Shown: in pieces, positions 1 to 64,000 of the stretch
How the letters are laid out: each line of letters opens with the position of its first letter
Position numbering within the stretch: the first letter of the stretch is position 1
Assembly (NCBI RefSeq): GCF_002286985.1
Contig: NZ_NSKC01000003.1
Coordinates: 1 to 64,000, forward strand
Direction: 5' to 3'
Length of the DNA: 64,000 nucleotides
Source of the DNA: Halorubrum salipaludis
GTDB lineage: Archaea > Halobacteriota > Halobacteria > Halobacteriales > Haloferacaceae
Program-made: the position numbers and the translations under genes
The notes under the pieces: model-generated
What the model was told of the DNA's origin: nothing
Seen by the model: the letters and a program-made list of their open reading frames with translations, nothing else
The model's database searches: none

Positions 1-1
1 C

Positions 2-490
2 GAAGACGAGCTGTGGGAGGAACACGACGGCGAGCAGCCCGACGGCACCGTAGTCGTCAAAGACCGCATCGCCGACAACATGCTCCAGCAGGTGCTCACG
101 CGGACGAGCGAGTACGACGTGGTGGCGACGATGAACCTCAACGGGGACTACTTCTCGGACGCGGCCGGCGCCCAGATCGGCGGACTCGGCATCGCGCCCG
201 GGATCAACCGCGGCCACGGCCGCTGTCTCGCCGAGCCCGTCCACGGCTCCGCCCCCAAGTACGCCGGCGAAGACAAGGTCAACCCCACCGCCATGATCCT
301 CTCAGGCCGCGAAATGCTCGACTACCTCGGCTGGGACGACGCGGCGGACCTCGTGCGCGACGCCGTCGAAGAGACCATCTCCTCGGGGAAGGTCACCTAC
401 GACCTCCACCGCCAGATCGACGGCGGCGAAAAGCTCGCCACCAGCGAGTTCGCCGACGCCGTCGTCGAAAACATCGAGGACCTGTCGTAG
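2..490 (+). CDS. icd: Isocitrate dehydrogenase (NADP), C-terminal part
   Basis: This is the 3' end of a gene that begins left of the window; 162 residues remain. It would catalyse the oxidative decarboxylation of isocitrate to 2-oxoglutarate in the TCA cycle. The fragment keeps the C-terminal isocitrate/isopropylmalate dehydrogenase signatures: NLNGDYFSDAAGAQIGGLG, then the coenzyme-side stretch EPVHGSAPKYAGEDKVNPTA. The HGSAP...NPTA pattern separates this family clearly from other dehydrogenases. The isocitrate assignment, rather than isopropylmalate, rests on general resemblance to haloarchaeal Icd. The stop codon overlaps a perfect hairpin. Confidence 0.9.
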   Translation, partial: EDELWEEHDGEQPDGTVVVKDRIADNMLQQVLTRTSEYDVVATMNLNGDYFSDAAGAQIGGLGIAPGINRGHGRCLAEPVHGSAPKYAGEDKVNPTAMILSGREMLDYLGWDDAADLVRDAVEETISSGKVTYDLHRQIDGGEKLATSEFADAVVENIEDLS

Positions 491-523
491 ACAGGTCCTC
501 TGGCCTCCGGCCGCTGGCCGGAG
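476..523 (+). terminator. Two tandem perfect hairpins at the end of icd
   Basis: The first has 11-bp arms (476-486 and 490-500) and a 3-nt GTA loop, with the TAG stop at 488-490 inside it. The second has 8-bp arms (505-512 and 516-523) and a GCT loop. There is no U-run behind them, so this may stabilise or process the 3' end rather than act as a classical terminator. Confidence 0.5.
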
Positions 524-639
524 ACATCGAAAAGCTCGCCTAAAGAGCCCTTTCGGGCGGCGACATCCGCCGTCGCCGATCGGGGGCCGAGATCCGTTCG
601 ACCCTACGCTTTTAACTTCTCTTCGCCGTTCGGTAGGGT

Positions 640-1029
640 ATGGTACGCAAGTACGACCCGGAGAAAATTCCGTCCGTGTACAACCTCTCCGAGGCTCCCG
701 TCGCGAAGGAGGGGCCCGGATTCGAGCAGGTCGTCTTCCGCGGCGTCGACCAGATGGTCGGCATGACGACGATCGGGCCGGAGCGGGAGGACAAGCCGCA
801 GCACTCCCATCCGTGGGAGCAGACGACGATCGTCATCGAGGGGGAGGTCGACTTCCTCGTCGACGGCGAGCGGGTCTCGCTCGGCACGCACGACGCGGTC
901 GAGATCCCGCCGGATGTCCCGCACGCCTCTCGCGCCGTCGGTTCGGAGCCGGCGCGCCTGCTCGCCTTCTGGCCCCTCCGGGAGGACCGGCTCGACGCGA
1001 CGGACTACCAGGCCGAGTTCGATGTCTAA
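640..1029 (+). CDS. Cupin-domain protein
   Basis: A 129-residue single-domain cupin of unknown substrate. The first cupin motif is visible as QHSHPWEQTTIVIEGEVDF, and the second as VEIPPDVPHASRA. The His residues and Glu would hold a metal in the beta-barrel. It is preceded by a haloarchaeal-looking promoter (cttttaactt, about 30 nt before the ATG), which suggests a nearly leaderless mRNA. The SDR gene that starts 39 nt downstream on the same strand may be cotranscribed. The role could be enzymatic or sensory; nothing in the sequence decides. Confidence 0.8.
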   Translation: MVRKYDPEKIPSVYNLSEAPVAKEGPGFEQVVFRGVDQMVGMTTIGPEREDKPQHSHPWEQTTIVIEGEVDFLVDGERVSLGTHDAVEIPPDVPHASRAVGSEPARLLAFWPLREDRLDATDYQAEFDV

Positions 1030-1068
1030 TCGGAGCGCCCACCGACAGAGCGGAGAGGTGAAACGCGC

Positions 1069-1839
1069 ATGGACCTGACCGGAAAAACCGCCCTCGTCAC
1101 CGGATCGAGCCGGAACATCGGCCGAGCGACGGCGGTCCGGCTCGCGGAGGCCGGAGCCGACGTGGGGGTCACGGCTCGCAGCGACGCGGACGGCTGCGAG
1201 GAGACCGCGCGTCTCGTTCGAGAAACCGGTAGCGAGGCGGCGGTCGCGCTCGCGGATATCGGCGATCCGGACGCCGTCCGGTCGATGGTCGAGGAGCTCC
1301 GCGACCGGCTCGGACCGATCGACGTGCTCGTGAACAACGCGACCTACCGTCCGTCGAAGCCGTTCCTCGACGTGGAGACCGAGGACCTCGACCGCGTGCT
1401 CGCCGTCAACTTCAGGGGTGTGTTCCAGACGACGCAGGCGGTCGTCCCGGACATGATCGACCGGGGCGGCGGCGCGGTCGTGAACCTGATCGGAGCGATG
1501 GTGTATCTCGGGAAACACGGTCACGCCCACTCCTACGGGTCGAAGCTCGGGATCGAGGGACAGGTACGGCAGCTGGCGACCGAACTCGGCCCCGACGGGG
1601 TCCGCGTCAACGGGGTCTCGCCCGGGCTCATCGACGTCGATCGAACGCGGACCGAGGAGTGGGAGCGGATCGAGCGAGAGGTGATCGAGTCGACCCCGCT
1701 CGGCCGGCTCGGAGACGTCGAGGAGGTGGCCGACGCGTGCTGTTTCCTCGCGTCGGACGCGGCGTCGTTCGTGACCGGGCAGGTGTTACACGTCAACGGC
1801 GGGACCTACCCGATCCCGACACTGGTCCCGGATCGGTAG
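1069..1839 (+). CDS. Short-chain dehydrogenase/reductase (SDR)
   Basis: A 256-residue classical SDR oxidoreductase. The N-terminal Rossmann motif is TGSSRNIGRA, followed by NNATYRP (the NNAG-type motif). The catalytic region has S/Y/K, with the YGSK motif at HAHSYGSKLGIEGQ. The C-terminal FVTGQVLHVNGGTYPIP is typical of FabG-like members. The start is supported by a good ribosome-binding site (ggagaggtga) just upstream. The substrate is unknown. It follows the cupin gene and converges with a second SDR gene. Confidence 0.85.
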   Translation: MDLTGKTALVTGSSRNIGRATAVRLAEAGADVGVTARSDADGCEETARLVRETGSEAAVALADIGDPDAVRSMVEELRDRLGPIDVLVNNATYRPSKPFLDVETEDLDRVLAVNFRGVFQTTQAVVPDMIDRGGGAVVNLIGAMVYLGKHGHAHSYGSKLGIEGQVRQLATELGPDGVRVNGVSPGLIDVDRTRTEEWERIEREVIESTPLGRLGDVEEVADACCFLASDAASFVTGQVLHVNGGTYPIPTLVPDR

Positions 1840-1898
1840 GTTCGCGAACGATTCCGGCAGCGTTCGGGGCAGTCGGGAGTCGAGCTCGCGACCCGACC

Positions 1899-2696
1899 CT
1901 ACAGGAGGCGCGAGCTCCAGCCGCCGTCGACGGGCAACACCGATCCGGTGACGTACGACGCGGCCGGCGAGGAGACGAACGCGACCGCCTTCCCGAACTC
2001 CTCGGTCGTTCCCATCTCGGGCAGGGGGAGCTCCGCGACCCGGAGCTCGCGCACTTCCGCCTCGGTTATCCCTTCCCGTTCGGCCCGCGCGGCGATCTTC
2101 GACTCGATCCGGTCGGAGAGCACCCCTCGGGGGGCGACGCAGTTCGACCGGACCCCGTTTTCCCCTTCCTCGTTGGCGAGGGTCTTCGAGAGGCCGTAGA
2201 TCCCGGGTCGGAACACGTTTCCCAGGGTCCCGTGCGAGGTCGGCTCCGCCGCGGAGGCGGCGACGAGGTGCGTGATCGCGCCGCCGCCGTCGCGGAGGGC
2301 GGGCAGGGCGGCCTTGCACTGTACGACCGTGCTCCGGAGCACGTCGTTGTATCCCCCGTCGAACGCTTCCAAGGACGTGTCCTCGAAGGAGGCGTTGTTC
2401 GGACCGCCGTGGTTGGTCACCAACACGTCTAGTCCGCCGAACTCCTCGACGGCAGCCTCGATTCCCGACTCGATCGCGTCGGCGTCTGCGAGGTCCACCT
2501 CGACGGTGAAGACCGCGTCCTCGTCACAGCTCGTCTCGTCGAGTATCGACTCGCGAGCCGCCGCGAGGTTGTCCGCGCTCCGGGAGGCGATCGCGACGTT
2601 CGCGCCCTCCGCGGCGAACTGCGTCGCCGCCCCGAGGCCGAGTCCCTTGCTTGCCGCGGCGACGAGCACTGACGCTCCGTCGAGTCCTAGCTCCAT
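1899..2696 (-). CDS. Short-chain dehydrogenase/reductase (SDR)
   Basis: A 265-residue SDR, starting at the ATG of MELGLDGASVLVAAASKGLG; longer in-frame extensions read through the promoter and look spurious. Visible motifs are the glycine-rich nucleotide site SKGLGLG, the NHGG motif in LVTNHGGP, the catalytic Tyr-x3-Lys as GIYGLSKTL, and the C-terminal SYVTGSVLPVDGG. It is clearly distinct in sequence from the neighbouring SDR at 1069. The two genes converge with a 59-nt gap. The substrate cannot be read from the sequence. Confidence 0.85.
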   Translation of the reverse strand: MELGLDGASVLVAAASKGLGLGAATQFAAEGANVAIASRSADNLAAARESILDETSCDEDAVFTVEVDLADADAIESGIEAAVEEFGGLDVLVTNHGGPNNASFEDTSLEAFDGGYNDVLRSTVVQCKAALPALRDGGGAITHLVAASAAEPTSHGTLGNVFRPGIYGLSKTLANEEGENGVRSNCVAPRGVLSDRIESKIAARAEREGITEAEVRELRVAELPLPEMGTTEEFGKAVAFVSSPAASYVTGSVLPVDGGWSSRLL

Positions 2697-2834
2697 GCGT
2701 CGCCATCGCTTTGCGGATAGGTAACGTTTCTGTTCACGGTAGGACACGAGGGACATCCGACGCGCCACTCCCCGACGCGGATCCCGCGGGAGACCCGCAG
2801 TCGACGACGACGGTCAGGCCCCTCGGACCGAGCG

Positions 2835-3329
2835 CTATCGACGCGCCGCTTTCACCTGCTCTCGAACGTCGGCGACGAACGGCTCGAACTCGGGATTCCC
2901 GCCCTCGCGAACCCATCGGTACGTGACGACCCCGTCCGAATCGATCACGAACACGCTCCGCTGGGCCGACTCGATCGACCCGTACATATCCGGGTAGACG
3001 ACGTCGTACGTGCGGGTGACCTCGTGGTCCCAGTCCGAGAGCATCGGCACGTCGAACCCCTCCTGCTGTATCCAGACGTTCTGGGCGAACGGGAGGTCGA
3101 CGCTGACGCCGTACACCGACGCGTCGAGCGCCTCGAAGGTGTCGAGCTCGCTCCCGAAGGTGCACATCTCCTCGGTACACCCGCCGGTGAACGCCCCCGG
3201 CACGAACGCGAGTACTATCGGTCCGTCGCCGATCGCCTCCGAGAGCGTGAACTCGGAGACGTCGTCGTAGCTTTCGCCGCCGGCCAGCGGAACGGTGAAA
3301 TCGGGTGCACGGTCGCCTTCGGAAACCAT
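2835..3329 (-). CDS. Peroxiredoxin (AhpC/TSA family)
   Basis: A 164-residue thiol peroxidase that would reduce peroxides. The start chosen is MVSEGDRAPDFTVPL; the longer reading frame upstream has no family features. The PxxxTxxC active-site motif is present as VPGAFTGGCTEEMC, so the peroxidatic Cys is conserved, with a second Cys five residues later. Later SVDLPFAQNVW and SVFVIDSDGVVTYRWV match the thioredoxin fold of the BCP/AhpC group. It stands alone on the minus strand. Confidence 0.9.
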   Translation of the reverse strand: MVSEGDRAPDFTVPLAGGESYDDVSEFTLSEAIGDGPIVLAFVPGAFTGGCTEEMCTFGSELDTFEALDASVYGVSVDLPFAQNVWIQQEGFDVPMLSDWDHEVTRTYDVVYPDMYGSIESAQRSVFVIDSDGVVTYRWVREGGNPEFEPFVADVREQVKAARR

Positions 3330-3915
3330 GCCCACTACCAGCACGGACAGCAACCTAACGCTGACGGCTCCCCCCGATCGCGAGCGGGAGCGTCGCGGCA
3401 CGCCTCCCGACGCGGTTGCCAGTGTTTTTCCGTGACCGATCCGGTCCGCTCCGTGTATCAGAGATCTGACTTGTCTGTCGAAATTCGCTGCGAAAAACAC
3501 GTTCGACGCAGAGGCGGTGCCTCTGTCGGGTCGGTGACGGTCTCGAGGCCAATGGAAGAAAACGTCCGTAGCGTCCTTCTCTCCCGGAAAACTGACGCTC
3601 ACTGTCGGGGTCGTCCGCCGTCAGTTCGTTATTACCTCTTTCCTCGGTCGGCGCTCGCCCGTACCGTAATATCCCCGTTTTCGCCCGGATTTGGTGCCCT
3701 CCGGACGAGATATCGCGATCCGATCTTACTCAGATCGCATCTCGGAACTGTCAAAGTAGTTGTTTGGATGTCGAACAGACACGACCCACTGCGACCCCGA
3801 GCGATCGCTCCGACGGCGACGCGCCGGTCGAATCTATTCTATATCGCGATATTCGATTTATACCCTGCTCACCGAACGCGCGTCCCTTTTAGGAATCGCC
3901 GGAGTAGGGGCGCGT
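3330..3915. other. 586-nt gap between peroxiredoxin and rio2
   Basis: No convincing gene here. The stretch is less GC-rich than its surroundings. It contains the perfect 12-bp palindrome ATATCGCGATAT at 3841-3852, and the 10-mer ATATCGCGAT also occurs at about 3710-3719. A TATA-like gatttatacc at 3854-3863 is the likely rio2 promoter, which would give a leader of roughly 30 nt. Confidence 0.5.
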
Positions 3916-4830
3916 ATGGTTCGAAACGTCGCCGGCGACATGGCCGAGCTCGATCCCGAGGACTTCTATCTCCTCTCGGGCGTCGAGCAGGGGATGCGCT
4001 TCTCCGAGTGGGTCCGCCGGGACAAGATCCCCGACTACGCCGACCTGACGCGCGAGGAGGTCGACTACCGGATCGACCGGTGTCTCGACCGCGAGCTGAT
4101 CGAGCGGAAGACGATCCAGTACGAGGGGTACCAGCTCACCTTCGAGGGGTACGACGCCCTGGCGCTCCGTACGTTCGCCGAGCGCGAGACCATCGACGGC
4201 GTGGGCTCGCCCCTGGGGTTCGGCAAGGAGGGGGACGTGTACGAGGCGCAGTCGTTCAAACCGCTCGCCCTGAAGTACCACCGCGAGGGGTACACCAACT
4301 TCCGCGAGGTGAACCGCGAGCGCGAGTACACCGCCGACCGCGACCACGTCTCCTGGCTGTACACCGCGCGCAAGGCGGCCGAACGCGAGTACGAGGCGAT
4401 GGAGGCGCTGTACCCCGACGTGTCGGTGCCGCGGCCGGTCGATCACAACCGTCACGCCATCGTGATGGACAAGTTCGACGGCGTCGAACTCGCGCGCGCA
4501 AAACTCGATCCCGAGCAGGCGATCGGCGTCCTCGACCTCGTCCTCCGCGAGCTGGTGACCGCCCACGACCTCGGGTGGGTCCACGCGGACATGTCCGAGC
4601 ACAACGTCGCAGTCGCGGAAAGCGGCGTCACGATCTTCGACTGGCCGCAGGCGGTCCCCGTCGACCACGAGAACGCCCGGGAATTCCTCGAACGCGACGT
4701 AGAGAACCTCTTGCGGTACTTCGGGCGGAAGTACCCCCACGAGGTGCCGCGAGACGCCGACGTCGAGGGGATCGCGGCCGCGATCGTCGACGGCTCCTTC
4801 ACCACGATCCGGGCGTTCGGCGATGAATAA
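3916..4830 (+). CDS. rio2: RIO2-type serine/threonine protein kinase
   Basis: A 304-residue atypical kinase of the Rio2 family, known from other archaea and eukaryotes to act in small-subunit ribosome maturation. The first ~90 residues form the winged-helix domain special to Rio2 (DYRIDRCLDRELIERKT). The kinase domain shows the glycine loop GFGKEGDVYEA, the catalytic Lys in ALKYHREG, the catalytic loop HADMSEHNVAV and the metal-binding IFDWPQAV. Length and domain order are normal. The internal ATG (MVRNVAGD) was chosen because upstream codons are unlike the family. Confidence 0.92.
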   Translation: MVRNVAGDMAELDPEDFYLLSGVEQGMRFSEWVRRDKIPDYADLTREEVDYRIDRCLDRELIERKTIQYEGYQLTFEGYDALALRTFAERETIDGVGSPLGFGKEGDVYEAQSFKPLALKYHREGYTNFREVNREREYTADRDHVSWLYTARKAAEREYEAMEALYPDVSVPRPVDHNRHAIVMDKFDGVELARAKLDPEQAIGVLDLVLRELVTAHDLGWVHADMSEHNVAVAESGVTIFDWPQAVPVDHENAREFLERDVENLLRYFGRKYPHEVPRDADVEGIAAAIVDGSFTTIRAFGDE

Positions 4831-4942
4831 ACTCCATTTAGCTATATTGAATTAGCTTACGGCCGTTCCCATCAGGACGCGTTCGCTCCGAACCATCGTG
4901 ACAACGCCGCGCTGCGATTCGGATCCGAAACCGATTTATAAT

Positions 4943-4958
4943 TTTAGGGTGGCCTAAA
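4943..4958. promoter_or_regulatory. Iron-box operator at the DtxR-family gene
   Basis: TTTAGG-GTGG-CCTAAA, a perfect 6-bp inverted repeat with a 4-nt spacer. It ends 3 nt before the ATG of the repressor gene and directly follows the TATA-like gatttataat (4933-4942). Binding here would block transcription start, which fits autoregulation. Confidence 0.8.
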
Positions 4959-4961
4959 TCT

Positions 4962-5402
4962 ATGGCGCACGTCGGCGAACCGGGGTCCGCGCGGACGGCC
5001 CGCTACCTCCTCGCGCTGTACATCGCGGAACACCGGGCGTCGCCGCCGATATCGCCCGGACGGATCGCGGAGATGCTCGACCGGTCCCCGGCGGCGACGA
5101 CGGAGATGCTCCAGCGGCTCGCCGCCGACGGGCTCGTCGCTCGGGAGCCGTACGAGGGCGCGACGCTCACCGACGCCGGGCGCGAGCGCGCGGAGGCGCT
5201 TCACGAGACGTACGTCGCGCTGTCGTGGTTCTTCCGCGACGTGCTCGATCTCGACGCGCACGAGCGCGAGGCGATGGAGATGGCCGGGCTGGTCAGTCCG
5301 GCGGTCGCCGAGCGACTCGCCCACCTGCTGTTCGAAGACCTCGACGTCGACGCCGAGGCCCGCTCCAACGACCTCGGTGTCCCGCGGACACGCGCGGAGT
5401 GA
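4962..5402 (+). CDS. DtxR-fold transcriptional regulator
   Basis: A 146-residue regulator with an N-terminal winged helix (residues ~12-75: ISPGRIAEMLDRSPAATTEM, then LTDAGRERA) and a DtxR-like helical dimerisation domain; there is no C-terminal SH3/FeoA domain. By family it should be a metal-dependent repressor of iron or manganese genes. It sits at the head of an iron-uptake region whose promoters share its own operator type. By my hand alignment to DtxR/IdeR the usual metal ligands are replaced (Met10 by Arg14, His79 by Tyr84, Glu83 by Ser88, Cys102/Glu105/His106 by Met105/Ala108/Gly109). The metal-sensing mechanism is therefore uncertain. Confidence 0.82.
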   Translation: MAHVGEPGSARTARYLLALYIAEHRASPPISPGRIAEMLDRSPAATTEMLQRLAADGLVAREPYEGATLTDAGRERAEALHETYVALSWFFRDVLDLDAHEREAMEMAGLVSPAVAERLAHLLFEDLDVDAEARSNDLGVPRTRAE

Positions 5403-5504
5403 CTCGGCCGGCGGAGACGGTTCGCGTCGGCGGCGACGGACCAACGAGGCCGTGCCGTCCGCCGGGCCTCTCGCAACCCTCGCCGCCGACCGCATCCTTT
5501 TTGT

Positions 5505-5520
5505 TTTAGGTTTGCCTAAA
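5505..5520. promoter_or_regulatory. Iron-box operator at the CxxC microprotein
   Basis: TTTAGG-TTTG-CCTAAA, ending 8 nt before the ATG at 5529. Same architecture as the boxes at 4943 and 6837. It would place the 55-residue CxxC protein and the following amphi-Trp gene in the same regulon. Confidence 0.78.
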
Positions 5521-5528
5521 GGCACGCA

Positions 5529-5696
5529 ATGTCTGCAGGCGCTCGGTCCCGCACCGACTCCCGTCGCGAATCGGAACCCGAACAGGTCCCCTCCGTCACC
5601 GTCTGTGAGGGGTGTCCCGGCCGGTCGGTGTTCATGGAGTCCGAGAACACGGACGGATGGATCGCGAGCGATCACGTCGTCGACGTGACTCGGTGA
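5529..5696 (+). CDS. 55-residue CxxC microprotein
   Basis: A small acidic protein beginning MSAGARSRTD and ending VVDVTR. The core VTVCEGCPGRSVFMESENTD has one CxxC pair, which could bind a metal or do thiol chemistry, perhaps as a dimer. It is expressed from an iron-box promoter only 8 nt upstream. The next gene starts 1 nt after its stop, so the two are surely one operon. I do not recognise the family. Confidence 0.7.
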   Translation: MSAGARSRTDSRRESEPEQVPSVTVCEGCPGRSVFMESENTDGWIASDHVVDVTR

Positions 5697-5697
5697 G

Positions 5698-6039
5698 ATG
5701 ACTGACGAATCGGATTCGGCGGAGTCGGGTTCGGCGAAGCCGGGTTCGGAGGAGCCGGCGTCGTCGGTTGACGACGACCGGACGGTCATTGCGGGTCGGA
5801 ACTTCGAACAGGAGTATCGGATCGACGCGAGCGAGGCGGGCGAGTTCCTGATCGCGCTCGGCGAGGGGCTCCGCGACGGCGGCGAGCTCCGGATCGAGAC
5901 GGACGAGTGGGAGCTCCCCTTCGCGTTCGGCGAGCCCGTGGAACTCGAGGTCGACTACGAGGGCGTCGGCGAACCGGAGTTAGAGATCGAAGTGACGCTG
6001 CCCGGTCGGACCGACCAGACGGCGCCGGACGTGCGTTAG
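5698..6039 (+). CDS. Amphi-Trp domain protein
   Basis: A 113-residue protein with an acidic, low-complexity N-terminus (~25 residues of Ser/Glu/Asp) followed by a domain resembling the amphi-Trp family. The pattern is alternating: YRIDASEAGEFLIALGEGLR, then an ELRIETDEWELPFAFGE strand pair, then VELEVDYEGVGEPELEIEV. The molecular function of that domain is unknown. It is cotranscribed with the CxxC microprotein under an iron box, so a link to metal or oxidative stress is possible but is inference. Confidence 0.7.
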   Translation: MTDESDSAESGSAKPGSEEPASSVDDDRTVIAGRNFEQEYRIDASEAGEFLIALGEGLRDGGELRIETDEWELPFAFGEPVELEVDYEGVGEPELEIEVTLPGRTDQTAPDVR

Positions 6040-6058
6040 CGGTTTCGGAGTTTCTCCG

Positions 6059-6604
6059 TCAGTTCGTCGCGGACTCGGTCACGAGCGTGTCGTCTTCGAG
6101 GTAGTGCTCGATGTGGTGCGCGTGCTCTTCGATCCCCTCCAGCTGCTCGCGGAGCATCTCCGCGGTCGCGTAGTCGCCGAGCCCCTCCGCGAGCTCGATG
6201 TGCTGCCGGTAGCTCTCGATGATGTCGCCCATCATCTCCAGGTCGTTCGCGAGCGACGTGCGGATGTCGTACACGTCCTCGTCCTCCGGCTCGACGGTGG
6301 CGTTCTCCGCGAGCGTCGTCATGCTGGCGTGCGGCACGCCGCCGAGCGCCTGCAGCCGCTCGGCGAGCTCGTCGGCGGCCGCCTCGACGTCCTCGTAGAC
6401 CTCCTGTAAGAACACGTGAACGTCGAGGAACTCGGCGCCCTCGACGTTCCAGTGGTGTTTGTGGAGCTGGTGGTAGAGGACGTACGCGTCCGCGAGGTCG
6501 ACGTTCAGCGCCTCGATGATCTGCTCTGCCTTCTCCGGTTCGAGCCTGAGGGCGTTCTCTTCGACGGTGCCTGCGCGCTGTCGGGTCTCCTTCTGCGTGC
6601 TCAT
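6059..6604 (-). CDS. dpsA: DpsA ferritin-like iron storage / DNA protection protein
   Basis: A 181-residue Dps-family protein that oxidises and stores iron in a 12-mer shell and so limits hydroxyl-radical damage. The Dps ferroxidase signature is clear: LYHQLHKHHWNVEGAEFLDVHVFLQEVYEDVEAAADELAER is intact in sequence order, including the His, Asp and Glu ligands. Length and sequence look like haloarchaeal DpsA. It is divergent from the first iron substrate-binding protein. Its promoter is bracketed by two direct repeats (see 6613-6672), consistent with regulation opposite to uptake. Confidence 0.93.
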   Translation of the reverse strand: MSTQKETRQRAGTVEENALRLEPEKAEQIIEALNVDLADAYVLYHQLHKHHWNVEGAEFLDVHVFLQEVYEDVEAAADELAERLQALGGVPHASMTTLAENATVEPEDEDVYDIRTSLANDLEMMGDIIESYRQHIELAEGLGDYATAEMLREQLEGIEEHAHHIEHYLEDDTLVTESATN

Positions 6605-6612
6605 AACACTAC

Positions 6613-6672
6613 TTCGTACGGCCTCTTCCTACTTATAAGTTATCAATACAAATACACTTTTTCGTACGGCCT
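6613..6672 (-). promoter_or_regulatory. dpsA promoter with two 12-bp direct repeats
   Basis: TTCGTACGGCCT occurs at 6613-6624 and again at 6661-6672, one on each side of a TATA-like cttataag (about 6631-6638, read on the minus strand). The upstream copy runs on into CCTAAA (6670-6675), a half iron box. They are candidate regulator sites for dpsA. Confidence 0.5.
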
Positions 6673-6800
6673 AAAACTCCACCGTGACGACGGTAGGGGA
6701 GCTATCGGTGTTGTATTCCGAATTTCTATCCGAGTTTTTATATAAAATCGATCGGCAGACGAACGACGCGACGAGGCGGCGTCAGCGTCGATCTCCTCGA

Positions 6801-6816
6801 TTTAGGTTTCCCTAAG
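6801..6816. promoter_or_regulatory. Distal iron-box operator, first substrate-binding protein
   Basis: TTTAGG-TTTC-CCTAAG, one mismatch from a perfect inverted repeat. It begins exactly 36 bp upstream of the proximal box at 6837, with the presumed TATA (gatttaatg) between them. Confidence 0.7.
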
Positions 6817-6836
6817 ATTCGAAAGCGATTTAATGC

Positions 6837-6852
6837 TTTAGGGAGGCCTAAA
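6837..6852. promoter_or_regulatory. Proximal iron-box operator, first substrate-binding protein
   Basis: TTTAGG-GAGG-CCTAAA, ending 4 nt before the ATG at 6857, so it covers the likely transcription start of a near-leaderless mRNA. Confidence 0.8.
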
Positions 6853-6856
6853 CCAT

Positions 6857-8143
6857 ATGGGAAAGCACGCGGACCGAAACGCGCCGACGCGCCGTACCGT
6901 GATCGGGTTCGGCGGCGCGGTCGCGGGGGCCGGACTGCTCGCTGGATGTCTCGGCGGCGGGTCGGGCGATTCCGGCTCGGGCGGCGGTTCCGACGGCGCC
7001 GACGGCTCGGACGACGCCGAGACCGAGGGGGCCGAGGGCTCCGACGGCGAGGGGGCGGAGGACGACGGGTCCGCGGGCTCGTACTCCGTCGAGATGGCGC
7101 CGGTCGGCGAGGTGACGCTCGACGCGGTCCCCGAAGACGTGATGGTCTACAGCCTGCTGTACGCGGACATGGCGGTCGCGTTCGGCCACGGCGACGCGGT
7201 GAACTCGCTCGGCTTCGACGCGGACGCGGGCGGACGCACGCTCGACGCCTACTACGCCGAGCTCGACGGCGTCGCGTTCGACCGGGAGGGACTCACCCAG
7301 CTCAACTCGGGCACCGGCGACGGGATCACGGTCGACCGGGAGCTGCTCTACGAGCTCGACTCCGACCTCCACCTGGCGGACCCCGCGCTGTTCGCCTCCT
7401 TCGAGGGATGGGACGAGGACGACATCGCGGAGATCCGCGACAACGTCGGCCCGTGGTTCGGCAACGTGTACAGCCGGCGGCACTCCGAACCGCCGGCGGC
7501 GTACCGCGAGGACTACGAGTACTACGACCTTTGGGCCATTACGGAGCGCGTCGCGGGCGTGTTCCGCGAGGAGGAGCGCTTCGAGGCGCTCTCGTCGGTC
7601 CGCGACGACCTGGTCGAGACGGTGCGGGCCGACCTCCCGCCCGAGGCGGAGCGCCCGACGGTCGCCACGCTCCTCTACATGGACGGGACCTACTACCCCT
7701 CGCGGATCGACAAGCCCGGGTTCGCCAACGCCCACGTGCGTCCCTTCGGCGTCCCCGACGCGTTCGGCGCCGACGACGTGACCTACGAGACCGCCTACGA
7801 CCACGAGCAGCTGCTGGAGATCGACCCCGACGTAATCCTCCACCAGTACGGGGTCGAGTCCTACTACGACGTAGCCGCGGTCCGCGAGGAGCTCGCCGAC
7901 CACCCCGTCGCCGGCGAGCTCTCGGCGATCGAAAACGACCGGTTCTACCCCTCGGGGGACCCGGTGCAGGGGCCGGTCATGAACCTCTTCCAGATCGAGA
8001 TGACCGCCAAACAGCTGTTCCCCGAGCGGTTCGGGGAGTGGCCCGACTACGAGCTCGGCGACGGCTACCCCGACATCCCCGAGTCGGAGCGGCTCTTCGA
8101 CCGCGACCGCGTGGCGGAGATCGTCGCCGGTGATTCGGAATGA
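6857..8143 (+). CDS. Iron/siderophore ABC transporter substrate-binding lipoprotein (1)
   Basis: A 428-residue secreted binding protein. It has a Tat signal (Arg12-Arg13) and a lipobox with Cys31 (LLAGC), then a Gly/Asp/Glu-rich linker to about residue 75, then a FepB/BtuF-like domain. Typical pieces are DADIHL-like ELDSDLHLADPAL, the ITERVAGVFREEERF helix, and the late LLEIDPDVIL. It is longer than ordinary FepB proteins and shares its plan with the proteins at 11331 and 12566. It heads an operon of overlapping genes (oxidoreductase, permease, ATPase) under two iron boxes. The ligand, siderophore or heme or cobalamin, cannot be read; the iron boxes favour ferric siderophore. Confidence 0.85.
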   Translation: MGKHADRNAPTRRTVIGFGGAVAGAGLLAGCLGGGSGDSGSGGGSDGADGSDDAETEGAEGSDGEGAEDDGSAGSYSVEMAPVGEVTLDAVPEDVMVYSLLYADMAVAFGHGDAVNSLGFDADAGGRTLDAYYAELDGVAFDREGLTQLNSGTGDGITVDRELLYELDSDLHLADPALFASFEGWDEDDIAEIRDNVGPWFGNVYSRRHSEPPAAYREDYEYYDLWAITERVAGVFREEERFEALSSVRDDLVETVRADLPPEAERPTVATLLYMDGTYYPSRIDKPGFANAHVRPFGVPDAFGADDVTYETAYDHEQLLEIDPDVILHQYGVESYYDVAAVREELADHPVAGELSAIENDRFYPSGDPVQGPVMNLFQIEMTAKQLFPERFGEWPDYELGDGYPDIPESERLFDRDRVAEIVAGDSE

Positions 8144-9147
8144 GTGAGCCAGTCGATCGCGACGGGGCCGACCGCGACCAGGTCGCCGACGCGGTCGACT
8201 GCGACGCGGTCGACCGCGAGGTCGTCGTGGTGGGCGGCGGCCCCGCCGGCTGCTCGGCCGCCGTCTTCCTCGCCCGCGAGGGGCTCGACGTCGCCGTGTT
8301 CGACCGCGGTCGGTCGTCGATCGCACGCTGTGCGCACCTCGGGAACTACCTCGGCTTCCCCGGCGGAATCGACGTCGAGACGTTCTACGACCTCCTGCAC
8401 GACCACGTCGAGCGCGCGGGCGCCGCGCTCGTCGACGACCTCGTCGAGTCGGTCGAGACGCGGGCGGCTGACGGCGGCGACGCGGGGACGGAGGGCTTCC
8501 GCGTCACCCCGCAGGAGGGCGAGCCGGTGACCGCCCGTCGCGTGGTGGCGGCGACCCGGTACGACGGCGAGTACCTCCGCGGGCTCGACGACGACGACGC
8601 GATGTTCGAGAGCCACGAGCACGGCGGCGAGACCCACGAGCACTTCGACCGGGGGTACGCCGACCCCGACGGGACGACGCCGGTGGACGGGCTCTACGTC
8701 GCCTCGCCGTCCGAGGCCGCCCAGCAGGCGATCACGGCGGCCGGGCGCGGCGCCCGCGTGGCCCGGCGGGTCGTCACGGACGCGCGGGTCGCGGACGGCT
8801 GGTGGCCCGCGGCGGCCGAGGGCGTCGACTGGGTGCGCCGCGAGGCCGAGCGCGACGAGGAGTGGGCGGACCGCGAGCGGTGGGTCGAGTGGTTCGACGA
8901 GCGCCACGCCGACGCCCCCGTCGACGCGGACTCGGAGCGGTTCGCTCGGGTTCGCGAGGCGGCGGTCGACGAGGCGCTGGCGGCGTACGTCGACGCCGAC
9001 GAGGCCGAGGCGCGAGCGGCCGAGGGGCGGCGCGCGCTCGCCGGCCACCTCGACCCGGCCGCGGTCGTGGAGGCGCACGGCGCCGAGACGCTGCTCGACG
9101 CGATGGACGACGAGGCGATCGCCGCGTACGCCGAGGGGGAGCGATGA
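8140..9147 (+). CDS. Single-domain FAD oxidoreductase, thioredoxin-reductase-like
   Basis: A 335-residue protein overlapping the previous gene by 4 nt (ATGA). The FAD-binding GxGxxG is VVVGGGPAGCSAA, with a second FAD motif at VDGLYVASPS. I see neither the second (NADPH) Rossmann motif nor the redox CxxC of thioredoxin reductases. The last ~115 residues are a charged alpha-helical extension starting near DGWWPAAAEGVDWV. Its place between the binding protein and permease suggests it reduces the imported ferric chelate in the cytoplasm; that is inference. It resembles the protein at 14157. Confidence 0.75.
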   Translation: MSEPVDRDGADRDQVADAVDCDAVDREVVVVGGGPAGCSAAVFLAREGLDVAVFDRGRSSIARCAHLGNYLGFPGGIDVETFYDLLHDHVERAGAALVDDLVESVETRAADGGDAGTEGFRVTPQEGEPVTARRVVAATRYDGEYLRGLDDDDAMFESHEHGGETHEHFDRGYADPDGTTPVDGLYVASPSEAAQQAITAAGRGARVARRVVTDARVADGWWPAAAEGVDWVRREAERDEEWADRERWVEWFDERHADAPVDADSERFARVREAAVDEALAAYVDADEAEARAAEGRRALAGHLDPAAVVEAHGAETLLDAMDDEAIAAYAEGER

Positions 9148-10313
9148 GCGGCGGGGGATCGGTCGCCGGCGGCGCGGCGCACCGGGCGTCCGAGGGACGG
9201 CTCGGGTGGCTGTTCGACCCCAAGCTTGTCACGGTCGCGCTCGCCAGCGTCGCGGTCGTCGTCGTCGGCGGGCTCGTGCAGGTGAGCTTCGGCGCGTACT
9301 CGATGACCGTCGGGGAGGCGTGGCGCGCCGTCCTCGACCCCGCGGTGCTCCTCGATCCCCGCTGGCTCCTGAACTTCATCGTCGGCGAGGGCGTGATGCG
9401 CGCGATCACCGGCTTTCAGGGGGAGCTGCCCGAGCTGGCACACGAGACGCTCATCGTCTGGAACATTCGGCTTCCCCGGGTGCTCGTCGCCGCCATCGTC
9501 GGGATGAACCTCGGCGTCTCGGGGGCCATCTTCCAGGCGGTCACCAGGAACGAGCTGGCGAGCCCGTTCATCCTCGGCGTCTCCTCGGGTGCGGGGCTGA
9601 TGATCCTGCTGACGCTCGTGGTGTTCGGGGGGCTCTCGGCGTTCCTCCCGCTGATCGCGGCGCTCGGCGGCGCGGTCGCGTTCCTGATCGTCTACGCGAT
9701 CGCGTGGAAGAACGGGACGAGCCCGGTCCGGCTCGTGCTCGCCGGCGTGATCGTCGGGACCGTCTTCAACAGCCTCCAGACGGGCCTGTTCTTCTTCGCG
9801 GACGACATCGGCGTCGTCCAGTCGGCGATCCAGTGGACGACGGGGTCGCTGACGGGGACCGACTGGGACCAGGTCCGGATGGCGCTCCCGTGGACGCTCG
9901 CGGCGGTGGCGCTGTCGCTCGCGGGGTCGCGGCAGCTGAACCTCCTCCTCCTCGGCGAACAGACGGCGAAGTCGCTGGGGATGTCGATCGAGAAGGTGCG
10001 GTTCGCGCTTTCCGGCGTCGCCGTGCTGGCGGCGGCGGCCAGCATCGCGGTGGCGGGGATCGTCAGCTTCGTGGGCCTGATCGTCCCCCACATGGTCCGG
10101 AACCTCGTGGGCAGCGACTACAAGCGGGTGATCGTCGGCTGCCTGTTCGTCGGCCCGGCGCTGATGGTCGCGGCCGACGTGGGGGCGCGCCTCGGGATGG
10201 GCGTGATCACGGGCGCGGACTCGCAGATCCCGGTCGGTATCGTCACCGGGCTGATCGGCGGCCCGTACTTCCTGTACCTGATGCGGCGCCAGCAGAACAT
10301 GGGTGAGCTCTGA
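9144..10313 (+). CDS. FecCD-family iron ABC transporter permease
   Basis: A 389-residue integral membrane permease of the FecCD/BtuC type, with about ten hydrophobic segments. The typical stretches are IRLPRVLVAAIVGMNLGVSG, ELASPFILGVSSGAGL and the ATPase-coupling region AGIVSFVGLIVPHMVRNLVG. The ATG at 9144 overlaps the upstream stop by 4 nt, which fixes the start; longer upstream readings are out of keeping. It is the only permease in the region, so it probably serves all three binding proteins. Confidence 0.92.
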   Translation: MSGGGSVAGGAAHRASEGRLGWLFDPKLVTVALASVAVVVVGGLVQVSFGAYSMTVGEAWRAVLDPAVLLDPRWLLNFIVGEGVMRAITGFQGELPELAHETLIVWNIRLPRVLVAAIVGMNLGVSGAIFQAVTRNELASPFILGVSSGAGLMILLTLVVFGGLSAFLPLIAALGGAVAFLIVYAIAWKNGTSPVRLVLAGVIVGTVFNSLQTGLFFFADDIGVVQSAIQWTTGSLTGTDWDQVRMALPWTLAAVALSLAGSRQLNLLLLGEQTAKSLGMSIEKVRFALSGVAVLAAAASIAVAGIVSFVGLIVPHMVRNLVGSDYKRVIVGCLFVGPALMVAADVGARLGMGVITGADSQIPVGIVTGLIGGPYFLYLMRRQQNMGEL

Positions 10314-11216
10314 ATGTCGACAGAACACGTGGACACGACGCGGACGGAGACGACGGACGGACCGGACGGATCGAACGGCGCGGACGCCTCGGCGGGAACT
10401 CCCGACGGGTCGGCCGCGACCGACGCGAGCGACCTCGACGGCGAGGACCTCGTGTTGGGGTACCCGAACGCCCCGGAGCCCGTCATCGACGGCGAGTCGA
10501 TCGCGGCCGAACCCGGCGCGGTCACGGCGCTCGTCGGCCCGAACGGGTCCGGGAAGAGCACCCTGCTGAAGGGGCTCGCGACCCAGATCTCGCCGGAGGA
10601 CGGCTCCGTGCTCGTCGACGGGGAGGACGTGCACTCGATGGACACGAAGGCGCTCGCCCGGAAGCTCGGGCTGCTCTCGCAGGAGAGCACCTCGCCGAAC
10701 AGCATCACGGTCGAAGACCTGGTGTACCACGGCCGGTACCCGCACCGCGGGTTCTTCGAGCGGACGACCGACGAGGACGCGCGCGCGGTCGAGGAGGCGA
10801 TCGAGCTGGCCGGCTGCGGCCACCTGCGCGACCGGGAGGTCGGGAGCCTCAGCGGCGGGCAGAAACAGCTGGCGTGGATCGCCATGGTGCTCGCGCAGGA
10901 CACCGACGTGCTCCTCTTAGACGAGCCGACGACGTTCCTCGACATGCACCATCAGATGGAGGTGATGGAGATCATCGAGACGCTGCGCGACCGAAGCGAC
11001 GTGACCGTCGTCGTCGTGCTCCACGACATCGAGCAGGCCGCCCGGCTCGCCGACCGGATGGTCGCGCTCAAGGACGGCGAGATCCGCGCCCGCGGCGCCC
11101 CCGAGGAGATCGTCACCGAGGACCTGCTCGCCGACGTGTTCCGCGTCGACGCCGACGTGGTCCAGACCGAGAACGGCCCGCGCGTGACGCCGCTCCGAGC
11201 GCGTCACGAGGATTGA
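10314..11216 (+). CDS. Iron ABC transporter ATP-binding protein (FepC type)
   Basis: A 300-residue ATPase whose ATG directly follows the permease stop. After an acidic Thr/Asp-rich leader (~40 residues) come Walker A GPNGSGKST, the Q-loop in LGLLSQEST, the ABC signature LSGGQKQLAWIAM and Walker B VLLLDEPTTFLD. The H-loop VVLHDIEQA completes the set. These are the normal features of FecE/FepC ATPases that drive siderophore uptake. The gene ends the first iron operon. Confidence 0.93.
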   Translation: MSTEHVDTTRTETTDGPDGSNGADASAGTPDGSAATDASDLDGEDLVLGYPNAPEPVIDGESIAAEPGAVTALVGPNGSGKSTLLKGLATQISPEDGSVLVDGEDVHSMDTKALARKLGLLSQESTSPNSITVEDLVYHGRYPHRGFFERTTDEDARAVEEAIELAGCGHLRDREVGSLSGGQKQLAWIAMVLAQDTDVLLLDEPTTFLDMHHQMEVMEIIETLRDRSDVTVVVVLHDIEQAARLADRMVALKDGEIRARGAPEEIVTEDLLADVFRVDADVVQTENGPRVTPLRARHED

Positions 11217-11274
11217 GCGCGGCGTCTCGGACGAGGGCGCGGAGTAACTCGGAGACGATCCGCGCGATCTATGT

Positions 11275-11290
11275 TTTAGGCTAGCCTAAA
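11275..11290. promoter_or_regulatory. Distal iron-box operator, second substrate-binding protein
   Basis: TTTAGG-CTAG-CCTAAA, a fully palindromic 16-mer. It lies exactly 36 bp upstream of the proximal box at 11311, the same spacing as at 6801/6837. Confidence 0.8.
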
Positions 11291-11310
11291 GATCGGAACG
11301 GTTATATTTG

Positions 11311-11326
11311 TTTAGGTGGGCCTAAA
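11311..11326. promoter_or_regulatory. Proximal iron-box operator, second substrate-binding protein
   Basis: TTTAGG-TGGG-CCTAAA, ending 4 nt before the ATG at 11331. The TATA-like ggttatattt lies between the two boxes. Confidence 0.8.
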
Positions 11327-11330
11327 ACAC

Positions 11331-12563
11331 ATGTCGAGAGACGACGCGGAACCCGGCAAACCGACTCGGCGAAGCATCCTCACGTACGGCGGCACCGCCG
11401 CGCTCGGCGGGTTGCTCGCCGGTTGCACCGGCGGGGCCGAGAGCGGTACCGGCGCCGGCGAAGACGGTGAAGCCGGCGACGACGGTGGTGCGGAGGCCGC
11501 CTCGACGACCGCAACCGAGTCGGACTCCGAGAGCGAAGGATCCGACGAGTTCCCGTACACCGCCGCCATGGAACCGGTCGGCGAGGTGACCTTTGAGGCG
11601 GTCCCGGAGCGGTGGGTCGCGTACGACGGCGGCTTCGCGGACATGGCCGTCGCGCTGGGGAAAGCTGACGGACTGGCCGGGGTCGGCAACGCCAGCCGGT
11701 ACTACACGTACGTCTACGACGAGCTTCCCGGGGTCGACGTCGATCGGAGCCAGATCGAGGCGTACCCGGAGGTCAGGACGAAAGAGGAGTTCTACGAGAT
11801 CGACGCCGACATCCACCTGTACGACCCGCAGATGCTCGTCAACTGGTTCGATTGGGGGGAAGACGACGTCGCGGAGATCCGCGACAACGTCGCCCCCTTC
11901 TTCGGGAACCTGATCTTCCGGCGGTCGGACGGGTGGCACGACTACCGGTACTACACGCTGTACGAGGCGTTCGAGCGCGTCGCCGCGGCGTTCGACGAGC
12001 GCGAGCGCTACGAGGCGTTCGCCGAGCTCCACGAGTCGTTCATCGCCGACGTGCAAGCCCGGCTTCCGTCGGCGGACGACCGGCCGAGCGTGTTCCTGAC
12101 GTTCGAGGGAACCGACGAGCCGGAGACCTTCTCGCCGTACCGGCTGGTCGACAAGGGGACGAGCAAGAAGCAGTGGCTCGATCTCGGGGTCAACGACGCG
12201 CTCGCGGGGACCGACGTCGAGAACCTCAGCACCACGAACCGCGGCGAGCTCGACTACGAGAACCTGCTCGAAGTGGATCCGGACGTGATCCTCGTCCGCG
12301 GGCACGAGCGCAAATCGGCGGCGGAGTTCCGCGACACCGTCCTCGCGTACATGGAGAGCCATCCCGTCGGGAGCGAGCTCACGGCGGTCCAGAACGGCCG
12401 CGTGTACCGCGGCGGTTACCTCTATCAGGGGCCGATCCACAACCTCTTCCTGACCGAACGGGCCGCGAAACAGATCTACCCGGAGGAGTTCGGCCCTGTA
12501 ACCGGTGACGAACGGCTGTTCGACCGCCAGCGGGTTGCGGACATCATCAACGGAGAACTCTAA
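11331..12563 (+). CDS. Iron/siderophore ABC transporter substrate-binding lipoprotein (2)
   Basis: A 410-residue Tat lipoprotein (Arg13-Arg14, lipobox Cys32 in LLAGC), with an acidic linker and then the same binding domain as the protein at 6857. Shared landmarks are EIDADIHLYDPQM, EIRDNVAPFFGN, the AFERVAAAFDERERYEAF helix and LLEVDPDVILV. A GTG 15 nt upstream is in frame but lies inside the operator, so the ATG is preferred. It has its own double iron-box promoter and is followed after 2 nt by a third paralogue. Confidence 0.85.
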   Translation: MSRDDAEPGKPTRRSILTYGGTAALGGLLAGCTGGAESGTGAGEDGEAGDDGGAEAASTTATESDSESEGSDEFPYTAAMEPVGEVTFEAVPERWVAYDGGFADMAVALGKADGLAGVGNASRYYTYVYDELPGVDVDRSQIEAYPEVRTKEEFYEIDADIHLYDPQMLVNWFDWGEDDVAEIRDNVAPFFGNLIFRRSDGWHDYRYYTLYEAFERVAAAFDERERYEAFAELHESFIADVQARLPSADDRPSVFLTFEGTDEPETFSPYRLVDKGTSKKQWLDLGVNDALAGTDVENLSTTNRGELDYENLLEVDPDVILVRGHERKSAAEFRDTVLAYMESHPVGSELTAVQNGRVYRGGYLYQGPIHNLFLTERAAKQIYPEEFGPVTGDERLFDRQRVADIINGEL

Positions 12564-12565
12564 CA

Positions 12566-13822
12566 ATGGATACCAACGACACGATTCGAGACGGGACGGC
12601 GACGCGGAGAGAGACGATCAAGTACGGCGGTACGGTCGCCCTCGGCGGTCTCCTCGCCGGCTGTGTCGGCGGCGGCGACGGCGACGGATCCGGTTCGTCC
12701 GACGCCGCCCCGACCGAGAACTCGACTGACGACGACTCGACCGAGGACGGTTCGGACGAGTCCGACTCCGAGGACGAGGCCGACGAGAGCTACACGGCGT
12801 CGATCTCTCCGGTCGGCGACGTGACCTTCGAGTCGCCGCCGGAGACGGTGTTCACGCGGCTCACCCACCACGCGGACATGGCGTTCGCGCTCGGCCGCGG
12901 CGACGGGATCACGGCGATGCACGCCCCCGACTACTACGACGGGCTCTGGAACCAGTACGTCGAGCGGCTCCCCGGCGTCTCGCTCGACTGGTCGGGGCTC
13001 TACTCCTCGTGGGAGCCGGACAAGGAGAAGCTGTACGACCTCGACAGCGACGTTCATCTCGCGGATCCGGCGTGGCTGACGCAGCTGGAGGGATGGGAGC
13101 GCGAGGACGTCGACGAGATCGCCGAGAACGTCTCGCCGTGGTTCGGCAACTCCCTCAGCGACCGCCATCAGGAGCCGGCCGGAGAGTGGGTCGACGGCTA
13201 CGAATACTACGGGCTCTGGGAGCAGTTCGAGCGCGTGGCCGAGGCGTTCGACGAGCGCGAGCGCTACGAGGCGCTCGCGGCGGTCCGCGAGGAGCTCCTG
13301 TCGACGGTCGACGAGCGGCTGCCGCCGGAGGAGGAGCGGCCGACGGCGGTCATGATCGCCGCCGCGGACATCGAGCAGATCTACGCGTACACCCTGAGCA
13401 ACCCCGGCTTCCTCACGTCGCACACGCGCCCGCTCGGGCCGCGCGACGCGTTCGAGGGGAGCGTCGAGTCGGGTTCGGTCGTCGACTTCGAGACGATCCT
13501 CGATGCGGACCCCGACGTAATCTTATACCTCGGCGGCATGGAGCCGGGGACGGACATGGCCGGGCGGCGGACCGCCTTCGAGGAGGACCCCGTCGGCTCG
13601 CAGGTCGCGGCGGTTCAGAACGACCGGATCCACCCGCAGGGCGCCCGGTACCAGGGGCCGATCCTCAACCTCTTCCAGATCGAGATGACTGCGAAGCAGC
13701 TCTACCCCGACGAGTTCGGTGCGTGGCCGCGGTACGAGTCGGGCCCGTACCCGGAGATTCCGGCGGACGAGCGGCTGTTCGACCGTCAGCGCGTCGCCGA
13801 CGTCATCAACGGGGACCTGTAG
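12566..13822 (+). CDS. Iron/siderophore ABC transporter substrate-binding lipoprotein (3)
   Basis: A 418-residue Tat lipoprotein (Arg14-Arg15, lipobox Cys33 in LLAGC). The domain plan matches the two paralogues: DLDSDVHLADPAW, EIAENVSPWFGN, QFERVAEAFDERERYEAL, ILDADPDVILYLG. It starts 2 nt after paralogue 2 and ends directly at the ATG of a 58-residue gene, so it belongs to the same transcript. No permease follows. It presumably shares the permease and ATPase at 9144-11216, perhaps with different ligand preference. Confidence 0.85.
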   Translation: MDTNDTIRDGTATRRETIKYGGTVALGGLLAGCVGGGDGDGSGSSDAAPTENSTDDDSTEDGSDESDSEDEADESYTASISPVGDVTFESPPETVFTRLTHHADMAFALGRGDGITAMHAPDYYDGLWNQYVERLPGVSLDWSGLYSSWEPDKEKLYDLDSDVHLADPAWLTQLEGWEREDVDEIAENVSPWFGNSLSDRHQEPAGEWVDGYEYYGLWEQFERVAEAFDERERYEALAAVREELLSTVDERLPPEEERPTAVMIAAADIEQIYAYTLSNPGFLTSHTRPLGPRDAFEGSVESGSVVDFETILDADPDVILYLGGMEPGTDMAGRRTAFEEDPVGSQVAAVQNDRIHPQGARYQGPILNLFQIEMTAKQLYPDEFGAWPRYESGPYPEIPADERLFDRQRVADVINGDL

Positions 13823-13999
13823 ATGCGCGCCCGCGAGTGGACGGTCGCCGCCGCGTTCGGCGACCCGACGGAGTACGACGTGCCGGACCTCCCGACGTGG
13901 CGCGTCGAGCGCGGCGACGACGGCGACCTCGCGTTCGCGGCCGCCGACCGCGACGAGCCGTTCATCGCGGCGGCGCGACCGGTTCGGGTGCGGCGATGA
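13823..13999 (+). CDS. 58-residue hypothetical protein in iron operon
   Basis: A small protein beginning MRAREWTVAAAFGDPTEYDV and ending ARPVRVRR. Its ATG directly follows the stop of the third binding protein, and its end overlaps the next ATG by 4 nt, so translational coupling is clear even though the family is unknown to me. The sequence alternates Trp/Asp-rich and hydrophobic stretches (TWRVERGDDGDLAFAA) like a small beta protein. No Cys and no membrane segment. Confidence 0.6.
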   Translation: MRAREWTVAAAFGDPTEYDVPDLPTWRVERGDDGDLAFAAADRDEPFIAAARPVRVRR

Positions 14000-14160
14000 G
14001 CGCGACCCGCCTCGATGGGGTCCCGGGACTGGCCGGAACCGGTGCGGTCCCGGACCGAAGCGACTACGGCGGCTCGCGCGCCCCGACCGGTATGGCGAAC
14101 GCGACGACGGTGGCGATCGACGGCGACGACTCGCGACTCGAACGGGGGATCGACCGATGA
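13996..14160 (+). CDS. 54-residue hypothetical protein in iron operon
   Basis: A small open frame, beginning MSATRLDGVPGLAG and ending DDSRLERGIDR, that overlaps its neighbours by 4 nt on both sides (ATGA at 13996 and at 14157). That chain of overlaps is the main reason to believe it. It looks largely unstructured, Gly/Asp/Thr-rich, with no recognisable motif. It could be a coupling peptide rather than a functional protein. Confidence 0.45.
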   Translation: MSATRLDGVPGLAGTGAVPDRSDYGGSRAPTGMANATTVAIDGDDSRLERGIDR

Positions 14161-14987
14161 GCGCCGACGAGACGCCCGTAGATGAGGCCGATTCGCGCCG
14201 CTCCCGCGACGTGGTCGTCGTCGGCGGCGGCGTCGCCGGTCTCTCGGCGGCCGTCTTCACGGCCCGACAGGGGCTCGACACGCTCGTGGTGGACGACGGC
14301 GGGTCGCTCCTCCGGCGGAACGCGCACCTGGAGAACTTTCCCGGCTTCCCGCTCGGCGTGGACGCCCGACGGCTGCTCGACCTCCTCGCCGAGCAGGCCG
14401 AGACCGCCGGCGCCGACCGGCTCGACGGCCGGGCGACGCGCGTCTCGGCGGTCGACCTCGACGACACCGACGGCTCCGAGACCGGCGGCGACGCCCGGTT
14501 CGTCGTCGAGGTCGACGGCGCTGGCGAGGGGGACGACGCGGACGACCGCACCGACCCGATCCGGACCCGCCACGTCGTCGCCGCGACGAAAAACGAGGTC
14601 GGCTACCTCGACGGCGTCGAGGGGGTCGGGATCCTCGACCGCGGGAAGTCGTACGTCGACACCGACGAGCGCGGCCGGACCGGCGTCGACGGGCTGTACG
14701 CGGCCGGCCGGCTCGCGGAGAAGCCGCACCAGGCGGCGGTGTGCGCGGGCCACGGCGCGGAGGTCGGCGTGACGATCCTAGAGGAGGACGACCGCGGGTT
14801 CTACCACGACTGGGTCGCGCCCGAGGGGTACTTCACCGACCGCGGCCGGCAGGTGCCGCCGGGCTGCGAGGAGATCGGCGACGACGAGCGCCGCGAGCGC
14901 GAGGCGGCGTCGCGCGAGGCGATCCGGGAGCGGTTCGCGGGGCCGCACCCGGACCCGCAGGAGACGCACCCGAGCCTAGAGGAGTGA
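14157..14987 (+). CDS. Single-domain FAD oxidoreductase, thioredoxin-reductase-like
   Basis: A 276-residue relative of the protein at 8140. The FAD motif is VVVVGGGVAGLSAAVFTARQ, and the second FAD motif is TGVDGLYAAGRLAEKPHQ. No NADPH Rossmann motif and no CxxC are visible. The C-terminal ~65 residues are charged and contain GFYHDWVAPEGYF. It ends the operon of binding proteins 2 and 3. A role in releasing iron from the imported chelate by reduction is inferred only from position. Confidence 0.75.
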   Translation: MSADETPVDEADSRRSRDVVVVGGGVAGLSAAVFTARQGLDTLVVDDGGSLLRRNAHLENFPGFPLGVDARRLLDLLAEQAETAGADRLDGRATRVSAVDLDDTDGSETGGDARFVVEVDGAGEGDDADDRTDPIRTRHVVAATKNEVGYLDGVEGVGILDRGKSYVDTDERGRTGVDGLYAAGRLAEKPHQAAVCAGHGAEVGVTILEEDDRGFYHDWVAPEGYFTDRGRQVPPGCEEIGDDERREREAASREAIRERFAGPHPDPQETHPSLEE

Positions 14988-15010
14988 GCGGCGCGCGGAG
15001 GTGACACCAC

Positions 15011-16054
15011 GTGATCGGAACGACGCTACTCGAGATCGGCGACCACATCGAATCGCTCGCGAGCGAGACGGGCGAGTACTCGCTGGTCTGCGCGCGGTAC
15101 GGCGACCGACCGGTCCCGGCGGCCGGGCTCCGGTTCGAGAGCCGCGCCGTCGCGCGGGCCGCGGCGCGCGCCACCGAGCAGTACCGCGACGCGCTCCGCC
15201 GGTACGACCCGCGGCTGCCGTACTACGACGTGATCGTCCGCCAGGAGTTCGCGGGAGACGGCCCTGACCTCGGGGCCGGCGCCGGACCGAACGCCGGCGC
15301 CAGCGGCCCGAAGCGGTCCGACGATCCCCACGACGTGCGGCGGTTCTCGGCTGCGGAAGCCTCCGAGTGGGACCTCACCGAGCCCGCCGTGGAGGACGCG
15401 ACTGGAGCGGGCCGCCCGGGGGACCGAGGCGGCCGGAGGGAGGCGAGGGACCGGGACGACCGCGGTCGCGACCGGAATGACCGCGGCCGCGACCGCGTCG
15501 AGTTCTGCCACGAGGCAGCGGCCGGGGTGTTCGAGGCGCTGTCGGCGGGCGGCCACGACGACGCCGAGTCGGCGGTGATGGACGCGTACTTCGCGTTCGC
15601 CGAGCGCGTGGATGACCCTGACGACCTCTGTCTGTGCCTCCTCGAAGCGATGGCCGAGGTCCTCCACCGGCGGCTCGCGCCCGACGAGCAGGCGTCGGTG
15701 CTGTCGGAAGCGGCGTCGGGGCTCCCGCCCGTCGACGACGCAGACCCCGTCTCCGGGGCGTTCGACCGCCTCGCGGGGGCCGGCGTCGTCGACGGCTACA
15801 GCCGCGAGTCCGAGTCGAGGCCGGTCGCGTCGCCCGACGGCGATACCGTTCTGGTGTCGAACTACGCGTTCACGCCCCGAAACGGGCGGTTCCCGACGCT
15901 GCCGCTCGTCCTCGAACTGTACCGCCGGACGGAGCCCGGTCGTCGCCCCGACGCGGTCCGGATCGACGCCGTCGACGAGGGGTGGCGGGTCAGCCTCTCC
16001 GCCGGCTCCGGCGACGGGCCGGTCGGGCTCGCCAGCGCGGCGATCCGGTCGTAA
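15011..16054 (+). CDS. Conserved haloarchaeal protein of unknown function
   Basis: A 347-residue protein starting at GTG, supported by a strong ribosome-binding site (ggaggtga, 6 nt upstream). Residues 1-80 form one domain (LVCARYGDRPVPAAGLRFES, then PRLPYYDVIV). A charged linker follows (about 85-160) with a repeated Asp-Arg-Gly-Arg pattern. The last ~190 residues form a mostly helical domain containing FCHEAAAGVFEALS and CLCLLEAMAEVLHRR. It may be one of the haloarchaeal DUF families often seen beside iron genes, but I cannot name it safely. It follows the FAD gene by 23 nt and may be cotranscribed. Confidence 0.65.
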   Translation: MIGTTLLEIGDHIESLASETGEYSLVCARYGDRPVPAAGLRFESRAVARAAARATEQYRDALRRYDPRLPYYDVIVRQEFAGDGPDLGAGAGPNAGASGPKRSDDPHDVRRFSAAEASEWDLTEPAVEDATGAGRPGDRGGRREARDRDDRGRDRNDRGRDRVEFCHEAAAGVFEALSAGGHDDAESAVMDAYFAFAERVDDPDDLCLCLLEAMAEVLHRRLAPDEQASVLSEAASGLPPVDDADPVSGAFDRLAGAGVVDGYSRESESRPVASPDGDTVLVSNYAFTPRNGRFPTLPLVLELYRRTEPGRRPDAVRIDAVDEGWRVSLSAGSGDGPVGLASAAIRS

Positions 16055-16067
16055 CCGGAGCGCTCCG

Positions 16068-17162
16068 TCACTCGTCCGCGTCGTCGGAGCCGTCCCCCTC
16101 CGCCCCCTCCGCTTCGATCCGCACGAGGTCGGCCTCCACGTCCTCCACGAAGGCGCCCTGTCCCCCGACCGTGACGGTCTCGCCGTCGTCGGTCTCGACG
16201 ACGAGCGAGTGCTCGACGGGGAACTCGTTAGTCGTCGGCTCCACCATCCCCTGCTTCGACTCGACGACGCGGCCGACAATCTCGACCGACTCGTCGTCGT
16301 CGGTCCGCCGCCCGCCGACGGTGACGCGGGGGGTCTCCCCGGCGCGGAGGCGGAGCGTCGCCTGGAGGACGGTGTGCCTGAAGTTCGCGTACTCGGCCGG
16401 GAGCGGCGCGGGCGCCGCGGTCGCGAGCTCGTCGGCGGCCGGCCAGTAGTTCCCGAGGAACGAGCCGACGATCACCGGCGCGAGCTGCTCCTGCGAGAAG
16501 TGGATCGCCTGTCGGTCGGTGTTGGACCGGCGCAACAGCTCGGGCGGGACGACGACCCCGGCCGCGGAGTCGACGGTGAGCAGTGTCGGCATCGCCTCGC
16601 CCCACGTCCGGACGACGCTGGCGACGCCGTCGAGCTCGCCGTCGAACCCGCCCGGGACCCCGCTCGCGTCCGAGACGATGAGCAGCACGAGGACGCCGCG
16701 GTCGACGGCCTCGACGAGCGACTCGCGGATCTCGGGGAGGTGGTCGGCGGTGATCGACAGCGCCACCTCCGAGTCCGCGTCCGCGAGCAGCGACCGGATC
16801 CGCTTTATTACCGTCACCCGGGACTTGATCACCTCGAACTGCTCGGTCTGTCGCTCCACCCGTGAGAAGCGCTCCTCTAACCCGGGGCGGATCGCGTCCA
16901 CGTCCGACCGGAGCCGGTTTATCACCTCGTCCGGCGGGTTCGCGCGGATGGTCGTCGGCACGACGTGGTCGTTCACCTCGACGAAGCCGCGCTCCGCGAG
17001 CGACTCGCTCACGCTGTACACGTAGCGTTTCGACACGCCCGCGGCGTCGGCGACGGTGCTCGCCTTCGCCTCGCCGTGCGCCAAGAGACTGAGGTACGTG
17101 TCGACCTCCTTGTCCGAGAGCCCGAACCGGCGGAGGAGATCGTTCAGCGTCCGGTCGTCCAT
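16068..17162 (-). CDS. TrmB-family sugar-responsive transcriptional regulator
   Basis: A 364-residue regulator with an N-terminal winged helix (LSDKEVDTYLSLLAHGEAKA, then AAGVSKRYVYSVSESLAERG), a central coiled segment, and the TrmB C-terminal sugar-binding domain. TrmB proteins control sugar uptake and glycolysis genes. The ATG (MDDRTLNDLL) is preceded by a good TATA-like cttataag at ~17185-17192, giving a short leader. It sits just downstream of a GH13 enzyme and near a glucoamylase, so alpha-glucan or maltose control is likely. Confidence 0.85.
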   Translation of the reverse strand: MDDRTLNDLLRRFGLSDKEVDTYLSLLAHGEAKASTVADAAGVSKRYVYSVSESLAERGFVEVNDHVVPTTIRANPPDEVINRLRSDVDAIRPGLEERFSRVERQTEQFEVIKSRVTVIKRIRSLLADADSEVALSITADHLPEIRESLVEAVDRGVLVLLIVSDASGVPGGFDGELDGVASVVRTWGEAMPTLLTVDSAAGVVVPPELLRRSNTDRQAIHFSQEQLAPVIVGSFLGNYWPAADELATAAPAPLPAEYANFRHTVLQATLRLRAGETPRVTVGGRRTDDDESVEIVGRVVESKQGMVEPTTNEFPVEHSLVVETDDGETVTVGGQGAFVEDVEADLVRIEAEGAEGDGSDDADE

Positions 17163-17223
17163 GTGACAGAGAAGGGCGAGGGACTCACTTATAAGGGTCG
17201 GAGCGACGCGGCGGCGCGGTCCC

Positions 17224-19530
17224 TCACCGGAGGACCGCGACGGAGTCGACCGCGACGTCGGTGTCGACCGCACGGTCCGCGAACAGGTCGGTCTCGACCC
17301 GGTCCGGAACCGTCACGGTCGCGGGGGCCTCCGCGAAGTTGACGACGACGAGGAGGGCGTCGTCGCCGTCACTGTCGTCGTTGCTGCCGCTGGCGCCACC
17401 GTCGCCGCCATGCTCGCCGTCGTCCTCGTCGGGCCTCCGGACGAACGCGGTCACGCGCTCGGCGTCGCCGTCGACGACCGACACGTCGGCGGCGAGCCCC
17501 GCGAAGTCGACGGCGCCGTCCCGGAGGAGCGGCTCGCGCTCGCGGAGCGCGGCGAGGTCGCGGTGGAAGTCGGTGAGGTCGTTGTCGCCGTCGTGCCACC
17601 GGATCGGTCCGCGGTACGTCTCGTTGCCGCGCTCCTGTCCGGCGTACACCATCGGCGCGCCGGGGAGGGCGAAGACGGTCGCCGCTGCCGCCTTCAGCGC
17701 TCCTCGGCCGTACTCGGCGAGGTAGCGCTCCTCGTCGTGGTTCTCGACGTAGCGCATCTGCAGGCCCGGGTCGTCGAAGCCGAGCCACTCGGCGCGGGCG
17801 AACGCGCCGGCGAGCGCGTCCGCGGGCGCGTCGCCCGCCCCGACTGACCGGAGGGTCTCGTACAGCGAGGTGTCGTAGTGGAGGTCGAACTCCCCCTCGC
17901 CGTAGAAGGGGTCGTGCGGGAGCGTCTCGTCGAGCAGGAGGAAGTCGTCGGGGACGCGGTCGCTCACCTCCTTCCAGAAGCCGTGGGGGACGCCCCACGC
18001 CACGTCGGCGCGGAAGCCGTCGACGACCGCGCTCCACTCGTCGACCACGTCGAGCAGCCACTCGCGGACCGCCGGAGAATCGAAGTTGAGGTTCGGGATC
18101 CGGCGCCAGTTGAAGTAGTACTCCGGCATGTCGCCGTCGGCGAGCTCCGCCCAGTCGGTGTCGGTCACGTCGAAGGCGCTGTCGGCCCGGCGGTAGTGGT
18201 CGGCGTACTCATCGACCCCGGCGGCGTGCATCTGGAAGGCGGGGTGGTCGCGGGACGTGTGGTTGATCACCAGATCGAAGATCACCCGGATCCCGGCGTC
18301 GTGGCAGGCCGCGACCAGCGACTCGAACGCCTCGCGCGAGCCGAGGTCGCTCGCGGTGTCGTAGTAGTCGGTGACGTGGTAGCCGTGCTCCGTCGGCGAG
18401 GCGAGCACGGGCGTGAGCCAGAGCGCGTCGACCCCGAGGCTCTCGACGTAGGGGACTCGGCGCTCGATCTCGCGGAACGTCGTCGGCAGGGTGTCGCCCG
18501 CGAACGACCGGACGAAGACCTCGTAGATCGTCGGGGAGTCGGCCCATTTGGGCGGCGCGTGCGGATCGCGCGCGGCGAGCGACCCGGCCTCGTCCACCCC
18601 CGCGGCGCCGCTCCTGTCGCGCTCGATCCGGACCGTCTCCGCCGCGCCGTAGCGGTCCCCGTGCGGGACGGCGTGGATCCGGACCCCGCCAGCGAGGTCG
18701 TCCGGAAGCGCCGAGACCGGGATCGAGAGGGCGTCGCCCGCCGCCAGCGACTCGATCCGCGCGACCGTCTCGGGGGGCGCGTCGCGGTCGTCGACGAGGA
18801 AGTCGACGGCGACGGGCGACTCGCCGGCGGTCCTCCCGGAAGCGCCGTCCCCGTCGTCGGGGGTCGATTCCTCCCCCCCGTCGAGGTCGGGCGGCGCGGC
18901 GGCGTCGGCGGTAATTCGGACCGCCTCGGCGTCGCCGTCGCCCTCGACGACGCTCGTCGACAGCGAGACGCGCGGCCGCCCCGGGCCCGGCACCGTCACG
19001 GCGTCGCGGTGCTCGTTGCTGGGGTCGTCGTTGGCGACGAAGCTGAACCCGTGGCGGCCGGGCGGCACGCGGACCGGACAGACCCAGTCGTCGCCGTCGC
19101 GCTCGGGGCGGTCGCGCGCGAGCAGGCGGTCGTTGTGGGGCCACATCAGTGAGACGCGGTCCACGTCGCTGTCGTCGACGGGGAGGTCCGCGGCGGGGAC
19201 GCGGAGCTCGACCGGCCGCCGCTCGTCGGGGTAGGCGCGCACGCGCTGGCGGTGGGTCCCGTCCGGGGCGTCGAGCGTCAGGACGTACGTTCCGGGGGCG
19301 TCGGGTCGGAGGTGAACGACCGGCGCGTCAGGCCGGCTCGTCGCGCCGGGAACGAGGACTCCATCGTCGTCGTCGCTTCCGCGGACCGGCTCCCCGTCGG
19401 CGCGCGCGTCGCTCTCCGCGGGCGCGTCGCGGAGGGTCCACTCGTAGGTTCCGTCCGGATCGGGGCTCCGCGGCGACAGCTCGACGGATTCGCCGACGCT
19501 CGTCGCGCGCGGCGGACCGGGGTCGTGCAT
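17224..19530 (-). CDS. GH13 alpha-amylase-family glycosidase
   Basis: A 768-residue glycoside hydrolase with no signal peptide, so probably cytoplasmic. Residues ~1-310 include a beta-sandwich, CBM48-like region (VCPVRVPPGRHGFSFVAND). The catalytic barrel shows the four GH13 regions in order: VIFDLVINHTSRDHP, GFRADVAWG with the nucleophile Asp, the acid/base in LLLDETLPHD, and RYVENHDEER. A short beta domain ends the protein. It likely hydrolyses maltodextrins or debranches glucans; which one is not certain. It is divergent from the glucoamylase gene and runs towards the TrmB gene. Confidence 0.9.
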   Translation of the reverse strand: MHDPGPPRATSVGESVELSPRSPDPDGTYEWTLRDAPAESDARADGEPVRGSDDDDGVLVPGATSRPDAPVVHLRPDAPGTYVLTLDAPDGTHRQRVRAYPDERRPVELRVPAADLPVDDSDVDRVSLMWPHNDRLLARDRPERDGDDWVCPVRVPPGRHGFSFVANDDPSNEHRDAVTVPGPGRPRVSLSTSVVEGDGDAEAVRITADAAAPPDLDGGEESTPDDGDGASGRTAGESPVAVDFLVDDRDAPPETVARIESLAAGDALSIPVSALPDDLAGGVRIHAVPHGDRYGAAETVRIERDRSGAAGVDEAGSLAARDPHAPPKWADSPTIYEVFVRSFAGDTLPTTFREIERRVPYVESLGVDALWLTPVLASPTEHGYHVTDYYDTASDLGSREAFESLVAACHDAGIRVIFDLVINHTSRDHPAFQMHAAGVDEYADHYRRADSAFDVTDTDWAELADGDMPEYYFNWRRIPNLNFDSPAVREWLLDVVDEWSAVVDGFRADVAWGVPHGFWKEVSDRVPDDFLLLDETLPHDPFYGEGEFDLHYDTSLYETLRSVGAGDAPADALAGAFARAEWLGFDDPGLQMRYVENHDEERYLAEYGRGALKAAAATVFALPGAPMVYAGQERGNETYRGPIRWHDGDNDLTDFHRDLAALREREPLLRDGAVDFAGLAADVSVVDGDAERVTAFVRRPDEDDGEHGGDGGASGSNDDSDGDDALLVVVNFAEAPATVTVPDRVETDLFADRAVDTDVAVDSVAVLR

Positions 19531-19633
19531 ACGGGTTCCCGACGGCGCCCCGGCTTGAGCGTTTCCGTTCTACGAATGAATGAACAATAATTACACCAAA
19601 ACTTCATACGCGGAGGGTCCGTGTACTCGCGTA

Positions 19634-21799
19634 ATGCAACTCCGCGACGCGCTCGACGACTACAAGCGAAACACCGGGCACGCCACCCGGTTCCCGGGCG
19701 AACGCCGGACCGTCACCGGGCGATTCTCGGGCGGCGACGGACGGCTCGTTCACGTCGCCGGCGACGGCGAGCTCCGCGACTTCGGCTACCCGCTGACCGG
19801 CCGAACGGGGCTCGTCCGCTCGCGCGTCGGCCTCGCGGTCGGCGACGAGATCGCGTGGCTCGACGAGGTGCCGACCGAGCAGCGCTACGTCGGCGACACG
19901 ACCCTGATCGAGACCGTCCACGAGACGGACCACGGGACGGTCACCCGCCACGACGCGACGATCGGCGACGCCCACCTCACGCGCGCGTCGGTCGACGTGG
20001 GCGACGACGGCCACGCGAACGTCGACCCGGCCGACCTCTCGCTCGTCGTGTACGCCCGGTTCGCGCCGGACGGACGCGACGATCGAGTGGGACAGCTCCG
20101 GTACGACGACGCGGTCGAGGTGTACCACGCCGACGAGCGCGACTTCCTCGCGAGCGACACCGGTCTCGCCGACCTGCGCGGCCAGCTCCCGGCGACGTTC
20201 CCCGAGCTGCTCGACGACGCCCCCACCGACCTCCCCCGCGACCGCGACGGGGACCGCTACGAGGAGGAGCGGCTCTCCGGCGAGGTGATCGCGGACGTGC
20301 CCTTCGAGGAGGGCGTCGCGACGGTCGGCACCCTGCTGACCGACCGCGAGGAGACGACGCGCGAGGCCGCCCGCGAGCGGCTCGCGGCGCTGTTCGCGGA
20401 GCTCGACTCCCCCGACGCGCTCGCCGCGGCCGCGGGCGAGACGATCCCTGCGGTCCCCGAGTCGGTCCCGGCCCGGGAGTCGGTCGTCGCCGACCTCCGG
20501 GTTCTCTCGCTGCTCTCCGCGGAGTCCGGGCTCCGGATCGCCGGCCCGGACTTCGACCCCTTCTACTCCACCTCCGGCGGCTACGGCTACACGTGGTTCC
20601 GCGACGACGCCGAGATCTCGACGTTCGCGCTCGACGCGGACGACCGGCTCGGGCTCGGGCTGGACGACTGGCACGCGCGTTCGGCCGAGATGTACGTCGC
20701 CACCCAGCGCCCGGACGGCTCGTGGCCCCACCGGGTGTGGCCCCGGAACGGGGCGCTGGCGCCCGGCTGGGCGAACGCGCGCATCGAGGACGGGCCCGAC
20801 GTGGACTACCAGGCGGACCAGACCGGGAGCGTCATCGCCTACCTCGCGCAGGCGCGCGCCGCGGGCGTCGACGCCGAGGGGCTCGACGAGACCCTCGTCG
20901 CCGCGCTCGCCGGGCTCGACGAGACCCTCGCGGACGACGGGCGCCCTGTCGTGTGCCAGAACGCGTGGGAGGACAGCGCCGGGCGCTTCGCGCACACGAC
21001 CGCGACGTTCCTGGAGGCGTACAGCGAGCTCGCCCTCCACGGCGACGGGCTGGAGGCGGCTGCGCTCGACGCGGACGCCTTCGGGTCGACCGCGGCGCTC
21101 GACCCCGCCGCGCTCCCCGACGACCTCGCCGCCCACGCCCGCGATCAGGCGGCGCGGGTGTACGACGCCCTCGACGACCTGTGGGTCCCCGAGCGCGGCT
21201 GTTACGCGCTCCGCGAGACCGCCGAGGGCGCGATCGACGACCGGCTCGACTCCTCGACGCTGTCGCTGGCGAGCGCGCACCGCTCCTTCGACGCGCTCGG
21301 GCGGGGCGACGGCGAGGGCGGCGAGCGCGGCGACGGGGCGGACGCCCCCGGCGCGGTCGACGATGAGCGCCTCGACCGGCTGGTCTCGCACGTCGAGACG
21401 GTCGTCGACGGGCTCGCCCACGAGAGCGACGAGATCGCCGGCCTGATCCGGTACGAGGGCGACGGCTGGCGGCGGGCCGGCCAGCGCTCCGAGAAGGTGT
21501 GGACGGTCTCGACCGCGTGGGGCGCGAACGCCTGCGCGGAGCTGGCGGTCCTCCTCGCCGACCGCGAGGATCCCCGCGCGGCCGAGATGGTCGAGAACGC
21601 CCGGGAGCTGCTCGCGCACGTCTCGCCCGGCGGCTCCCTCTGTGAACCGACAACGTATCTCCCCGAGCAGTTCTTCGACGACGGGACGCCCGACAGCGCG
21701 ACGCCGCTCGGCTGGCCCCACGCGATCCGACTGGCGACGGTGGCGCTGCTCGACGACGAGCTCCCGCAGTTCGCCGACCGCGTCGCCGCCGACGACTGA
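19634..21799 (+). CDS. GH15 glucoamylase-type enzyme
   Basis: A 721-residue protein with an N-terminal beta-sandwich of bacterial/archaeal GH15 type (residues ~1-260), then the (alpha/alpha)6 barrel. Signature pieces are GGYGYTWFRDDAEISTFAL (first catalytic region), QRPDGSWPHRVWPRNG, NAWEDSAGRFAHTTATFLEA and the second acidic region in LPEQFFDDGTP. It would release glucose or trehalose-type products from alpha-glucans. No signal peptide is seen. The ATG chosen gives the family start MQLRDALDDYKR; the frame extends 18 codons further upstream. Confidence 0.88.
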   Translation: MQLRDALDDYKRNTGHATRFPGERRTVTGRFSGGDGRLVHVAGDGELRDFGYPLTGRTGLVRSRVGLAVGDEIAWLDEVPTEQRYVGDTTLIETVHETDHGTVTRHDATIGDAHLTRASVDVGDDGHANVDPADLSLVVYARFAPDGRDDRVGQLRYDDAVEVYHADERDFLASDTGLADLRGQLPATFPELLDDAPTDLPRDRDGDRYEEERLSGEVIADVPFEEGVATVGTLLTDREETTREAARERLAALFAELDSPDALAAAAGETIPAVPESVPARESVVADLRVLSLLSAESGLRIAGPDFDPFYSTSGGYGYTWFRDDAEISTFALDADDRLGLGLDDWHARSAEMYVATQRPDGSWPHRVWPRNGALAPGWANARIEDGPDVDYQADQTGSVIAYLAQARAAGVDAEGLDETLVAALAGLDETLADDGRPVVCQNAWEDSAGRFAHTTATFLEAYSELALHGDGLEAAALDADAFGSTAALDPAALPDDLAAHARDQAARVYDALDDLWVPERGCYALRETAEGAIDDRLDSSTLSLASAHRSFDALGRGDGEGGERGDGADAPGAVDDERLDRLVSHVETVVDGLAHESDEIAGLIRYEGDGWRRAGQRSEKVWTVSTAWGANACAELAVLLADREDPRAAEMVENARELLAHVSPGGSLCEPTTYLPEQFFDDGTPDSATPLGWPHAIRLATVALLDDELPQFADRVAADD

Positions 21800-21860
21800 C
21801 GCGACGGACGGCGGGTTTTCGATCCAATATTTAAAACACGATGAGCGAATGCGATCCGGA

Positions 21861-22250
21861 TTTATAAGTCATGGTGCGGTGGCGCGTGCCTGCGAGCGGC
21901 CGACAGGCCGCGAGTCAGCACGCGCGAGGGAGTCGCGAACAGCGTGGCGCGGAGCGCCACGGGCAGCCGGCGCGGAGCGCCGGCGACGAAGTGAGCGACG
22001 AGGCTGGGGAGGTGTGAGGTGCGGTTGCGGTGCGGTCGGGTGGGACTCAAAGGGGCAGCCGGGAGGACGAAGCACGGCGCAGCAAGCACCGCAGCGAAGG
22101 AGCAACGCGACTGAGCGAGGAGCACAGCAAGCCGCGCGAGTCCTCCCGGCTGGGGCTTTGGCGGTGTTCACCGTCGATCCGGCGCCAACAATTTATAAAC
22201 GAGCGGCTGGGGCTTTGGCGGTGTTCGTCGTTTCGTCGGATACTTATAAA
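21861..22250 (+). repeat. Structured intergenic element, copy 1 (+)
   Basis: Fills most of the 522-nt gap between the glucoamylase gene and the convergent small gene at 22322. Order: TATA-like tttataag (21861-21868); hairpin H1 with arms GCGCGTGC (21882-21889) and GCACGCGC (21918-21925); H2 region made of two hairpins with 7-bp arms and GGA loops (21944-21960 and 21967-21983); GAGGCTGGGGAGG; GGGACTCAAAGGGGCAG; helix H3 with 13-bp arms (22056-22068 and 22140-22152); GGCTGGGGCTT; TTATAA at 22193-22198. A second GGCTGGGGCTT...TTATAA unit follows at 22205-22249. No protein-coding sense. Confidence 0.8.
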
Positions 22251-22321
22251 CCCACTTCGGACACGCATCACTTGCGGGTGCGGTATCTCACACAACACAC
22301 GCAAAAATCGACGCGCCGGAC

Positions 22322-22504
22322 CTATCGCCACTCGTCGGCCGGCACGCAGTCCGCCGCACGGACCGTGATCCACCGGGTCGTCCGCTCGTCGGGATCGCGG
22401 TCCCGCTCGAAGAACGTCACCTCCCCGCCGTCGGAGTCGCCGTCGGTCCGCTTACAGACGAGCTCCGACCGCTCGGCACGGACGCGCGTCGATGACGTGG
22501 ACAT
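22322..22504 (-). CDS. Small haloarchaeal protein, DUF7511-like
   Basis: A 60-residue protein (MSTSSTRVRAERSELVCKRT ... WITVRAADCVPADEWR). The plan resembles a family of small haloarchaeal proteins: an N-terminal strand, an acidic middle, then a W-I-T/V ... D motif near the end. I think of DUF7511, but from memory only. The function is unknown. A weak promoter may lie in the AT-rich stretch around 22530. Confidence 0.55.
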   Translation of the reverse strand: MSTSSTRVRAERSELVCKRTDGDSDGGEVTFFERDRDPDERTTRWITVRAADCVPADEWR

Positions 22505-22547
22505 ACGTCACGATTCGCTCCGGATCAAATAATAAGTATTGGTTTTC

Positions 22548-22564
22548 TTTCGCAATCTGCGAAA
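22548..22564. terminator. Hairpin downstream of hisF
   Basis: TTTCGCA (22548-22554), ATC loop, TGCGAAA (22558-22564), flanked by GGTT and AACC that extend the symmetry. It lies 65 nt beyond the hisF stop on the minus strand. Possible terminator or processing signal. Confidence 0.4.
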
Positions 22565-22629
22565 CAACCGTCGTCAATACCGGAAATTAACCGAACTCCG
22601 AGTGAAACGGCAGATCGAATTCGCCTCCC

Positions 22630-23448
22630 CTACAGCCGGACCGGAACGCCGCGCTCGTCGAGGTACTGCTTCGTCTCCTCGATCGAGTAGTCGCCGAAGT
22701 GGAAGATGGAGGCCGCGAGCCCGGCGTCGGCGTTCGCCTCGGTGAACACCTCGTGCATGTCCTCGGGGCCGCCGCAGCCGGAGGAGGCGATGACGGGGGT
22801 CGAGACGGCGTTGCACACCGCCGTCATCAGCGGGATGTCGTAGCCGTCCTTCGTCCCGTCCTTGTCGATGGAGTTGACGAACAGCTCGCCGGCGCCGCGC
22901 TCCTCGGCCTCCTTCGCCCACGAGACGGCGTCGATGCCGGTGCCTTCGCGGCCGCCCTTCTTGGTGCACTCGAACCACACCCGTTCGCCGTCCTCGTCCT
23001 CGTAGAAGTGCTCGCCCGCGTCGTCGTACCGGCGGCGGGCGTCGACGGAGATGACGATACACTGGCTGCCGAACGCCGCCGCGCCCTCCTCGATGAGCTC
23101 CGGGCGCTCCAGGGCGCCGGTCGTGATCGACACCTTGTCCGCGCCCGCGCGGAGCGTCTCCTTGATGTCGGCCTTGGTGCGGATGCCGCCGCCGACCGTC
23201 AGGGGGATGAAACACTCGTCGGCGACCGCGTTCACCACGTCGAGCATCGTCTCCCGGCCCTCCGCGCTCGCGGTGATGTCGAGGAAGACGAACTCGTCGG
23301 CGCCCGCGGCGTTGTACTTCTTCGCCAACTCGACCGGGTCGCCGGTGTACTCCAGATTCTCGAAGTTGACGCCCGTGTACACCGCCGCGTCCCCGTCGTC
23401 GTCGAGGTCGACGTCGATACAGGGAATGATCCGCTTCGTGAGTCCCAT
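22630..23448 (-). CDS. hisF: Imidazole glycerol phosphate synthase cyclase subunit HisF
   Basis: A 272-residue (beta/alpha)8 barrel of histidine biosynthesis. With HisH it forms imidazole glycerol phosphate and AICAR. The catalytic Asp residues sit in [14 protein letters not shown] near the N-terminus and in [11 protein letters not shown] mid-protein. Phosphate-binding motifs are [13 protein letters not shown] and [14 protein letters not shown]. The small acidic insert in the first loop (DDDGDA) is typical of haloarchaea. It stands alone here. Confidence 0.95.
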
Positions 23449-23492
23449 TCGTTACCGGTCGTTGGCGGCGGCCGGGGTTAAAAGACGCGGGG

Positions 23493-24518
23493 TCATTCCT
23501 CCGACGACCGCCGGTCGTACTTCGCGACGGCGCGGTCGGCGCGCTTCGAGATGCCGTTCGGGTTCCGGGCCGGGCTCCGGTCCCGACTCCGCGCGACGAG
23601 GCCGTCGGAGGTCCCGCCGGCCAGCCCGAGGAGCACGTCGCGGCCGGTGGCGGCCCACCGCGAGGGGGTCGACTCGCCGCGGAGCACGTCGCCGGCGGCC
23701 CCGACGGCGTCGGTCGCGGCGTGCGTCCCGGCCCGCGCGACCACGGTCGGGCGGATCCCGTAGTTCTTCAGGAGGCGGTACGCGAGCGCCCGGTACTTCC
23801 ACCCCCACTCGCGGGCGCTGCGCCCGCCGTCGGCCGCCGTCGGGCTCGGGAGCTCCTTGGCGACCGCCATCTCCTCGCGCCACGCCACGGTCCGCCCCAT
23901 CTGGGCCAGCCTGTGGGCCGCGTCCCGCGCGCCGCCGGTGTTGAGGTACTCGTCGAAGCCGTCCAGGTCCCGGAGCGTCTCGCGCCGGAAGGCGACGTTG
24001 CCCCCCTCGAAGTAGGTCACCTCGGTGCCCGCGATGCTCCGGCGCTCCGGGCCGTCGCGGGGCTCGTCGTCTCCCCGCCCGTCTTCGTCGTTCTCTCTTC
24101 CGTCTCCGCGTCTCCCGTCGCGTCCTCCGTCCTCACCGTCGCGCCCTCCGTCGTCGTCGCGCCCCGCCGCCGGTTCGATCGGGGTTACCGGTCCCGTCAC
24201 GGCGTCCGCGTCGTCGAGGCCGGCGCGGACGGCGTCGACCCACCCCGCTTCGATCCGGTTGTCGTAGTCGACGAGGGCGACCGCGTCGCCCGTGGCGACC
24301 TCGATGCCGGCGTTGCGGGCGACGTTGACCGTGCGGTCGGAGATCTCCACCAGCACGTCCACGTCGTCGCGGTCCCGCACCATCCCGGTGGTGCCGTCGG
24401 CGGAGGGGCCGTTGGCGACGATCACCTCCGCCTCGGGAGCGTGGGCCGCCAGCGCGTCGAGGCAGGCGGCCAACCGGTCCCGCCCGTTGAGCGTGGGAAC
24501 GACGACCGAGAGGTCCAT
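23493..24518 (-). CDS. Family 2 glycosyltransferase
   Basis: A 341-residue GT2-type enzyme. The N-terminal nucleotide-sugar fold begins VVVPTLNGRDRLAACLDAL, followed by ANGPSADGT and DRTVNVARNAGIEVATGDAV, with the DxD-like VDYDNRIEAGW. A highly acidic, Gly/Arg-rich insert lies around residues 115-155 (DDDGGRDGEDGG...). The acceptor region contains FEGGNVAFRRETL. No clear transmembrane segment. The sugar and acceptor are unknown; surface glycan or glycolipid synthesis is plausible. Confidence 0.85.
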   Translation of the reverse strand: MDLSVVVPTLNGRDRLAACLDALAAHAPEAEVIVANGPSADGTTGMVRDRDDVDVLVEISDRTVNVARNAGIEVATGDAVALVDYDNRIEAGWVDAVRAGLDDADAVTGPVTPIEPAAGRDDDGGRDGEDGGRDGRRGDGRENDEDGRGDDEPRDGPERRSIAGTEVTYFEGGNVAFRRETLRDLDGFDEYLNTGGARDAAHRLAQMGRTVAWREEMAVAKELPSPTAADGGRSAREWGWKYRALAYRLLKNYGIRPTVVARAGTHAATDAVGAAGDVLRGESTPSRWAATGRDVLLGLAGGTSDGLVARSRDRSPARNPNGISKRADRAVAKYDRRSSEE

Positions 24519-24611
24519 ACGGTCGGGTATCGAGGCCGAGGATTAAAAAGGGCTCTGTGCGGGCGACAGCGCGGTCGCGCCGCGATCGGTCGGCGAGCGT
24601 CCGGGCGCGCT

Positions 24612-24884
24612 TCAAACAGTCAGGTAGTACACCTGCTTGCGCGCGTCCTTGAAGCTGTAGCGGGAGTCCACGAGCCCCTCCTCCTCCAGGCGGTTGAGCG
24701 CGTAGCGGACGGTCCGGTCGGGGAGCAGCGACTCGTCGGCGAGGCCGCCCTGCGAGAGCGGGGCGTCGCCCTCCAGCACCTTCGCGACGAGTTTGGCGCT
24801 CGGGGGGAGTTCGCGTAAGCGGTCGCGGTACTCGGCTTCCGACAGGCGGTCCTGGTCAGCGGTCTCCGCGGGACTGGTACTCAT
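24612..24884 (-). CDS. Small winged-helix transcriptional regulator
   Basis: A 90-residue DNA-binding protein. The winged helix is complete: LPPSAKLVAKVLEGDAPLSQ, LADESLLPDRTVRYALNRLE, then the wing LVDSRYSFKDARKQVYYLTV. This is a common haloarchaeal small regulator type, similar to the HTH domain of TrmB/MarR-like proteins. Its target is unknown. The 152-nt gap upstream is AT-rich and holds its promoter (around aatataatgtg, 24948-24958). Confidence 0.78.
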   Translation of the reverse strand: MSTSPAETADQDRLSEAEYRDRLRELPPSAKLVAKVLEGDAPLSQGGLADESLLPDRTVRYALNRLEEEGLVDSRYSFKDARKQVYYLTV

Positions 24885-25036
24885 GTCTCATGCCAAATCC
24901 GCGCCTATTGGTAAAGGTTGGCTACATATAGGGCAATCCGATTGGAATAATATAATGTGTTAATATCACAGCTCAGACGGCTGTCAATCCCGATCGATCA
25001 GGCGTATTTTGACGCCGTGGCGCGTCCGATCGGTCG

Positions 25037-25429
25037 ATGATCCCCGAGTCGCACGTCGACATCTTCGAGTCCGAGTCATACGCCCACCTCGCGACGGTGA
25101 TGCCGGACGGGACGCCGCACGTGACGCCGGTGTGGGTGGACCACGAGGGCCGGGAGTACGTGCTCGTCAACACGGCCCGCGGCCGCCAGAAGGAGCGGAA
25201 CGTCCGCCGGAACCCGAGGGTGGGCGTGAGCGTGCTCGACCCGACGGACCCCTACCGGTACGTCTCGGTGCGCGGTGAGGCCGAGCTCACCGAGGAGGGG
25301 GCGACCGAGCACATCGACGAGCTCGCGCGGCGCTACTTCGACGTCGACGAGTACCCCCATCACGGCGAGGAGTCCGGGTCGCGGGTGTTGGTGAAGATCC
25401 CGGCCGAGACCGTCACGACGAGCGGGTGA
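25037..25429 (+). CDS. Pyridoxamine-phosphate-oxidase-fold F420/flavin enzyme
   Basis: A 130-residue split-barrel protein of the PPOX class, whose archaeal members often use F420 or FMN. Family landmarks are AHLATVMPDGTPHVTPVWV, VLVNTARGRQKERNVRRNPR (the phosphate-binding Arg/Lys stretch) and VSVLDPTDPYRYVSVRGEAEL. Length is normal. The substrate is unknown. It is not obviously in an operon. Confidence 0.85.
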   Translation: MIPESHVDIFESESYAHLATVMPDGTPHVTPVWVDHEGREYVLVNTARGRQKERNVRRNPRVGVSVLDPTDPYRYVSVRGEAELTEEGATEHIDELARRYFDVDEYPHHGEESGSRVLVKIPAETVTTSG

Positions 25430-25550
25430 CCGGCTCCGTCCCGTCGATCGGGCCGCCGACCGTCGTGAGACCGGTCGGCGCCGCCGCCGTCGAACGCTCG
25501 CCGACCGCATCCAGTACGGTTTTGTCGGTCGGGCGTGCAGTACGCACAAC

Positions 25551-26297
25551 GTGAAGGGACAGGACTGGTACCAGGCCGACGAGGTCGCGGAAGAGTACGA
25601 GGACGTACGGTTCTCCGGCGGCGGGGAGCTCATCGACCGGCGCGAGAAGGAGGCGGTCCTCTCGGCGCTCGGACCGATCGAGGAGGGGCACCGCGTGCTG
25701 GAGGTCGCCTGCGGCACCGGCCGGTTCACGACCATGCTCGCGGACCAGGGGGCCGACATCGTCGGGCTCGACATCTCCCGCGAGATGCTCGAACAGGGCC
25801 GCGAGAAGGCGGCCGAGTCGGGGCTTTCCGACACGCTGGAGTTCGTCCGCGGCGACGCCTCTCGGCTCCCGTTCCCCGACGACCACTTCGACTCGGTGGT
25901 CGCGATGCGCTTCTTCCACCTGATGGACGACCCGGTGCCGTTCCTCTCGGAGCTGCGCCGCGTCAGCGCCGATCAGGTGTTCTTCGACACCTTCAACAGC
26001 CGCAGCCTGCGGACGCTGTACACCTGGCTGCTCCCGATGGGGTCCCGGCTCTACTCCGAGAAACAGGTCGTCGACATGCTCCGCGCGGCGGACCTGACGC
26101 TCGCCGGCGAGGAGCACGACTTCGTGCTGCCGTACGGCTTCTACCGGGAGCTTCCGGGGCCCGTCGCGAAGCCGTTCCGGGTGCTCGACGAGCTCGTCGG
26201 CAACACGATCCCGGGCGACTACGTCGCGTCCGTCTCCTACTGGGACGCCCGGATCCCCGGAGACGAGGGCTCGGCGGAACCGGACGCCGCCGAGTGA
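25551..26297 (+). CDS. Class I SAM-dependent methyltransferase
   Basis: A 248-residue methyltransferase starting at GTG (MKGQDWYQADEVAEEY). The SAM-binding motif I is VLEVACGTGRFTTML, the acidic residue after strand 2 is in IVGLDISREML, and FVRGDASRLPFPDDHFDSVV covers motifs II and III. This is the UbiE/ubiquinone-type fold. The substrate is unknown; no pathway neighbour helps. It converges with the TRAM gene, with a 1-nt gap. Confidence 0.85.
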   Translation: MKGQDWYQADEVAEEYEDVRFSGGGELIDRREKEAVLSALGPIEEGHRVLEVACGTGRFTTMLADQGADIVGLDISREMLEQGREKAAESGLSDTLEFVRGDASRLPFPDDHFDSVVAMRFFHLMDDPVPFLSELRRVSADQVFFDTFNSRSLRTLYTWLLPMGSRLYSEKQVVDMLRAADLTLAGEEHDFVLPYGFYRELPGPVAKPFRVLDELVGNTIPGDYVASVSYWDARIPGDEGSAEPDAAE

Positions 26298-26298
26298 G

Positions 26299-26718
26299 CT
26301 ACGGCGACTCCTCGACGACTTCGCCCACCGCGAAGTTCGATTTGACTTCCGTTACCTCGATTTTCACGCGCTCGCCGACCTCCGTGTCCGGGACGATGAT
26401 CACGTACCCCCGCTCGACGCGGGCGATCCCGTCGCCCTGCTTCCCGAGGTCCTCGATCTCGACGTAGCGCATCTCGCCGGGCTCGACCGGGGGTTGGGGG
26501 CCGTCGTCGTCGGCGCGGGACGCCGAGGCGTCGACGCCCTCGTCGGCCGTTTCGGTCGCCTCGGACTCTGACCGAGAGATGAGCGCGACGCGGTACGTCT
26601 CGCCCGGCTCCAGCGAACCGGTCTCGACCTCGCGTCGCGGGACATCGACGACGTACTCGCCGTCCTCCTCGCGAACGTCGGCGCTGAACAGACAAAGGAG
26701 CTTCTCTGAGATCTCCAT
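26299..26718 (-). CDS. TRAM-domain RNA-binding protein
   Basis: A 139-residue protein. An N-terminal ~50-residue domain (MEISEKLLCLFSADVREEDG) and an acidic linker precede the C-terminal TRAM domain, which reads VEIEDLGKQGDGIARVERGY, then VIIVPDTEVGERVKIEVTEV, then NFAVGEVVE. Archaeal TRAM proteins act as RNA chaperones, like cold-shock proteins. The start at MEISEK is chosen because the longer frame upstream has no family features. Confidence 0.85.
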   Translation of the reverse strand: MEISEKLLCLFSADVREEDGEYVVDVPRREVETGSLEPGETYRVALISRSESEATETADEGVDASASRADDDGPQPPVEPGEMRYVEIEDLGKQGDGIARVERGYVIIVPDTEVGERVKIEVTEVKSNFAVGEVVEESP

Positions 26719-26879
26719 AGTAGACTCCAGCGAAACGTGGTGACGGACCAGTATAGTTGTACCGCCGACACGCCCGCGATCCGTTCGGACTCCGGGCGGT
26801 GCGTTCGTAACGGGGGTCGCCTCCGGCAACCGTCGCCACCGGACCAAGGCCTTTCTCGGCGCCCGCCGAACCGACACGC

Positions 26880-27785
26880 ATGACCGAACCGGAGTTCCGA
26901 CACGGTGCCGTCTCGTCCCCGATCGTGACGCCGTTCGACGCCGAGGGCGGCGTCGACGCCGACGCGCTCGCGACCCACGTCGAGGCGCTCGCCGACGCCG
27001 GCCTCGACGGGGTCGTCCCCTGCGGGACGACCGGCGAGTTCGCCAGCCTCACCGACGCGGAGCGACGGACCGCGATCGAGACCGTCGTCGAGGCGGCCGA
27101 CGACGGGCTCGCCGTGATCGCCGGCGCGGCGGACACGACGGTCTCGGGCGCCCACGATCGGCTGCGGTTCGCCGCCGAGGCGGGCGCCGACGCCGGGCTC
27201 ATCACGCTCCCGTACTACCACACGTCGACGAGCCCCGACGGCCAGCGGGCCTTCTTTGAACGGGTCGCCGACGGCTCTCCCCTCCCGATCTACCTGTACG
27301 ACATCCCGGCGACGGTCGGCGAGCCGATCGACCCCGGGGTCGTCGGCGACCTCGCCGACCACGAGTCGGTCGTCGGGCTGAAGGATACCTCCGGCGACCT
27401 CACCGGGCTCGACGCGGCCCTCCGCCGGACCCCCGACTCGTTCACCGTCTTCCAGGGCGTCGACGCCCAGCTCTACCCGACCGCGTCGCTCGGCGTCGAC
27501 GGCGGGATCAACGCGCTCTCGCAGGTGATCCCCGAGGCGTTCGTCGCGCTCGGCGAGGCGCTCCGCGCCGGCGACGACGAGCGCGCCCTGGCGCTCCACC
27601 GGGAGGCGATCGCCCCGGTGTTCGCCCGGTGCGCCGAGCACGGGTTCGCGCCCGTCGCGAAGGTCGCGGCCGCGCACCGCGGGTTTATTCCGGACCCGCG
27701 GGTCCGCCCGCCGCTCACGCTCCCCGACGCGGCGGCGCGCGAGGCGATCGCTGCCGACGTCGACGCGGCGCTGGACGCGGTCTGA
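26880..27785 (+). CDS. DapA-family aldolase/dehydratase
   Basis: A 301-residue protein of the dihydrodipicolinate synthase / N-acetylneuraminate lyase superfamily. Visible signatures are GLDGVVPCGTTGEFASL, the Tyr of LPIYLYDIPATVG, and the Schiff-base Lys in VVGLKDTSGD. The first could act in lysine synthesis; haloarchaea also use relatives as 2-keto-3-deoxy-sugar-acid aldolases. Without lysine-pathway neighbours the exact reaction stays open, so no symbol is given. Confidence 0.85.
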   Translation: MTEPEFRHGAVSSPIVTPFDAEGGVDADALATHVEALADAGLDGVVPCGTTGEFASLTDAERRTAIETVVEAADDGLAVIAGAADTTVSGAHDRLRFAAEAGADAGLITLPYYHTSTSPDGQRAFFERVADGSPLPIYLYDIPATVGEPIDPGVVGDLADHESVVGLKDTSGDLTGLDAALRRTPDSFTVFQGVDAQLYPTASLGVDGGINALSQVIPEAFVALGEALRAGDDERALALHREAIAPVFARCAEHGFAPVAKVAAAHRGFIPDPRVRPPLTLPDAAAREAIAADVDAALDAV

Positions 27786-27831
27786 GGGGAGAAGCGGGCG
27801 GTCGCCGGCGCGCCGGGGCGGCGGAGCGCGC

Positions 27832-28617
27832 TCACTCCCCGTCGATCGGCGTCCCGTCGGCCTCCTTCGGCCCCTCGGAGTCGAAGACGACCGCGTCGCC
27901 CTCGGCGCGCTCGGCGGCGGTCGGGTCGTAGCCGTCCCGCACGCCGATCGCCTCCTCCAGTTCGCGGACCGCGCGCTCCTTGAGCGACGCCGCCAGCGCC
28001 TCCGCGTCCTCGCGGGAGATGTCGCGGCCGAGCCCCTCGCACTCGTGGGCGCGGACGACGTCCGCCTCGTCGACCGCCTCGCCCATCGGCTGGCTCGTCC
28101 CCTCCAAGGCGACGCTGAACGGGTAGGTCCGGCAGATGAGCGGTCGGGCGTCGTGGACGGTACACGCTCCCTGCCCGTCCGTCTCCTCGTAGAAGGTGCA
28201 GTCGCCGCAGTCGTCGGTCGCGAGCGCCCACTCGAACGTCTCGCCGGTCGGCTCGCCGTCCTCGTCGGCGGAGAGTCCGAAGGGCATGGGACGGGCGACG
28301 TCGCGCCAGTCGTACGGCTCGCCGAACTCGGCCTCGGCGGCGTCGGCGACCGCGCGGACCTCGTCCGGGAAGACGGTGGCCGTGTGGGGTTCGCGGTCGG
28401 TGGCGTCGCGGTCGTCGGTGGCGTCGCGGTCGTCGCTGTCGCCGGCGGGCTCGTCGACACCCTCCCCCGCCGGCGCGCCGCCCGGCTCGTCGGGCGCGTA
28501 CCCCGTACAGCAGCCGCCGCAGCGCGTGCACTCGAAGCCGATCGACTCGATGGCGTCGGCGAGCTCGCCGGGGTCGAGGTCGCGGGCGCGGTCGAGCTCG
28601 GCTTCGAGCGATTCCAT
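27832..28617 (-). CDS. YkgJ-type cysteine-cluster protein
   Basis: A 261-residue protein with the zinc/iron-chelating YkgJ cluster. CTRCGGCCTGY lies near residue 30, then CGDCTFYEETDGQGACTVHD and RPLICRTYPF follow further on. An acidic, Asp/Glu-rich insert (EGVDEPAGDSDDRDATDD) separates the first Cys group from the rest. The biochemical role of this family is poorly known. It converges with nothing and stands alone between two plus-strand genes. Confidence 0.8.
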   Translation of the reverse strand: MESLEAELDRARDLDPGELADAIESIGFECTRCGGCCTGYAPDEPGGAPAGEGVDEPAGDSDDRDATDDRDATDREPHTATVFPDEVRAVADAAEAEFGEPYDWRDVARPMPFGLSADEDGEPTGETFEWALATDDCGDCTFYEETDGQGACTVHDARPLICRTYPFSVALEGTSQPMGEAVDEADVVRAHECEGLGRDISREDAEALAASLKERAVRELEEAIGVRDGYDPTAAERAEGDAVVFDSEGPKEADGTPIDGE

Positions 28618-28736
28618 GGGACCGCTTGCGACGCGGGCGAGTTAACCCCGTTCCTTCGCTCGCTGCGGTGCCCTCCGAGGTCGGAGCGAGGCGCGCGGCG
28701 AAGGAGCGAAGTGCGACCGCCCCCTACCGACCGGGC

Positions 28737-29183
28737 GTGAAGGAGTACGAGCGGAAGGGACTCTTGGAACGCGTCAACCGCGAGGCGGCGACGGTGGGCG
28801 CCGACATCCCGGAGGAGATCGAGATCCAGGGCGAGCCGATCGAGCTTCGGTCGTTCGTCTTCGAGATCAAGCGCCGCGACACGGTCCCGCCCGGCGAGCG
28901 CGAACGGGTCGAGCAGGCGAAGCGGAACCTGCGGCGCGAGCGGTTAGAGCGGCTCGAACCCATCGAGGAGAACGAGGTGAGCTACGACCGCGGCGAGGAG
29001 CTGGCGGCCTCGATCATCGGCATCGACCGCGCGCTCGACGCGCTGGAGGGGCTCGACGCGCCCGACCCGGAGACAGAGGCGAAACGGCAGGAGGCGGCCG
29101 ACCGCAAGCGCTGGATGAGCTTCCTGAAGAAGGCGCTCGGGCGGGACGACGCGGGCGGCGCGGGCGGTCGGACGCGCTTCTAA
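28737..29183 (+). CDS. Conserved haloarchaeal protein, DUF5788-like
   Basis: A 148-residue, highly charged, mostly helical protein that starts at GTG (MKEYERKGLLERVNREAATV). A later stretch, VFEIKRRDTVPPGERERVEQ, is followed by a coiled helix and a C-terminal tail RKRWMSFLKKALGRDD. I believe it belongs to DUF5788, from memory of the N-terminus. No catalytic motif is seen and the function is unknown. Confidence 0.65.
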   Translation: MKEYERKGLLERVNREAATVGADIPEEIEIQGEPIELRSFVFEIKRRDTVPPGERERVEQAKRNLRRERLERLEPIEENEVSYDRGEELAASIIGIDRALDALEGLDAPDPETEAKRQEAADRKRWMSFLKKALGRDDAGGAGGRTRF

Positions 29184-29187
29184 CCCC

Positions 29188-30225
29188 TCAAGGCGACTCG
29201 TCGCCGGCCGGCAGAAACCGGAGCCGGTAGTCGTAGTACCGGTCCTCGTAGCGGATCCGATCCGCCCCCGACTCGCTCACCCCTCCGTCGTTCCGAACGT
29301 CGCCGTCGAGGTACGGGCGCTCGTGAAACGCCCGGAGCACCTCAGCGTACCCGTCTGAGTACGGATGCGACTCCTCGTACCCGTCGTGTCTGGCCGCTTC
29401 GATCACCTCCACCGCATCCGCCGAGAGGTCGTCACCGTCGATCCGCGCGCCGACGGTGCGCGCCCGGAGGATCGCCTCCATCTCCGCGGGCGACTCCGCG
29501 ACCGGCTCCGCGACGGCGCGGTACACGGGCTCGTGGAACCGCTCGCGGGCGACCGCGACCCGATAGACGATGTCGCGGTACGTGACGCGGGACGGCCCGT
29601 CGTCGGCGAGCAGCGCGCTCGCGTCGACCGCCTCCTCGTCTCGGTAGACGTATCCTCCGCGCTCGACCAGCCCGACCGGCATCCCGCCGGCGTTGTCCCG
29701 CGCCCGCGCCGCGAAGTGCGCGATCTCGACGGCGCGCCGGTCGCCCTCCGGGAGCGCCTCGGCGTCGGCGGCCTCTGGCTCGTCGGTTTCGGTCCCGTCG
29801 GCTTCGTCCCCGTCGGCCTCCCCGTCCTCGACCCCGAACAGCCGCAGCACCGGTCGGGTCGCTGCCGCCTCGTCGACGACGACGGAGCTCAGCCGGTAGT
29901 ACGTCCCCTCGTGGACGGCGTAGGTCGGGTCGTCCGGCGTCGAGAAGAACGGCGTCCGGAACTGCGTGGTGTGCGTCTCCCCGCGCCGGGCGGCCGCGAA
30001 CGCCCCGTCGTCCCACCGCGTGTCGGTCTCCGCGGGGTCGACGACGGTGCGGTCACGGAGCGTCTCTCCCGCGTCGCTGAGGCTGAGCGACAGGACGCGG
30101 TCGGCGTCGCCGTCGTTCGCTGGGCCGCCAGTCACCGACCCGTCGAGGCAGCCGGCGATTGTGCCCGCTACCGCGGCGAGGCCGCCGGCGAGTAGCCGGC
30201 GCCGGGAGGGCTTCGGAGTGTGCAT
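29188..30225 (-). CDS. Secreted haloarchaeal lipoprotein of unknown function
   Basis: A 345-residue protein starting MHTPKPSRRRLLAGGLAAVA. The triple Arg and hydrophobic run are a Tat signal, and TIAGC is the lipobox, so it should be anchored to the outer membrane face. The body is acidic with a long Glu/Asp/Ala insert in the middle (residues ~125-150) and repeated Tyr-rich strands (GTYYRLSSVVV, GGYVYRDEEAV, RYEDRYYDYRLRFL). I recognise no enzyme family. Confidence 0.65.
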   Translation of the reverse strand: MHTPKPSRRRLLAGGLAAVAGTIAGCLDGSVTGGPANDGDADRVLSLSLSDAGETLRDRTVVDPAETDTRWDDGAFAAARRGETHTTQFRTPFFSTPDDPTYAVHEGTYYRLSSVVVDEAAATRPVLRLFGVEDGEADGDEADGTETDEPEAADAEALPEGDRRAVEIAHFAARARDNAGGMPVGLVERGGYVYRDEEAVDASALLADDGPSRVTYRDIVYRVAVARERFHEPVYRAVAEPVAESPAEMEAILRARTVGARIDGDDLSADAVEVIEAARHDGYEESHPYSDGYAEVLRAFHERPYLDGDVRNDGGVSESGADRIRYEDRYYDYRLRFLPAGDESP

Positions 30226-30297
30226 ACCCGTCCTACGTCGGGCCCCCATAAATGCGCCGGCGTTGCACAAAGAGCCGCTGTCGTCTCCGCGTTCTCC

Positions 30298-30768
30298 TCA
30301 GTTCCCCGTGAAGTCGATCCGCGAGTCCCCGGCGTCGTCGTCGCGGGTCGCGTGGCCGAGCCGGACGAACTCGTAGGCGTCATCGGCGAGGTACACGTCG
30401 TCGCCGTCGACGGTCACGTCGACCGACTCCAGAACGGCCCCCTCGCAGGGCCCGAAGTTGCAGTAGCCGCCGTCGGCCTCGAAGGTGGCGCCGTGCTTCT
30501 GGCAGAATACCTCGCCGTTCCGGACGAACGCCCCGTCGTCCTTGTCGAGGCGCACGTCGGTCCAGTGCTGACAGTAGTTGCGGAACGCCCGCACCTCGCC
30601 GGCCGCGCGGGTGAGGATCGCCTCCGCCTCGGGGGTACCGTCCGCGGCCTCCCCTACGTCGCCCTCGCCCTCGTCGACCGCGTCGGCGTCGACCGGCCGC
30701 AGCGTCACGAGCAGCGTGCTGTCCTCGGGAACCTCCTCGACGGCGGCGATCCGGCGGTCCGCGTCCAT
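30298..30768 (-). CDS. Rieske [2Fe-2S] domain protein
   Basis: A 156-residue soluble Rieske protein. The cluster ligands are present as CQH (YCQHWTDVRL) and CQKH (VFCQKHGATFE), matching the CxH...CxxH pattern. Two further Cys in GGYCNFGPCEG follow closely. No transmembrane anchor, so this is not a cytochrome bc Rieske; it resembles ferredoxin-like or NirD-like components. The ATG (MDADRRIAAV) was preferred because the long upstream frame runs through the repeat element. Confidence 0.85.
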   Translation of the reverse strand: MDADRRIAAVEEVPEDSTLLVTLRPVDADAVDEGEGDVGEAADGTPEAEAILTRAAGEVRAFRNYCQHWTDVRLDKDDGAFVRNGEVFCQKHGATFEADGGYCNFGPCEGAVLESVDVTVDGDDVYLADDAYEFVRLGHATRDDDAGDSRIDFTGN

Positions 30769-30834
30769 ACGCGTTCGTGACTGGCGGCGCGTTTGAAGGT
30801 TCTGCGTTCGATCGAGGCGACGGACGATGTGGTC

Positions 30835-31198
30835 GTTTATAAATCGCTGATCGACGCAGACGAGACATCCAAAGCCCCAGCCGCTCGGCTGTACGACGAT
30901 GCGGTTGTTTATAAATCGTTGATCGACGCGGACGAGACCTCCAAAGCCCCAGCCGTGAGGCGGGCGCACGCTCGCTGCGCTCCTCGGTCGCTCACTTCGT
31001 TCGCTCCCTGCGGTGCTTCCGTCGCCTGCGCCCGCCTCGCGGCTGCCCCTTTGAGTCCCGCCCTGCACAGCACCGCAGCCTCACGCCTCCCCAGCCTCGT
31101 CGACCGGCGCTTATAAGCGCCGGTCGACTCCCTCGCGCGTGCGACTCGCGCCCTCCGGGCGCTCGACGGCACGCGCCACCGCATCTCGGTTTATAACT
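30835..31198 (-). repeat. Structured intergenic element, copy 2 (-)
   Basis: Lies in the 489-nt gap upstream of the Rieske gene. Read on the minus strand: TTATAA (31191-31196), 13 nt, H1 arms 31169-31176 and 31135-31142 around a GCGCCC/GGGCGC inner hairpin; H2 is a perfect 30-bp palindrome (31099-31128, centre TTATAA); then GAGGCTGGGGAGG; GGGACTCAAAGGGGCAG; H3 arms 31027-31045 and 30950-30968 (19 nt, one mismatch); GGCTGGGGCTTTGG; 29 nt; TTATAA 30909-30914. A second 3' unit of the same kind ends at 30838. Another TATA-like site lies at about 31220-31227. Confidence 0.82.
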
Positions 31199-31257
31199 GA
31201 TCGTCGCCGTCGCACAGTCGTTTATAAATCCGATCTCCGTCGCCGTCGCGGTCGCGG

Positions 31258-31878
31258 TCACTCGCGTTCGGTCTCGGTCTCGCGTTCTGGTTCGCCGCCG
31301 TCCGCGCTCTCTTCGGTCTCTCGCTGCGCCTCCTTCCGCGCTCGGTCCGCGGCGAGCTCCTTGTCGATGTCGTCCTCAACGTACCCCATCGACTCCACGG
31401 TGACGACGTTGCCGCCGCCGGGGTCGACGACCATCACCTCCTCGCCCTCCTCGATCGTCCCCTCGATCGAGCGCGCGGAGTAGTGGGGGTTGAACCCGCC
31501 GCCGGAGAGCTTCACCTCGCCGCCGGCCGTGGTCACCTCCTCGGTGACGACGCCGGTTTTCCCCTTCAGCGCGTCGCTGTCGCTCGTCTGCTGCTGCCCC
31601 TTCCCGCCGTACAGGTCGAACTCGTGGTAGCCGTAGAAGGCCGCCGCGCCGAAGAGGAGCGTCAGCACCGCCATGACGAGGGTCAGCCCCGCGCCGACGA
31701 CGCCGAGCGACGTGAGGAGAAGGCCGCCGAGCCCGGCGCCGATCAGCGCGATCCCGACCACGATGAAGTTCGCGCCCGGAGCCAGCGCCTCCGCCATCGA
31801 GAGCAACAGCCCGGCCGTCAACAACAGCAGGGGCAGCGTGTCCGGAGCGAGGAGTCCGGACTGCACGAGCACGTCCAT
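31258..31878 (-). CDS. NfeD-family membrane protein
   Basis: A 206-residue protein with two or three hydrophobic segments in the first 85 residues (PLLLLTAGLLLSMAEALAPG, then FIVVGIALIGAGLGGLLLTS). A C-terminal OB-fold domain follows (ALKGKTGVVTEEVTTAGGEV, then GEEVMVVDPGGGNVVTVESM) and an acidic tail. This is the short, protease-less form of NfeD, which in other organisms works with stomatin-like proteins in membrane quality control. A partner is not visible nearby. TATA-like cttata at ~31902 on the minus strand. Confidence 0.82.
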   Translation of the reverse strand: MDVLVQSGLLAPDTLPLLLLTAGLLLSMAEALAPGANFIVVGIALIGAGLGGLLLTSLGVVGAGLTLVMAVLTLLFGAAAFYGYHEFDLYGGKGQQQTSDSDALKGKTGVVTEEVTTAGGEVKLSGGGFNPHYSARSIEGTIEEGEEVMVVDPGGGNVVTVESMGYVEDDIDKELAADRARKEAQRETEESADGGEPERETETERE

Positions 31879-31907
31879 GTCCGGACGTACGGCCGCGGCG
31901 GTATAAG

Positions 31908-32033
31908 TGGTGGTGCGGGAGGGCGGCGGTGCGGGAAGGTGGCGGTGCGGCAGGATGGCGGTGCGGGAAGGTGGCGGTGCGGCAGGATGGCGGTGCGGGA
32001 AGGTGGCGGTGCGGCGAGATGGCGGTGCGGGGA
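31908..32033. repeat. 16-bp tandem repeats upstream of nfeD
   Basis: About eight imperfect copies of a 16-bp unit, alternating GGTGGCGGTGCGGCAG and GATGGCGGTGCGGGAA, so the higher-order period is 32 bp. The unit length is not a multiple of three and no gene covers it. It sits directly behind the nfeD promoter. Confidence 0.85.
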
Positions 32034-32085
32034 CGGAGCGGGTGGGCGGCAGTGCCGGAGGGCGCCGGACCCGGCCGGCAACCGA

Positions 32086-32403
32086 TCAGAACCCGACGAA
32101 GAGGACGCCGAGCGTGAGCACGACGCCCAGCGCGACGAAGACGGCGTTCTCGGGGTCGATCGATCCCGGTTCGATCGGCTCGTCCTCGGGCGTGTGCGTG
32201 TCCTCGGTGACGCCGTCGGGACCCACGTCGTCGACGGCGAACCGCCACTGGCTCTCGTCGTCGCCCTCGTCGTCGCCCCCAGGGTCGTCGGCGCGGGTCT
32301 CGTTCGCCCGGCTCCGCACGTCGCCGCCGTCGTCGCGGCGGTTCTCCCCGTCGCGGTCCCCCCCGTCGCCGCCCCCTCGGTCGCGGCCGTCGTCGCTGCT
32401 CAT
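32086..32403 (-). CDS. Small acidic protein with C-terminal membrane anchor
   Basis: A 105-residue protein: ~75 very acidic, Gly/Asp/Arg-rich residues (MSSDDGRDRGGGDGGDRDGE...), then WRFAVDDVGPDGV, then IEPGSIDPENAVFVALGVVL leading into one C-terminal transmembrane helix. The tail resembles a haloarchaeal DUF (perhaps DUF7312), from memory. A second ATG 21 nt upstream is also possible. The function is unknown. It lies 77 nt downstream of pyruvate kinase on the same strand. Confidence 0.6.
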   Translation of the reverse strand: MSSDDGRDRGGGDGGDRDGENRRDDGGDVRSRANETRADDPGGDDEGDDESQWRFAVDDVGPDGVTEDTHTPEDEPIEPGSIDPENAVFVALGVVLTLGVLFVGF

Positions 32404-32480
32404 ACCGGCGGCTAAGCGACTCATCAGTAAATGGCTGGCGGGTGGGGGCGGTACGCGAAGCGAGCGTGGAAACCGCGTCG

Positions 32481-34238
32481 CTACCGCTCCCGCGCCGCCG
32501 CGATCACGTCGCCGTCGTAGACCACGCCCCGCTCGCCGTCGACCGTCACCACGGTCCCGTCGGCCACGCTCTCGGGGAGGCGCGCGCCGGAGACCATCGG
32601 GACGCCGAGCTCGCGCGCGACCACGGCCGGGTATCCCGTCATCCCCTCGCGGGCGTCGACAATCCCGGCGAGCCCGTCCAGATCGCCCGTGAACTCGCCC
32701 TCGAAGTTCGGGCCGAGCGCGACGATCGACCCCTCGGGGACCTCGCTCAGGTCGCCGTCGGCGGTGCGGTACACCGGGGCCGCGACGCTGCCGGCGACGA
32801 CCGCCTTGCCGGTCACGAGCGTCTCGGCGGCGACGTGGACCTTGAGCGTGTTCGTCGTGTTCGTCCCCTCGAACTCGGTCAGCATGCCGGAGAGCACGAC
32901 GAGGGTGTCTCCCGACTCGGCCCCGCCGCGGTCGAGCGCGGCGTCGACCGCGTTGTCGAGGATCGTCTCCATGTCGTGGGCGTACTCGGTGAGGACGGGA
33001 CGGACGCCCCACGAGAGCGCGAGCTGTCGGCGGACGCGGTCGTTCGGGGTCGTCGCGACCACCGGGACGCCGGGGCGGAACATCGCCGTCTTGCGGGCCG
33101 TGAAGCCCGACTCGGAGACGGCGACCACGGTGGAGGCGCCGATGTCGCGCGCGAGGTAGCGCGCGGACCGGGCCAGCGCCTCGGTCCGCGAGCCCTCCGC
33201 CGCGGCCGGGACGCGCTGCTCGCGCGTCTCCGCGTACTCGTCGCTGGACTCGACCTCGCGGACGATGCGGTCCATCGTCTCCACGACGTTGACAGGGTCG
33301 TCGCCGATGGCGGTCTCGCCGGAGAGCATGACGGCGTCGGTCCCGTCGAGGACCGCGTTCGCCACGTCGGACGCCTCGGCGCGGGTCGGCCGCCGGGAGG
33401 AGACCATCGAGTCGAGCATCTCCGTCGCCGTGATGACGGGGACGCCCGCGTTGACGCACTTGCGGATGATCCGCTTTTGAATGACGGGCACGTCCTCCAG
33501 CGGGCACTCCACGCCGAGGTCGCCGCGGGCGACCATCACGCCGTCGGCGGCGTCGACGATGCCGTCGAGGTTCTCGACCGCGCCCGCGCGCTCGATCTTC
33601 GCGACGATCGGGATGTCGTCGGCGCCGCGCGCCTCGAGGGCGTCCGCGATCTGATAGACGTCGGCGGCGTCGCGAACGAAGGAGGCCGCGACGAAGTCGG
33701 CGTTCGCCCGCGCCGCGAGGTCGAGCTCGGCCTCGTCCTCGGCGGTGATGAGGTCCACGTCGATGGCGACGCCCGGGAGGTTGACGCCCTTCCGCGAGCT
33801 GAGCTTCCCGCCGGAGACGACGGTGGCGACCACCGACTCCCCGTCGACGCGCTCGACCCGACACTCGATCCGGCCGTCGTCGAGGAGGACGGTGTCGCCC
33901 GGTTCGGCGGCGCCGATCGAGTGGGTGAGGCCGACGCGCTCGGGCGTGGCGTCGTCGCCCTCGACGAACGTCACCTCGGACCCGGTCGCGAGCTGGATCG
34001 GCTCCTCCAGTTCGGCGGTGCGGACCTCCGGCCCCTTCAGGTCGACCATCACCGCGAGGGGGTCGTCGATCTCGTCGTCGACGGCGCGCGCGCGTTCGAT
34101 GACCTCCTCGCGGTGGGCCGTCGTCCCGTGGCTGGCGTTCAGCCGGACGACGGACATCCCCGCGTCGGCGAGGTCGCGGATCGCGTCCCGGTCGTCCGAC
34201 GCGGGACCGATCGTACAGACGATTTTGGCGTTTCGCAT
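32481..34238 (-). CDS. pyk: Pyruvate kinase
   Basis: A 585-residue glycolytic enzyme converting phosphoenolpyruvate and ADP to pyruvate and ATP. The barrel begins RNAKIVCTIGPASDDRD; metal and substrate residues lie in VRLNASHG, MVDLKGPEVRTAEL and the signature IPIVAKIERAGAVENLDGI. MVARGDLGVECP and TATEMLDSM follow. After the usual C-terminal domain there is an extra ~85-residue module (AREGMTGYPAVVARELGVPM) that resembles the swivelling domain of PEP-utilising enzymes. Such fusions are known in other pyruvate kinases. Start at MRNAKIV, as in the family. Confidence 0.94.
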   Translation of the reverse strand: MRNAKIVCTIGPASDDRDAIRDLADAGMSVVRLNASHGTTAHREEVIERARAVDDEIDDPLAVMVDLKGPEVRTAELEEPIQLATGSEVTFVEGDDATPERVGLTHSIGAAEPGDTVLLDDGRIECRVERVDGESVVATVVSGGKLSSRKGVNLPGVAIDVDLITAEDEAELDLAARANADFVAASFVRDAADVYQIADALEARGADDIPIVAKIERAGAVENLDGIVDAADGVMVARGDLGVECPLEDVPVIQKRIIRKCVNAGVPVITATEMLDSMVSSRRPTRAEASDVANAVLDGTDAVMLSGETAIGDDPVNVVETMDRIVREVESSDEYAETREQRVPAAAEGSRTEALARSARYLARDIGASTVVAVSESGFTARKTAMFRPGVPVVATTPNDRVRRQLALSWGVRPVLTEYAHDMETILDNAVDAALDRGGAESGDTLVVLSGMLTEFEGTNTTNTLKVHVAAETLVTGKAVVAGSVAAPVYRTADGDLSEVPEGSIVALGPNFEGEFTGDLDGLAGIVDAREGMTGYPAVVARELGVPMVSGARLPESVADGTVVTVDGERGVVYDGDVIAAARER

Positions 34239-34347
34239 GTCGCCGGATTCGGCGCAGGGGCGGAAAAAGCCACACGGTTGAGTCGCCACCGAGTGAACGT
34301 TCGTGATGGTTGCTCGGATCACCGACTGCGCTCCCGGAGCCGGCGGC

Positions 34348-34854
34348 TCAGGGCGTGAGCGCGACCGACAGCGCGAGGGCCGCGACGCCGAGGCCGAGGA
34401 ACAGCCGGTTCGCGCGGGGGTTCGCGGCCGGTGTCAGGTCGAAGGTGACGTGCCACGTCGAGAGGGGGCGGAACGGCCGGATCCCCATCGGCGTGATCGC
34501 GTCGGCGGCGACGTGCGAACAGAGCGAGAGCGTCGCGACGCCGCCGGCGAAGACCGGAGTCCACGCGGGGAGCGCGGATCCACCGCTCGCGAGGAGATTA
34601 ATCCCGCCCCTCGCGGGGAAGACGAGCCCGCCGGCGACGGCGACGACTGTTCCCGTTGCGACCACGAACCCGACCGTGTGCGTCGGGCCGCGGTGCGCGA
34701 CCGGCAGCCGGTGATCGAGGTCCGGGACCGTCGCGAACGCGACGGCGACCGCCGCGCCGAGGACCGCCAGTCCGGGCTCGCCGGCGACGCGGACCGCTGC
34801 CGCGACGGGCGCGTACGCGAGGAGCGCGATCCCGACGTGGCCCCGCCAGTACAT
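34348..34854 (-). CDS. Membrane-bound metal-dependent hydrolase family protein
   Basis: A 168-residue membrane protein (YdjM/LexA-binding type hydrolase family). The metal site residues appear as GHVGIALLAY, VPDLDHRLPVAHRGPTHT and SHVAADAITPMGIRPF, with His and Asp at the family positions. Four or five hydrophobic segments. The substrate is unknown. It stands between pyk and thi4. Confidence 0.8.
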   Translation of the reverse strand: MYWRGHVGIALLAYAPVAAAVRVAGEPGLAVLGAAVAVAFATVPDLDHRLPVAHRGPTHTVGFVVATGTVVAVAGGLVFPARGGINLLASGGSALPAWTPVFAGGVATLSLCSHVAADAITPMGIRPFRPLSTWHVTFDLTPAANPRANRLFLGLGVAALALSVALTP

Positions 34855-34950
34855 GGCCGACGCTCGGGGGATTTCGGTAATAAACCCGTCGAGGGAGGGA
34901 GAGCCGTCAGCGGGGGGTTCCGCCGTAGTCGGCGGTCGCGAGGGCTTCCT

Positions 34951-35886
34951 TCAGTCGTCGGCCGGCGCGGGCGCGCTCCCGGTCGACAGGCTCACGTCGG
35001 GGCCCTCGACGCCGAGCTCGTCGAGGGCGCTCTGGGCGGCCTTCTTGCCGGAGACGAGCATGGCGCCGAAGGTCGGCCCCATCCGCGGGAGGCCGTGGGC
35101 TGTCGCGACCGCCATGCCGGAGGCGATCAGGCCGTCGTGGACGACGCCGGTGTGCTCGACCACGGCGTCCTCGCTCTCGCCGACCCACATCGAGTCGTGG
35201 CCGGGCGAGTCGTGGCCGGGCGCGCCGTACTCGCCGTCGCCGGTCTGGTCCATCCCGGTGTTGTGCTCCTTCGCGTGCTCGATGCCGGGCGCCGAGAGGA
35301 CGCCGCGCTCGTCGAGCTTGCTGATCGCGACCGCGTCGTGGCCGGTCGCGTCGATGACGAGGTCGGACTCGACCGCGATGGGGTCGACGCAGGTGATCTC
35401 GCGGGGGAGCGCGTGGACGGGGGTCCAGTTCATCACGATCCCGCCGACGCGGTGGTCCTCGCGGACGACCAGGTCGGTGAACTCCGTCATGTTCTGGACG
35501 CGCGCGCCGGCGTCGCAGGCCGCCTTGATCAGCCCGGAACAGGCCTCCGGGCCGGCCGCGGTGTAGAGGCCGTCGACGTCCTCGACCGGCTCGTAGTCGA
35601 CGTCGAGGTCCTCGAGGATCTCCTGTGCAGGGTCGCGGACCGTCACCGTGTTCATCAGGAACCCGCCGAGCCAGAACCCGCCGCCGAGGTAGTTGTTCTT
35701 CTCGACGATCATCACCTTCACGCCGCGCTCGGCGAGCTCCTTCGCGGCCATCAGCCCGGACGGACCGCCGCCGAGGATGATCACTTCCGAATCGGTGAAC
35801 TCGAGGAATCCGTCGGTCCACTCGTTGCCGATCGCCTTCGTCACGTCGGTCTCGCTCACGTCGCTGAAGCCGTCGAATCCGTGCAT
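34951..35886 (-). CDS. thi4: Thiazole synthase Thi4
   Basis: A 311-residue enzyme making the thiazole moiety of thiamine from NAD and glycine. The dinucleotide motif is [20 protein letters not shown], followed by [14 protein letters not shown]. By hand alignment Cys166 (in [14 protein letters not shown]) occupies the sulfur-donor Cys position of the eukaryotic suicide enzymes, where methanogen enzymes have His. Haloferax Thi4 also has a conserved Cys here. The C-terminal [20 protein letters not shown] is normal. Start MHGFDGFSD fits the family and sits 3 nt downstream of two direct repeats. Confidence 0.93.
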
Positions 35887-35889
35887 ACA

Positions 35890-35912
35890 ACCAAGTAGTA
35901 TTACCAAGTAGT
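35890..35912 (-). promoter_or_regulatory. Direct repeats at the thi4 promoter (candidate ThiR site)
   Basis: ACCAAGTAGT occurs at 35890-35899 and 35903-35912, 13 bp apart; on the thi4 strand it reads ACTACTTGGT twice. The nearer copy ends 3 nt before the start codon, so binding would cover the transcription start. A likely ThiR regulator is encoded at 62089. Confidence 0.55.
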
Positions 35913-36040
35913 GAAAGGCGTTGCGGTCGAGGTGGGAGAGCGGATACCGGCGGGAAAGCCTCTCTTCTCCGCGGCTCTCGTCGCTCTCGCGGCTCCCCGA
36001 CCGCTCGACACGAGAGAGTCGATGTCGCATTCTCGACCGA

Positions 36041-36296
36041 GACCACCGAAGCCCCAGCCGTGAGGCGGTCGCACGCTCGCTGTGCTCCTCGCTCGCTCGT
36101 TTCACTCGCTCCCAGCGGTGCTTGCGTCGCCTGCGACCGCCTCACGGCTGCCCCTTCGAGTCCCACCCCACACAGCACCGCACCTCACTCCTCCCCAGCC
36201 TCGTCGACCGGTCTCCGCTTCGCTCCGACCGGTCGACTCCCTCACGCGGCGCTGCTCGGCCGCGAAGCGGCCTCACAGGCGCGCGCCACCGCAACA
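36041..36296 (-). repeat. Structured intergenic element, copy 3 (-)
   Basis: Occupies the divergent gap between thi4 and rpl37ae. On the minus strand: TGCGGTGGCGCGCGCC; H1 with inner arms 36267-36272 and 36258-36263; H2 with 11-bp arms (36227-36237 and 36203-36213) and a 13-nt loop; GAGGCTGGGGAGG; GGGACTCGAAGGGGCAG; H3 with perfect 19-bp arms (36132-36150 and 36055-36073); GGCTGGGGCTTCGG. The TATA-like boxes found at the ends of other copies are missing, so this copy may be silent or eroded at its ends. Confidence 0.78.
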
Positions 36297-36431
36297 GCGA
36301 CAGTCAGTTCAGTCGGTTATGAGCGATCGTCGCTGTGTCGGGCGTCGCCGACGACGCCGGGTTCCCGCCGTCCCGGCCGACCGCCTCGACTCGTAGCCTT
36401 TTTACCCGCGCTGGCGGTAGACGCAGTCACT

Positions 36432-36698
36432 ATGGCTGAGGACAAGGCACGAAGCACCGGCAGCGCGGGCCGATTCGGCGCCCGCTACGGCCGGGTCTCC
36501 CGCAAGCGGGTCCAGGACATCGAAGAGGAGATGCAGAACGCGACCGTCGACGGCGACGACGTCAAGCGTAAGGGTACCGGCATCTGGGTCAACGAGGAGA
36601 CCGGCGAGACGTTCACCGGCGGCGCGTACCGCCCCGAGACGCCCGGCGGTCGCACCGTCCGCCGCTCCATCCGCGCCGCGCTCTCCGACGAGGAGTAA
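36432..36698 (+). CDS. rpl37ae: Ribosomal protein eL43 (L37Ae) without zinc ligands
   Basis: An 88-residue large-subunit protein. The family parts are intact: [18 protein letters not shown] at the N-terminus, GTGIW (residues 48-52) and [16 protein letters not shown]. The zinc ribbon that normally joins them is gone: residues 33-44 read [12 protein letters not shown] and 53-59 read VNEETGE, with no Cys in the whole protein. It still starts the usual cluster with Rpo12, Pcc1 and prefoldin. The start fits a TATA-like ctttttaccc ~30 nt upstream. Confidence 0.9.
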
Positions 36699-36702
36699 GG
36701 CG

Positions 36703-36837
36703 ATGAGCTACAAGTGCTCCCGCTGTAAGCGCGACGTCACCCTCGACGAGTACGGCGGCGTGCGCTGTCCGTACTGCGGCCACCGCGTCCTCCTGAAGGA
36801 GCGCGGCGGCGACGTGAAAGAAGTCAACGTCGAGTAG
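36703..36837 (+). CDS. rpoP: RNA polymerase subunit Rpo12 (RpoP)
   Basis: A 44-residue zinc-ribbon subunit of archaeal RNA polymerase, starting [20 protein letters not shown]. The two zinc pairs are complete: CSRC and CPYC (in [15 protein letters not shown]). It is too short for many gene callers. It starts 4 nt after the L37Ae stop and is followed by pcc1 18 nt later, the normal haloarchaeal order. Confidence 0.95.
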
Positions 36838-36855
36838 CCCGGGACGCCCTCGACC

Positions 36856-37119
36856 GTGACGGCGACCCGCGCACACGAAACGGTCCTCACGTTCTCCTAC
36901 CCCTCCGAGCGGCGCGCACGGCTCGTCGGCGACGCCCTCGAACCCGAGGTCGGCGAGATCGACGACGCCCGGTCCGCCGCGACGGTCTCCCGCGACGGCG
37001 ACGCGGTCCGCGTCCGGGTCGTCGCCGACGACCTCGTCGCCCTCCGCGCCGGGATCAACAGCTGGTCGCGGCTCGTCGAGGTCGCCGAGCGCGTCGGGGC
37101 AGCGGGCGGTCGGCAGTAG
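36856..37119 (+). CDS. pcc1: KEOPS complex subunit Pcc1
   Basis: An 87-residue protein starting at GTG. Pcc1 is the dimerisation subunit of KEOPS, which makes t6A in ANN-decoding tRNAs. Landmarks are [20 protein letters not shown], a central strand pair ([20 protein letters not shown]) and the C-terminal [12 protein letters not shown] helix. Position after rpoP supports the call. Confidence 0.88.
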
Positions 37120-37219
37120 CTCGACCGCCGTTTTCCTGCTTCTCCAGTGCTGTACCCGACGGATCGGTCGGCGGCGGAGAAGTCGGGGGTTTTTCCGTCC
37201 GGGCCGCCTCGTTGCGCCC

Positions 37220-37615
37220 ATGCAAGGGAACATGCCGCCCGAGGCACAGGAGAAGATCGAGGAGCTACAGGAGCTGCAGGAGACCGCACAGCAGGTCGCC
37301 GAGCAGAAGGAGCAGGCGCAGTCCGCGCTCAACGAGTCCAAGACGGCCCTCGACGCCCTCGAAGACGTCGACGAGGACGCCGGAATGTACCGCGAGATCG
37401 GCGAGGTCCTCGTCGAGACGGACTACGAGTCCGCCTACGACGACCTCGAGGACAAGGTCGACTCCCTCGAAGTCCGCGTCGAGCAGCTCGAGAAGCAGGA
37501 GGAGCGCGTGCAGGAGCAGTTCGACGACCTGCAGGGCGAGCTCCAGCAGATGCTCCAGGGCGGCGCCGGCGGCGGCCCGATGGGTCCGGGCGGTCCGGGC
37601 GCGGGCGGCGCGTAA
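37220..37615 (+). CDS. pfdB: Prefoldin subunit beta
   Basis: A 131-residue chaperone subunit. Two long coiled-coil helices flank a short beta hairpin: [20 protein letters not shown], then [20 protein letters not shown], then [21 protein letters not shown] Gly/Pro-rich tail ([14 protein letters not shown]) ends it. It hands unfolded proteins to the thermosome. The next gene starts 6 nt later. Confidence 0.93.
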
Positions 37616-37621
37616 GCGCCG

Positions 37622-37912
37622 ATGTCCGACGGATCGAGCGACGGATCGACAGCCGAGCCGACCGACGGGCCGACTGACGAACCCGCGGACGACGAGGTCG
37701 TCCGCACCGCCGCGGAGGCGGCCGAGGGCGTCGTGTTCGCCCACTACGACCAGTCGGCGGTGACCGACCTGGACGTGACGGTCACGTTCGAGGAGGGCGT
37801 CCTCGACGTCGACGTCTACCTGAACGCCCCCGACGACCCCGACCCGGACGCCGTCGCCCGCGAGGCGGCCGAGACCGCCGGCGAGGCGGTCGACGAGTTG
37901 TTCGAGGCGTAG
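37622..37912 (+). CDS. DUF3194 protein
   Basis: A 96-residue protein. A ~25-residue acidic Thr/Asp/Pro-rich leader precedes a small alpha/beta domain (AEAAEGVVFAHYDQSAVTDL, VTVTFEEGVLDVDVYLNAP, AREAAETAGEAVDELFEA). DUF3194 is regularly encoded directly after prefoldin beta in archaea, as here. The function is unknown. Confidence 0.8.
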   Translation: MSDGSSDGSTAEPTDGPTDEPADDEVVRTAAEAAEGVVFAHYDQSAVTDLDVTVTFEEGVLDVDVYLNAPDDPDPDAVAREAAETAGEAVDELFEA

Positions 37913-38084
37913 GGCGGCGCACCGCCTTTTCGGACCGCGGTGCTGATCGAGACGGAGAGCGACGCGTCTTCTCGGACCGCTGTGGCGGCCGAACCGGAGA
38001 GGGACGCGCACGTCGCCGGCGCGTTCGTCTCCGCGATCCGACCGATCGATGATTATTAATCATGCTGTTGTGTATTGGTACCGT

Positions 38085-38282
38085 ATGTCATCCAGCTACG
38101 GCGGCACGTCGGCCTTCGATCGGCTCCGCGCGCGGCTCGACGGGCAGTCGCACGCCTGCGAGGAGTGCGGGTTCGTCGACGAGGAAGGGTCGTGGGAGGC
38201 GGTGACGTCGGGCGCGACCGTCGAGTACCGCAGAGAGTGCCCGAGCTGCGGGACGGAACGCGTCCGGCGGTACCGGCTCTGA
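38085..38282 (+). CDS. HVO_0649-like zinc-finger microprotein
   Basis: A 65-residue protein, MSSSYGGTSAFDRLRARLDG at the N-terminus. It has two CxxC zinc pairs, CEEC and CPSC (ECPSCGTERVRRYRL). The whole length looks like the haloarchaeal HVO_0649-type zinc-finger family. The ATG is chosen over upstream in-frame codons because it begins the family's SSSYGG motif. The molecular role is unknown. Confidence 0.75.
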   Translation: MSSSYGGTSAFDRLRARLDGQSHACEECGFVDEEGSWEAVTSGATVEYRRECPSCGTERVRRYRL

Positions 38283-38364
38283 GGACGACGGATCCGACGG
38301 CGACCGACGGCTCCGACCGAGATACTGCGAACCGTTAACACCTACCGGTCCGTGGGGTACCGAC

Positions 38365-38790
38365 ATGTACGACGCGATCCTCTGTCCGACCGACGGGAGC
38401 GCCGGGAGCGACGCCGCGATCGAGCAGGCCTGCGATCTCGCCGCGCTGACGGGCGCGCGTATCCACGCGCTGTTCGTCGTCGACGAGGGGATCGCCGGGG
38501 CCGACGAGTGGGACCTGGTCGTCGAACGCGAGGAGGAGCGCGGCGAGCGCGCGCTCGACGCGGTGGTCGAGACGGCCGCGAACCGGGACGTGGAGGCCGA
38601 ACCCCACCTCCGGCGCGGTCGCCCCCACGAGGAGATCCTCGACGCCGCGGCCGACTACGGGGTCGACCTGATCGTGATGGGGACCCACGGCCGCACCGGG
38701 ATCGGGCGCTTCGTCACCGCGGGCTCGGTCGCCGAGCGGGTGGTGCGACACAGCGAGCTCCCGGTGTTGACGGCCCACATCGGCGAGTAA
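38365..38790 (+). CDS. Universal stress protein (UspA family)
   Basis: A 141-residue UspA-fold protein. It starts with the family strand MYDAILCPTDGSAGSDAAIE. The ATP-binding signature GTHGRTGIGRFVTAGSVAER is followed by HSELPVLT, so it is probably an ATP-binding Usp. Many paralogues exist in haloarchaea and specific roles are rarely known. Confidence 0.9.
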   Translation: MYDAILCPTDGSAGSDAAIEQACDLAALTGARIHALFVVDEGIAGADEWDLVVEREEERGERALDAVVETAANRDVEAEPHLRRGRPHEEILDAAADYGVDLIVMGTHGRTGIGRFVTAGSVAERVVRHSELPVLTAHIGE

Positions 38791-38817
38791 TAGCTGATCG
38801 GGAGGTTAGTCGCTCTC

Positions 38818-39372
38818 CTACGCCGACTCGCAGATCGCGACGAAGTTCTCGAACACTTCCTCGCCGCGCTCGGTGTGGGCGACCTCGGGGTGCCACTGGA
38901 CACCGTAGAGCCCCGCGTCGGCGTTCGACATCGCCTCCACGTCGCAGACGTCGGAGGTCGCGGTCCGGACGAACCCCTCGGGGACCTCGGTCACCTCGTC
39001 CGCGTGGGAGGCCCAGACGCGCGTCTCCGGCGCCAGCGACCCGACGAGGGGGTCCTCGTCGTCGACGATCTCCACGTCGACGTCGGCGTAGCCGCCGTAG
39101 TCGCCGCCGCCGACCGCGCCGCCGCGCTCGACCGCGATCAGCTGCATCCCGAGGCAGATCCCGAGCACGGGGACGTCCAGATCGAGGTACTCCGGCGCGT
39201 TGCCGACGCGGTCCATGTCGGGGCCGCCGGAGAGCACGATTCCGTCGGCGTCGAGCTCCGCGGGGGACGTGTCCGCCGAGACTATCTCGGTGTCGACGCC
39301 CACGTCGCGGAGCGCCCGCCGTTCGAGGTGGGTGAACTGGCCGTGGAGGTCGATGACGACGATCCGGGTCAT
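38818..39372 (-). CDS. guaAA: GMP synthase glutamine amidotransferase subunit A
   Basis: A 184-residue class I glutamine amidotransferase that supplies ammonia to the separate GMP synthase subunit B, as is usual in archaea. The nucleophile Cys is in PVLGICLGMQLIAVERGGAV; the His-Glu pair is in LYGVQWHPEVAHTERG. The start MTRIVVIDLHGQFTHL matches the family. Subunit B is not in the window. Confidence 0.92.
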   Translation of the reverse strand: MTRIVVIDLHGQFTHLERRALRDVGVDTEIVSADTSPAELDADGIVLSGGPDMDRVGNAPEYLDLDVPVLGICLGMQLIAVERGGAVGGGDYGGYADVDVEIVDDEDPLVGSLAPETRVWASHADEVTEVPEGFVRTATSDVCDVEAMSNADAGLYGVQWHPEVAHTERGEEVFENFVAICESA

Positions 39373-39495
39373 GGCTCCGGTTGGCGGCTCCCGCACAAAA
39401 ACGGCTCGGAACGGAGCGCAGTATCGTGGTGGTTTCGGACGTTATTGACTGTCGATGATCCACACATGCGGATCGATATGTGGAGCGCGCGCCGA

Positions 39496-40974
39496 TCAGA
39501 GGTCGAGCGGCCCGCTTTTCGTGAACTCCCGGAGCAGCACCGTCGCGTACGACCCGCTCGGGAGCGCGAACGCGAACCGCGGGTCGCCGTCCTCGAACGT
39601 CACGTCGAGGTCGGTTCGGAGGAGGATCGCGCGGCGGGTGCCCGACGAGTCGAATTCGCCCGGGAGCGCGAAGTCGCCGGGCTCGATCCCGGCGTCGTTG
39701 AGGACCTCTCGCTCGATCTCGCCGGGCTCGCCGTCGCCGAGCTCCGTCTCGGTGCCGACGAGGGGCGCCGTGACGAACGCCCGCCCGCGCTCGCAGTGGC
39801 GGGCGACGACGGAGACCCGGTCCTCGTCGACCCGCTGGAGCCGGTCCGTGTCGGGGGCGTACAGCTCGTCGGGCGCGTCGCCGTCGGCGAAACAGGCCAC
39901 GTCGCCGGCGACCGGGCGGTCGAACGGGAGCCCGCGGCGCAGGCGCTCGCTCACGATCCGGTTGAACAGGGACGACTGGGCGGCGTTGACGAAGAGCCGC
40001 TGGAGGTTCGAGGGGACCGCCTCCAGCGCGTGCCGCCAGTCGTCGCCGTCCGGCGGCGCGTCGGGGGCCACGTCGCGCTCGGCGAGCCGATGGACCATCG
40101 AGCGCTCGAACCGGAGCTTGCCCGGGATCGCGTCGAGGCAGGCCTCCCAGTCGCCGTCGCCGGTGCCGTCGGCGGCGGGGCCGGAGTCGTCGCCGGTCGC
40201 CTCGCTTCCCGTGTCAACCCCGAACGCGGCGTCCACCCGGTCGCGGGCGGCGCGGGTGTCGTCGGGTTCCGTCTCCGCGGGGTTGCCGGCGTAGAGCCGC
40301 ACCGCCTCGCGGAAGTCCCCGCGGACGACCGCGAGCCCGACGCGGTGGGTGACGGGCCGCCGGCTCCCGAAGCGCTGCTGGCCGAAGTAGTTGGGGACGC
40401 CCACGGTGGCTGCGTCGTCGCCGGCCGGACCACTGGCCGCCGAGTCTCCCCCGTCGCCGCCGAACGCCCGCAGATCGCTCACCGCGTCGGCGACGCGCTC
40501 GGGCGCCTCGCTCACTGCGTCGGCGACCCGGATCTCGAAGGCGTTGCCCGCCAGATCGCCGAACGAGAGCCCGCGGCCGGCGCGGCCGAGGGCCTCGATC
40601 TCCGCGCCGCGGATCTCGGGGAGCTCGTCGGGGTCGACCTCGCGCAGCGTGAACAGCTGAGTGGTGACGGCGCGCTTGTCCTTCGTCCCCGCCCACGAGA
40701 CGCGCTCGCGGCTGACCCCGAGGGCGTCGGAGATCCGCCGCGCGAAGTCGTTCGTGTCCCAGTCGCGGAGGGTGACGCGGACGACGAGCTCGGGGTAGCT
40801 CCCCGGGTCCGCGCCGAGCGGCTCCGGCTCGAACGCCTCCAGCTCCCGGACGCGGAAGTCCTCGGGCGACTCGCGGAGCCGGCCGCCGATCCCGTCGCCG
40901 TCGCTGACGTAGAAGTCGATCCCCGCGGCGCGCTCGGCCGGGTGCGCCTCGCGGAGGGGGCTCTCTGGCGCCAT
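39496..40974 (-). CDS. truD: tRNA pseudouridine synthase TruD
   Basis: A 492-residue enzyme making pseudouridine 13 in tRNA. The catalytic Asp lies in [19 protein letters not shown], and [14 protein letters not shown] is the second conserved region. A TRUD insertion domain follows (residues ~230-340), including a haloarchaeal acidic loop. It starts 1 nt after the pth2 stop, so the two form an operon, as in other haloarchaea. Confidence 0.93.
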
Positions 40975-41313
40975 TCAGTACAGCGAGAGGTCGCCGGTCA
41001 CGCGGTCGACGGTGTCGTCGCGGGCCGGTCCCACGGCGAGCGCGGTGACGGTCCCCGGCTCCAGCTGAGTGTGGCCGGCGTCGCGGACGATCGCGTACGG
41101 GATCCCCTCCTTGTCCGCCTTGTCCGCCAGCTCGAACAGCTGGCTCTCCGAGTCGCCCTTCAGCACGACCTTCTTCTGTCCCTCGCCCTGCCACTTCTTG
41201 CGGGCGCGCCGGCCGGCGTCTTGGTACGCGGACAGCGACGCGTGCGCGACCTGCGCGGCGAGCTTCCCCTCGCCCATCCCGATGTCGGTGCGGGCGACGA
41301 TGGCCTGTTTCAT
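40975..41313 (-). CDS. pth2: Peptidyl-tRNA hydrolase Pth2
   Basis: A 112-residue archaeal/eukaryotic type hydrolase that recycles stalled peptidyl-tRNA. The start [20 protein letters not shown] is the typical family N-terminus; catalytic Lys and Asp residues lie there and in [18 protein letters not shown]. Normal length, directly upstream of truD. Confidence 0.94.
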
Positions 41314-41430
41314 GTCTCCGACCACCGCCGCCGCGGGTTTAGCGTTTGTCTCTCGTCCGCCGGTTCGCGGTCGGCGAGTGTCGAGACGGGCCGAAAACGG
41401 GTCCGCGACGGCGACGCCGCGATCGCGTCG

Positions 41431-42285
41431 TCAGTCGTCGGCCGGCGCCGCGCCGCCGCGGGAGGCCGAACCGAGTCCCGAAGCCATGTCGGCGACCGTG
41501 CGCTCGTTGCTCGCGACCCACCGCAACAGGAGGAACGCGAAGAGGTACTTCGCGACGATGTCCATCCCGCTGTAGGCCCACGAGGTGATGGCGATGTCGA
41601 GCACCGCGAAGCCCTCGGCGCCGAGCGCCCAGACGATCGGGTAGCCGAGCCACAGGACGACGGTGAGGATCTTCAGCGTGTTGAAGATCTCGGCGGTGCC
41701 GGCGACCTCGGCGTCCTGAGCCCACTCGGCGAGCAGGATGTACAGGACGACGACGAAGAACGCGCAGCTGATGCCGTACCAGACCCAGCGCAGCATGTAG
41801 GAGGACGTGGTCAGCGCGGCCGCGAGGCCCGTGACGCACATCCCGATGTCGGCCGTGACGGCCGTGAACAGCTTCGTCGCGTTCGATCCGGCGAGCAGGC
41901 CGAGCGCGATGAGGATCATCGGCGTCGACAGCGCCCACGTGAGATACCGCCCCCACGGGGTGAGCACTTCCTGCCCCGCCAACGCGTGCCCGGCCGGCAT
42001 CTCGAGGAAGCTTACCGTCAGCCCGGAGACGAGCCCGGTGTAACTCGAGATGGACACCAGCGGCACCATCAGCGTGGCGACGAAAATCAGCTGCGCGCGG
42101 GGATCCTCCACGTTCCGACCCATATACACGAACAGGAGGATCGACAGGCCCGCGAGGGCGATGTTGATCCAGAGCGACGCGGCCAGCAGCCCGTCGCTCT
42201 GGATGGCCTGGAAAATCTCGGCTTGAGTCATTTCGAGCGGGACGGTTCCGCTTGCGATCAGGTCAGCCGTTGCTGTTTCGATCAT
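41431..42285 (-). CDS. hop: Halorhodopsin (light-driven chloride pump)
   Basis: A 284-residue seven-helix retinal protein. The helix C motif GRYLTWALSTPMILIALGLL gives Thr116-Ser120-Ala127 in place of the Asp-Thr-Asp of bacteriorhodopsin, which marks a chloride pump. The Schiff-base Lys246 and counterion Asp242 sit in SGMDIVAKYLFAFLLL. The BC loop (PAGHALAGQEVLTPW) resembles Halobacterium halorhodopsin. The gene stands alone and is preceded by a Bat-type UAS and a bop-like TTTAC TATA element. The C-terminus ends in a short polar tail. Confidence 0.93.
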   Translation of the reverse strand: MIETATADLIASGTVPLEMTQAEIFQAIQSDGLLAASLWINIALAGLSILLFVYMGRNVEDPRAQLIFVATLMVPLVSISSYTGLVSGLTVSFLEMPAGHALAGQEVLTPWGRYLTWALSTPMILIALGLLAGSNATKLFTAVTADIGMCVTGLAAALTTSSYMLRWVWYGISCAFFVVVLYILLAEWAQDAEVAGTAEIFNTLKILTVVLWLGYPIVWALGAEGFAVLDIAITSWAYSGMDIVAKYLFAFLLLRWVASNERTVADMASGLGSASRGGAAPADD

Positions 42286-42326
42286 TCGACACCTATCGGT
42301 ACGAGAGGAACCGGGTAAACGGTACC

Positions 42327-42342
42327 ACCCAACTAGTTGGGT
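42327..42342 (-). promoter_or_regulatory. Bat-type UAS upstream of hop
   Basis: ACCCAACTAGTTGGGT, a perfect 16-bp palindrome. It fits the Bat-dependent UAS consensus described for Halobacterium bop-region genes (ACC-N2-ACTAGTT-type core). Its centre is about 49 nt upstream of the start codon. TTTACC (42314-42319, minus strand) lies at the expected TATA position and resembles the non-canonical bop TATA box. Confidence 0.7.
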
Positions 42343-42563
42343 TTTGCCGTGTATTTTTCATTCTGTGTCGGATTATTCGGATCATTTTTCTTATTACCTA
42401 CATCAGCAAACGCGCGTTTCTCACGCTCGGGGATCGACGATCGGTTCGGGGTAGACGGCCGGTGTGAGACGGCGTCACCGCGATCGCGACGTCCGCGGCG
42501 AGACGTTCTCACTCGGCGGGGACGACCGCGGTATTGAAACGACTGAGGACCGCAGTTAGGGGT

Positions 42564-42989
42564 ATGTACCGCAGACGGTTCCTCCGACGGGTCGGCGCGG
42601 CCGGGGGCCTGGCGGCGACGACCGCCCTCGCCGGCTGTTCGGCGGTCGGGGGCGACCCCGGCTACGACGTGGGAATGGTCGCTGACGCGTATCGGCCGGC
42701 GGAGCTGACCGTCTCCGTCGGCGACACCGTCGTCTGGGAGAACACGAGCGCGCGGGCCCACACCGTCACCGCCTACGAGAGCGCGATCCCGGACGCGGCC
42801 GACTACTTCGCCTCCGGCGGCTTCGACGACGAGCTGACCGCCCGCGAGGCGTGGCACGACGACTTCGGCGGCATCTTGGAAAGCGGGGACCGCTTCTCCC
42901 ACACGTTCGAGGTCCCCGGCCGCCACGACTACGTGTGCATCCCCCACGAGACCGGGGGGATGGTCGGAACCGTCGTCGTGGAGGAGTGA
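42564..42989 (+). CDS. Halocyanin-type blue copper protein
   Basis: A 141-residue secreted cupredoxin. The N-terminus MYRRRFLRRVGAAGGLAATT and lipobox LAGC (Cys26) give a Tat lipoprotein. The copper ligands are visible: His in SARAHTVTAY, then Cys-His-Met in YVCIPHETGGMVG. It likely carries electrons to a terminal oxidase or denitrification enzyme. It precedes a SafE-like protein and a copper ATPase, forming a copper-handling group. Confidence 0.88.
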   Translation: MYRRRFLRRVGAAGGLAATTALAGCSAVGGDPGYDVGMVADAYRPAELTVSVGDTVVWENTSARAHTVTAYESAIPDAADYFASGGFDDELTAREAWHDDFGGILESGDRFSHTFEVPGRHDYVCIPHETGGMVGTVVVEE

Positions 42990-43097
42990 CGTGGGGGGTT
43001 CCCGATCCCACCGCTTCCTCCTCCGGCTCGACCGCTCGCTCCCCGGCCCGACGAAACCCATTAGCGCGCGCGACCCCTACCACGGGTGACTCGACTC

Positions 43098-43943
43098 ATG
43101 GACCTCTCGCCGCTTCTCGGGACCGACGTCCTGCTGTTCCTCGCCATCGGGCTGCTCGGCGGCGCCCACTGCATCGGGATGTGCGGCCCGCTCGTCACGG
43201 TGTACGCCGGCCGGATGCGCGACGGAAGCGAACGCGCCGACGGCGGGGGAGCGGCCGGCGGGGCCGCCGCCGGAACCGGCCGGTCCGCCGACCGGCGCGG
43301 GAGCCACCTCACGACCTACGAGGTCCGCCAGCACGCGCTGTTCAACCTCGGCCGCGCGGCGAGCTACGCGACAATCGGCGCGGCGCTCGGCGCGCTCGGC
43401 GGGGCCCTCCTCGTCACGACTGCGACGCTGACCGGCGCGGCGGAGGCGGTCCGCGGCGCCGTCGGCCTCGTCGTCGGCGCGGCCGTGATCGTCGTCGGCG
43501 TCCGGTACGCGCTCGGCGGCGCGACCGGCGGGGTCCACCTCCCCGGCCTCGACCGCGTCACCGGGTGGCTCACCGGGCACGTCGACCGGCTCGCCAACGG
43601 GCCCGGGATCGTCGGGCTCGGCGCGGTCCACGGGCTGCTCCCGTGTCCGATCCTCTACCCGGCGTACCTCTACGCGTTCGCCAGCGGCTCCGCCGTCAGC
43701 GGCGCGCTCGCGCTCGGCGCGCTCGGCGTCGGGACGATGCCGGCCGTCTTCCTCTACGGCACGGTCATCGAGAGCGTCGACGCGGTCCATCGCCGCCGGG
43801 TCCACCGCCTGCTCGGCGTCGCCTTCGTGGCGCTCGGCTACGTCCTGTTCGCGCACGGGTTGATGGCGGTCGGCGTCCACGTGCCGCACCCGAGCCTCCC
43901 GTTCTGGAACCCGCTCGACGCGGCCGCCGCGGGGGGAATGTGA
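43098..43943 (+). CDS. Sulfite exporter TauE/SafE-family membrane protein
   Basis: A 281-residue membrane protein with about six hydrophobic segments. The signature FLAIGLLGGAHCIGMCGPLV is typical of the group that includes CcoH/DsbD-like maturation proteins. A second conserved stretch is LGAVHGLLPCPILYPAYLYA. It lies 1 nt upstream of a copper P-type ATPase, an arrangement known from cytochrome-oxidase maturation operons, so a copper or heme-copper oxidase assembly role is likely. A GTG 12 nt earlier could also start it. Confidence 0.75.
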   Translation: MDLSPLLGTDVLLFLAIGLLGGAHCIGMCGPLVTVYAGRMRDGSERADGGGAAGGAAAGTGRSADRRGSHLTTYEVRQHALFNLGRAASYATIGAALGALGGALLVTTATLTGAAEAVRGAVGLVVGAAVIVVGVRYALGGATGGVHLPGLDRVTGWLTGHVDRLANGPGIVGLGAVHGLLPCPILYPAYLYAFASGSAVSGALALGALGVGTMPAVFLYGTVIESVDAVHRRRVHRLLGVAFVALGYVLFAHGLMAVGVHVPHPSLPFWNPLDAAAAGGM

Positions 43944-43944
43944 G

Positions 43945-46443
43945 ATGAGCGCGCCCGACTGCACCCTCTGTGAGCTCCCGACCGCCGGCGTCGACGTGGT
44001 CGACGACGAGGGCAACGCGTTCTGCTGTACCGGCTGTCGAGACGTGTACGAGTCGCTCGGCGACGTCGATGTCGACGCGGAGGCGGTTCGCGAGCGGCGG
44101 CAGGGGGAGGGAGACGATTCCGCCGACGCACAGGTCCCAGCCGGCCACGAGGCGACCTTCCTCGAGGTCGACGGGATGCACTGCGCCACCTGCGAGGCGT
44201 TCATCGAGACGGTCGCCACGCGGACCGAGGGAGTCAGCGCCGCCAGCGCGAGCTACGTCACGGACACGGTGCGGATCGACCACGACCCCGATGCGGTCTC
44301 CGCGGACGACCTCTCGGAGGCGGTGAGCGGGCTCGGCTACAGCGCGTACGACCGCGACGACGCCTTCTCCCGCCGGCAGGCGGACAACATGGCGACGGCG
44401 CGGCTCGCGGCGGGGGTCATGGTCGGGATGGCGGTCATGTTACAGTACATCGTCATCATCTACCCGACGTACTTCGCGTTCCCCTTCTACAACGAGCGCA
44501 CGCTGGAGTACCTCAACCAGGCGATGTCGTCGACCTCCGGGACGTACTTCTTCATCGTGATCGGCGTGTTGACGACGCTCGTGCTGTTCGTCACCGGGAA
44601 GCCGATACTCAGGGGCGCGTACGTCAGCGCGCGGACGCGGTCGCCGAACATGGACTTACTCGTCGCGATCGCGGCGCTCAGCGCGTACGTCTACAGCACC
44701 CTCGCCGTGATCTTCGTCGAGTCGCCGTCGATCTACTACGACGTGACGGTCGCGATCATCGTGATCGTCACCGTCGGGAACCATTACGAGGACTCGATAA
44801 AGAAGCGCGCGACCGAGCTGCTCTCCGATCTCACCGCGGTCCAGGTCGACAGCGCCCGGCGGATCGTCGGCGTCGACGCGGCGGGAGCAGAAGGGAACGG
44901 CGGCGAGGCTGAGGGGAACGGCATCGAGACTGAAGAAGTCGCCATCGAGGACCTCGCGCCCGGCGACCGCCTGCTCGTGCGCGCCGGCGAGCGCGTCCCG
45001 GTCGACGGCGAGGCGGTCGCGGGCGACGCCGCGGTCGACGAGTCGGTCGTCACGGGCGAGTCGATGCCGGTCCGGAAGGCGCCGGGAGACGCCGTGGTCG
45101 GCGGCTCCGTGGTCGCGGACGGGTCGCTGACGGTGGAGGTCGGCCCGGACGCGACCTCCAGCCTCGACCGCGTCGCCGAGCTCGTCTGGGACCTCCAGAG
45201 CGGGAACCACGGCGTCCAGAAGCTCGCCGACCGGCTGGCGACGGTGTTCGTTCCGGTCGTGCTCGCGGTCGCGCTCCTCGCCGCGGGGGCCAACCTCGCG
45301 CTTGGCAACGGGGTGACCGAGGCGATGCTCGTCGGGCTCACGGTGCTCATCGTCTCGTGTCCGTGCGCGCTCGGGCTCGCGACCCCGCTGGCGGTCGCCG
45401 CCGGAATCCGCGACGCCCTGGAGCGCTCCATCGTGATCTTCGACGACACCGTCTTCGAGCGCCTCCGGGGCGCCGACACCGTCGTCTTCGACAAGACCGG
45501 GACGCTCACCACCGGCGAGATGCGGGTCGTCTCCGCCGACGTCGACGACGACCTGCTCCGGCTCGCGGCGGCGGTCGAGGAGCGCTCGGCGCACCCCGTC
45601 GGGCGGGCCATCGCCGCGGCGCGGGCGGTCGCTGACGGCGGGACGGTCGAGGCGACGGAGGCGGTCGACGGATCGGACGCCGCCTCCCCCTCCGGCGACG
45701 CCCTCGCGGTCTCCGACTTCGAGAGCCACGCCCGCGGCGTCTCCGGCGTCGTCGACGGCGTTCCGGTCGTCGTCGGCCACCCGGACCTGTTCGACGAGCG
45801 CGGGTGGACGGTCCCCGAGTCGGTCCGCGAGGCGGTCGCGGCCGCCCGCGACGTGGGGCGCGTCCCGGTCGCCGTCGGCCGCGACGGCGCCGCGGAGGGG
45901 GTCGTCGTGGTCGGCGACGAGCTGCGCGAGGGGTGGGACGAGACCGTGACGGAGCTGGCCGACTCGGGCGTCGAGGTGGTCGTGCTGACCGGCGACGACG
46001 AGCGCGCGGCGACCGTCTTCGCCGAGCACGACGCGGTCTCGTCGGTGTTCGCGGGCGTGCCGCCGGAGGGGAAAGCCGAGACGGTCGAGCGGCTGAAGGC
46101 GCGCGGGCGGACGGTGATGGTCGGCGACGGGACCAACGACGCGCCGGCGCTCGCCGCGGCCGACCTCGGCGTCGCGCTCGGCGGCGGGACCGCCATGGCG
46201 GCCGACGCCGCCGACGTGGCGATCGTCGACGACGACCTCGGCTCCGTGGCCACCGTCTTCGAGCTCTCGCGGGCCGCGGGGCGGCGCGTGAAGGGGAACA
46301 TCGGCTGGGCGTTCTGCTACAACGCGGTCGCGATCCCGCTCGCGGTGACGGGCCTCCTCAACCCCCTCTTCGCCGCGGTCGCGATGGGCGCCTCCAGCCT
46401 GCTCGTCGTGACGAACTCCTCGCGGGCGCTGTTGGACGACTGA
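43945..46443 (+). CDS. Copper-transporting P1B-type ATPase
   Basis: An 832-residue metal pump. The N-terminus carries a Cys-rich segment (CTLCELPTAGVDVVDDEG, then FCCTGCRDVYESLG), followed by an HMA domain with GMHCATCEAF. Eight membrane segments are expected, with the CPC transport motif in LIVSCPCALGLATPLAV. Catalytic motifs are DKTGTLTTGEM (phosphorylated Asp), TGES in VVTGESMPV, and MVGDGTNDAPALAAADLGV. The CPC plus the N-terminal Cys domain (CcoI/FixI-like) points to copper, possibly supplying cytochrome oxidase. Cotranscribed with the SafE-like gene. Confidence 0.92.
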   Translation: MSAPDCTLCELPTAGVDVVDDEGNAFCCTGCRDVYESLGDVDVDAEAVRERRQGEGDDSADAQVPAGHEATFLEVDGMHCATCEAFIETVATRTEGVSAASASYVTDTVRIDHDPDAVSADDLSEAVSGLGYSAYDRDDAFSRRQADNMATARLAAGVMVGMAVMLQYIVIIYPTYFAFPFYNERTLEYLNQAMSSTSGTYFFIVIGVLTTLVLFVTGKPILRGAYVSARTRSPNMDLLVAIAALSAYVYSTLAVIFVESPSIYYDVTVAIIVIVTVGNHYEDSIKKRATELLSDLTAVQVDSARRIVGVDAAGAEGNGGEAEGNGIETEEVAIEDLAPGDRLLVRAGERVPVDGEAVAGDAAVDESVVTGESMPVRKAPGDAVVGGSVVADGSLTVEVGPDATSSLDRVAELVWDLQSGNHGVQKLADRLATVFVPVVLAVALLAAGANLALGNGVTEAMLVGLTVLIVSCPCALGLATPLAVAAGIRDALERSIVIFDDTVFERLRGADTVVFDKTGTLTTGEMRVVSADVDDDLLRLAAAVEERSAHPVGRAIAAARAVADGGTVEATEAVDGSDAASPSGDALAVSDFESHARGVSGVVDGVPVVVGHPDLFDERGWTVPESVREAVAAARDVGRVPVAVGRDGAAEGVVVVGDELREGWDETVTELADSGVEVVVLTGDDERAATVFAEHDAVSSVFAGVPPEGKAETVERLKARGRTVMVGDGTNDAPALAAADLGVALGGGTAMAADAADVAIVDDDLGSVATVFELSRAAGRRVKGNIGWAFCYNAVAIPLAVTGLLNPLFAAVAMGASSLLVVTNSSRALLDD

Positions 46444-46564
46444 CCGGGGCACCGGACTGCCGGCGACCTGACCGCTCCGTCGGCCGGCCTGACCGCCCTC
46501 CGATCCCCCGCCCGAGACCACCGGGACCGCAAGCGACTTTCGGCTCACGCGACTACCGTGGCGT

Positions 46565-47398
46565 ATGTCACAGGAGTCGCAGTCGTTCGACGTACCGAGC
46601 AGCGACGGAATGCCGGCGCTCGGCCTCGGGACGTGGCAGAACGACGACCCGGAGCGGTGCGTCGAGTCCGTGAAGACCGCCCTCGAACTGGGGTACCGCC
46701 ACGTCGACACGGCCCAGATCTACGGCAACGAGGCCGCCGTCGGCGAAGGGATCGCGGCGGCCGACGTCGACCGCGACGACGTGTTCCTCGCCACGAAGGT
46801 GTGGACCGACGAACTCGCGCCCGAGGACGTGGCCGCCTCGACCCGCGAGAGCCTCCAGAAGCTCGACACCGAGTACGTCGACCTGCTGTACGTCCACTGG
46901 CCGTCGGGGGCGTACGACCCCGAGGAGACCCTGCCCGCGTTCGCCGAGCTCCGCGACGACGGCCTGATCGACCGGATCGGCGTCTCGAACTTCGAGCCGG
47001 AGCACCTCGACGCCGCGACCGACGCGCTCGGCGAGGCGCCGTTCGCGAACCAGGTGGAGTGTCACCCGCTGCTCCGACAGGAGGAGCTCCGCGAGTACGC
47101 CGACGCCAACGGCATCGAGCTCGTCGGCTACTCGCCGCTCGCCCGCGGAAACGTCTTCGACGACCCGACCGTCGGCGAGATCGCCGAGAAGCACGGCGTC
47201 AGCGCGGCGCAGGTGAGCCTCGCGTGGCTCCGCGAGAAGGGCGTCACCGCGATCCCGAAGGCGACCGGCGAGGACCACCTCCGCGACAACTGGGCGAGCC
47301 TCGGACTCGAACTGGACGACGAGGACGTCGCGGCGATCGACGATCTCGGTCGGACCGACCGCCAGCTGAACCCGGACTTCGGCCCGGACTGGGAGTAG
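46565..47398 (+). CDS. Aldo/keto reductase
   Basis: A 277-residue NADPH-dependent oxidoreductase of the AKR superfamily. The barrel start is GMPALGLGTWQNDDPERCVE; the catalytic residues are Asp-Tyr in RHVDTAQIYGNE, Lys in VFLATKVWTDE and His in LLYVHWPSGAYD. Cofactor-binding IPKATGEDHLRDN lies near the C-terminus. Length is normal for the subfamily. The substrate is unknown. Confidence 0.92.
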   Translation: MSQESQSFDVPSSDGMPALGLGTWQNDDPERCVESVKTALELGYRHVDTAQIYGNEAAVGEGIAAADVDRDDVFLATKVWTDELAPEDVAASTRESLQKLDTEYVDLLYVHWPSGAYDPEETLPAFAELRDDGLIDRIGVSNFEPEHLDAATDALGEAPFANQVECHPLLRQEELREYADANGIELVGYSPLARGNVFDDPTVGEIAEKHGVSAAQVSLAWLREKGVTAIPKATGEDHLRDNWASLGLELDDEDVAAIDDLGRTDRQLNPDFGPDWE

Positions 47399-47420
47399 GC
47401 CCCGGCTAAGTGCCCCCGGC

Positions 47421-48815
47421 TCAGTCGCCGTTCCGGGGCAGCCTGATCGTGATCTCGTTGCCGCGCTCGGCGCCGGACTCGACCGCGACGGTCCCGCCCG
47501 ACAGCTCCACGCTCCAGTAGACGAGCCAGAGCCCCAGCCCGCTGCTGTGGTACACGTCGGTCATGTCGTGGTCGCCCCTGAGCACGTCCGCCTCGACCGA
47601 CGGGATTGGGGAGTGGCTGTCCCGTACGACGATCTCGGCGCCCTCGGGCGTGCGACGGAGCGCGGCGGTCACGGTCGACGGCTCCCCGTCCGCGTGGCGG
47701 ACCGCGTTCTCCAGCAGCTCGATCACCGCCGACCGCAGCTCCGCGCGCCCGCCGACCGCGACCGCGTCGCGCTCCGCGACCTCGATCGCGGCGTCCGGGT
47801 ACCGCTCGCGGACGTCCTCGACGCACTCGTCGACCAGCTCGCGGAGCTCGATCCGCTCCGTGTCCTGTCGCTTGGTGATGAGATCGATGATCTCCCGCTC
47901 CTTCTCGGCCGTTTCGAGGAGCTGATCGCCGACCCGCCGAATCACCGCAGTGCGATCGGCCGCGTCCGGCACCTCGGCCGCGAGGGTCTCCGCCGTTCCG
48001 AGGATGACGTTGAGGTCGTTCCGGAGGTTGTGCCGGAGGAGGTTGTCCATCACGACGAGCTGCCGTTCGCGACGCCGTCGGTCCGTGACGTCCCTGGTGA
48101 ACCCGGTGATGCGGACGACCTCCCCGTCCTCCGTGATCGGTTCGCCTTGAACCCACACCCAGTGCGCGTAGTTCTCGTCGGGGTTCACCCGGTACTCCAT
48201 GTCGACGGCGGTGCCCTCGGAGAGCAGCCCCATCGCCTCCTTCACCGCGGGGATATCGTCGGGATGGATCGCGTCGAGGAACGTCCCCGGATCGCCGCGG
48301 AGCTCTGAGACGGACCCGCCGTAGACGTCCTCGTAGGCCGGGTTCACGAAGAGCACCTCGGACCAGTCGGCGTCGAACATCCAGAGCACGTCGCTCGAGA
48401 CGGCCGCGATCTCCCGGAGGTGCGACGCGGTCTCGGCGCGCTGGCGCTCGGCCTCGACGCGGTCGGTGACGTCTCGGGAGCTGACGACGAATCCGTCGAG
48501 CGCGGAGTCGGTGAGGTTCGACATCCGGCTCTCCAGCCACACCCACGACCCGTCGGCGGTGCGGTGGCGGTACTCCACGGTCACCTCGGCGAACTCGTCG
48601 CTCTCGATCGCCCGCCCGAACGCGTGGCGGACCGCGGCGCGCTCGTCGGGGTGAACGTACTCGAAGGCGTTCTCGCCCACGATCTCGTCCGGCGTGAACC
48701 CGAGGATCCGTTCCACCGCCCCGCTGGCGTACGTGAACGTCCCGTCCTCGTCTAGGAGAACGATCTTGTCTTGGGTGTGGTCGAGCAGCAGTCCGAGAGC
48801 CTCGGACTCGTTCAT
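47421..48815 (-). CDS. PAS-domain sensor histidine kinase
   Basis: A 464-residue soluble two-component sensor. Two PAS domains (residues ~5-120 and ~130-250) are followed by the dimerisation/phosphoacceptor H-box LLRHNLRNDLNVILG and an HATPase domain. The N-box is IELLENAVRHADG and the G2 box HSSGLGLWLVYW. The G1 box reads VRDSHSPIPSVE, without the usual DxGxG glycines. No membrane segment, so it senses something inside the cell. No response regulator is nearby. Confidence 0.88.
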   Translation of the reverse strand: MNESEALGLLLDHTQDKIVLLDEDGTFTYASGAVERILGFTPDEIVGENAFEYVHPDERAAVRHAFGRAIESDEFAEVTVEYRHRTADGSWVWLESRMSNLTDSALDGFVVSSRDVTDRVEAERQRAETASHLREIAAVSSDVLWMFDADWSEVLFVNPAYEDVYGGSVSELRGDPGTFLDAIHPDDIPAVKEAMGLLSEGTAVDMEYRVNPDENYAHWVWVQGEPITEDGEVVRITGFTRDVTDRRRRERQLVVMDNLLRHNLRNDLNVILGTAETLAAEVPDAADRTAVIRRVGDQLLETAEKEREIIDLITKRQDTERIELRELVDECVEDVRERYPDAAIEVAERDAVAVGGRAELRSAVIELLENAVRHADGEPSTVTAALRRTPEGAEIVVRDSHSPIPSVEADVLRGDHDMTDVYHSSGLGLWLVYWSVELSGGTVAVESGAERGNEITIRLPRNGD

Positions 48816-48873
48816 TCTCTGTACGTCTCGCGTGAGCGTGTATAAAAGTCCGGCCGCCGGCGGTGCCGCCCGC

Positions 48874-50766
48874 TCAGACGTGTTCCGCGAGGAAGTCGAC
48901 GACCTCGCGGTACGCCTCGATGCGGTTCTCCAGCTTCGAGAAGCCGTGTCCCTCGTCGTCGAAGATCAGCTTCCGCACGGGGACGCCCTGCTCGCGCGCC
49001 TCCTCGACGATCTGTTCGGCCTCGCCGACGGGCACCCGCGGGTCGTTCGCGCCGTGGAGGACGAACAGCGGCGACTCGATCGCCTCGATGTTGTTGATCG
49101 GCGAGATCGACTCCAGGAACTCCCGGTCCTCCTCGAGCGACCCGTACTCGGCCTCGCGGAGTTCGCGGCGCCAGTCGCCGGTGTTCTCTAGGAACGTCAC
49201 GAAGTTCGCGATGCCGACGACGTCGACGCCGGCGGCCCACAGCTCGGGGTACTCGGTCAGCGCCGCGAGCACCATGAAGCCGCCGTAGGAGCCGCCCATC
49301 GCGACGACGCGGTCGGGGTCGACCTCGGGGTGGTCGTGGAGCCACTCGACGCCCGCCCGGACGTCCGCGACCGAGTCCATTCGCTTCTCCACGTCGTCGA
49401 GCGCGGAGTACGCCTTCCCGTACCCGGAGGAGCCGCGCACGTTCGGCTCGAACACGGCGTAGCCGTTGTTCAGCAGGTACTGCTTGACCGAGGCGAAGGA
49501 GGGTCGGCGCTGCGACTCGGGGCCGCCGTGGATGTCGACGACCACGGGGTAGCCGTCCTCGGGCGGCTCCGTCTCCGGGACGGAGAAGAACGCGGGGATC
49601 TGCCGGCCGTCGAACGTGGGGTAGTGGACCAGCTCCGGCTCGACGAACGTGTCCGGCGGGATGCCGGCGGTCGAGGCCGCGGTCCAGCGCTCCGTCTCGC
49701 CCGTCGTCGCGTCGACGACGTACACGTTCGCGTTGTGGGTGCTCCCGGTCGCGGTGATCGCGAAGCGGTCCCCGTCCGGCCCGAAGCTCACGCCGCCGGC
49801 GACGCCCTCGGGGAGGTCCGGCGTCGGGTACGGGTCGATCCGGTCCGGCTCCACCAGCTCGCCGACCGCGATCTCGGTGTAGCCGTCGACGTTGCGCGAG
49901 TAGACGACGCGCCGGGACTCCTCGTGGACGGCGACGCCGTCGACGTTCCAGCCGTCGTCGCCGCCGGGCTTCGCGGGGGAATCGTCCGCTCCCCCCTCGC
50001 GGCCGTCGTCGCCCTCGCCGCCGGCCCCGCTCGCGGGGCCCTCCCCGGACGCGACCACGGAGAACTCGCCGGTCGCGAGGTCGAGCCGCTCCAGGCGCAG
50101 GGTGTCGCTGTCGCGGTCGGTGACGAGGTACAGCGACTCGCCGTCGGGACCCCACTCCGGGCTGCCGTAGCGCACGTCGCCCTCGTGGGGCGTGTGATGG
50201 GTGAGATTCCCGGTGTCCAGTTCGAGGGTGTACACGTCGTGGTCGAACGAGGAGTGCGCCTCGTGGACGATCAGCCGGTCGTCGCTCGGCGACCACCCCG
50301 ACACCGAGAGCCAGCCGTCCCCCTCGTGGACGAGCTCGGCGTCGTCGCCGGTCGCGTCCCGGTCCTGTACGTACACGTCGAAGACGGCTTCGTCGCGGCG
50401 GTTCGAGGCGAACGCGAAGCAGTCGCCCTCGCCGTCCCAGCCGCCCCAGCGGTGCTTCGCCTCCGGACGGTCGGTGAGGTCGGTGATCTCGCCCGACTCG
50501 TAGTTGAGCAGGTACAGCTGGGCGCGCTCGTTGCCGCCCTCGTCCATGCCGAAGACTGCCTCCGCGCGTTCCGGGGAGGAGTCGACGAACGAGACCGCCT
50601 CCTCGAAGAACGTGTGCTGTTCGGGCCACCCGAGCGGCTCGTCGAGCGACCACACCTGCCCGGTGCCGGTCGTGTTCAACAGGAAGGAGAGCCGGCCGTC
50701 GGGGCCGAGGTCCGCCCCGCCGGCGTTTCGGACGTTGAGGTACCGCTCGATGTCGTACCGGTGCAT
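48874..50766 (-). CDS. S9-family serine peptidase (prolyl oligopeptidase-like)
   Basis: A 630-residue peptidase. The first ~380 residues form a beta-propeller of repeated WD/DPP-like strands (for example GSPEWGPDGESLYLVTDRDS). The C-terminal alpha/beta-hydrolase domain has the nucleophile Ser in AMGGSYGGFMVLAAL, the acid in VLHGANDPRVPVGEAEQI and the His in DDEGHGFSKLENR. No signal peptide. It probably trims small peptides in the cytoplasm, like acylaminoacyl or oligopeptidases. An acidic linker lies around residues 228-252. Confidence 0.9.
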   Translation of the reverse strand: MHRYDIERYLNVRNAGGADLGPDGRLSFLLNTTGTGQVWSLDEPLGWPEQHTFFEEAVSFVDSSPERAEAVFGMDEGGNERAQLYLLNYESGEITDLTDRPEAKHRWGGWDGEGDCFAFASNRRDEAVFDVYVQDRDATGDDAELVHEGDGWLSVSGWSPSDDRLIVHEAHSSFDHDVYTLELDTGNLTHHTPHEGDVRYGSPEWGPDGESLYLVTDRDSDTLRLERLDLATGEFSVVASGEGPASGAGGEGDDGREGGADDSPAKPGGDDGWNVDGVAVHEESRRVVYSRNVDGYTEIAVGELVEPDRIDPYPTPDLPEGVAGGVSFGPDGDRFAITATGSTHNANVYVVDATTGETERWTAASTAGIPPDTFVEPELVHYPTFDGRQIPAFFSVPETEPPEDGYPVVVDIHGGPESQRRPSFASVKQYLLNNGYAVFEPNVRGSSGYGKAYSALDDVEKRMDSVADVRAGVEWLHDHPEVDPDRVVAMGGSYGGFMVLAALTEYPELWAAGVDVVGIANFVTFLENTGDWRRELREAEYGSLEEDREFLESISPINNIEAIESPLFVLHGANDPRVPVGEAEQIVEEAREQGVPVRKLIFDDEGHGFSKLENRIEAYREVVDFLAEHV

Positions 50767-50912
50767 GGGGTTCGATTCCGGGCGCGGTGTGAAACCGTTT
50801 CGGGTGGCGGAACGGGCAGTACTCGGCGTCGACGCGCGGTCTGCCCGCTGCGTCCCGCCCCCGCCCGCCGGATGCCGTGTCTTTTTATCCGCCCCAGCCG
50901 TCCGGTCGGCGT

Positions 50913-51962
50913 ATGCGCGTCGCGTTCGTCTCGCTTTTCGCCCCCGGGCACGGCGACACGCCGGCCCGGTCGCGGACGCGACGGATCGCCCGCGGGCTCG
51001 CCGAGCGCGGCCACGACGTGGTCTGGCTCTGCGCCCGCTGGTGGGGCGGCGACCACGACGCCTTCTCCGAGGAGGGGATCGCGTATCGGTCGGTGACCGC
51101 GGAGCCGTCGCCGTCGGCGTTCGCGGCCCGGCTCCCGCTCGCGCTCCGGCGGGTCGACCCCGACGTGGTCCACGCGGTCAACACCCCGCCGACGCCCGGG
51201 ATCGCCGCGACCGTCGGGGGCACCCTCTCGCGGACGCCCGTGATCGTCGACTGGTGGCGCGACCACCCCGCCGACTCCCGCCGGCGGTACCGGCTGCTTG
51301 CCCGGCGGGCCGACGCCGTCACGACGCCCTCGCGGACGACCAAGACCCGGGTCCGCGAGCACGGCGCCGCCGGCGAGGACGTGCGGGTGATCCCCGAGAG
51401 CATCGACTTCGACCTCGTCGAGTCGGCCGGGGTCGACGATCGGTTCGACGCGGTGTACGCCCGGCGGCTGGACCGCCACGCCAACGTCGAGACGTTCCTG
51501 CTCGGGCTCGCGGAGCTCCGCGACCGCGACTGGACCGCCGCCGTCGTCGGCGACGGGCCGGAACGCTCACGGATCGAGTCCATGGCGAGCGACCTCCGGA
51601 TCGACGACCGGGTGTCGTTCCTCGGCGACCTCCCGCTCCGCGAGCGGGTCGAGCTGTTCAAGGGGACCCACGTCGCGGTGGCGACGGCGACGTGGGAGAC
51701 GTTCGCGACCGACCTGCTGTGGGCGCTGGCGTGCGGCTGCGTCGCCCTCGTCGAGTACCAGGCGGACTCCAGCGCCCACGAGCTCGTGGAGGGCCGCCGG
51801 CGCGGGCGGCTCGTCACGAGCCCGGCCGAGCTCGCGGACGAGTTCGTCGCCGTCGGCGACCTCGACCGGAAGGCCGTCGAGCGCGACTTCGCCGACTACG
51901 ACCACGACGCGGTGCTCGATCGGGTCGTCGACGCGTACCGCGGGCTCTCGGACGAAGAATAA
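50913..51962 (+). CDS. GT4-family glycosyltransferase
   Basis: A 349-residue GT-B glycosyltransferase. The N-terminus MRVAFVSLFAPGHGDTPARS has the Gly-rich start of GT4 enzymes. The C-terminal donor domain contains FLGDLPLRERVELFKGTHVA and a weak EX7E-like region (WETFATDLLWALACGCVALVE is the family's acceptor end). The start is chosen with a TATA-like ctttttatcc ~30 nt upstream. Sugar and acceptor are unknown. Confidence 0.85.
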   Translation: MRVAFVSLFAPGHGDTPARSRTRRIARGLAERGHDVVWLCARWWGGDHDAFSEEGIAYRSVTAEPSPSAFAARLPLALRRVDPDVVHAVNTPPTPGIAATVGGTLSRTPVIVDWWRDHPADSRRRYRLLARRADAVTTPSRTTKTRVREHGAAGEDVRVIPESIDFDLVESAGVDDRFDAVYARRLDRHANVETFLLGLAELRDRDWTAAVVGDGPERSRIESMASDLRIDDRVSFLGDLPLRERVELFKGTHVAVATATWETFATDLLWALACGCVALVEYQADSSAHELVEGRRRGRLVTSPAELADEFVAVGDLDRKAVERDFADYDHDAVLDRVVDAYRGLSDEE

Positions 51963-51990
51963 CGGAAAACCCGCGGACCGCGCCGGCCGA

Positions 51991-52620
51991 CTACTCCTCG
52001 TCGCGGGTGATCGTGCCGCCGTACTTCATGAAGACGAACGCGAGCCCGAGCGTGCTCACCATCGCGACGAACGTGGCGACGCTGAGCGCGCGGGCGCCCT
52101 GCGGGACGAACACGGCGTCGGAGCCGCCGCCACCGCCGGTCGACTCGGTCTCGATGTCCTCGCCGACGGCGAGCCCGCCGTGCATGCCCACGTTGGTGTG
52201 GGGGACACAGTGGTAGTGGGTGATACCGACGTCCTCCTCGCTCGTCTCGTACTCGTAGGTGTACCCCTCCTCGCCGACCGGGTCGCCGCTGTCGAGGCTG
52301 GCCGGGCCCTCGACGTTCTGGACGTTGTGGTCGCCGCCGGCACCGGTCCACTCGAACGTGACCGTCGTCCCCTCGTCGACCCACAGGAGGGTCGGGTCGA
52401 AGGCGAGCCCCTGGTCGCCCCCGCCCACCTCGACGGTGACCTCGTCCTCGCCGCGGGCGTCCTCGTACGACCCGACGTTCCCTTCGGCCCCGCTCGGCCA
52501 GACCGGCTGCTCTTCCTGTGCCGCCGCGGTCCCGGTCGTCGCCGCCGCCGCTCCCGCGGCGCCGGCCGCGCCGCCGGCGGTCCGGATGAACCCGCGCCGC
52601 GAGACGTCGTCCGTGCTCAT
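51991..52620 (-). CDS. Halocyanin-like protein with C-terminal membrane anchor
   Basis: A 209-residue blue copper protein. The N-terminus has a Tat signal (SRRGFIRTAGGAAGAAGAAA). The cupredoxin domain holds His in AGGDHNVQN and the Cys-His-Met set in THYHCVPHTNVGMHGG. A Gly-rich linker leads to one C-terminal transmembrane helix (SVATFVAMVSTLGLAFVFMK). It is thus anchored at the C-terminus, unlike the lipid-anchored protein at 42564. It likely shuttles electrons at the outer membrane face. Confidence 0.88.
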   Translation of the reverse strand: MSTDDVSRRGFIRTAGGAAGAAGAAAATTGTAAAQEEQPVWPSGAEGNVGSYEDARGEDEVTVEVGGGDQGLAFDPTLLWVDEGTTVTFEWTGAGGDHNVQNVEGPASLDSGDPVGEEGYTYEYETSEEDVGITHYHCVPHTNVGMHGGLAVGEDIETESTGGGGGSDAVFVPQGARALSVATFVAMVSTLGLAFVFMKYGGTITRDEE

Positions 52621-52754
52621 ACACCCGGGTTCGTGACGGCCTGTAGTGAATATGTTGATCCGAGCGCGGCGTCCTGATCGATAGCGGGAGTGAGTATTGC
52701 AGATCGGTGGTGGCGAGACGTCATTTAAACGGCCGTGAGCGACGGCGGCGGGTA

Positions 52755-53168
52755 CTTATAAAGAACCGTGCGGTTGGCGCGTGCCTCCGAGTGGCCGCCT
52801 CCGGCGGCCGCGAGGAGCGCGCGCGAGGGAGTCGGTCGCCGGAGCGAAGCGGAGGCGACCGACGAGGCTGGGGAGGTGTGAGGCTGCAGTCTGCGGTTGG
52901 GTGGGACTCAAAGGGGCAGTCACGAGGGCGGCGCAGGCGTTCACGAGAGCAGAGCTCTCGTGAGCCAATCAGAACGCTTCGCGTTCTGATGACGACGCAA
53001 GCACCGCAGGAACGAGCACCGCGAGTGACGAGGAGCGTGGTTCGAAACGGCGGAGCCGTTTCGTCATCACGAGACGCCTTCGGCGTCTCGAACGACAGCG
53101 AGCGTGCGCCGCCCTCGCGGCTGGGGCTTTGCAGGTCGTCACCGTAGCATCGTTGATCGCTTATAAAT
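52755..53168 (+). repeat. Structured intergenic element, copy 4 (+)
   Basis: The longest copy, in the 622-nt gap between the halocyanin gene and the gene ending at 53243. TTATAA 52756-52761; 14 nt; H1 with inner arms 52793-52799 and 52803-52809; H2 with 10-bp arms (52831-52840 and 52854-52863) and a 13-nt loop; GAGGCTGGGGAGG; GGGACTCAAAGGGGCAG; H3 arms 52917-52935 and 53105-53123; GGCTGGGGCTTTG; TTATAA 53161-53166. Inside the H3 loop sit four extra perfect hairpins with 9-10-bp arms and 3-nt loops. A further TTATAA lies near 53195. Confidence 0.8.
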
Positions 53169-53242
53169 ACTCGCCATCAACACCACAATCCGACTTATAA
53201 ACAATCACTCCACCACCGTACGAGACTCACTCCCGCTCCGGA

Positions 53243-53887
53243 TCAGACCATGTCGCCGCGCACCGACGACCCCTCCTGTTCGGTGCGCTGTCGTTTGAGC
53301 ACGTCTGCGGCCTCGTTGGCCACGTCCTCGTCGGCGCCGAGCATCCCGAGCGCGGCCGGGAGCGTCGGCATCGCGAGCGAGGCCTCGCGGAGCCGGTCGA
53401 ACGCCTCCTCGTCGCGGGTGCCGTCGACCCACAGGCAGACGCCGCGGGGGTCGAGCACCTCCTCGTAGGCGTCGCGGGCGAGCGCCCCCTTCAGGCGCTG
53501 TCGCACGTTGTCCTCGAAGCTCGCGTTGCAGACTTCGAGGTGGATCGGCTCGTCCGCGGCGACGAGCTCGGCCGCGAGGCACTTCTCGGGCGCGGCGTAC
53601 CCGTTGTCGCTCGTCCGGACGCGGTCGGGGTGCGCCTCGGCCCACTCGGCGCGCACGGAGGTGCCGACCCCTTTGACGCCGTACTCGGCCGCGAAGTCCG
53701 CGGCGGCCTCCGTGTCGCCGCCCATGATCACGTCCTTGGTGATGTACACGTCGAGCCGCTCGACCGGATCGAGCCCGAGCGCCACGTCGCCGAAGGCCCA
53801 CACCTCGCGGACGGGGACCGGCATGGTCTCGCGTTCGACGCGGTCGACGAGGGTCTCCAGCCGGGCGACGGCCTGCTCGCGGTCCAT
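53243..53887 (-). CDS. Conserved haloarchaeal hypothetical protein
   Basis: A 214-residue acidic protein (MDREQAVARLETLVDRVERE; then VREVWAFGDVALGLDPVERL and VYITKDVIMGGDTEAAADFA). The middle has SVRAEWAEAHPDRVRTSDNG, the end LPAALGMLGADEDVANEAAD. It appears to be a haloarchaeal family of unknown function; I do not give a DUF number. It lies 79 nt downstream of the Mut7-C gene on the same strand and may be part of that operon. Confidence 0.7.
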   Translation of the reverse strand: MDREQAVARLETLVDRVERETMPVPVREVWAFGDVALGLDPVERLDVYITKDVIMGGDTEAAADFAAEYGVKGVGTSVRAEWAEAHPDRVRTSDNGYAAPEKCLAAELVAADEPIHLEVCNASFEDNVRQRLKGALARDAYEEVLDPRGVCLWVDGTRDEEAFDRLREASLAMPTLPAALGMLGADEDVANEAADVLKRQRTEQEGSSVRGDMV

Positions 53888-53966
53888 TGCGAGCCCGTAG
53901 GCGGGTCGCGGGCAAACCGGTTTCGCTCGGCGGCGCGGTCGGGGGTGGCCGGCGGTAGCCGAGAGA

Positions 53967-54488
53967 TCAGACCGCGTCGAGCCGCGCGGCGACCGACTCC
54001 CAGTGGCTCCCCTTCCAGAACCAGCGCCCGCAGTCGCGACAGCGCCACGCGGGGCGGACGTCGGCGTCGCGCTCGGAGCCGCCGGCCGCCGCCGCCCCCA
54101 CGTCGTCGGGGACGTACTCCGGGGGGTCCGGGTCGCCCGTACCCGGGTCCGAATCCGGGACGCGCTCGACGGGCCCGTTGCAGGCGCCGCAGCGCGTCGG
54201 CTCGTCGGCGAGTTCGACGGGGTACCCGGCGTCGGCGACCTCGCGCAGCTGGTCGAGCACGTCGCGCTCCGCGAGGAGGACGGCGTCGGTCCCGTCGCCG
54301 CGCTCGGCGCGCGCCGCGAGCTCGCGGTCACGGGTGATCAGGGTCCGGTCCTCGGCGGCCGCGACCGACAGGAGCCGGTCGTCGTCCTCGATCTCGCGAT
54401 CGAGCGCGTAGGCGGCGTCGTAGCCGCACATCCGGAGGTAGGTCGCGAGCGTGCCGCACATGACGTCGAGGAGGACGCGCGGGGGCAT
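53967..54488 (-). CDS. Mut7-C RNase-domain protein
   Basis: A 173-residue protein of the Mut7-C family, a PIN-like RNase fold fused to a zinc ribbon. The N-terminus LLDVMCGTLATYLRMCGYDA is characteristic, then ALDREIEDDDRLLSVAAAED and the ITRDRELAARAERG acidic site. The zinc ribbon has CGAC (in TRCGACNGPVERV) and CRDC (in RCRDCGRWFWKGSHW). It overlaps the polX stop by 1 nt, so they share a transcript. Confidence 0.88.
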   Translation of the reverse strand: MPPRVLLDVMCGTLATYLRMCGYDAAYALDREIEDDDRLLSVAAAEDRTLITRDRELAARAERGDGTDAVLLAERDVLDQLREVADAGYPVELADEPTRCGACNGPVERVPDSDPGTGDPDPPEYVPDDVGAAAAGGSERDADVRPAWRCRDCGRWFWKGSHWESVAARLDAV

Positions 54489-56245
54489 CAGCCGTCGAGG
54501 AACGCCCGGATCCCCTCCGGCGAGCGCGCGTTGAGCACGTCCGCCGTCTCGGCCCAGCCGCGCCGCGCGGTGTGGACCCCGTACCGGGCGTTGTCGAGCT
54601 CGCGGGGCGCGTGCGCGTCGGTGTCGACCGCGATCGCGGCGCCCGCGTCGATCGCGGCCCGGACCATGTCGCCGTCGGCGTCGAGCCGGGCCGGGTTCGC
54701 GTTCACCTCGATCGCGGTGCCGGCGGCCGCGGCGGCCTCGACGACGGCTTCGATGTCCGGCGCGATCCCCGGCCGGCTGTTGATGATCCGGCCGGTCGGG
54801 TGACCCAGGACGTCGACGTGCGGGTGTTCGACCGCCCGGATCAGCCGCTCCGTGGCGGCGTCGGAGTCCTGTCCCAGCGCGGAGTGCGGCGAGGCGACGA
54901 CGATATCGAGGTCGGCGAGCGTCTCGTCGTCGGTGGTGATCGCCCCCTCGGCGTCGATGTTGGCCTCGACCCCGTGGAGGACCTCGACGTCCGCCGACGC
55001 CTCCTCCGCCGCCTCCGCGACCGCCTCGGCCTGCTCCGCGATCTCGGCCTCGTCGAGCCCGGTGTTCCCGAAGATTCCCGGTCCGGCGGCGTGGTCGGTG
55101 ACCGCGTGCACGTCGTAGCCGCGCTCCGCGGCCGCCTCGATCATCTCCGCGATCGAGAACCCGCCGTCCGACCAGTCGGTGTGGGTGTGGAGGTCGCCGC
55201 GGATCTCGTCCGTCTCGACGAGGTCGGGGAGGTCGCCGTCCGCGGCCGCCGCGACCTCGCCGTTGTCCTCGCGGAGCTCGGGCGGGACGGGCTCCATGTC
55301 GAGCGCCTCGTAGACGCCGTCCTCGGTCGCGCCCGCGACGCGCTGGCCGACGCGCTGGCCGGCGTCGGGGTCGTCGACGTCGGAGATGTCAAACAGGCCG
55401 TACTCGTTGAGCTTCAGGCTGCGATCGATCGCGCGGTTGCGCACCGCGACGTTGTGGGCGCGCGAGCCGGTGAAGTACTGGAGCGCGGCCCCGAACTCGT
55501 CGCCGTCGACGACCCGGAGGTCGACCCGGGTGCCGCTCGCGCGGACGCTCGCCTTCCCGGTGCCGGCCTCGATCGTCGCGTCCGCCTCGGGCCAGTCGGT
55601 GAACGCCTCGATCACGGGCTCGCGGGCGTCGCTGGCGACGAGGAGGTCGATGTCGCCGATGGTGTCCTTCCAGCGCCGGATCGAGCCGCACACCGCGGCC
55701 GACGCGACGGCGTCGAGGCCGTCGAGGTACGACAGCGCGGCGTCCGCGACGGGGCGGGCGTCGCCGAGGCGGGTGCGCTTCCGGGCCTCGCGCGCGAACG
55801 GGATGTTGTCGAGGATGTTCTCCTCGGTCTTCGCGCCGAAGCCGGAGACCTCGCGGATCTCGCCCGCCTCGGCTGCTTCCTCCAGTTCGTCGAGTGTGGT
55901 AACCCCCAGCGCCTCGTAGAGGCTCCCGACCGTCTTCGGGCCGACGCCCTCGACCGCGGTCAGCGCCTCGATGTCGGCCGGCAGCTCCGAGCGGAGCGCT
56001 TCCAGCTCCTCGATCGCGCCGGTCTCGAAGTACTCGACGATCTTCGCGGCGATCGCGTCGCCGACGCGGTCGATCTCGGCGACCGCCTCCTCGCCCTCCC
56101 CCGCGAGGTTCTCGATCGGCGCGGTGTGCTCGCGGACGTTCTCCGCGGCGCGGCGGTAGGCGGTCGGCTTGTACTCGACGCCCGTCGCTTCGAGCCGGTC
56201 GGCGAACTCCTCTAAGAGGCCGGCGACCTCGTCGTTACGGCTCAT
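54488..56245 (-). CDS. polX: Family X DNA polymerase with PHP domain
   Basis: A 585-residue PolX. The N-terminal 8-kDa and HhH domains read EYKPTAYRRAAENVREH and VEGVGPKTVGSLYEAL. The palm has GSIRRWKDTIGDIDLLVASD with two catalytic Asp, and the third in TRVDLRVVDGDEFG. The C-terminal PHP domain has the metal motifs GDLHTHTDWSDGG, AVTDHAAGPG, LHGVEANID, SPHSALGQ and VLGHPTGR. It would fill gaps in base excision repair, the PHP giving 3'-5' exonuclease activity. The start MSRNDEVAGLLEEF fits the family. Confidence 0.93.
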   Translation of the reverse strand: MSRNDEVAGLLEEFADRLEATGVEYKPTAYRRAAENVREHTAPIENLAGEGEEAVAEIDRVGDAIAAKIVEYFETGAIEELEALRSELPADIEALTAVEGVGPKTVGSLYEALGVTTLDELEEAAEAGEIREVSGFGAKTEENILDNIPFAREARKRTRLGDARPVADAALSYLDGLDAVASAAVCGSIRRWKDTIGDIDLLVASDAREPVIEAFTDWPEADATIEAGTGKASVRASGTRVDLRVVDGDEFGAALQYFTGSRAHNVAVRNRAIDRSLKLNEYGLFDISDVDDPDAGQRVGQRVAGATEDGVYEALDMEPVPPELREDNGEVAAAADGDLPDLVETDEIRGDLHTHTDWSDGGFSIAEMIEAAAERGYDVHAVTDHAAGPGIFGNTGLDEAEIAEQAEAVAEAAEEASADVEVLHGVEANIDAEGAITTDDETLADLDIVVASPHSALGQDSDAATERLIRAVEHPHVDVLGHPTGRIINSRPGIAPDIEAVVEAAAAAGTAIEVNANPARLDADGDMVRAAIDAGAAIAVDTDAHAPRELDNARYGVHTARRGWAETADVLNARSPEGIRAFLDG

Positions 56246-56342
56246 TGCGTGTGGGTTCGAGCGGGCGGTACTAAAAACCGAAAGCGAACGAGACGAAGCG
56301 GTTGGCCGTTTCTGGGCGGTTGACCGGGGATGGGAGGGAGAA

Positions 56343-56692
56343 CACCACCGAAGTCCCAGCTGCTCGGCTGTACGACGACGTAGTTGCTTATAAATCACAG
56401 ATCGACGCGGACGAGACCTCCAAAGCCCCAGCCGTGAGGCCGGCGCACTCTCGCTGCGCTCCTCACTCGGTCGCTCACTTCGTTCGCTCTCTCGTTGCGG
56501 TGCTTGCGTCGCCTGCGCCGGCCTCGCGGCTGCCCCTTTGAGTCCCACCCGACCGCACAGCACTGCGCCTCACACCTCCCCAGCCTCGTCGGCCGGCGCT
56601 TATAAGCGCCGGCCGACTCCCTCGCGCGTGCTCCTCGCGGCCGCCTTCGGCGGCACGCTCGGAGGCACGCGCCACTGCAGTGTGGTTTATAT
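56343..56692 (-). repeat. Structured intergenic element, copy 5 (-)
   Basis: In the divergent gap between polX and the gene at 56770. On the minus strand: ATATAA (56687-56692), 13 nt, H1 arms 56665-56672 and 56624-56631 around a GCCGCC/GGCGGC inner hairpin; H2 is a perfect 30-bp palindrome (56588-56617, centre TTATAA); GAGGCTGGGGAGG; GGGACTCAAAGGGGCAG; H3 arms 56514-56532 and 56429-56447; GGCTGGGGCTTTGG; 29 nt; TTATAA 56388-56393. A second, decayed 3' unit reaches about 56343 and matches the second unit of copy 2. Confidence 0.82.
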
Positions 56693-56769
56693 CGAGTCGC
56701 AGTCGCCTCGTCTCGTCTCGAAGCGATCGACGGACAAGACACTTGTCGGAGCTCACTGATCCCCCGCGT

Positions 56770-57519
56770 ATGCCCTCCCCGCTCGCCCTCCCCGCCAGAC
56801 TCGTCGGTGGCCTCCTCGATCGCTCCCGCGCCGGCTTCCGTCGGCTCGATACGGGCGGGCACGCGCTCACCGTCGGCGTCGTCGTCCTCGTCACGGTCGC
56901 GACGGCCGTCGGCGTCGTCGCGCTCGGCGCCGCCTTCGACGCGACGATCGACCGCGAGGTGACGGTCGACAACCCCGACCGCCCGCCGGAGACGACCTGC
57001 GAGGCGTTCGGCGAGGACGACGGCTCGCTCGTCGCCGAGCGGTGCGACGAGCCGGAGCGGGTCGACGTCGACGTCGGCGAGGAGCTTCGGAGTGCGGCGG
57101 ACGGCTACGTCGGCTACGCGCTGATCGGCGTGCCGATCTGGTGGGCGGTCTTCGCGCTCGCGCTCCACGGCGGGGCGCGCCTCGCGGGGGGATCGGGGTC
57201 GGTCGGCGACTCGTTCGCCATCGCTGCGTGGGCGATCGCCGCGGAACTGGCCCGGCTGGTCGCCGGCCTCGCCGCGATCTGGTACGGGCTCGCGACGACG
57301 ACGGTTCAGGGGACAACGATGGAGGCGATCGCGAACGAGCTCGTCGCGGCGATCTCGGCGATGCAGGGGCCGCTCCTGGCCGCCTCCGCGGTCGTGATCG
57401 CGGTCCAGTGGGTCGTGGTCGTCGGCGGGCTGGAGGCGTACCACGACCTCGATCGGGGGGTCGCCGGTGCGGTCGCGGGCGGCTTCGCGGTGCTCGGGTT
57501 CCTGATCGCGGCAGTGTGA
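56770..57519 (+). CDS. YIP1-like integral membrane protein
   Basis: A 249-residue membrane protein with about five hydrophobic segments (TVGVVVLVTVATAVGVVALG; YVGYALIGVPIWWAVFALAL; FAIAAWAIAAELARLVAGLA; LLAASAVVIAVQWVVVVGGL; VAGGFAVLGFLIAAV). An acidic loop with two Cys lies after the first. The arrangement resembles archaeal Yip1-domain proteins. The function is unknown. It converges with the AmiS-like gene, 30 nt apart. Confidence 0.7.
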   Translation: MPSPLALPARLVGGLLDRSRAGFRRLDTGGHALTVGVVVLVTVATAVGVVALGAAFDATIDREVTVDNPDRPPETTCEAFGEDDGSLVAERCDEPERVDVDVGEELRSAADGYVGYALIGVPIWWAVFALALHGGARLAGGSGSVGDSFAIAAWAIAAELARLVAGLAAIWYGLATTTVQGTTMEAIANELVAAISAMQGPLLAASAVVIAVQWVVVVGGLEAYHDLDRGVAGAVAGGFAVLGFLIAAV

Positions 57520-57549
57520 CCGAGGTCGTTGAGGCGTGGCGCGCCGTCC

Positions 57550-58074
57550 TCAGACGACCGGCCAGAATCCGGCCGCCATGAGGTACCCCGCCACCGCGGT
57601 GACGACACCCACGATCGCCGTGAACGACCCGACGGGGGCCGTGATTCCGTCTCGCTCTAAGCCGAGCAACACGAAGAAGGCCGCCCAGAGCGCGGCCCAG
57701 AGCCACCACAGCCCGGCGAGTCCGACATCGCCCGATTGGAACACGAGGAATCCGGTCGGAATCGCTGTGCAGGCGACGAACCCGCAGTAGAACCCGAATG
57801 ACCGCTGGTCTTCGACACCGCGGCTAGCGTTCGCCCCGATCCACAAGTACGTGAACGAAAACAGGAGCGTCCCCGCCGCGTCGAACGCCGTCCCGTTGGT
57901 CGCGTCGCCGCCGAAGGCCCACCAGAGGACGATGAGAAACGTGATTCCGCCGGTGAGGAAGTTGAACACCGCGACATCTTCGTCCGCCCCGGTTCCGCGA
58001 AGCCACAGCCCGTTGACGAACAGGACGCCGCCCACGAACAGCAAACCCATCCCGAGAGTCGTTATTACTGACAT
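57550..58074 (-). CDS. AmiS/UreI-family amide or urea channel
   Basis: A 174-residue membrane protein with about six helices. The first stretch, GLLFVGGVLFVNGLWLRG, then FNFLTGGITFLIVLWWAFGG, is typical of AmiS/UreI proteins, which let urea or short-chain amides through the membrane. The formamidase gene diverges from it 240 nt away, which supports amide uptake. The AT-rich gap between (58075-58313) holds both promoters: an atatatac TATA-like element on the minus strand and gctttatgcc before the formamidase. Confidence 0.75.
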   Translation of the reverse strand: MSVITTLGMGLLFVGGVLFVNGLWLRGTGADEDVAVFNFLTGGITFLIVLWWAFGGDATNGTAFDAAGTLLFSFTYLWIGANASRGVEDQRSFGFYCGFVACTAIPTGFLVFQSGDVGLAGLWWLWAALWAAFFVLLGLERDGITAPVGSFTAIVGVVTAVAGYLMAAGFWPVV

Positions 58075-58313
58075 CGACTGGCACCCGAACCGTGACCGTC
58101 GTATCTATCTATCTGACAAATCATCGTAGTGCGGAATCTATACCATTTCGTATATATCTTCCCCGAATATCCACTTATATAGGATCAACGTGACCTGTTT
58201 GCTAAGTAGTGGTGAGATAATTAAGACAATATCAGGTATTCTCATCGGATGGAACTCCCTGAAATGATAATAGGACAACAGCTTTATGCCGAATGTGAGT
58301 GATCATACCTCGC

Positions 58314-59582
58314 ATGCCCGAAGTGAAATTCGAGGTCGATGTCGATAACCCGCCGGACGAACAGCCCGGAGCGAATCCGTTCAACCGGTGGCATCCGGAC
58401 ATCCCGGCGGCCGTCGAAGTCGACCCCGGAGAGACGATCCGCCTGGAAGCCCTCGACTGGACGGGCGGACAGATCGGCGACAACGACGATCCGAACGACA
58501 TCCGCGACGTCGACCTGAATCAGGTCCACTACCTGGCCGGTCCCGTCCGCGTGAACGGCGCGAAGCCCGGAGACCTCCTGAAGGTGGAGTTCCACGACAT
58601 GGGACCGCTCAACGACCGGTCCGAGTTCGGGTTCACCGGGACGTTCTCCCAGCAGAACGGGGGCGGATTCCTGACCGATCACTTCTCCGACGCGGCGAAG
58701 TCGATCTGGGACATCGACGGCTACACCGTCTCCTCCCGCCACGTTCCGGACGTGCGGTACGAAGGGAAGATCCATCCGGGGCTCGCGGGCTGTCTCCCGA
58801 GCCAGGAGCTCCTCGAGGAGTGGAACGAACGCGAGCAGGAGCTCATCGACCGATACGAGGAAGACCCGGACTCCGTACCGAACCACCCGACCGGAGAGGA
58901 GGAACCGGGAGTCGCGAACCCGCCGACACCGGACGGGGCGCAGATGGGCGAGATGGACTCCGAGGAGGCGGAGGCGGCGGCCGAGGAGGCGGCCCGAACC
59001 GTCCCGCCGCGCGAACACGGCGGCAACCACGACATCAAGGACCTCTCGATCGGCTCGACGGTGTACTTCCCCGTCTACGTCGAGGGGGGAATGTTCGCGG
59101 TCGGCGACTTCCACGCTTCGCAGGGCGACGGGGAGATCACGTTCTGCGGCGCCATCGAGATGGCGGGCTACGTCGACGCCGAGTTCGACATCGTCGAGAA
59201 CGGCATGGAGGAGTACGGCGTCGATCACCCGATCTTCGAGCCGGGCCACCGCGGTCCCAACTTCGAGGACTACGTCACGTTCTGCGGCTACTCGGTGACG
59301 GAGGACGGCGAGCAGCGCTACATCGACTCGCACGTCGCGTACCGTCGGGCGTGTCTCCAGGCCATCGACTACCTGAAGAAGTTCGGGTACACCGGACAGC
59401 AGGCCCTGCACATCCTCGGCACGGTCCCGGCGGAGGGCCGGCAGAGCGGCGTCGTCGACGTGCCGAACGCCTGCTCGACGCTCGCGCTGCCGACCGGCGT
59501 CTTCGAGTTCGACATCACTCCGGGCAACCTCGACAACCGCGCCGACCGCGGCGACCTCGTCGTGACCGACGATCCGCTCTGA
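58314..59582 (+). CDS. fmdA: Formamidase (acetamidase/formamidase family)
   Basis: A 422-residue enzyme hydrolysing formamide (or acetamide) to ammonia and the acid. The family start MPEVKFEVDVDNPPDEQPGA, NPFNRWHPDIPAAVEVDPGE and later DIKDLSIGSTVYFPVYVEGG and AVGDFHASQGDGEITFCGAI are clear. An acidic insert with a Glu/Ala run lies around residues 205-235. Start chosen 15 nt inside the longest frame to fit the family. It gives the cell nitrogen from amides brought in by the AmiS-like channel. Confidence 0.92.
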   Translation: MPEVKFEVDVDNPPDEQPGANPFNRWHPDIPAAVEVDPGETIRLEALDWTGGQIGDNDDPNDIRDVDLNQVHYLAGPVRVNGAKPGDLLKVEFHDMGPLNDRSEFGFTGTFSQQNGGGFLTDHFSDAAKSIWDIDGYTVSSRHVPDVRYEGKIHPGLAGCLPSQELLEEWNEREQELIDRYEEDPDSVPNHPTGEEEPGVANPPTPDGAQMGEMDSEEAEAAAEEAARTVPPREHGGNHDIKDLSIGSTVYFPVYVEGGMFAVGDFHASQGDGEITFCGAIEMAGYVDAEFDIVENGMEEYGVDHPIFEPGHRGPNFEDYVTFCGYSVTEDGEQRYIDSHVAYRRACLQAIDYLKKFGYTGQQALHILGTVPAEGRQSGVVDVPNACSTLALPTGVFEFDITPGNLDNRADRGDLVVTDDPL

Positions 59583-59642
59583 GCGTGTACCGCTCGACCG
59601 GCGGACCGTCTCCGACCGACCCGTTATTCGTTCTCCGAATCC

Positions 59643-61322
59643 ATGAGTCCACCCGCACACACAAGCGACACGGACCGCACCGACCCCGGAACCGACACGA
59701 TCGCTCCCGGCGTGGCGGTCGCCGAGACCGTCCGCTCCACGCTCGGCCCGAACGGACGAGACAAGATGATCGTCGGCCGCGACGGGACGGTGATCGTCAC
59801 CAACACGGGGTCGAGCATCCTCGATCGGCTCGAGGTCGACGACCCGATCGGGCGGGTCGTCGTCGGCGCGGCCGAGGCCCAGGACCGGCGCGTCGGCGAC
59901 GGGACGACCACCCAGGTCCTCCTCGTCGGCGAGCTCCTCTCGACGGCGCGGTCGCTCTTCGATCGCGGTGTCCACCCGACCGCCGTCGCGGCGGGCTACA
60001 AACGAGCGGCCGGACACGCCCGCGAGCGGCTTGAGGAGTACGCGGTACCGCTGGACCGGGGCGACGAGGGACCGCTGCGGCGGGTGGCGATGACCGCGGT
60101 CACCGGCCGCTGGGACGAGGCCGCCGCCCGACAGTTCGCCGAGTACACCCTCTCCGCGCTCCGCGCAGTCGACTTCGACGTGTCGCGGCTCACGCTCCAC
60201 GACGCCCCCGGAGGGGACCTGTTCGACTCGTCGCTGATCGACGGGATCGCCGTCGACATGGACGCGTCCTCGACGGCCGTGGACGGGATCGACGCCGGGA
60301 CGCCGCGGTCGTACACTGCCCCCGCGATCGCGGCGGTCGACGCCGAGATCACTCCCGACGCGGCGGACGCGTCTGGCACGCTCTCGCTGGACGACCCTGA
60401 CGACCTCGCGGAGATGCGGGCGTACGCGCGCGACTCGCGGGCGGCGCTGGTCGAGTCCGTCGCGGAGGCGGGCACGGACGTGCTGTTCTGTCAGAAGTCG
60501 ATCGACGACGCGGTCCGGACGGCGCTCTCGCGCCGGGGCGTGCTCGCGGTCGAGCGCACCCGACAGGACGAGTTCGACGCGATCGTCCGCGCGACGGGGG
60601 CGTCCCGGGTGATGGACGCCGGCGCGCTCGACGCCGACGCGCTCGGGCGAGGGGGCGCGGTCGAGCGGCGGTCGGTCGGCCGATCCTCGCTGCTGGTCGT
60701 CACCGACTGCCCCGAAGAGACCCACGCCTCGCTGGTCCTCCGCGGGGGAACGCCGCACGTCGCCGCGGAGACGCGCCGGATCGTCACGGACTGCGTCGAC
60801 GTCGTCCGGCAGGCCCGCCGGGACGGCGCCGTGGTCCCGGGCGGCGGCGCGTCCTGGCTGGCGCTCGCGAGGGACGTCTCCGCGCGCGCCGACGCGCTCG
60901 ACGGACGCGAGCAGCTCGCGGCCGAGGGGTTCGCGGAGTCGCTCGAGGCGGTTCCGCGAGTGCTCGCCGAGAACGCCGGCCTCGATCCGATCGACGCGCT
61001 CGCCGAACTCCGGTCGCGCCACCACGACGGCGATCGGGCGGTCGGCGTCGACGCCGGCGGCTCCCTCCGGGACATGCGCGCCGCCGGCGTCCTCGAACCG
61101 GTAACGGTGGTCGACGCCTGTCTCGCGAACGCGCTGGAGACGACCGCCCGCATCCTACGGATCGACGAGGTTCTCCCGGCGGAATCGGCGGCAGACGGCG
61201 CGTCCGAGGGGCACGCACACGGCGGACCGACCGGGACCGGCGGGCACGGGAGCCAGACGGGGAATCACGGGGGCCATGCAGCCGACCACGGCGGCGGATA
61301 TCCGTGGGCACTCAGCCACTGA
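59643..61322 (+). CDS. Divergent thermosome-family (group II) chaperonin
   Basis: A 559-residue CCT/thermosome homologue. The chaperonin start is present: [20 protein letters not shown], and [15 protein letters not shown] keeps the phosphate loop with Asp86. The ATP-site segment that normally reads TNDG is VTNTGSSIL, so the catalytic Asp is Thr55. Another core site near [12 protein letters not shown] lacks the usual acidic residue after it. The last ~40 residues are Gly/His-rich ([19 protein letters not shown]...) rather than GGM-rich. It may be a non-hydrolysing or specialised subunit. It follows fmdA by 60 nt. Confidence 0.88.
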
Positions 61323-61450
61323 GGGCACCCGGAACACCGATCGGGGCGAAACCCCGCCCTGCGTGCGAACCGGAAGCACCGCGCCGCCCGCACGCGGCGG
61401 TCGGGGCAGACCGTCGTGATTTAAGCCGACCGCCCCCCGGCCTTTCAGAC

Positions 61451-62092
61451 ATGATCCTCTCGGACGCGGACATCCTCGACCGGCTCGCGGACGGGGACCT
61501 GGTGGTCGAGCCGCTCGACGACGTCGACCAGCAGGTCCAGCCCGCGAGCGTCGACCTGCGGCTCGGCGAGCGGTTCCTGGAGTTCCAGCGCACGAACATC
61601 CCCTGCATCCACCCGACCGAGGCCGACGAGGTCGGCGAGTACGTCACGGAGACGACCGTTCCCGAGGGCGAGGAGTTCATCCTCCATCCCGGCGACTTCG
61701 TGCTCGGGACCACGACCGAGCGCGTCGAGATCCCGCCGGACCTGCTCGCGACGGTGCAGGGCCGGTCGTCGCTCGGACGGCTCGCGATCGTCATCCACGC
61801 CACCGCGGGGATCGTCGATCCGGGGTACAAAGGGCAGATCACGCTCGAACTGTCGAACCTCGGCACCGCGCCCGTCGCGCTCACGCCCGGGATGCGCGTC
61901 TCGCAGCTTATCTTCACGGAGCTCAAGTCGCCCGCGAACCGGCCCTACGGGGTCGAGCGCGGCTCGAAGTACCAGGACCAGGACGGCCCGCAGGCCTCCC
62001 GGATCGGCTCCGATCCGGAGTTCGACGCGGCCGGCGCGAAGGGGGACGAGACGAAGGGAGACGCGGCCGGCGCGAAGGGGGACGACGCATGA
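61451..62092 (+). CDS. dcd: dCTP deaminase
   Basis: A 213-residue enzyme converting dCTP to dUTP. Motifs: [20 protein letters not shown], the substrate loop [16 protein letters not shown], the catalytic strand [20 protein letters not shown], then [18 protein letters not shown]. The C-terminus carries an extra acidic/Lys tail made of two copies of a DAAGAKGD unit, from a 36-bp DNA duplication (62024-62049 and 62060-62085). ATG at 61451 after a TATA-like gatttaagcc. Its stop overlaps the next ATG by 4 nt. Confidence 0.93.
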
Positions 62093-63027
62093 AGTTCATC
62101 GAGGAGGTCGTCGTCGACGAGTTCCTCCCGACGGTGCGCTCGATGCTGGCGGAGGACCTCCGCGACCGCGGGTTCACCCAGCGCGAGGTCGCCGACGCGC
62201 TCGGCATCTCCCAGTCGGCCGTCTCGAAGTACGCCCACGGCGACGTGGCCCGCCACGACCGGATCGTCGCCGACGAGCGCGTCCGCGAGCTCGTCGAGCG
62301 CGTGGGCGAGGGGCTCGCGGCGGGGGAGATGACCCCGGTCGCGGCGCTCGTCGAGATCGAGGTGCTGATCCGGCGGCTGGAGGAGGGAGACCTCCTCGCG
62401 GACCTCCACGAGGAGGCGATGCCCGCGCTCGCCGACGCGGAGGTGGAGTTCTCGGTCCACGACCCCGACAGCGGGCTCCGCGAGCGCGAGCGCGTCCTCT
62501 CCTCGGTCCGGCGCGGGCTCCGCACCCTGACGAACGCCTCCGGCTTCGCCGGGCTCATCCCGAACGTCGGCGCCAACGTCGCCGAGTGCCTCGACGGCGC
62601 GCGGACGATCGACGACGTGGCGGCCGTGCCCGGGCGCCTCGTCGACGTGAAGGGGCAGGCGATGGTCCCGGGCGAGCCCGAGTTCGGCGTGAGCGAGCAC
62701 GTCGCGACGGTCCTGCTCGCCGCGCGCGAGGCCGGCGCGACCGCTCGCGGCGCCGTGAACATCCGGTACGATCCCGACACCGTCGCGGCGCTCGCGGAGT
62801 CGCATCCGACCGTGGAGTTCGACCCCGAGGCCCCGACCCGCGAGGCGGTCGCCGACGCGGTCTCCGAGGCGGGCGCGGCCGACCTCCGGGACGCGGAGCG
62901 CTCGGGCGACGACGCCGACGGGACCCTCGTGCTCTACCAGACGGGCGCGGTCGGCGTCGAGCCGATCGTCTACGTGCTCGCGCCCACCGCGGCCGACGCG
63001 GCGCGGGTCGTCCGAGCGATCGTGTGA
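62089..63027 (+). CDS. thiR: ThiR-like regulator: HTH plus ThiN domain
   Basis: A 312-residue protein. Residues ~1-60 hold an XRE-like helix-turn-helix ([27 protein letters not shown]). A helical middle follows, then a C-terminal ThiN domain (thiamine-phosphate synthase fold) from about residue 135: [60 protein letters not shown]-ThiN fusions are the archaeal thiamine repressor ThiR, whose ThiN part senses the pathway product. The translationally coupled dcd is an unrelated partner. It may regulate thi4 in this window. Confidence 0.82.
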
Positions 63028-63108
63028 GAGACGCGCCGGAGCGACGCGCTTCCCTTCCGCCCGCGGTCCGTGGCGGACCTTCATTATCGTGCCCGTCCAA
63101 TCGCGCGT

Positions 63109-63561
63109 ATGACTGGTCCCGACGCGGTTCGGATGGGAGACGACGAGCGCGACGAGTTCCTCGGGCGGTCGGGAACGGGAGTGCTCTCCCTGTCGACGGG
63201 CGCCGACGACTCACCGCACTCGGTCCCGGTTTCGTACGGGTACGACCCGGTCGAGGCGGTGTTTTACTTCCGACTCGCCGTCGGAGCCGGCAGCGAGAAG
63301 GCGGACCCCACGGATCGCGGCGTCACGTTCGTCACCTACGGGGAACGCGACGGCCGGTGGATGAGCGTTGTGGGGAGCGGTCGGCTGGTGTCGACGACGG
63401 ACGAGTCCATCTCCGCGGAGTCGCTCGCGGGGCTCGAACGGACGGGACGGATACCGATAGTCGACGTCTTCGGCGAGCCGACGAGCCAGGTGGAGTTCGA
63501 GCTCTACCGGCTCGATCCGGACCGGATCACCGGTCGCGTCGAACGACCGATGGACCCCTGA
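63109..63561 (+). CDS. Pyridoxamine-phosphate-oxidase-fold protein
   Basis: A 150-residue split-barrel flavin-type protein: DDERDEFLGRSGTGVLSLST, SPHSVPVSYGYDPVEAVFYF, then VTFVTYGERDGRWMSVVGSG RLV. This is a common haloarchaeal family probably binding FMN or F420. It differs from the PPOX protein at 25037. Start MTGPDAVRMG is preceded by a TATA-like cattatcg about 30 nt upstream. The function is unknown. Confidence 0.8.
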   Translation: MTGPDAVRMGDDERDEFLGRSGTGVLSLSTGADDSPHSVPVSYGYDPVEAVFYFRLAVGAGSEKADPTDRGVTFVTYGERDGRWMSVVGSGRLVSTTDESISAESLAGLERTGRIPIVDVFGEPTSQVEFELYRLDPDRITGRVERPMDP

Positions 63562-63643
63562 GGGGCGCCTCGGCACCGTCGCCGAGGAGTCGCGTAGAAG
63601 ACCGCGTCGCTGATCGGCGGCGGTTTCCCGCAGGCCCGGCCGA

Positions 63644-63718
63644 CCCGTCTCGATCCGGCCCGTCTCGATCCGGCCCGTCTCGATCCGGCCCGTCTCGATC
63701 CGGCCCGTCTCGATCTCA
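63644..63718. repeat. 15-bp tandem repeats upstream of metG
   Basis: Four perfect copies of CCCGTCTCGATCCGG and a fifth that ends in TCA, directly end to end. They lie between the PPOX gene and metG and stop 54 nt before the metG start codon. Confidence 0.9.
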
Positions 63719-63772
63719 CCCGGAAATCAGGGGGCTTTAGACCCGATCGACCGACACACGACATACACACAC

Positions 63773-64000
63773 ATGAGCCACGACGACTTCCCCACCGACG
63801 ATCCGGCGGTGGTGACCTGTGGACTGCCGTACGCCAACGGCGACCTCCACATCGGTCACCTCCGCACCTACGTCGGCGGCGACGTGTACCGGCGCGCGCT
63901 CGAACGACTCGGTCAGGAGACCGCGTTCGTCTCCGGCTCGGACATGCACGGCACCCCCGTCGCGGTCAACGCCGAGCAGGAGGGGGTCTCCCCCGAAGAG
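63773..64000 (+). CDS. metG: Methionyl-tRNA synthetase, N-terminal part
   Basis: The first 76 residues of MetG; the gene runs off the right edge. It charges tRNA with methionine. The class I nucleotide site is [20 protein letters not shown] with the HIGH motif, then [20 protein letters not shown] and the Met-pocket [11 protein letters not shown]. Start [10 protein letters not shown] fits the family. The promoter (ctttagac, about 63734-63741) lies just behind the 15-bp repeats. Confidence 0.94.

Follow-up and report, generated by a model that had tools for sequence, protein, structure and literature searches.

The Bat regulon has been called the best-studied regulon of Halobacterium, with proton-pump and retinal genes for members (PMC1502140). 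In H. salinarum it includes bop, brp, bat and crtB1. For the Halobacterium site homologous to the element described here, an activating role within a regulon that depends on light and oxygen has been reported (PMC1447603, PMC3184054), and the TATA element of Halobacterium bop deviates from the consensus (PMC1447603). Small co-regulators, Brz and Brb, have been described for H. salinarum, and in the same source Tarasov et al. (2011) did not exclude an activation of further opsin genes by Bat and these small proteins (PMC3184054). Genomes in which bop and bat are inserted among ATP synthase genes are known, as is bat without bop (PMC7755889). A proline-type Bat from a Halorubrum has been argued by Yee et al. 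to be a redox/light sensor (PMC4682037), and archaeal LOV-HTH proteins resembling Bat have been surveyed (PMC4844311). No report of a Bat site at the halorhodopsin gene hop was found in the titles and abstract openings searched; subscription papers fall mostly outside this scope and may already have one in print.

Here we analyse 64,000 nt of Halorubrum salipaludis DNA (the window; contig NZ_NSKC01000003.1, positions 1 to 64,000), in which hop is preceded by a perfect palindrome. Comparison with related genomes makes it probable, in our judgement with good confidence, that this palindrome is an activating site bound by the Bat-family activator encoded beside bop, that hop is transcribed with bop, and that the chloride pump belongs to the Bat regulon of the genus.

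The palindrome upstream of hop and its conservation

The hop gene occupies 41431..42285 of the minus strand, with the A of its ATG at 42285, and encodes a protein of 284 aa whose N-terminus is conserved in the genus. The product matches PF01036 at 2.8e-53 and scores 343-384 bits against four solved halorhodopsin sequences, compared with about 110 bits against bacteriorhodopsins; the nearest solved structure is halorhodopsin 3a7k (383.8 bits). This places it with the halorhodopsins and apart from proton pumps and sensors. A set of copper-type genes (42573-46443) runs divergently from hop and encodes a cupredoxin lipoprotein-like product, a DsbD_2 membrane protein and a heavy-metal P-type ATPase.

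Read on the minus strand, the putative palindromic UAS ACCCAACTAGTTGGGT (42327..42342) is followed by the 7-nt spacer GGTACCG (42320..42326), the TATA-type element TTTACC (42314..42319), 28 nt and the hop ATG. Direct reading bears out the perfect palindrome claimed in a preliminary description of this DNA, and the distance from its centre to the start codon, given there as about 49 nt, measures 49.5 nt. The 16-mer is present as a single copy in the 3,505,410 bases of the genome. The UAS-to-TATA gap of 7 nt recurs at the genome's own bop and at Halobacterium bop. At both types of gene the TATA element departs from the consensus, with TTTACC at hop in the window and TTAC or TTAG at bop; the earlier statement that TTTACC occurs as in bop is right for the position and the TTA core and less exact for the full element, which is TTACAC at Halobacterium bop and TTAGTA at the genome's own bop. 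When the hop promoters are aligned, the second conserved block (columns 24-27) falls on this element, in agreement with its presumed TATA function.

Could such a palindrome have arisen by chance, without any function? Palindromy is weak evidence when taken alone, because the window holds eight perfect 16-bp palindromes where 3.4 are expected from composition, even if the expectation for the 287-nt intergenic region by itself is 0.005. The likeness to the H. salinarum bop element, as read from its genome, is also weak alone because 12/16 identities, the value for ACCCAACTAGTTGGGT, are attained at three distinct places of the window. We therefore rejected both as sole evidence; the two arguments of the preliminary description are suggestive, not decisive. 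When the 7-nt gap and TTAC are added, the hop place becomes the single best in the 64 kb (14/20; next 13).

The decisive evidence is comparative. We collected hop promoters from 52 genomes of the genus, one per species, with start codons set by protein homology, which yielded the window's own hop and 43 others. The core NCCNNACNNGTNNGGT was found in all 44 of these promoters, 42 times exactly and twice with one mismatch, and its centre lay 49.5 nt before the ATG in 34 promoters, 48.5 nt in six and 50.5 nt in four. The remainder of these promoters, 31,180 positions with both strands counted, held no exact occurrence and only two with one mismatch. The second conserved block of these promoters is TTTA, usually 7 bases beyond the core. 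A scan of 68 loci from named genomes revealed a related element at a like position in 28 loci of Halorubrum and its nearest kin, one of them named Halobellus captivus and one a MAG named only Halobacteriales; this set overlaps the 44 promoters, with 27 of the 28 loci apparently common to both. Judged from these alignments, the site accompanies hop throughout the genus. Its retention at a fixed position in 44/44 promoters whose flanks have diverged speaks strongly against a chance palindrome, a reading we consider negligible, and the position-fixed conservation makes the putative site far more than chance.

The sister site at bop and the Bat protein of the genome

The genome encodes three opsin genes. 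At its own bop (C1:290997), ACCAAACCAGTTGTGT is centred 49.5 nt before the ATG, and the element stands at this same distance in ten of ten close bop homologues of the genus, this one included. The core is exact in one of the ten and has one mismatch in nine, the bop type being GTGT and the hop type GGGT. H. salinarum bop, read from the genome of the named strain, carries ACCATACTGATTGGGT-N7-TTACAC with its centre 46.5 nt before the ATG, and H. salinarum brp carries ACCCCACTAGCTTGGGT. The third opsin gene of the genome, of the sensory type, has no site in its promoter, and none was detected in 20 promoters of sensory opsins, a weak negative control as these genes seem to lie close behind another gene. 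Of 20 archaerhodopsin-type bop genes, ten have a diverged element, ACCTrACTrGGTTGGC, 48.5 nt before a script-chosen start; for those lacking it at that distance the script mostly took another start. Opsin matches of 57-82 bits were left outside this comparison of promoters.

The preliminary description named the lack of any bat gene in the full genome as an outcome that would speak against it. A Bat-type gene does exist, on another contig, directly upstream of bop and on the same strand (C1:289143-290867; L013:13144-14871), and the two lie between ATP synthase subunit genes. Its product of 575 aa has a PAS/LOV, GAF, BAT and HTH_10 architecture (Pfam PAS_9, GAF_2, BAT and HTH_10), and in H. salinarum it matches a single gene at E<=1e-25, the one that follows brp, i.e. 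Bat. That hop has no neighbouring bat gene was correctly noted, all BAT-family or Bat-like matches being off the window's contig. Together with this bat gene, the sister site at bop and the 44 hop promoters support the proposed reading of the palindrome as a UAS of the Bat regulon.

The LOV domain of this Bat, at residues of about 56-180, contains GRNCRFLQG with the canonical adduct cysteine. Among solved structures it is closest to LOV/blue-light receptors such as YtvA, to which NCBIfam also points, below the family cut-off. Out of 31 loci taken for comparison, 30 Bat proteins were inspected together and one (L138) was read apart. Within the 30, the position is a cysteine in the bop-linked type and in G029, a proline in the archaerhodopsin-linked type and a histidine in H. 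salinarum; L144 yielded no such motif. A cysteine-bearing LOV domain makes the old question of direct light sensing by Bat testable in a natural protein.

Distribution of the site, hop and Bat

Bat (E<=1e-60) was found in 44 of the 52 genomes of the genus and hop likewise in 44 of 52. Both are present in 43 genomes and neither in seven; one has hop only and one Bat only, and kinship of the species means that these figures overstate independence. The genome with hop only (G017) accounts for one of the two mismatched hop sites. The genome without hop (G036; L200, G036:C23:118000-132000) has a Bat 75% identical to that of the window genome, and neither bop nor hop was found in it. In the 15 genomes lacking bop, Bat is kept in 6/7 with hop and in 1/8 without hop (Fisher p 0.010, kinship ignored). 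Three of the six bop-less genomes with hop and Bat carry another opsin too. In one bop-less genome (G041; L199, G041:C13:318000-332000) hop is the only opsin match, and bat is divergent from it with 213 nt between the two ATGs.

Outside the genus, 39 hop loci were compared; four show the core within one mismatch at a suitable distance, and each of these four genomes has Bat. Among outside-genus genomes without the hop site, 15 of 33 searched gave a Bat-sized match and a sixteenth a partial match only (two further genomes were left out). As far as these genomes indicate, the site goes with Bat, and Bat does not imply a site at hop.

The type of site also appears to follow the type of Bat. In a protein tree of 30 hop rows, the window's hop lies inside a clade with good support, in which GTCAGGT-like sites without a cysteine-type Bat prevail among the other members, whereas the window genome combines a GTTGGGT site with a cysteine-type Bat. 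Over 29 rows, the right half of the site has TG at its two variable positions in 7/9 rows with a cysteine-type Bat and in 0/20 others, the latter including one row (L034) without a Bat assignment. About two of three well-supported pairs change in the same direction and none in the opposite one; the pairs are too few for significance. One genome (G016) has both Bat types and keeps a GTCAGGT site. We tentatively propose, at somewhat less than even confidence, that hop is a standing, ancient Bat target that keeps bat in bop-less species, and that in the lineage of this genome Bat has been exchanged for a type with a working blue-light LOV cysteine, with the hop site changing along (GTCAGGT to GTTGGGT), so that one photoreceptor transcription factor would give direct blue-light control of both ion pumps.

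The preliminary description also recommended a search for the palindrome at other genes. It brought up the bop element described above, whose centre is 49.5 nt from the ATG, and no second copy of the exact 16-mer. Total site counts over all mismatch classes show little excess (90 versus 77 for the reversed pattern), and another scan shows a modest one (53 versus 26). A wider regulon in this genome was considered and rejected. One pattern, with one mismatch allowed, listed 53 places; among the 30 that had loci, an ATG lies 49.5 nt from the site at bop and hop alone. From the 23 that had no loci, just the place before a brp/blh gene was inspected, and its 32.5 nt to an ATG is the wrong distance. 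The advice to look at brp brought no support in this genome, in which neither BCD (brp/blh) gene has the site in the geometry of hop and bop.

The composite RCCNNACNNGTNNGGT-N7-TTTA gave seven matches in seven of 119 genomes of the family, and the reversed control gave one. Five of the seven are at hop, in the window, G028, G042 and G048 by coordinates and in G093 by translation; the remaining two lie before a phytoene desaturase gene (G058) and at a place without gene assignment (G128). The pattern is strict and overlooks many hop sites already known in the genus, and its Halorubrum matches are not independent because it was built after the Halorubrum hop promoters had been seen. The composite in G058 (L268, G058:C11:1186932-1186958), a genome identified as Halobium salinum by shared Bat coordinates (L075), is centred 45.5 nt before the phytoene desaturase gene, and the genome's own hop has no site. 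This arrangement suggests that a carotenoid gene may belong to the Bat regulon there.

A probable shared switch for two ion pumps and its relation to known systems

The common site and distance at hop and bop suggest that one light- and oxygen-sensing regulator may turn on both pumps. The dyad suggests that the C-terminal HTH_10 domain of Bat would bind as a dimer; Bat would sit 7 nt upstream of the weak, non-consensus TATA element and recruit the basal factors, and hop would be transcribed alongside bop, as a nearly leaderless message. We infer Bat as the binding protein, activation as its effect and low oxygen and light as its signals. Counting against this reading, most hop genes outside the genus, Halobacterium's included, have no site, and the genome's brp/blh genes have none either, unlike H. 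salinarum brp.

The conserved activator site could be real and yet be bound by another HTH_10/BAT paralogue or by an unrelated dimeric regulator, with Bat controlling only bop. The genome offers candidates, as further BAT-domain proteins are encoded in it (six places in one search, and four matches to Bat at E<=1e-25 in another). We nevertheless regard this alternative as unlikely, since bop, which stands beside bat, has an equal core, distance and TATA gap, and TG-type sites such as GTTGGGT accompany only the cysteine-type Bat in the tree rows compared. A different proposal would make the site the target of a repressor, or of a factor answering to a cue other than light and oxygen, such as salt or chloride, that is common to both ion pumps. 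Osmotic control of a chloride pump is plausible, and sequence cannot separate activation from repression; the homologous Halobacterium site has nevertheless been reported as an activator within a light/oxygen regulon (PMC1447603, PMC3184054), and a place upstream of a weak TATA element fits activation, which leaves this proposal very improbable in our view.

If the preferred reading of a Bat-activated hop is right, the chloride pump would widen the regulon to light-driven ion transport generally. A role of hop as Bat target would also offer a reason for the persistence of bat in some bop-less genomes, a point left open in PMC7755889.

Overall, this is a known kind of system, in which hop as a putative regulon member is new; a general form of the idea dates from 2011. 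The Bat of this genome resembles in architecture both the Cys-less BAT-LOV (PMC4682037), whose proline type is that of the archaerhodopsin-linked Bats, and the archaeal LOV-HTH factors (PMC4844311), one arrangement of which resembles Bat. It differs from H. salinarum Bat, which has a histidine in place of the adduct cysteine. With the H. salinarum Bat UAS regulon the locus shares a related dyad with a 7-nt gap to a non-consensus TATA element, a site about 46-50 nt before the start codon and a Bat-type gene in the genome. Compared with H. salinarum bop, the site here is a perfect 16-bp palindrome and lies 49.5 nt rather than 46.5 nt from the ATG; compared with H. salinarum brp, the brp/blh genes of this genome are without a site in the hop/bop geometry. 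The principal difference concerns the target: hop carries no such site in H. salinarum, whereas in Halorubrum it is the gene that the conserved element would place under Bat.
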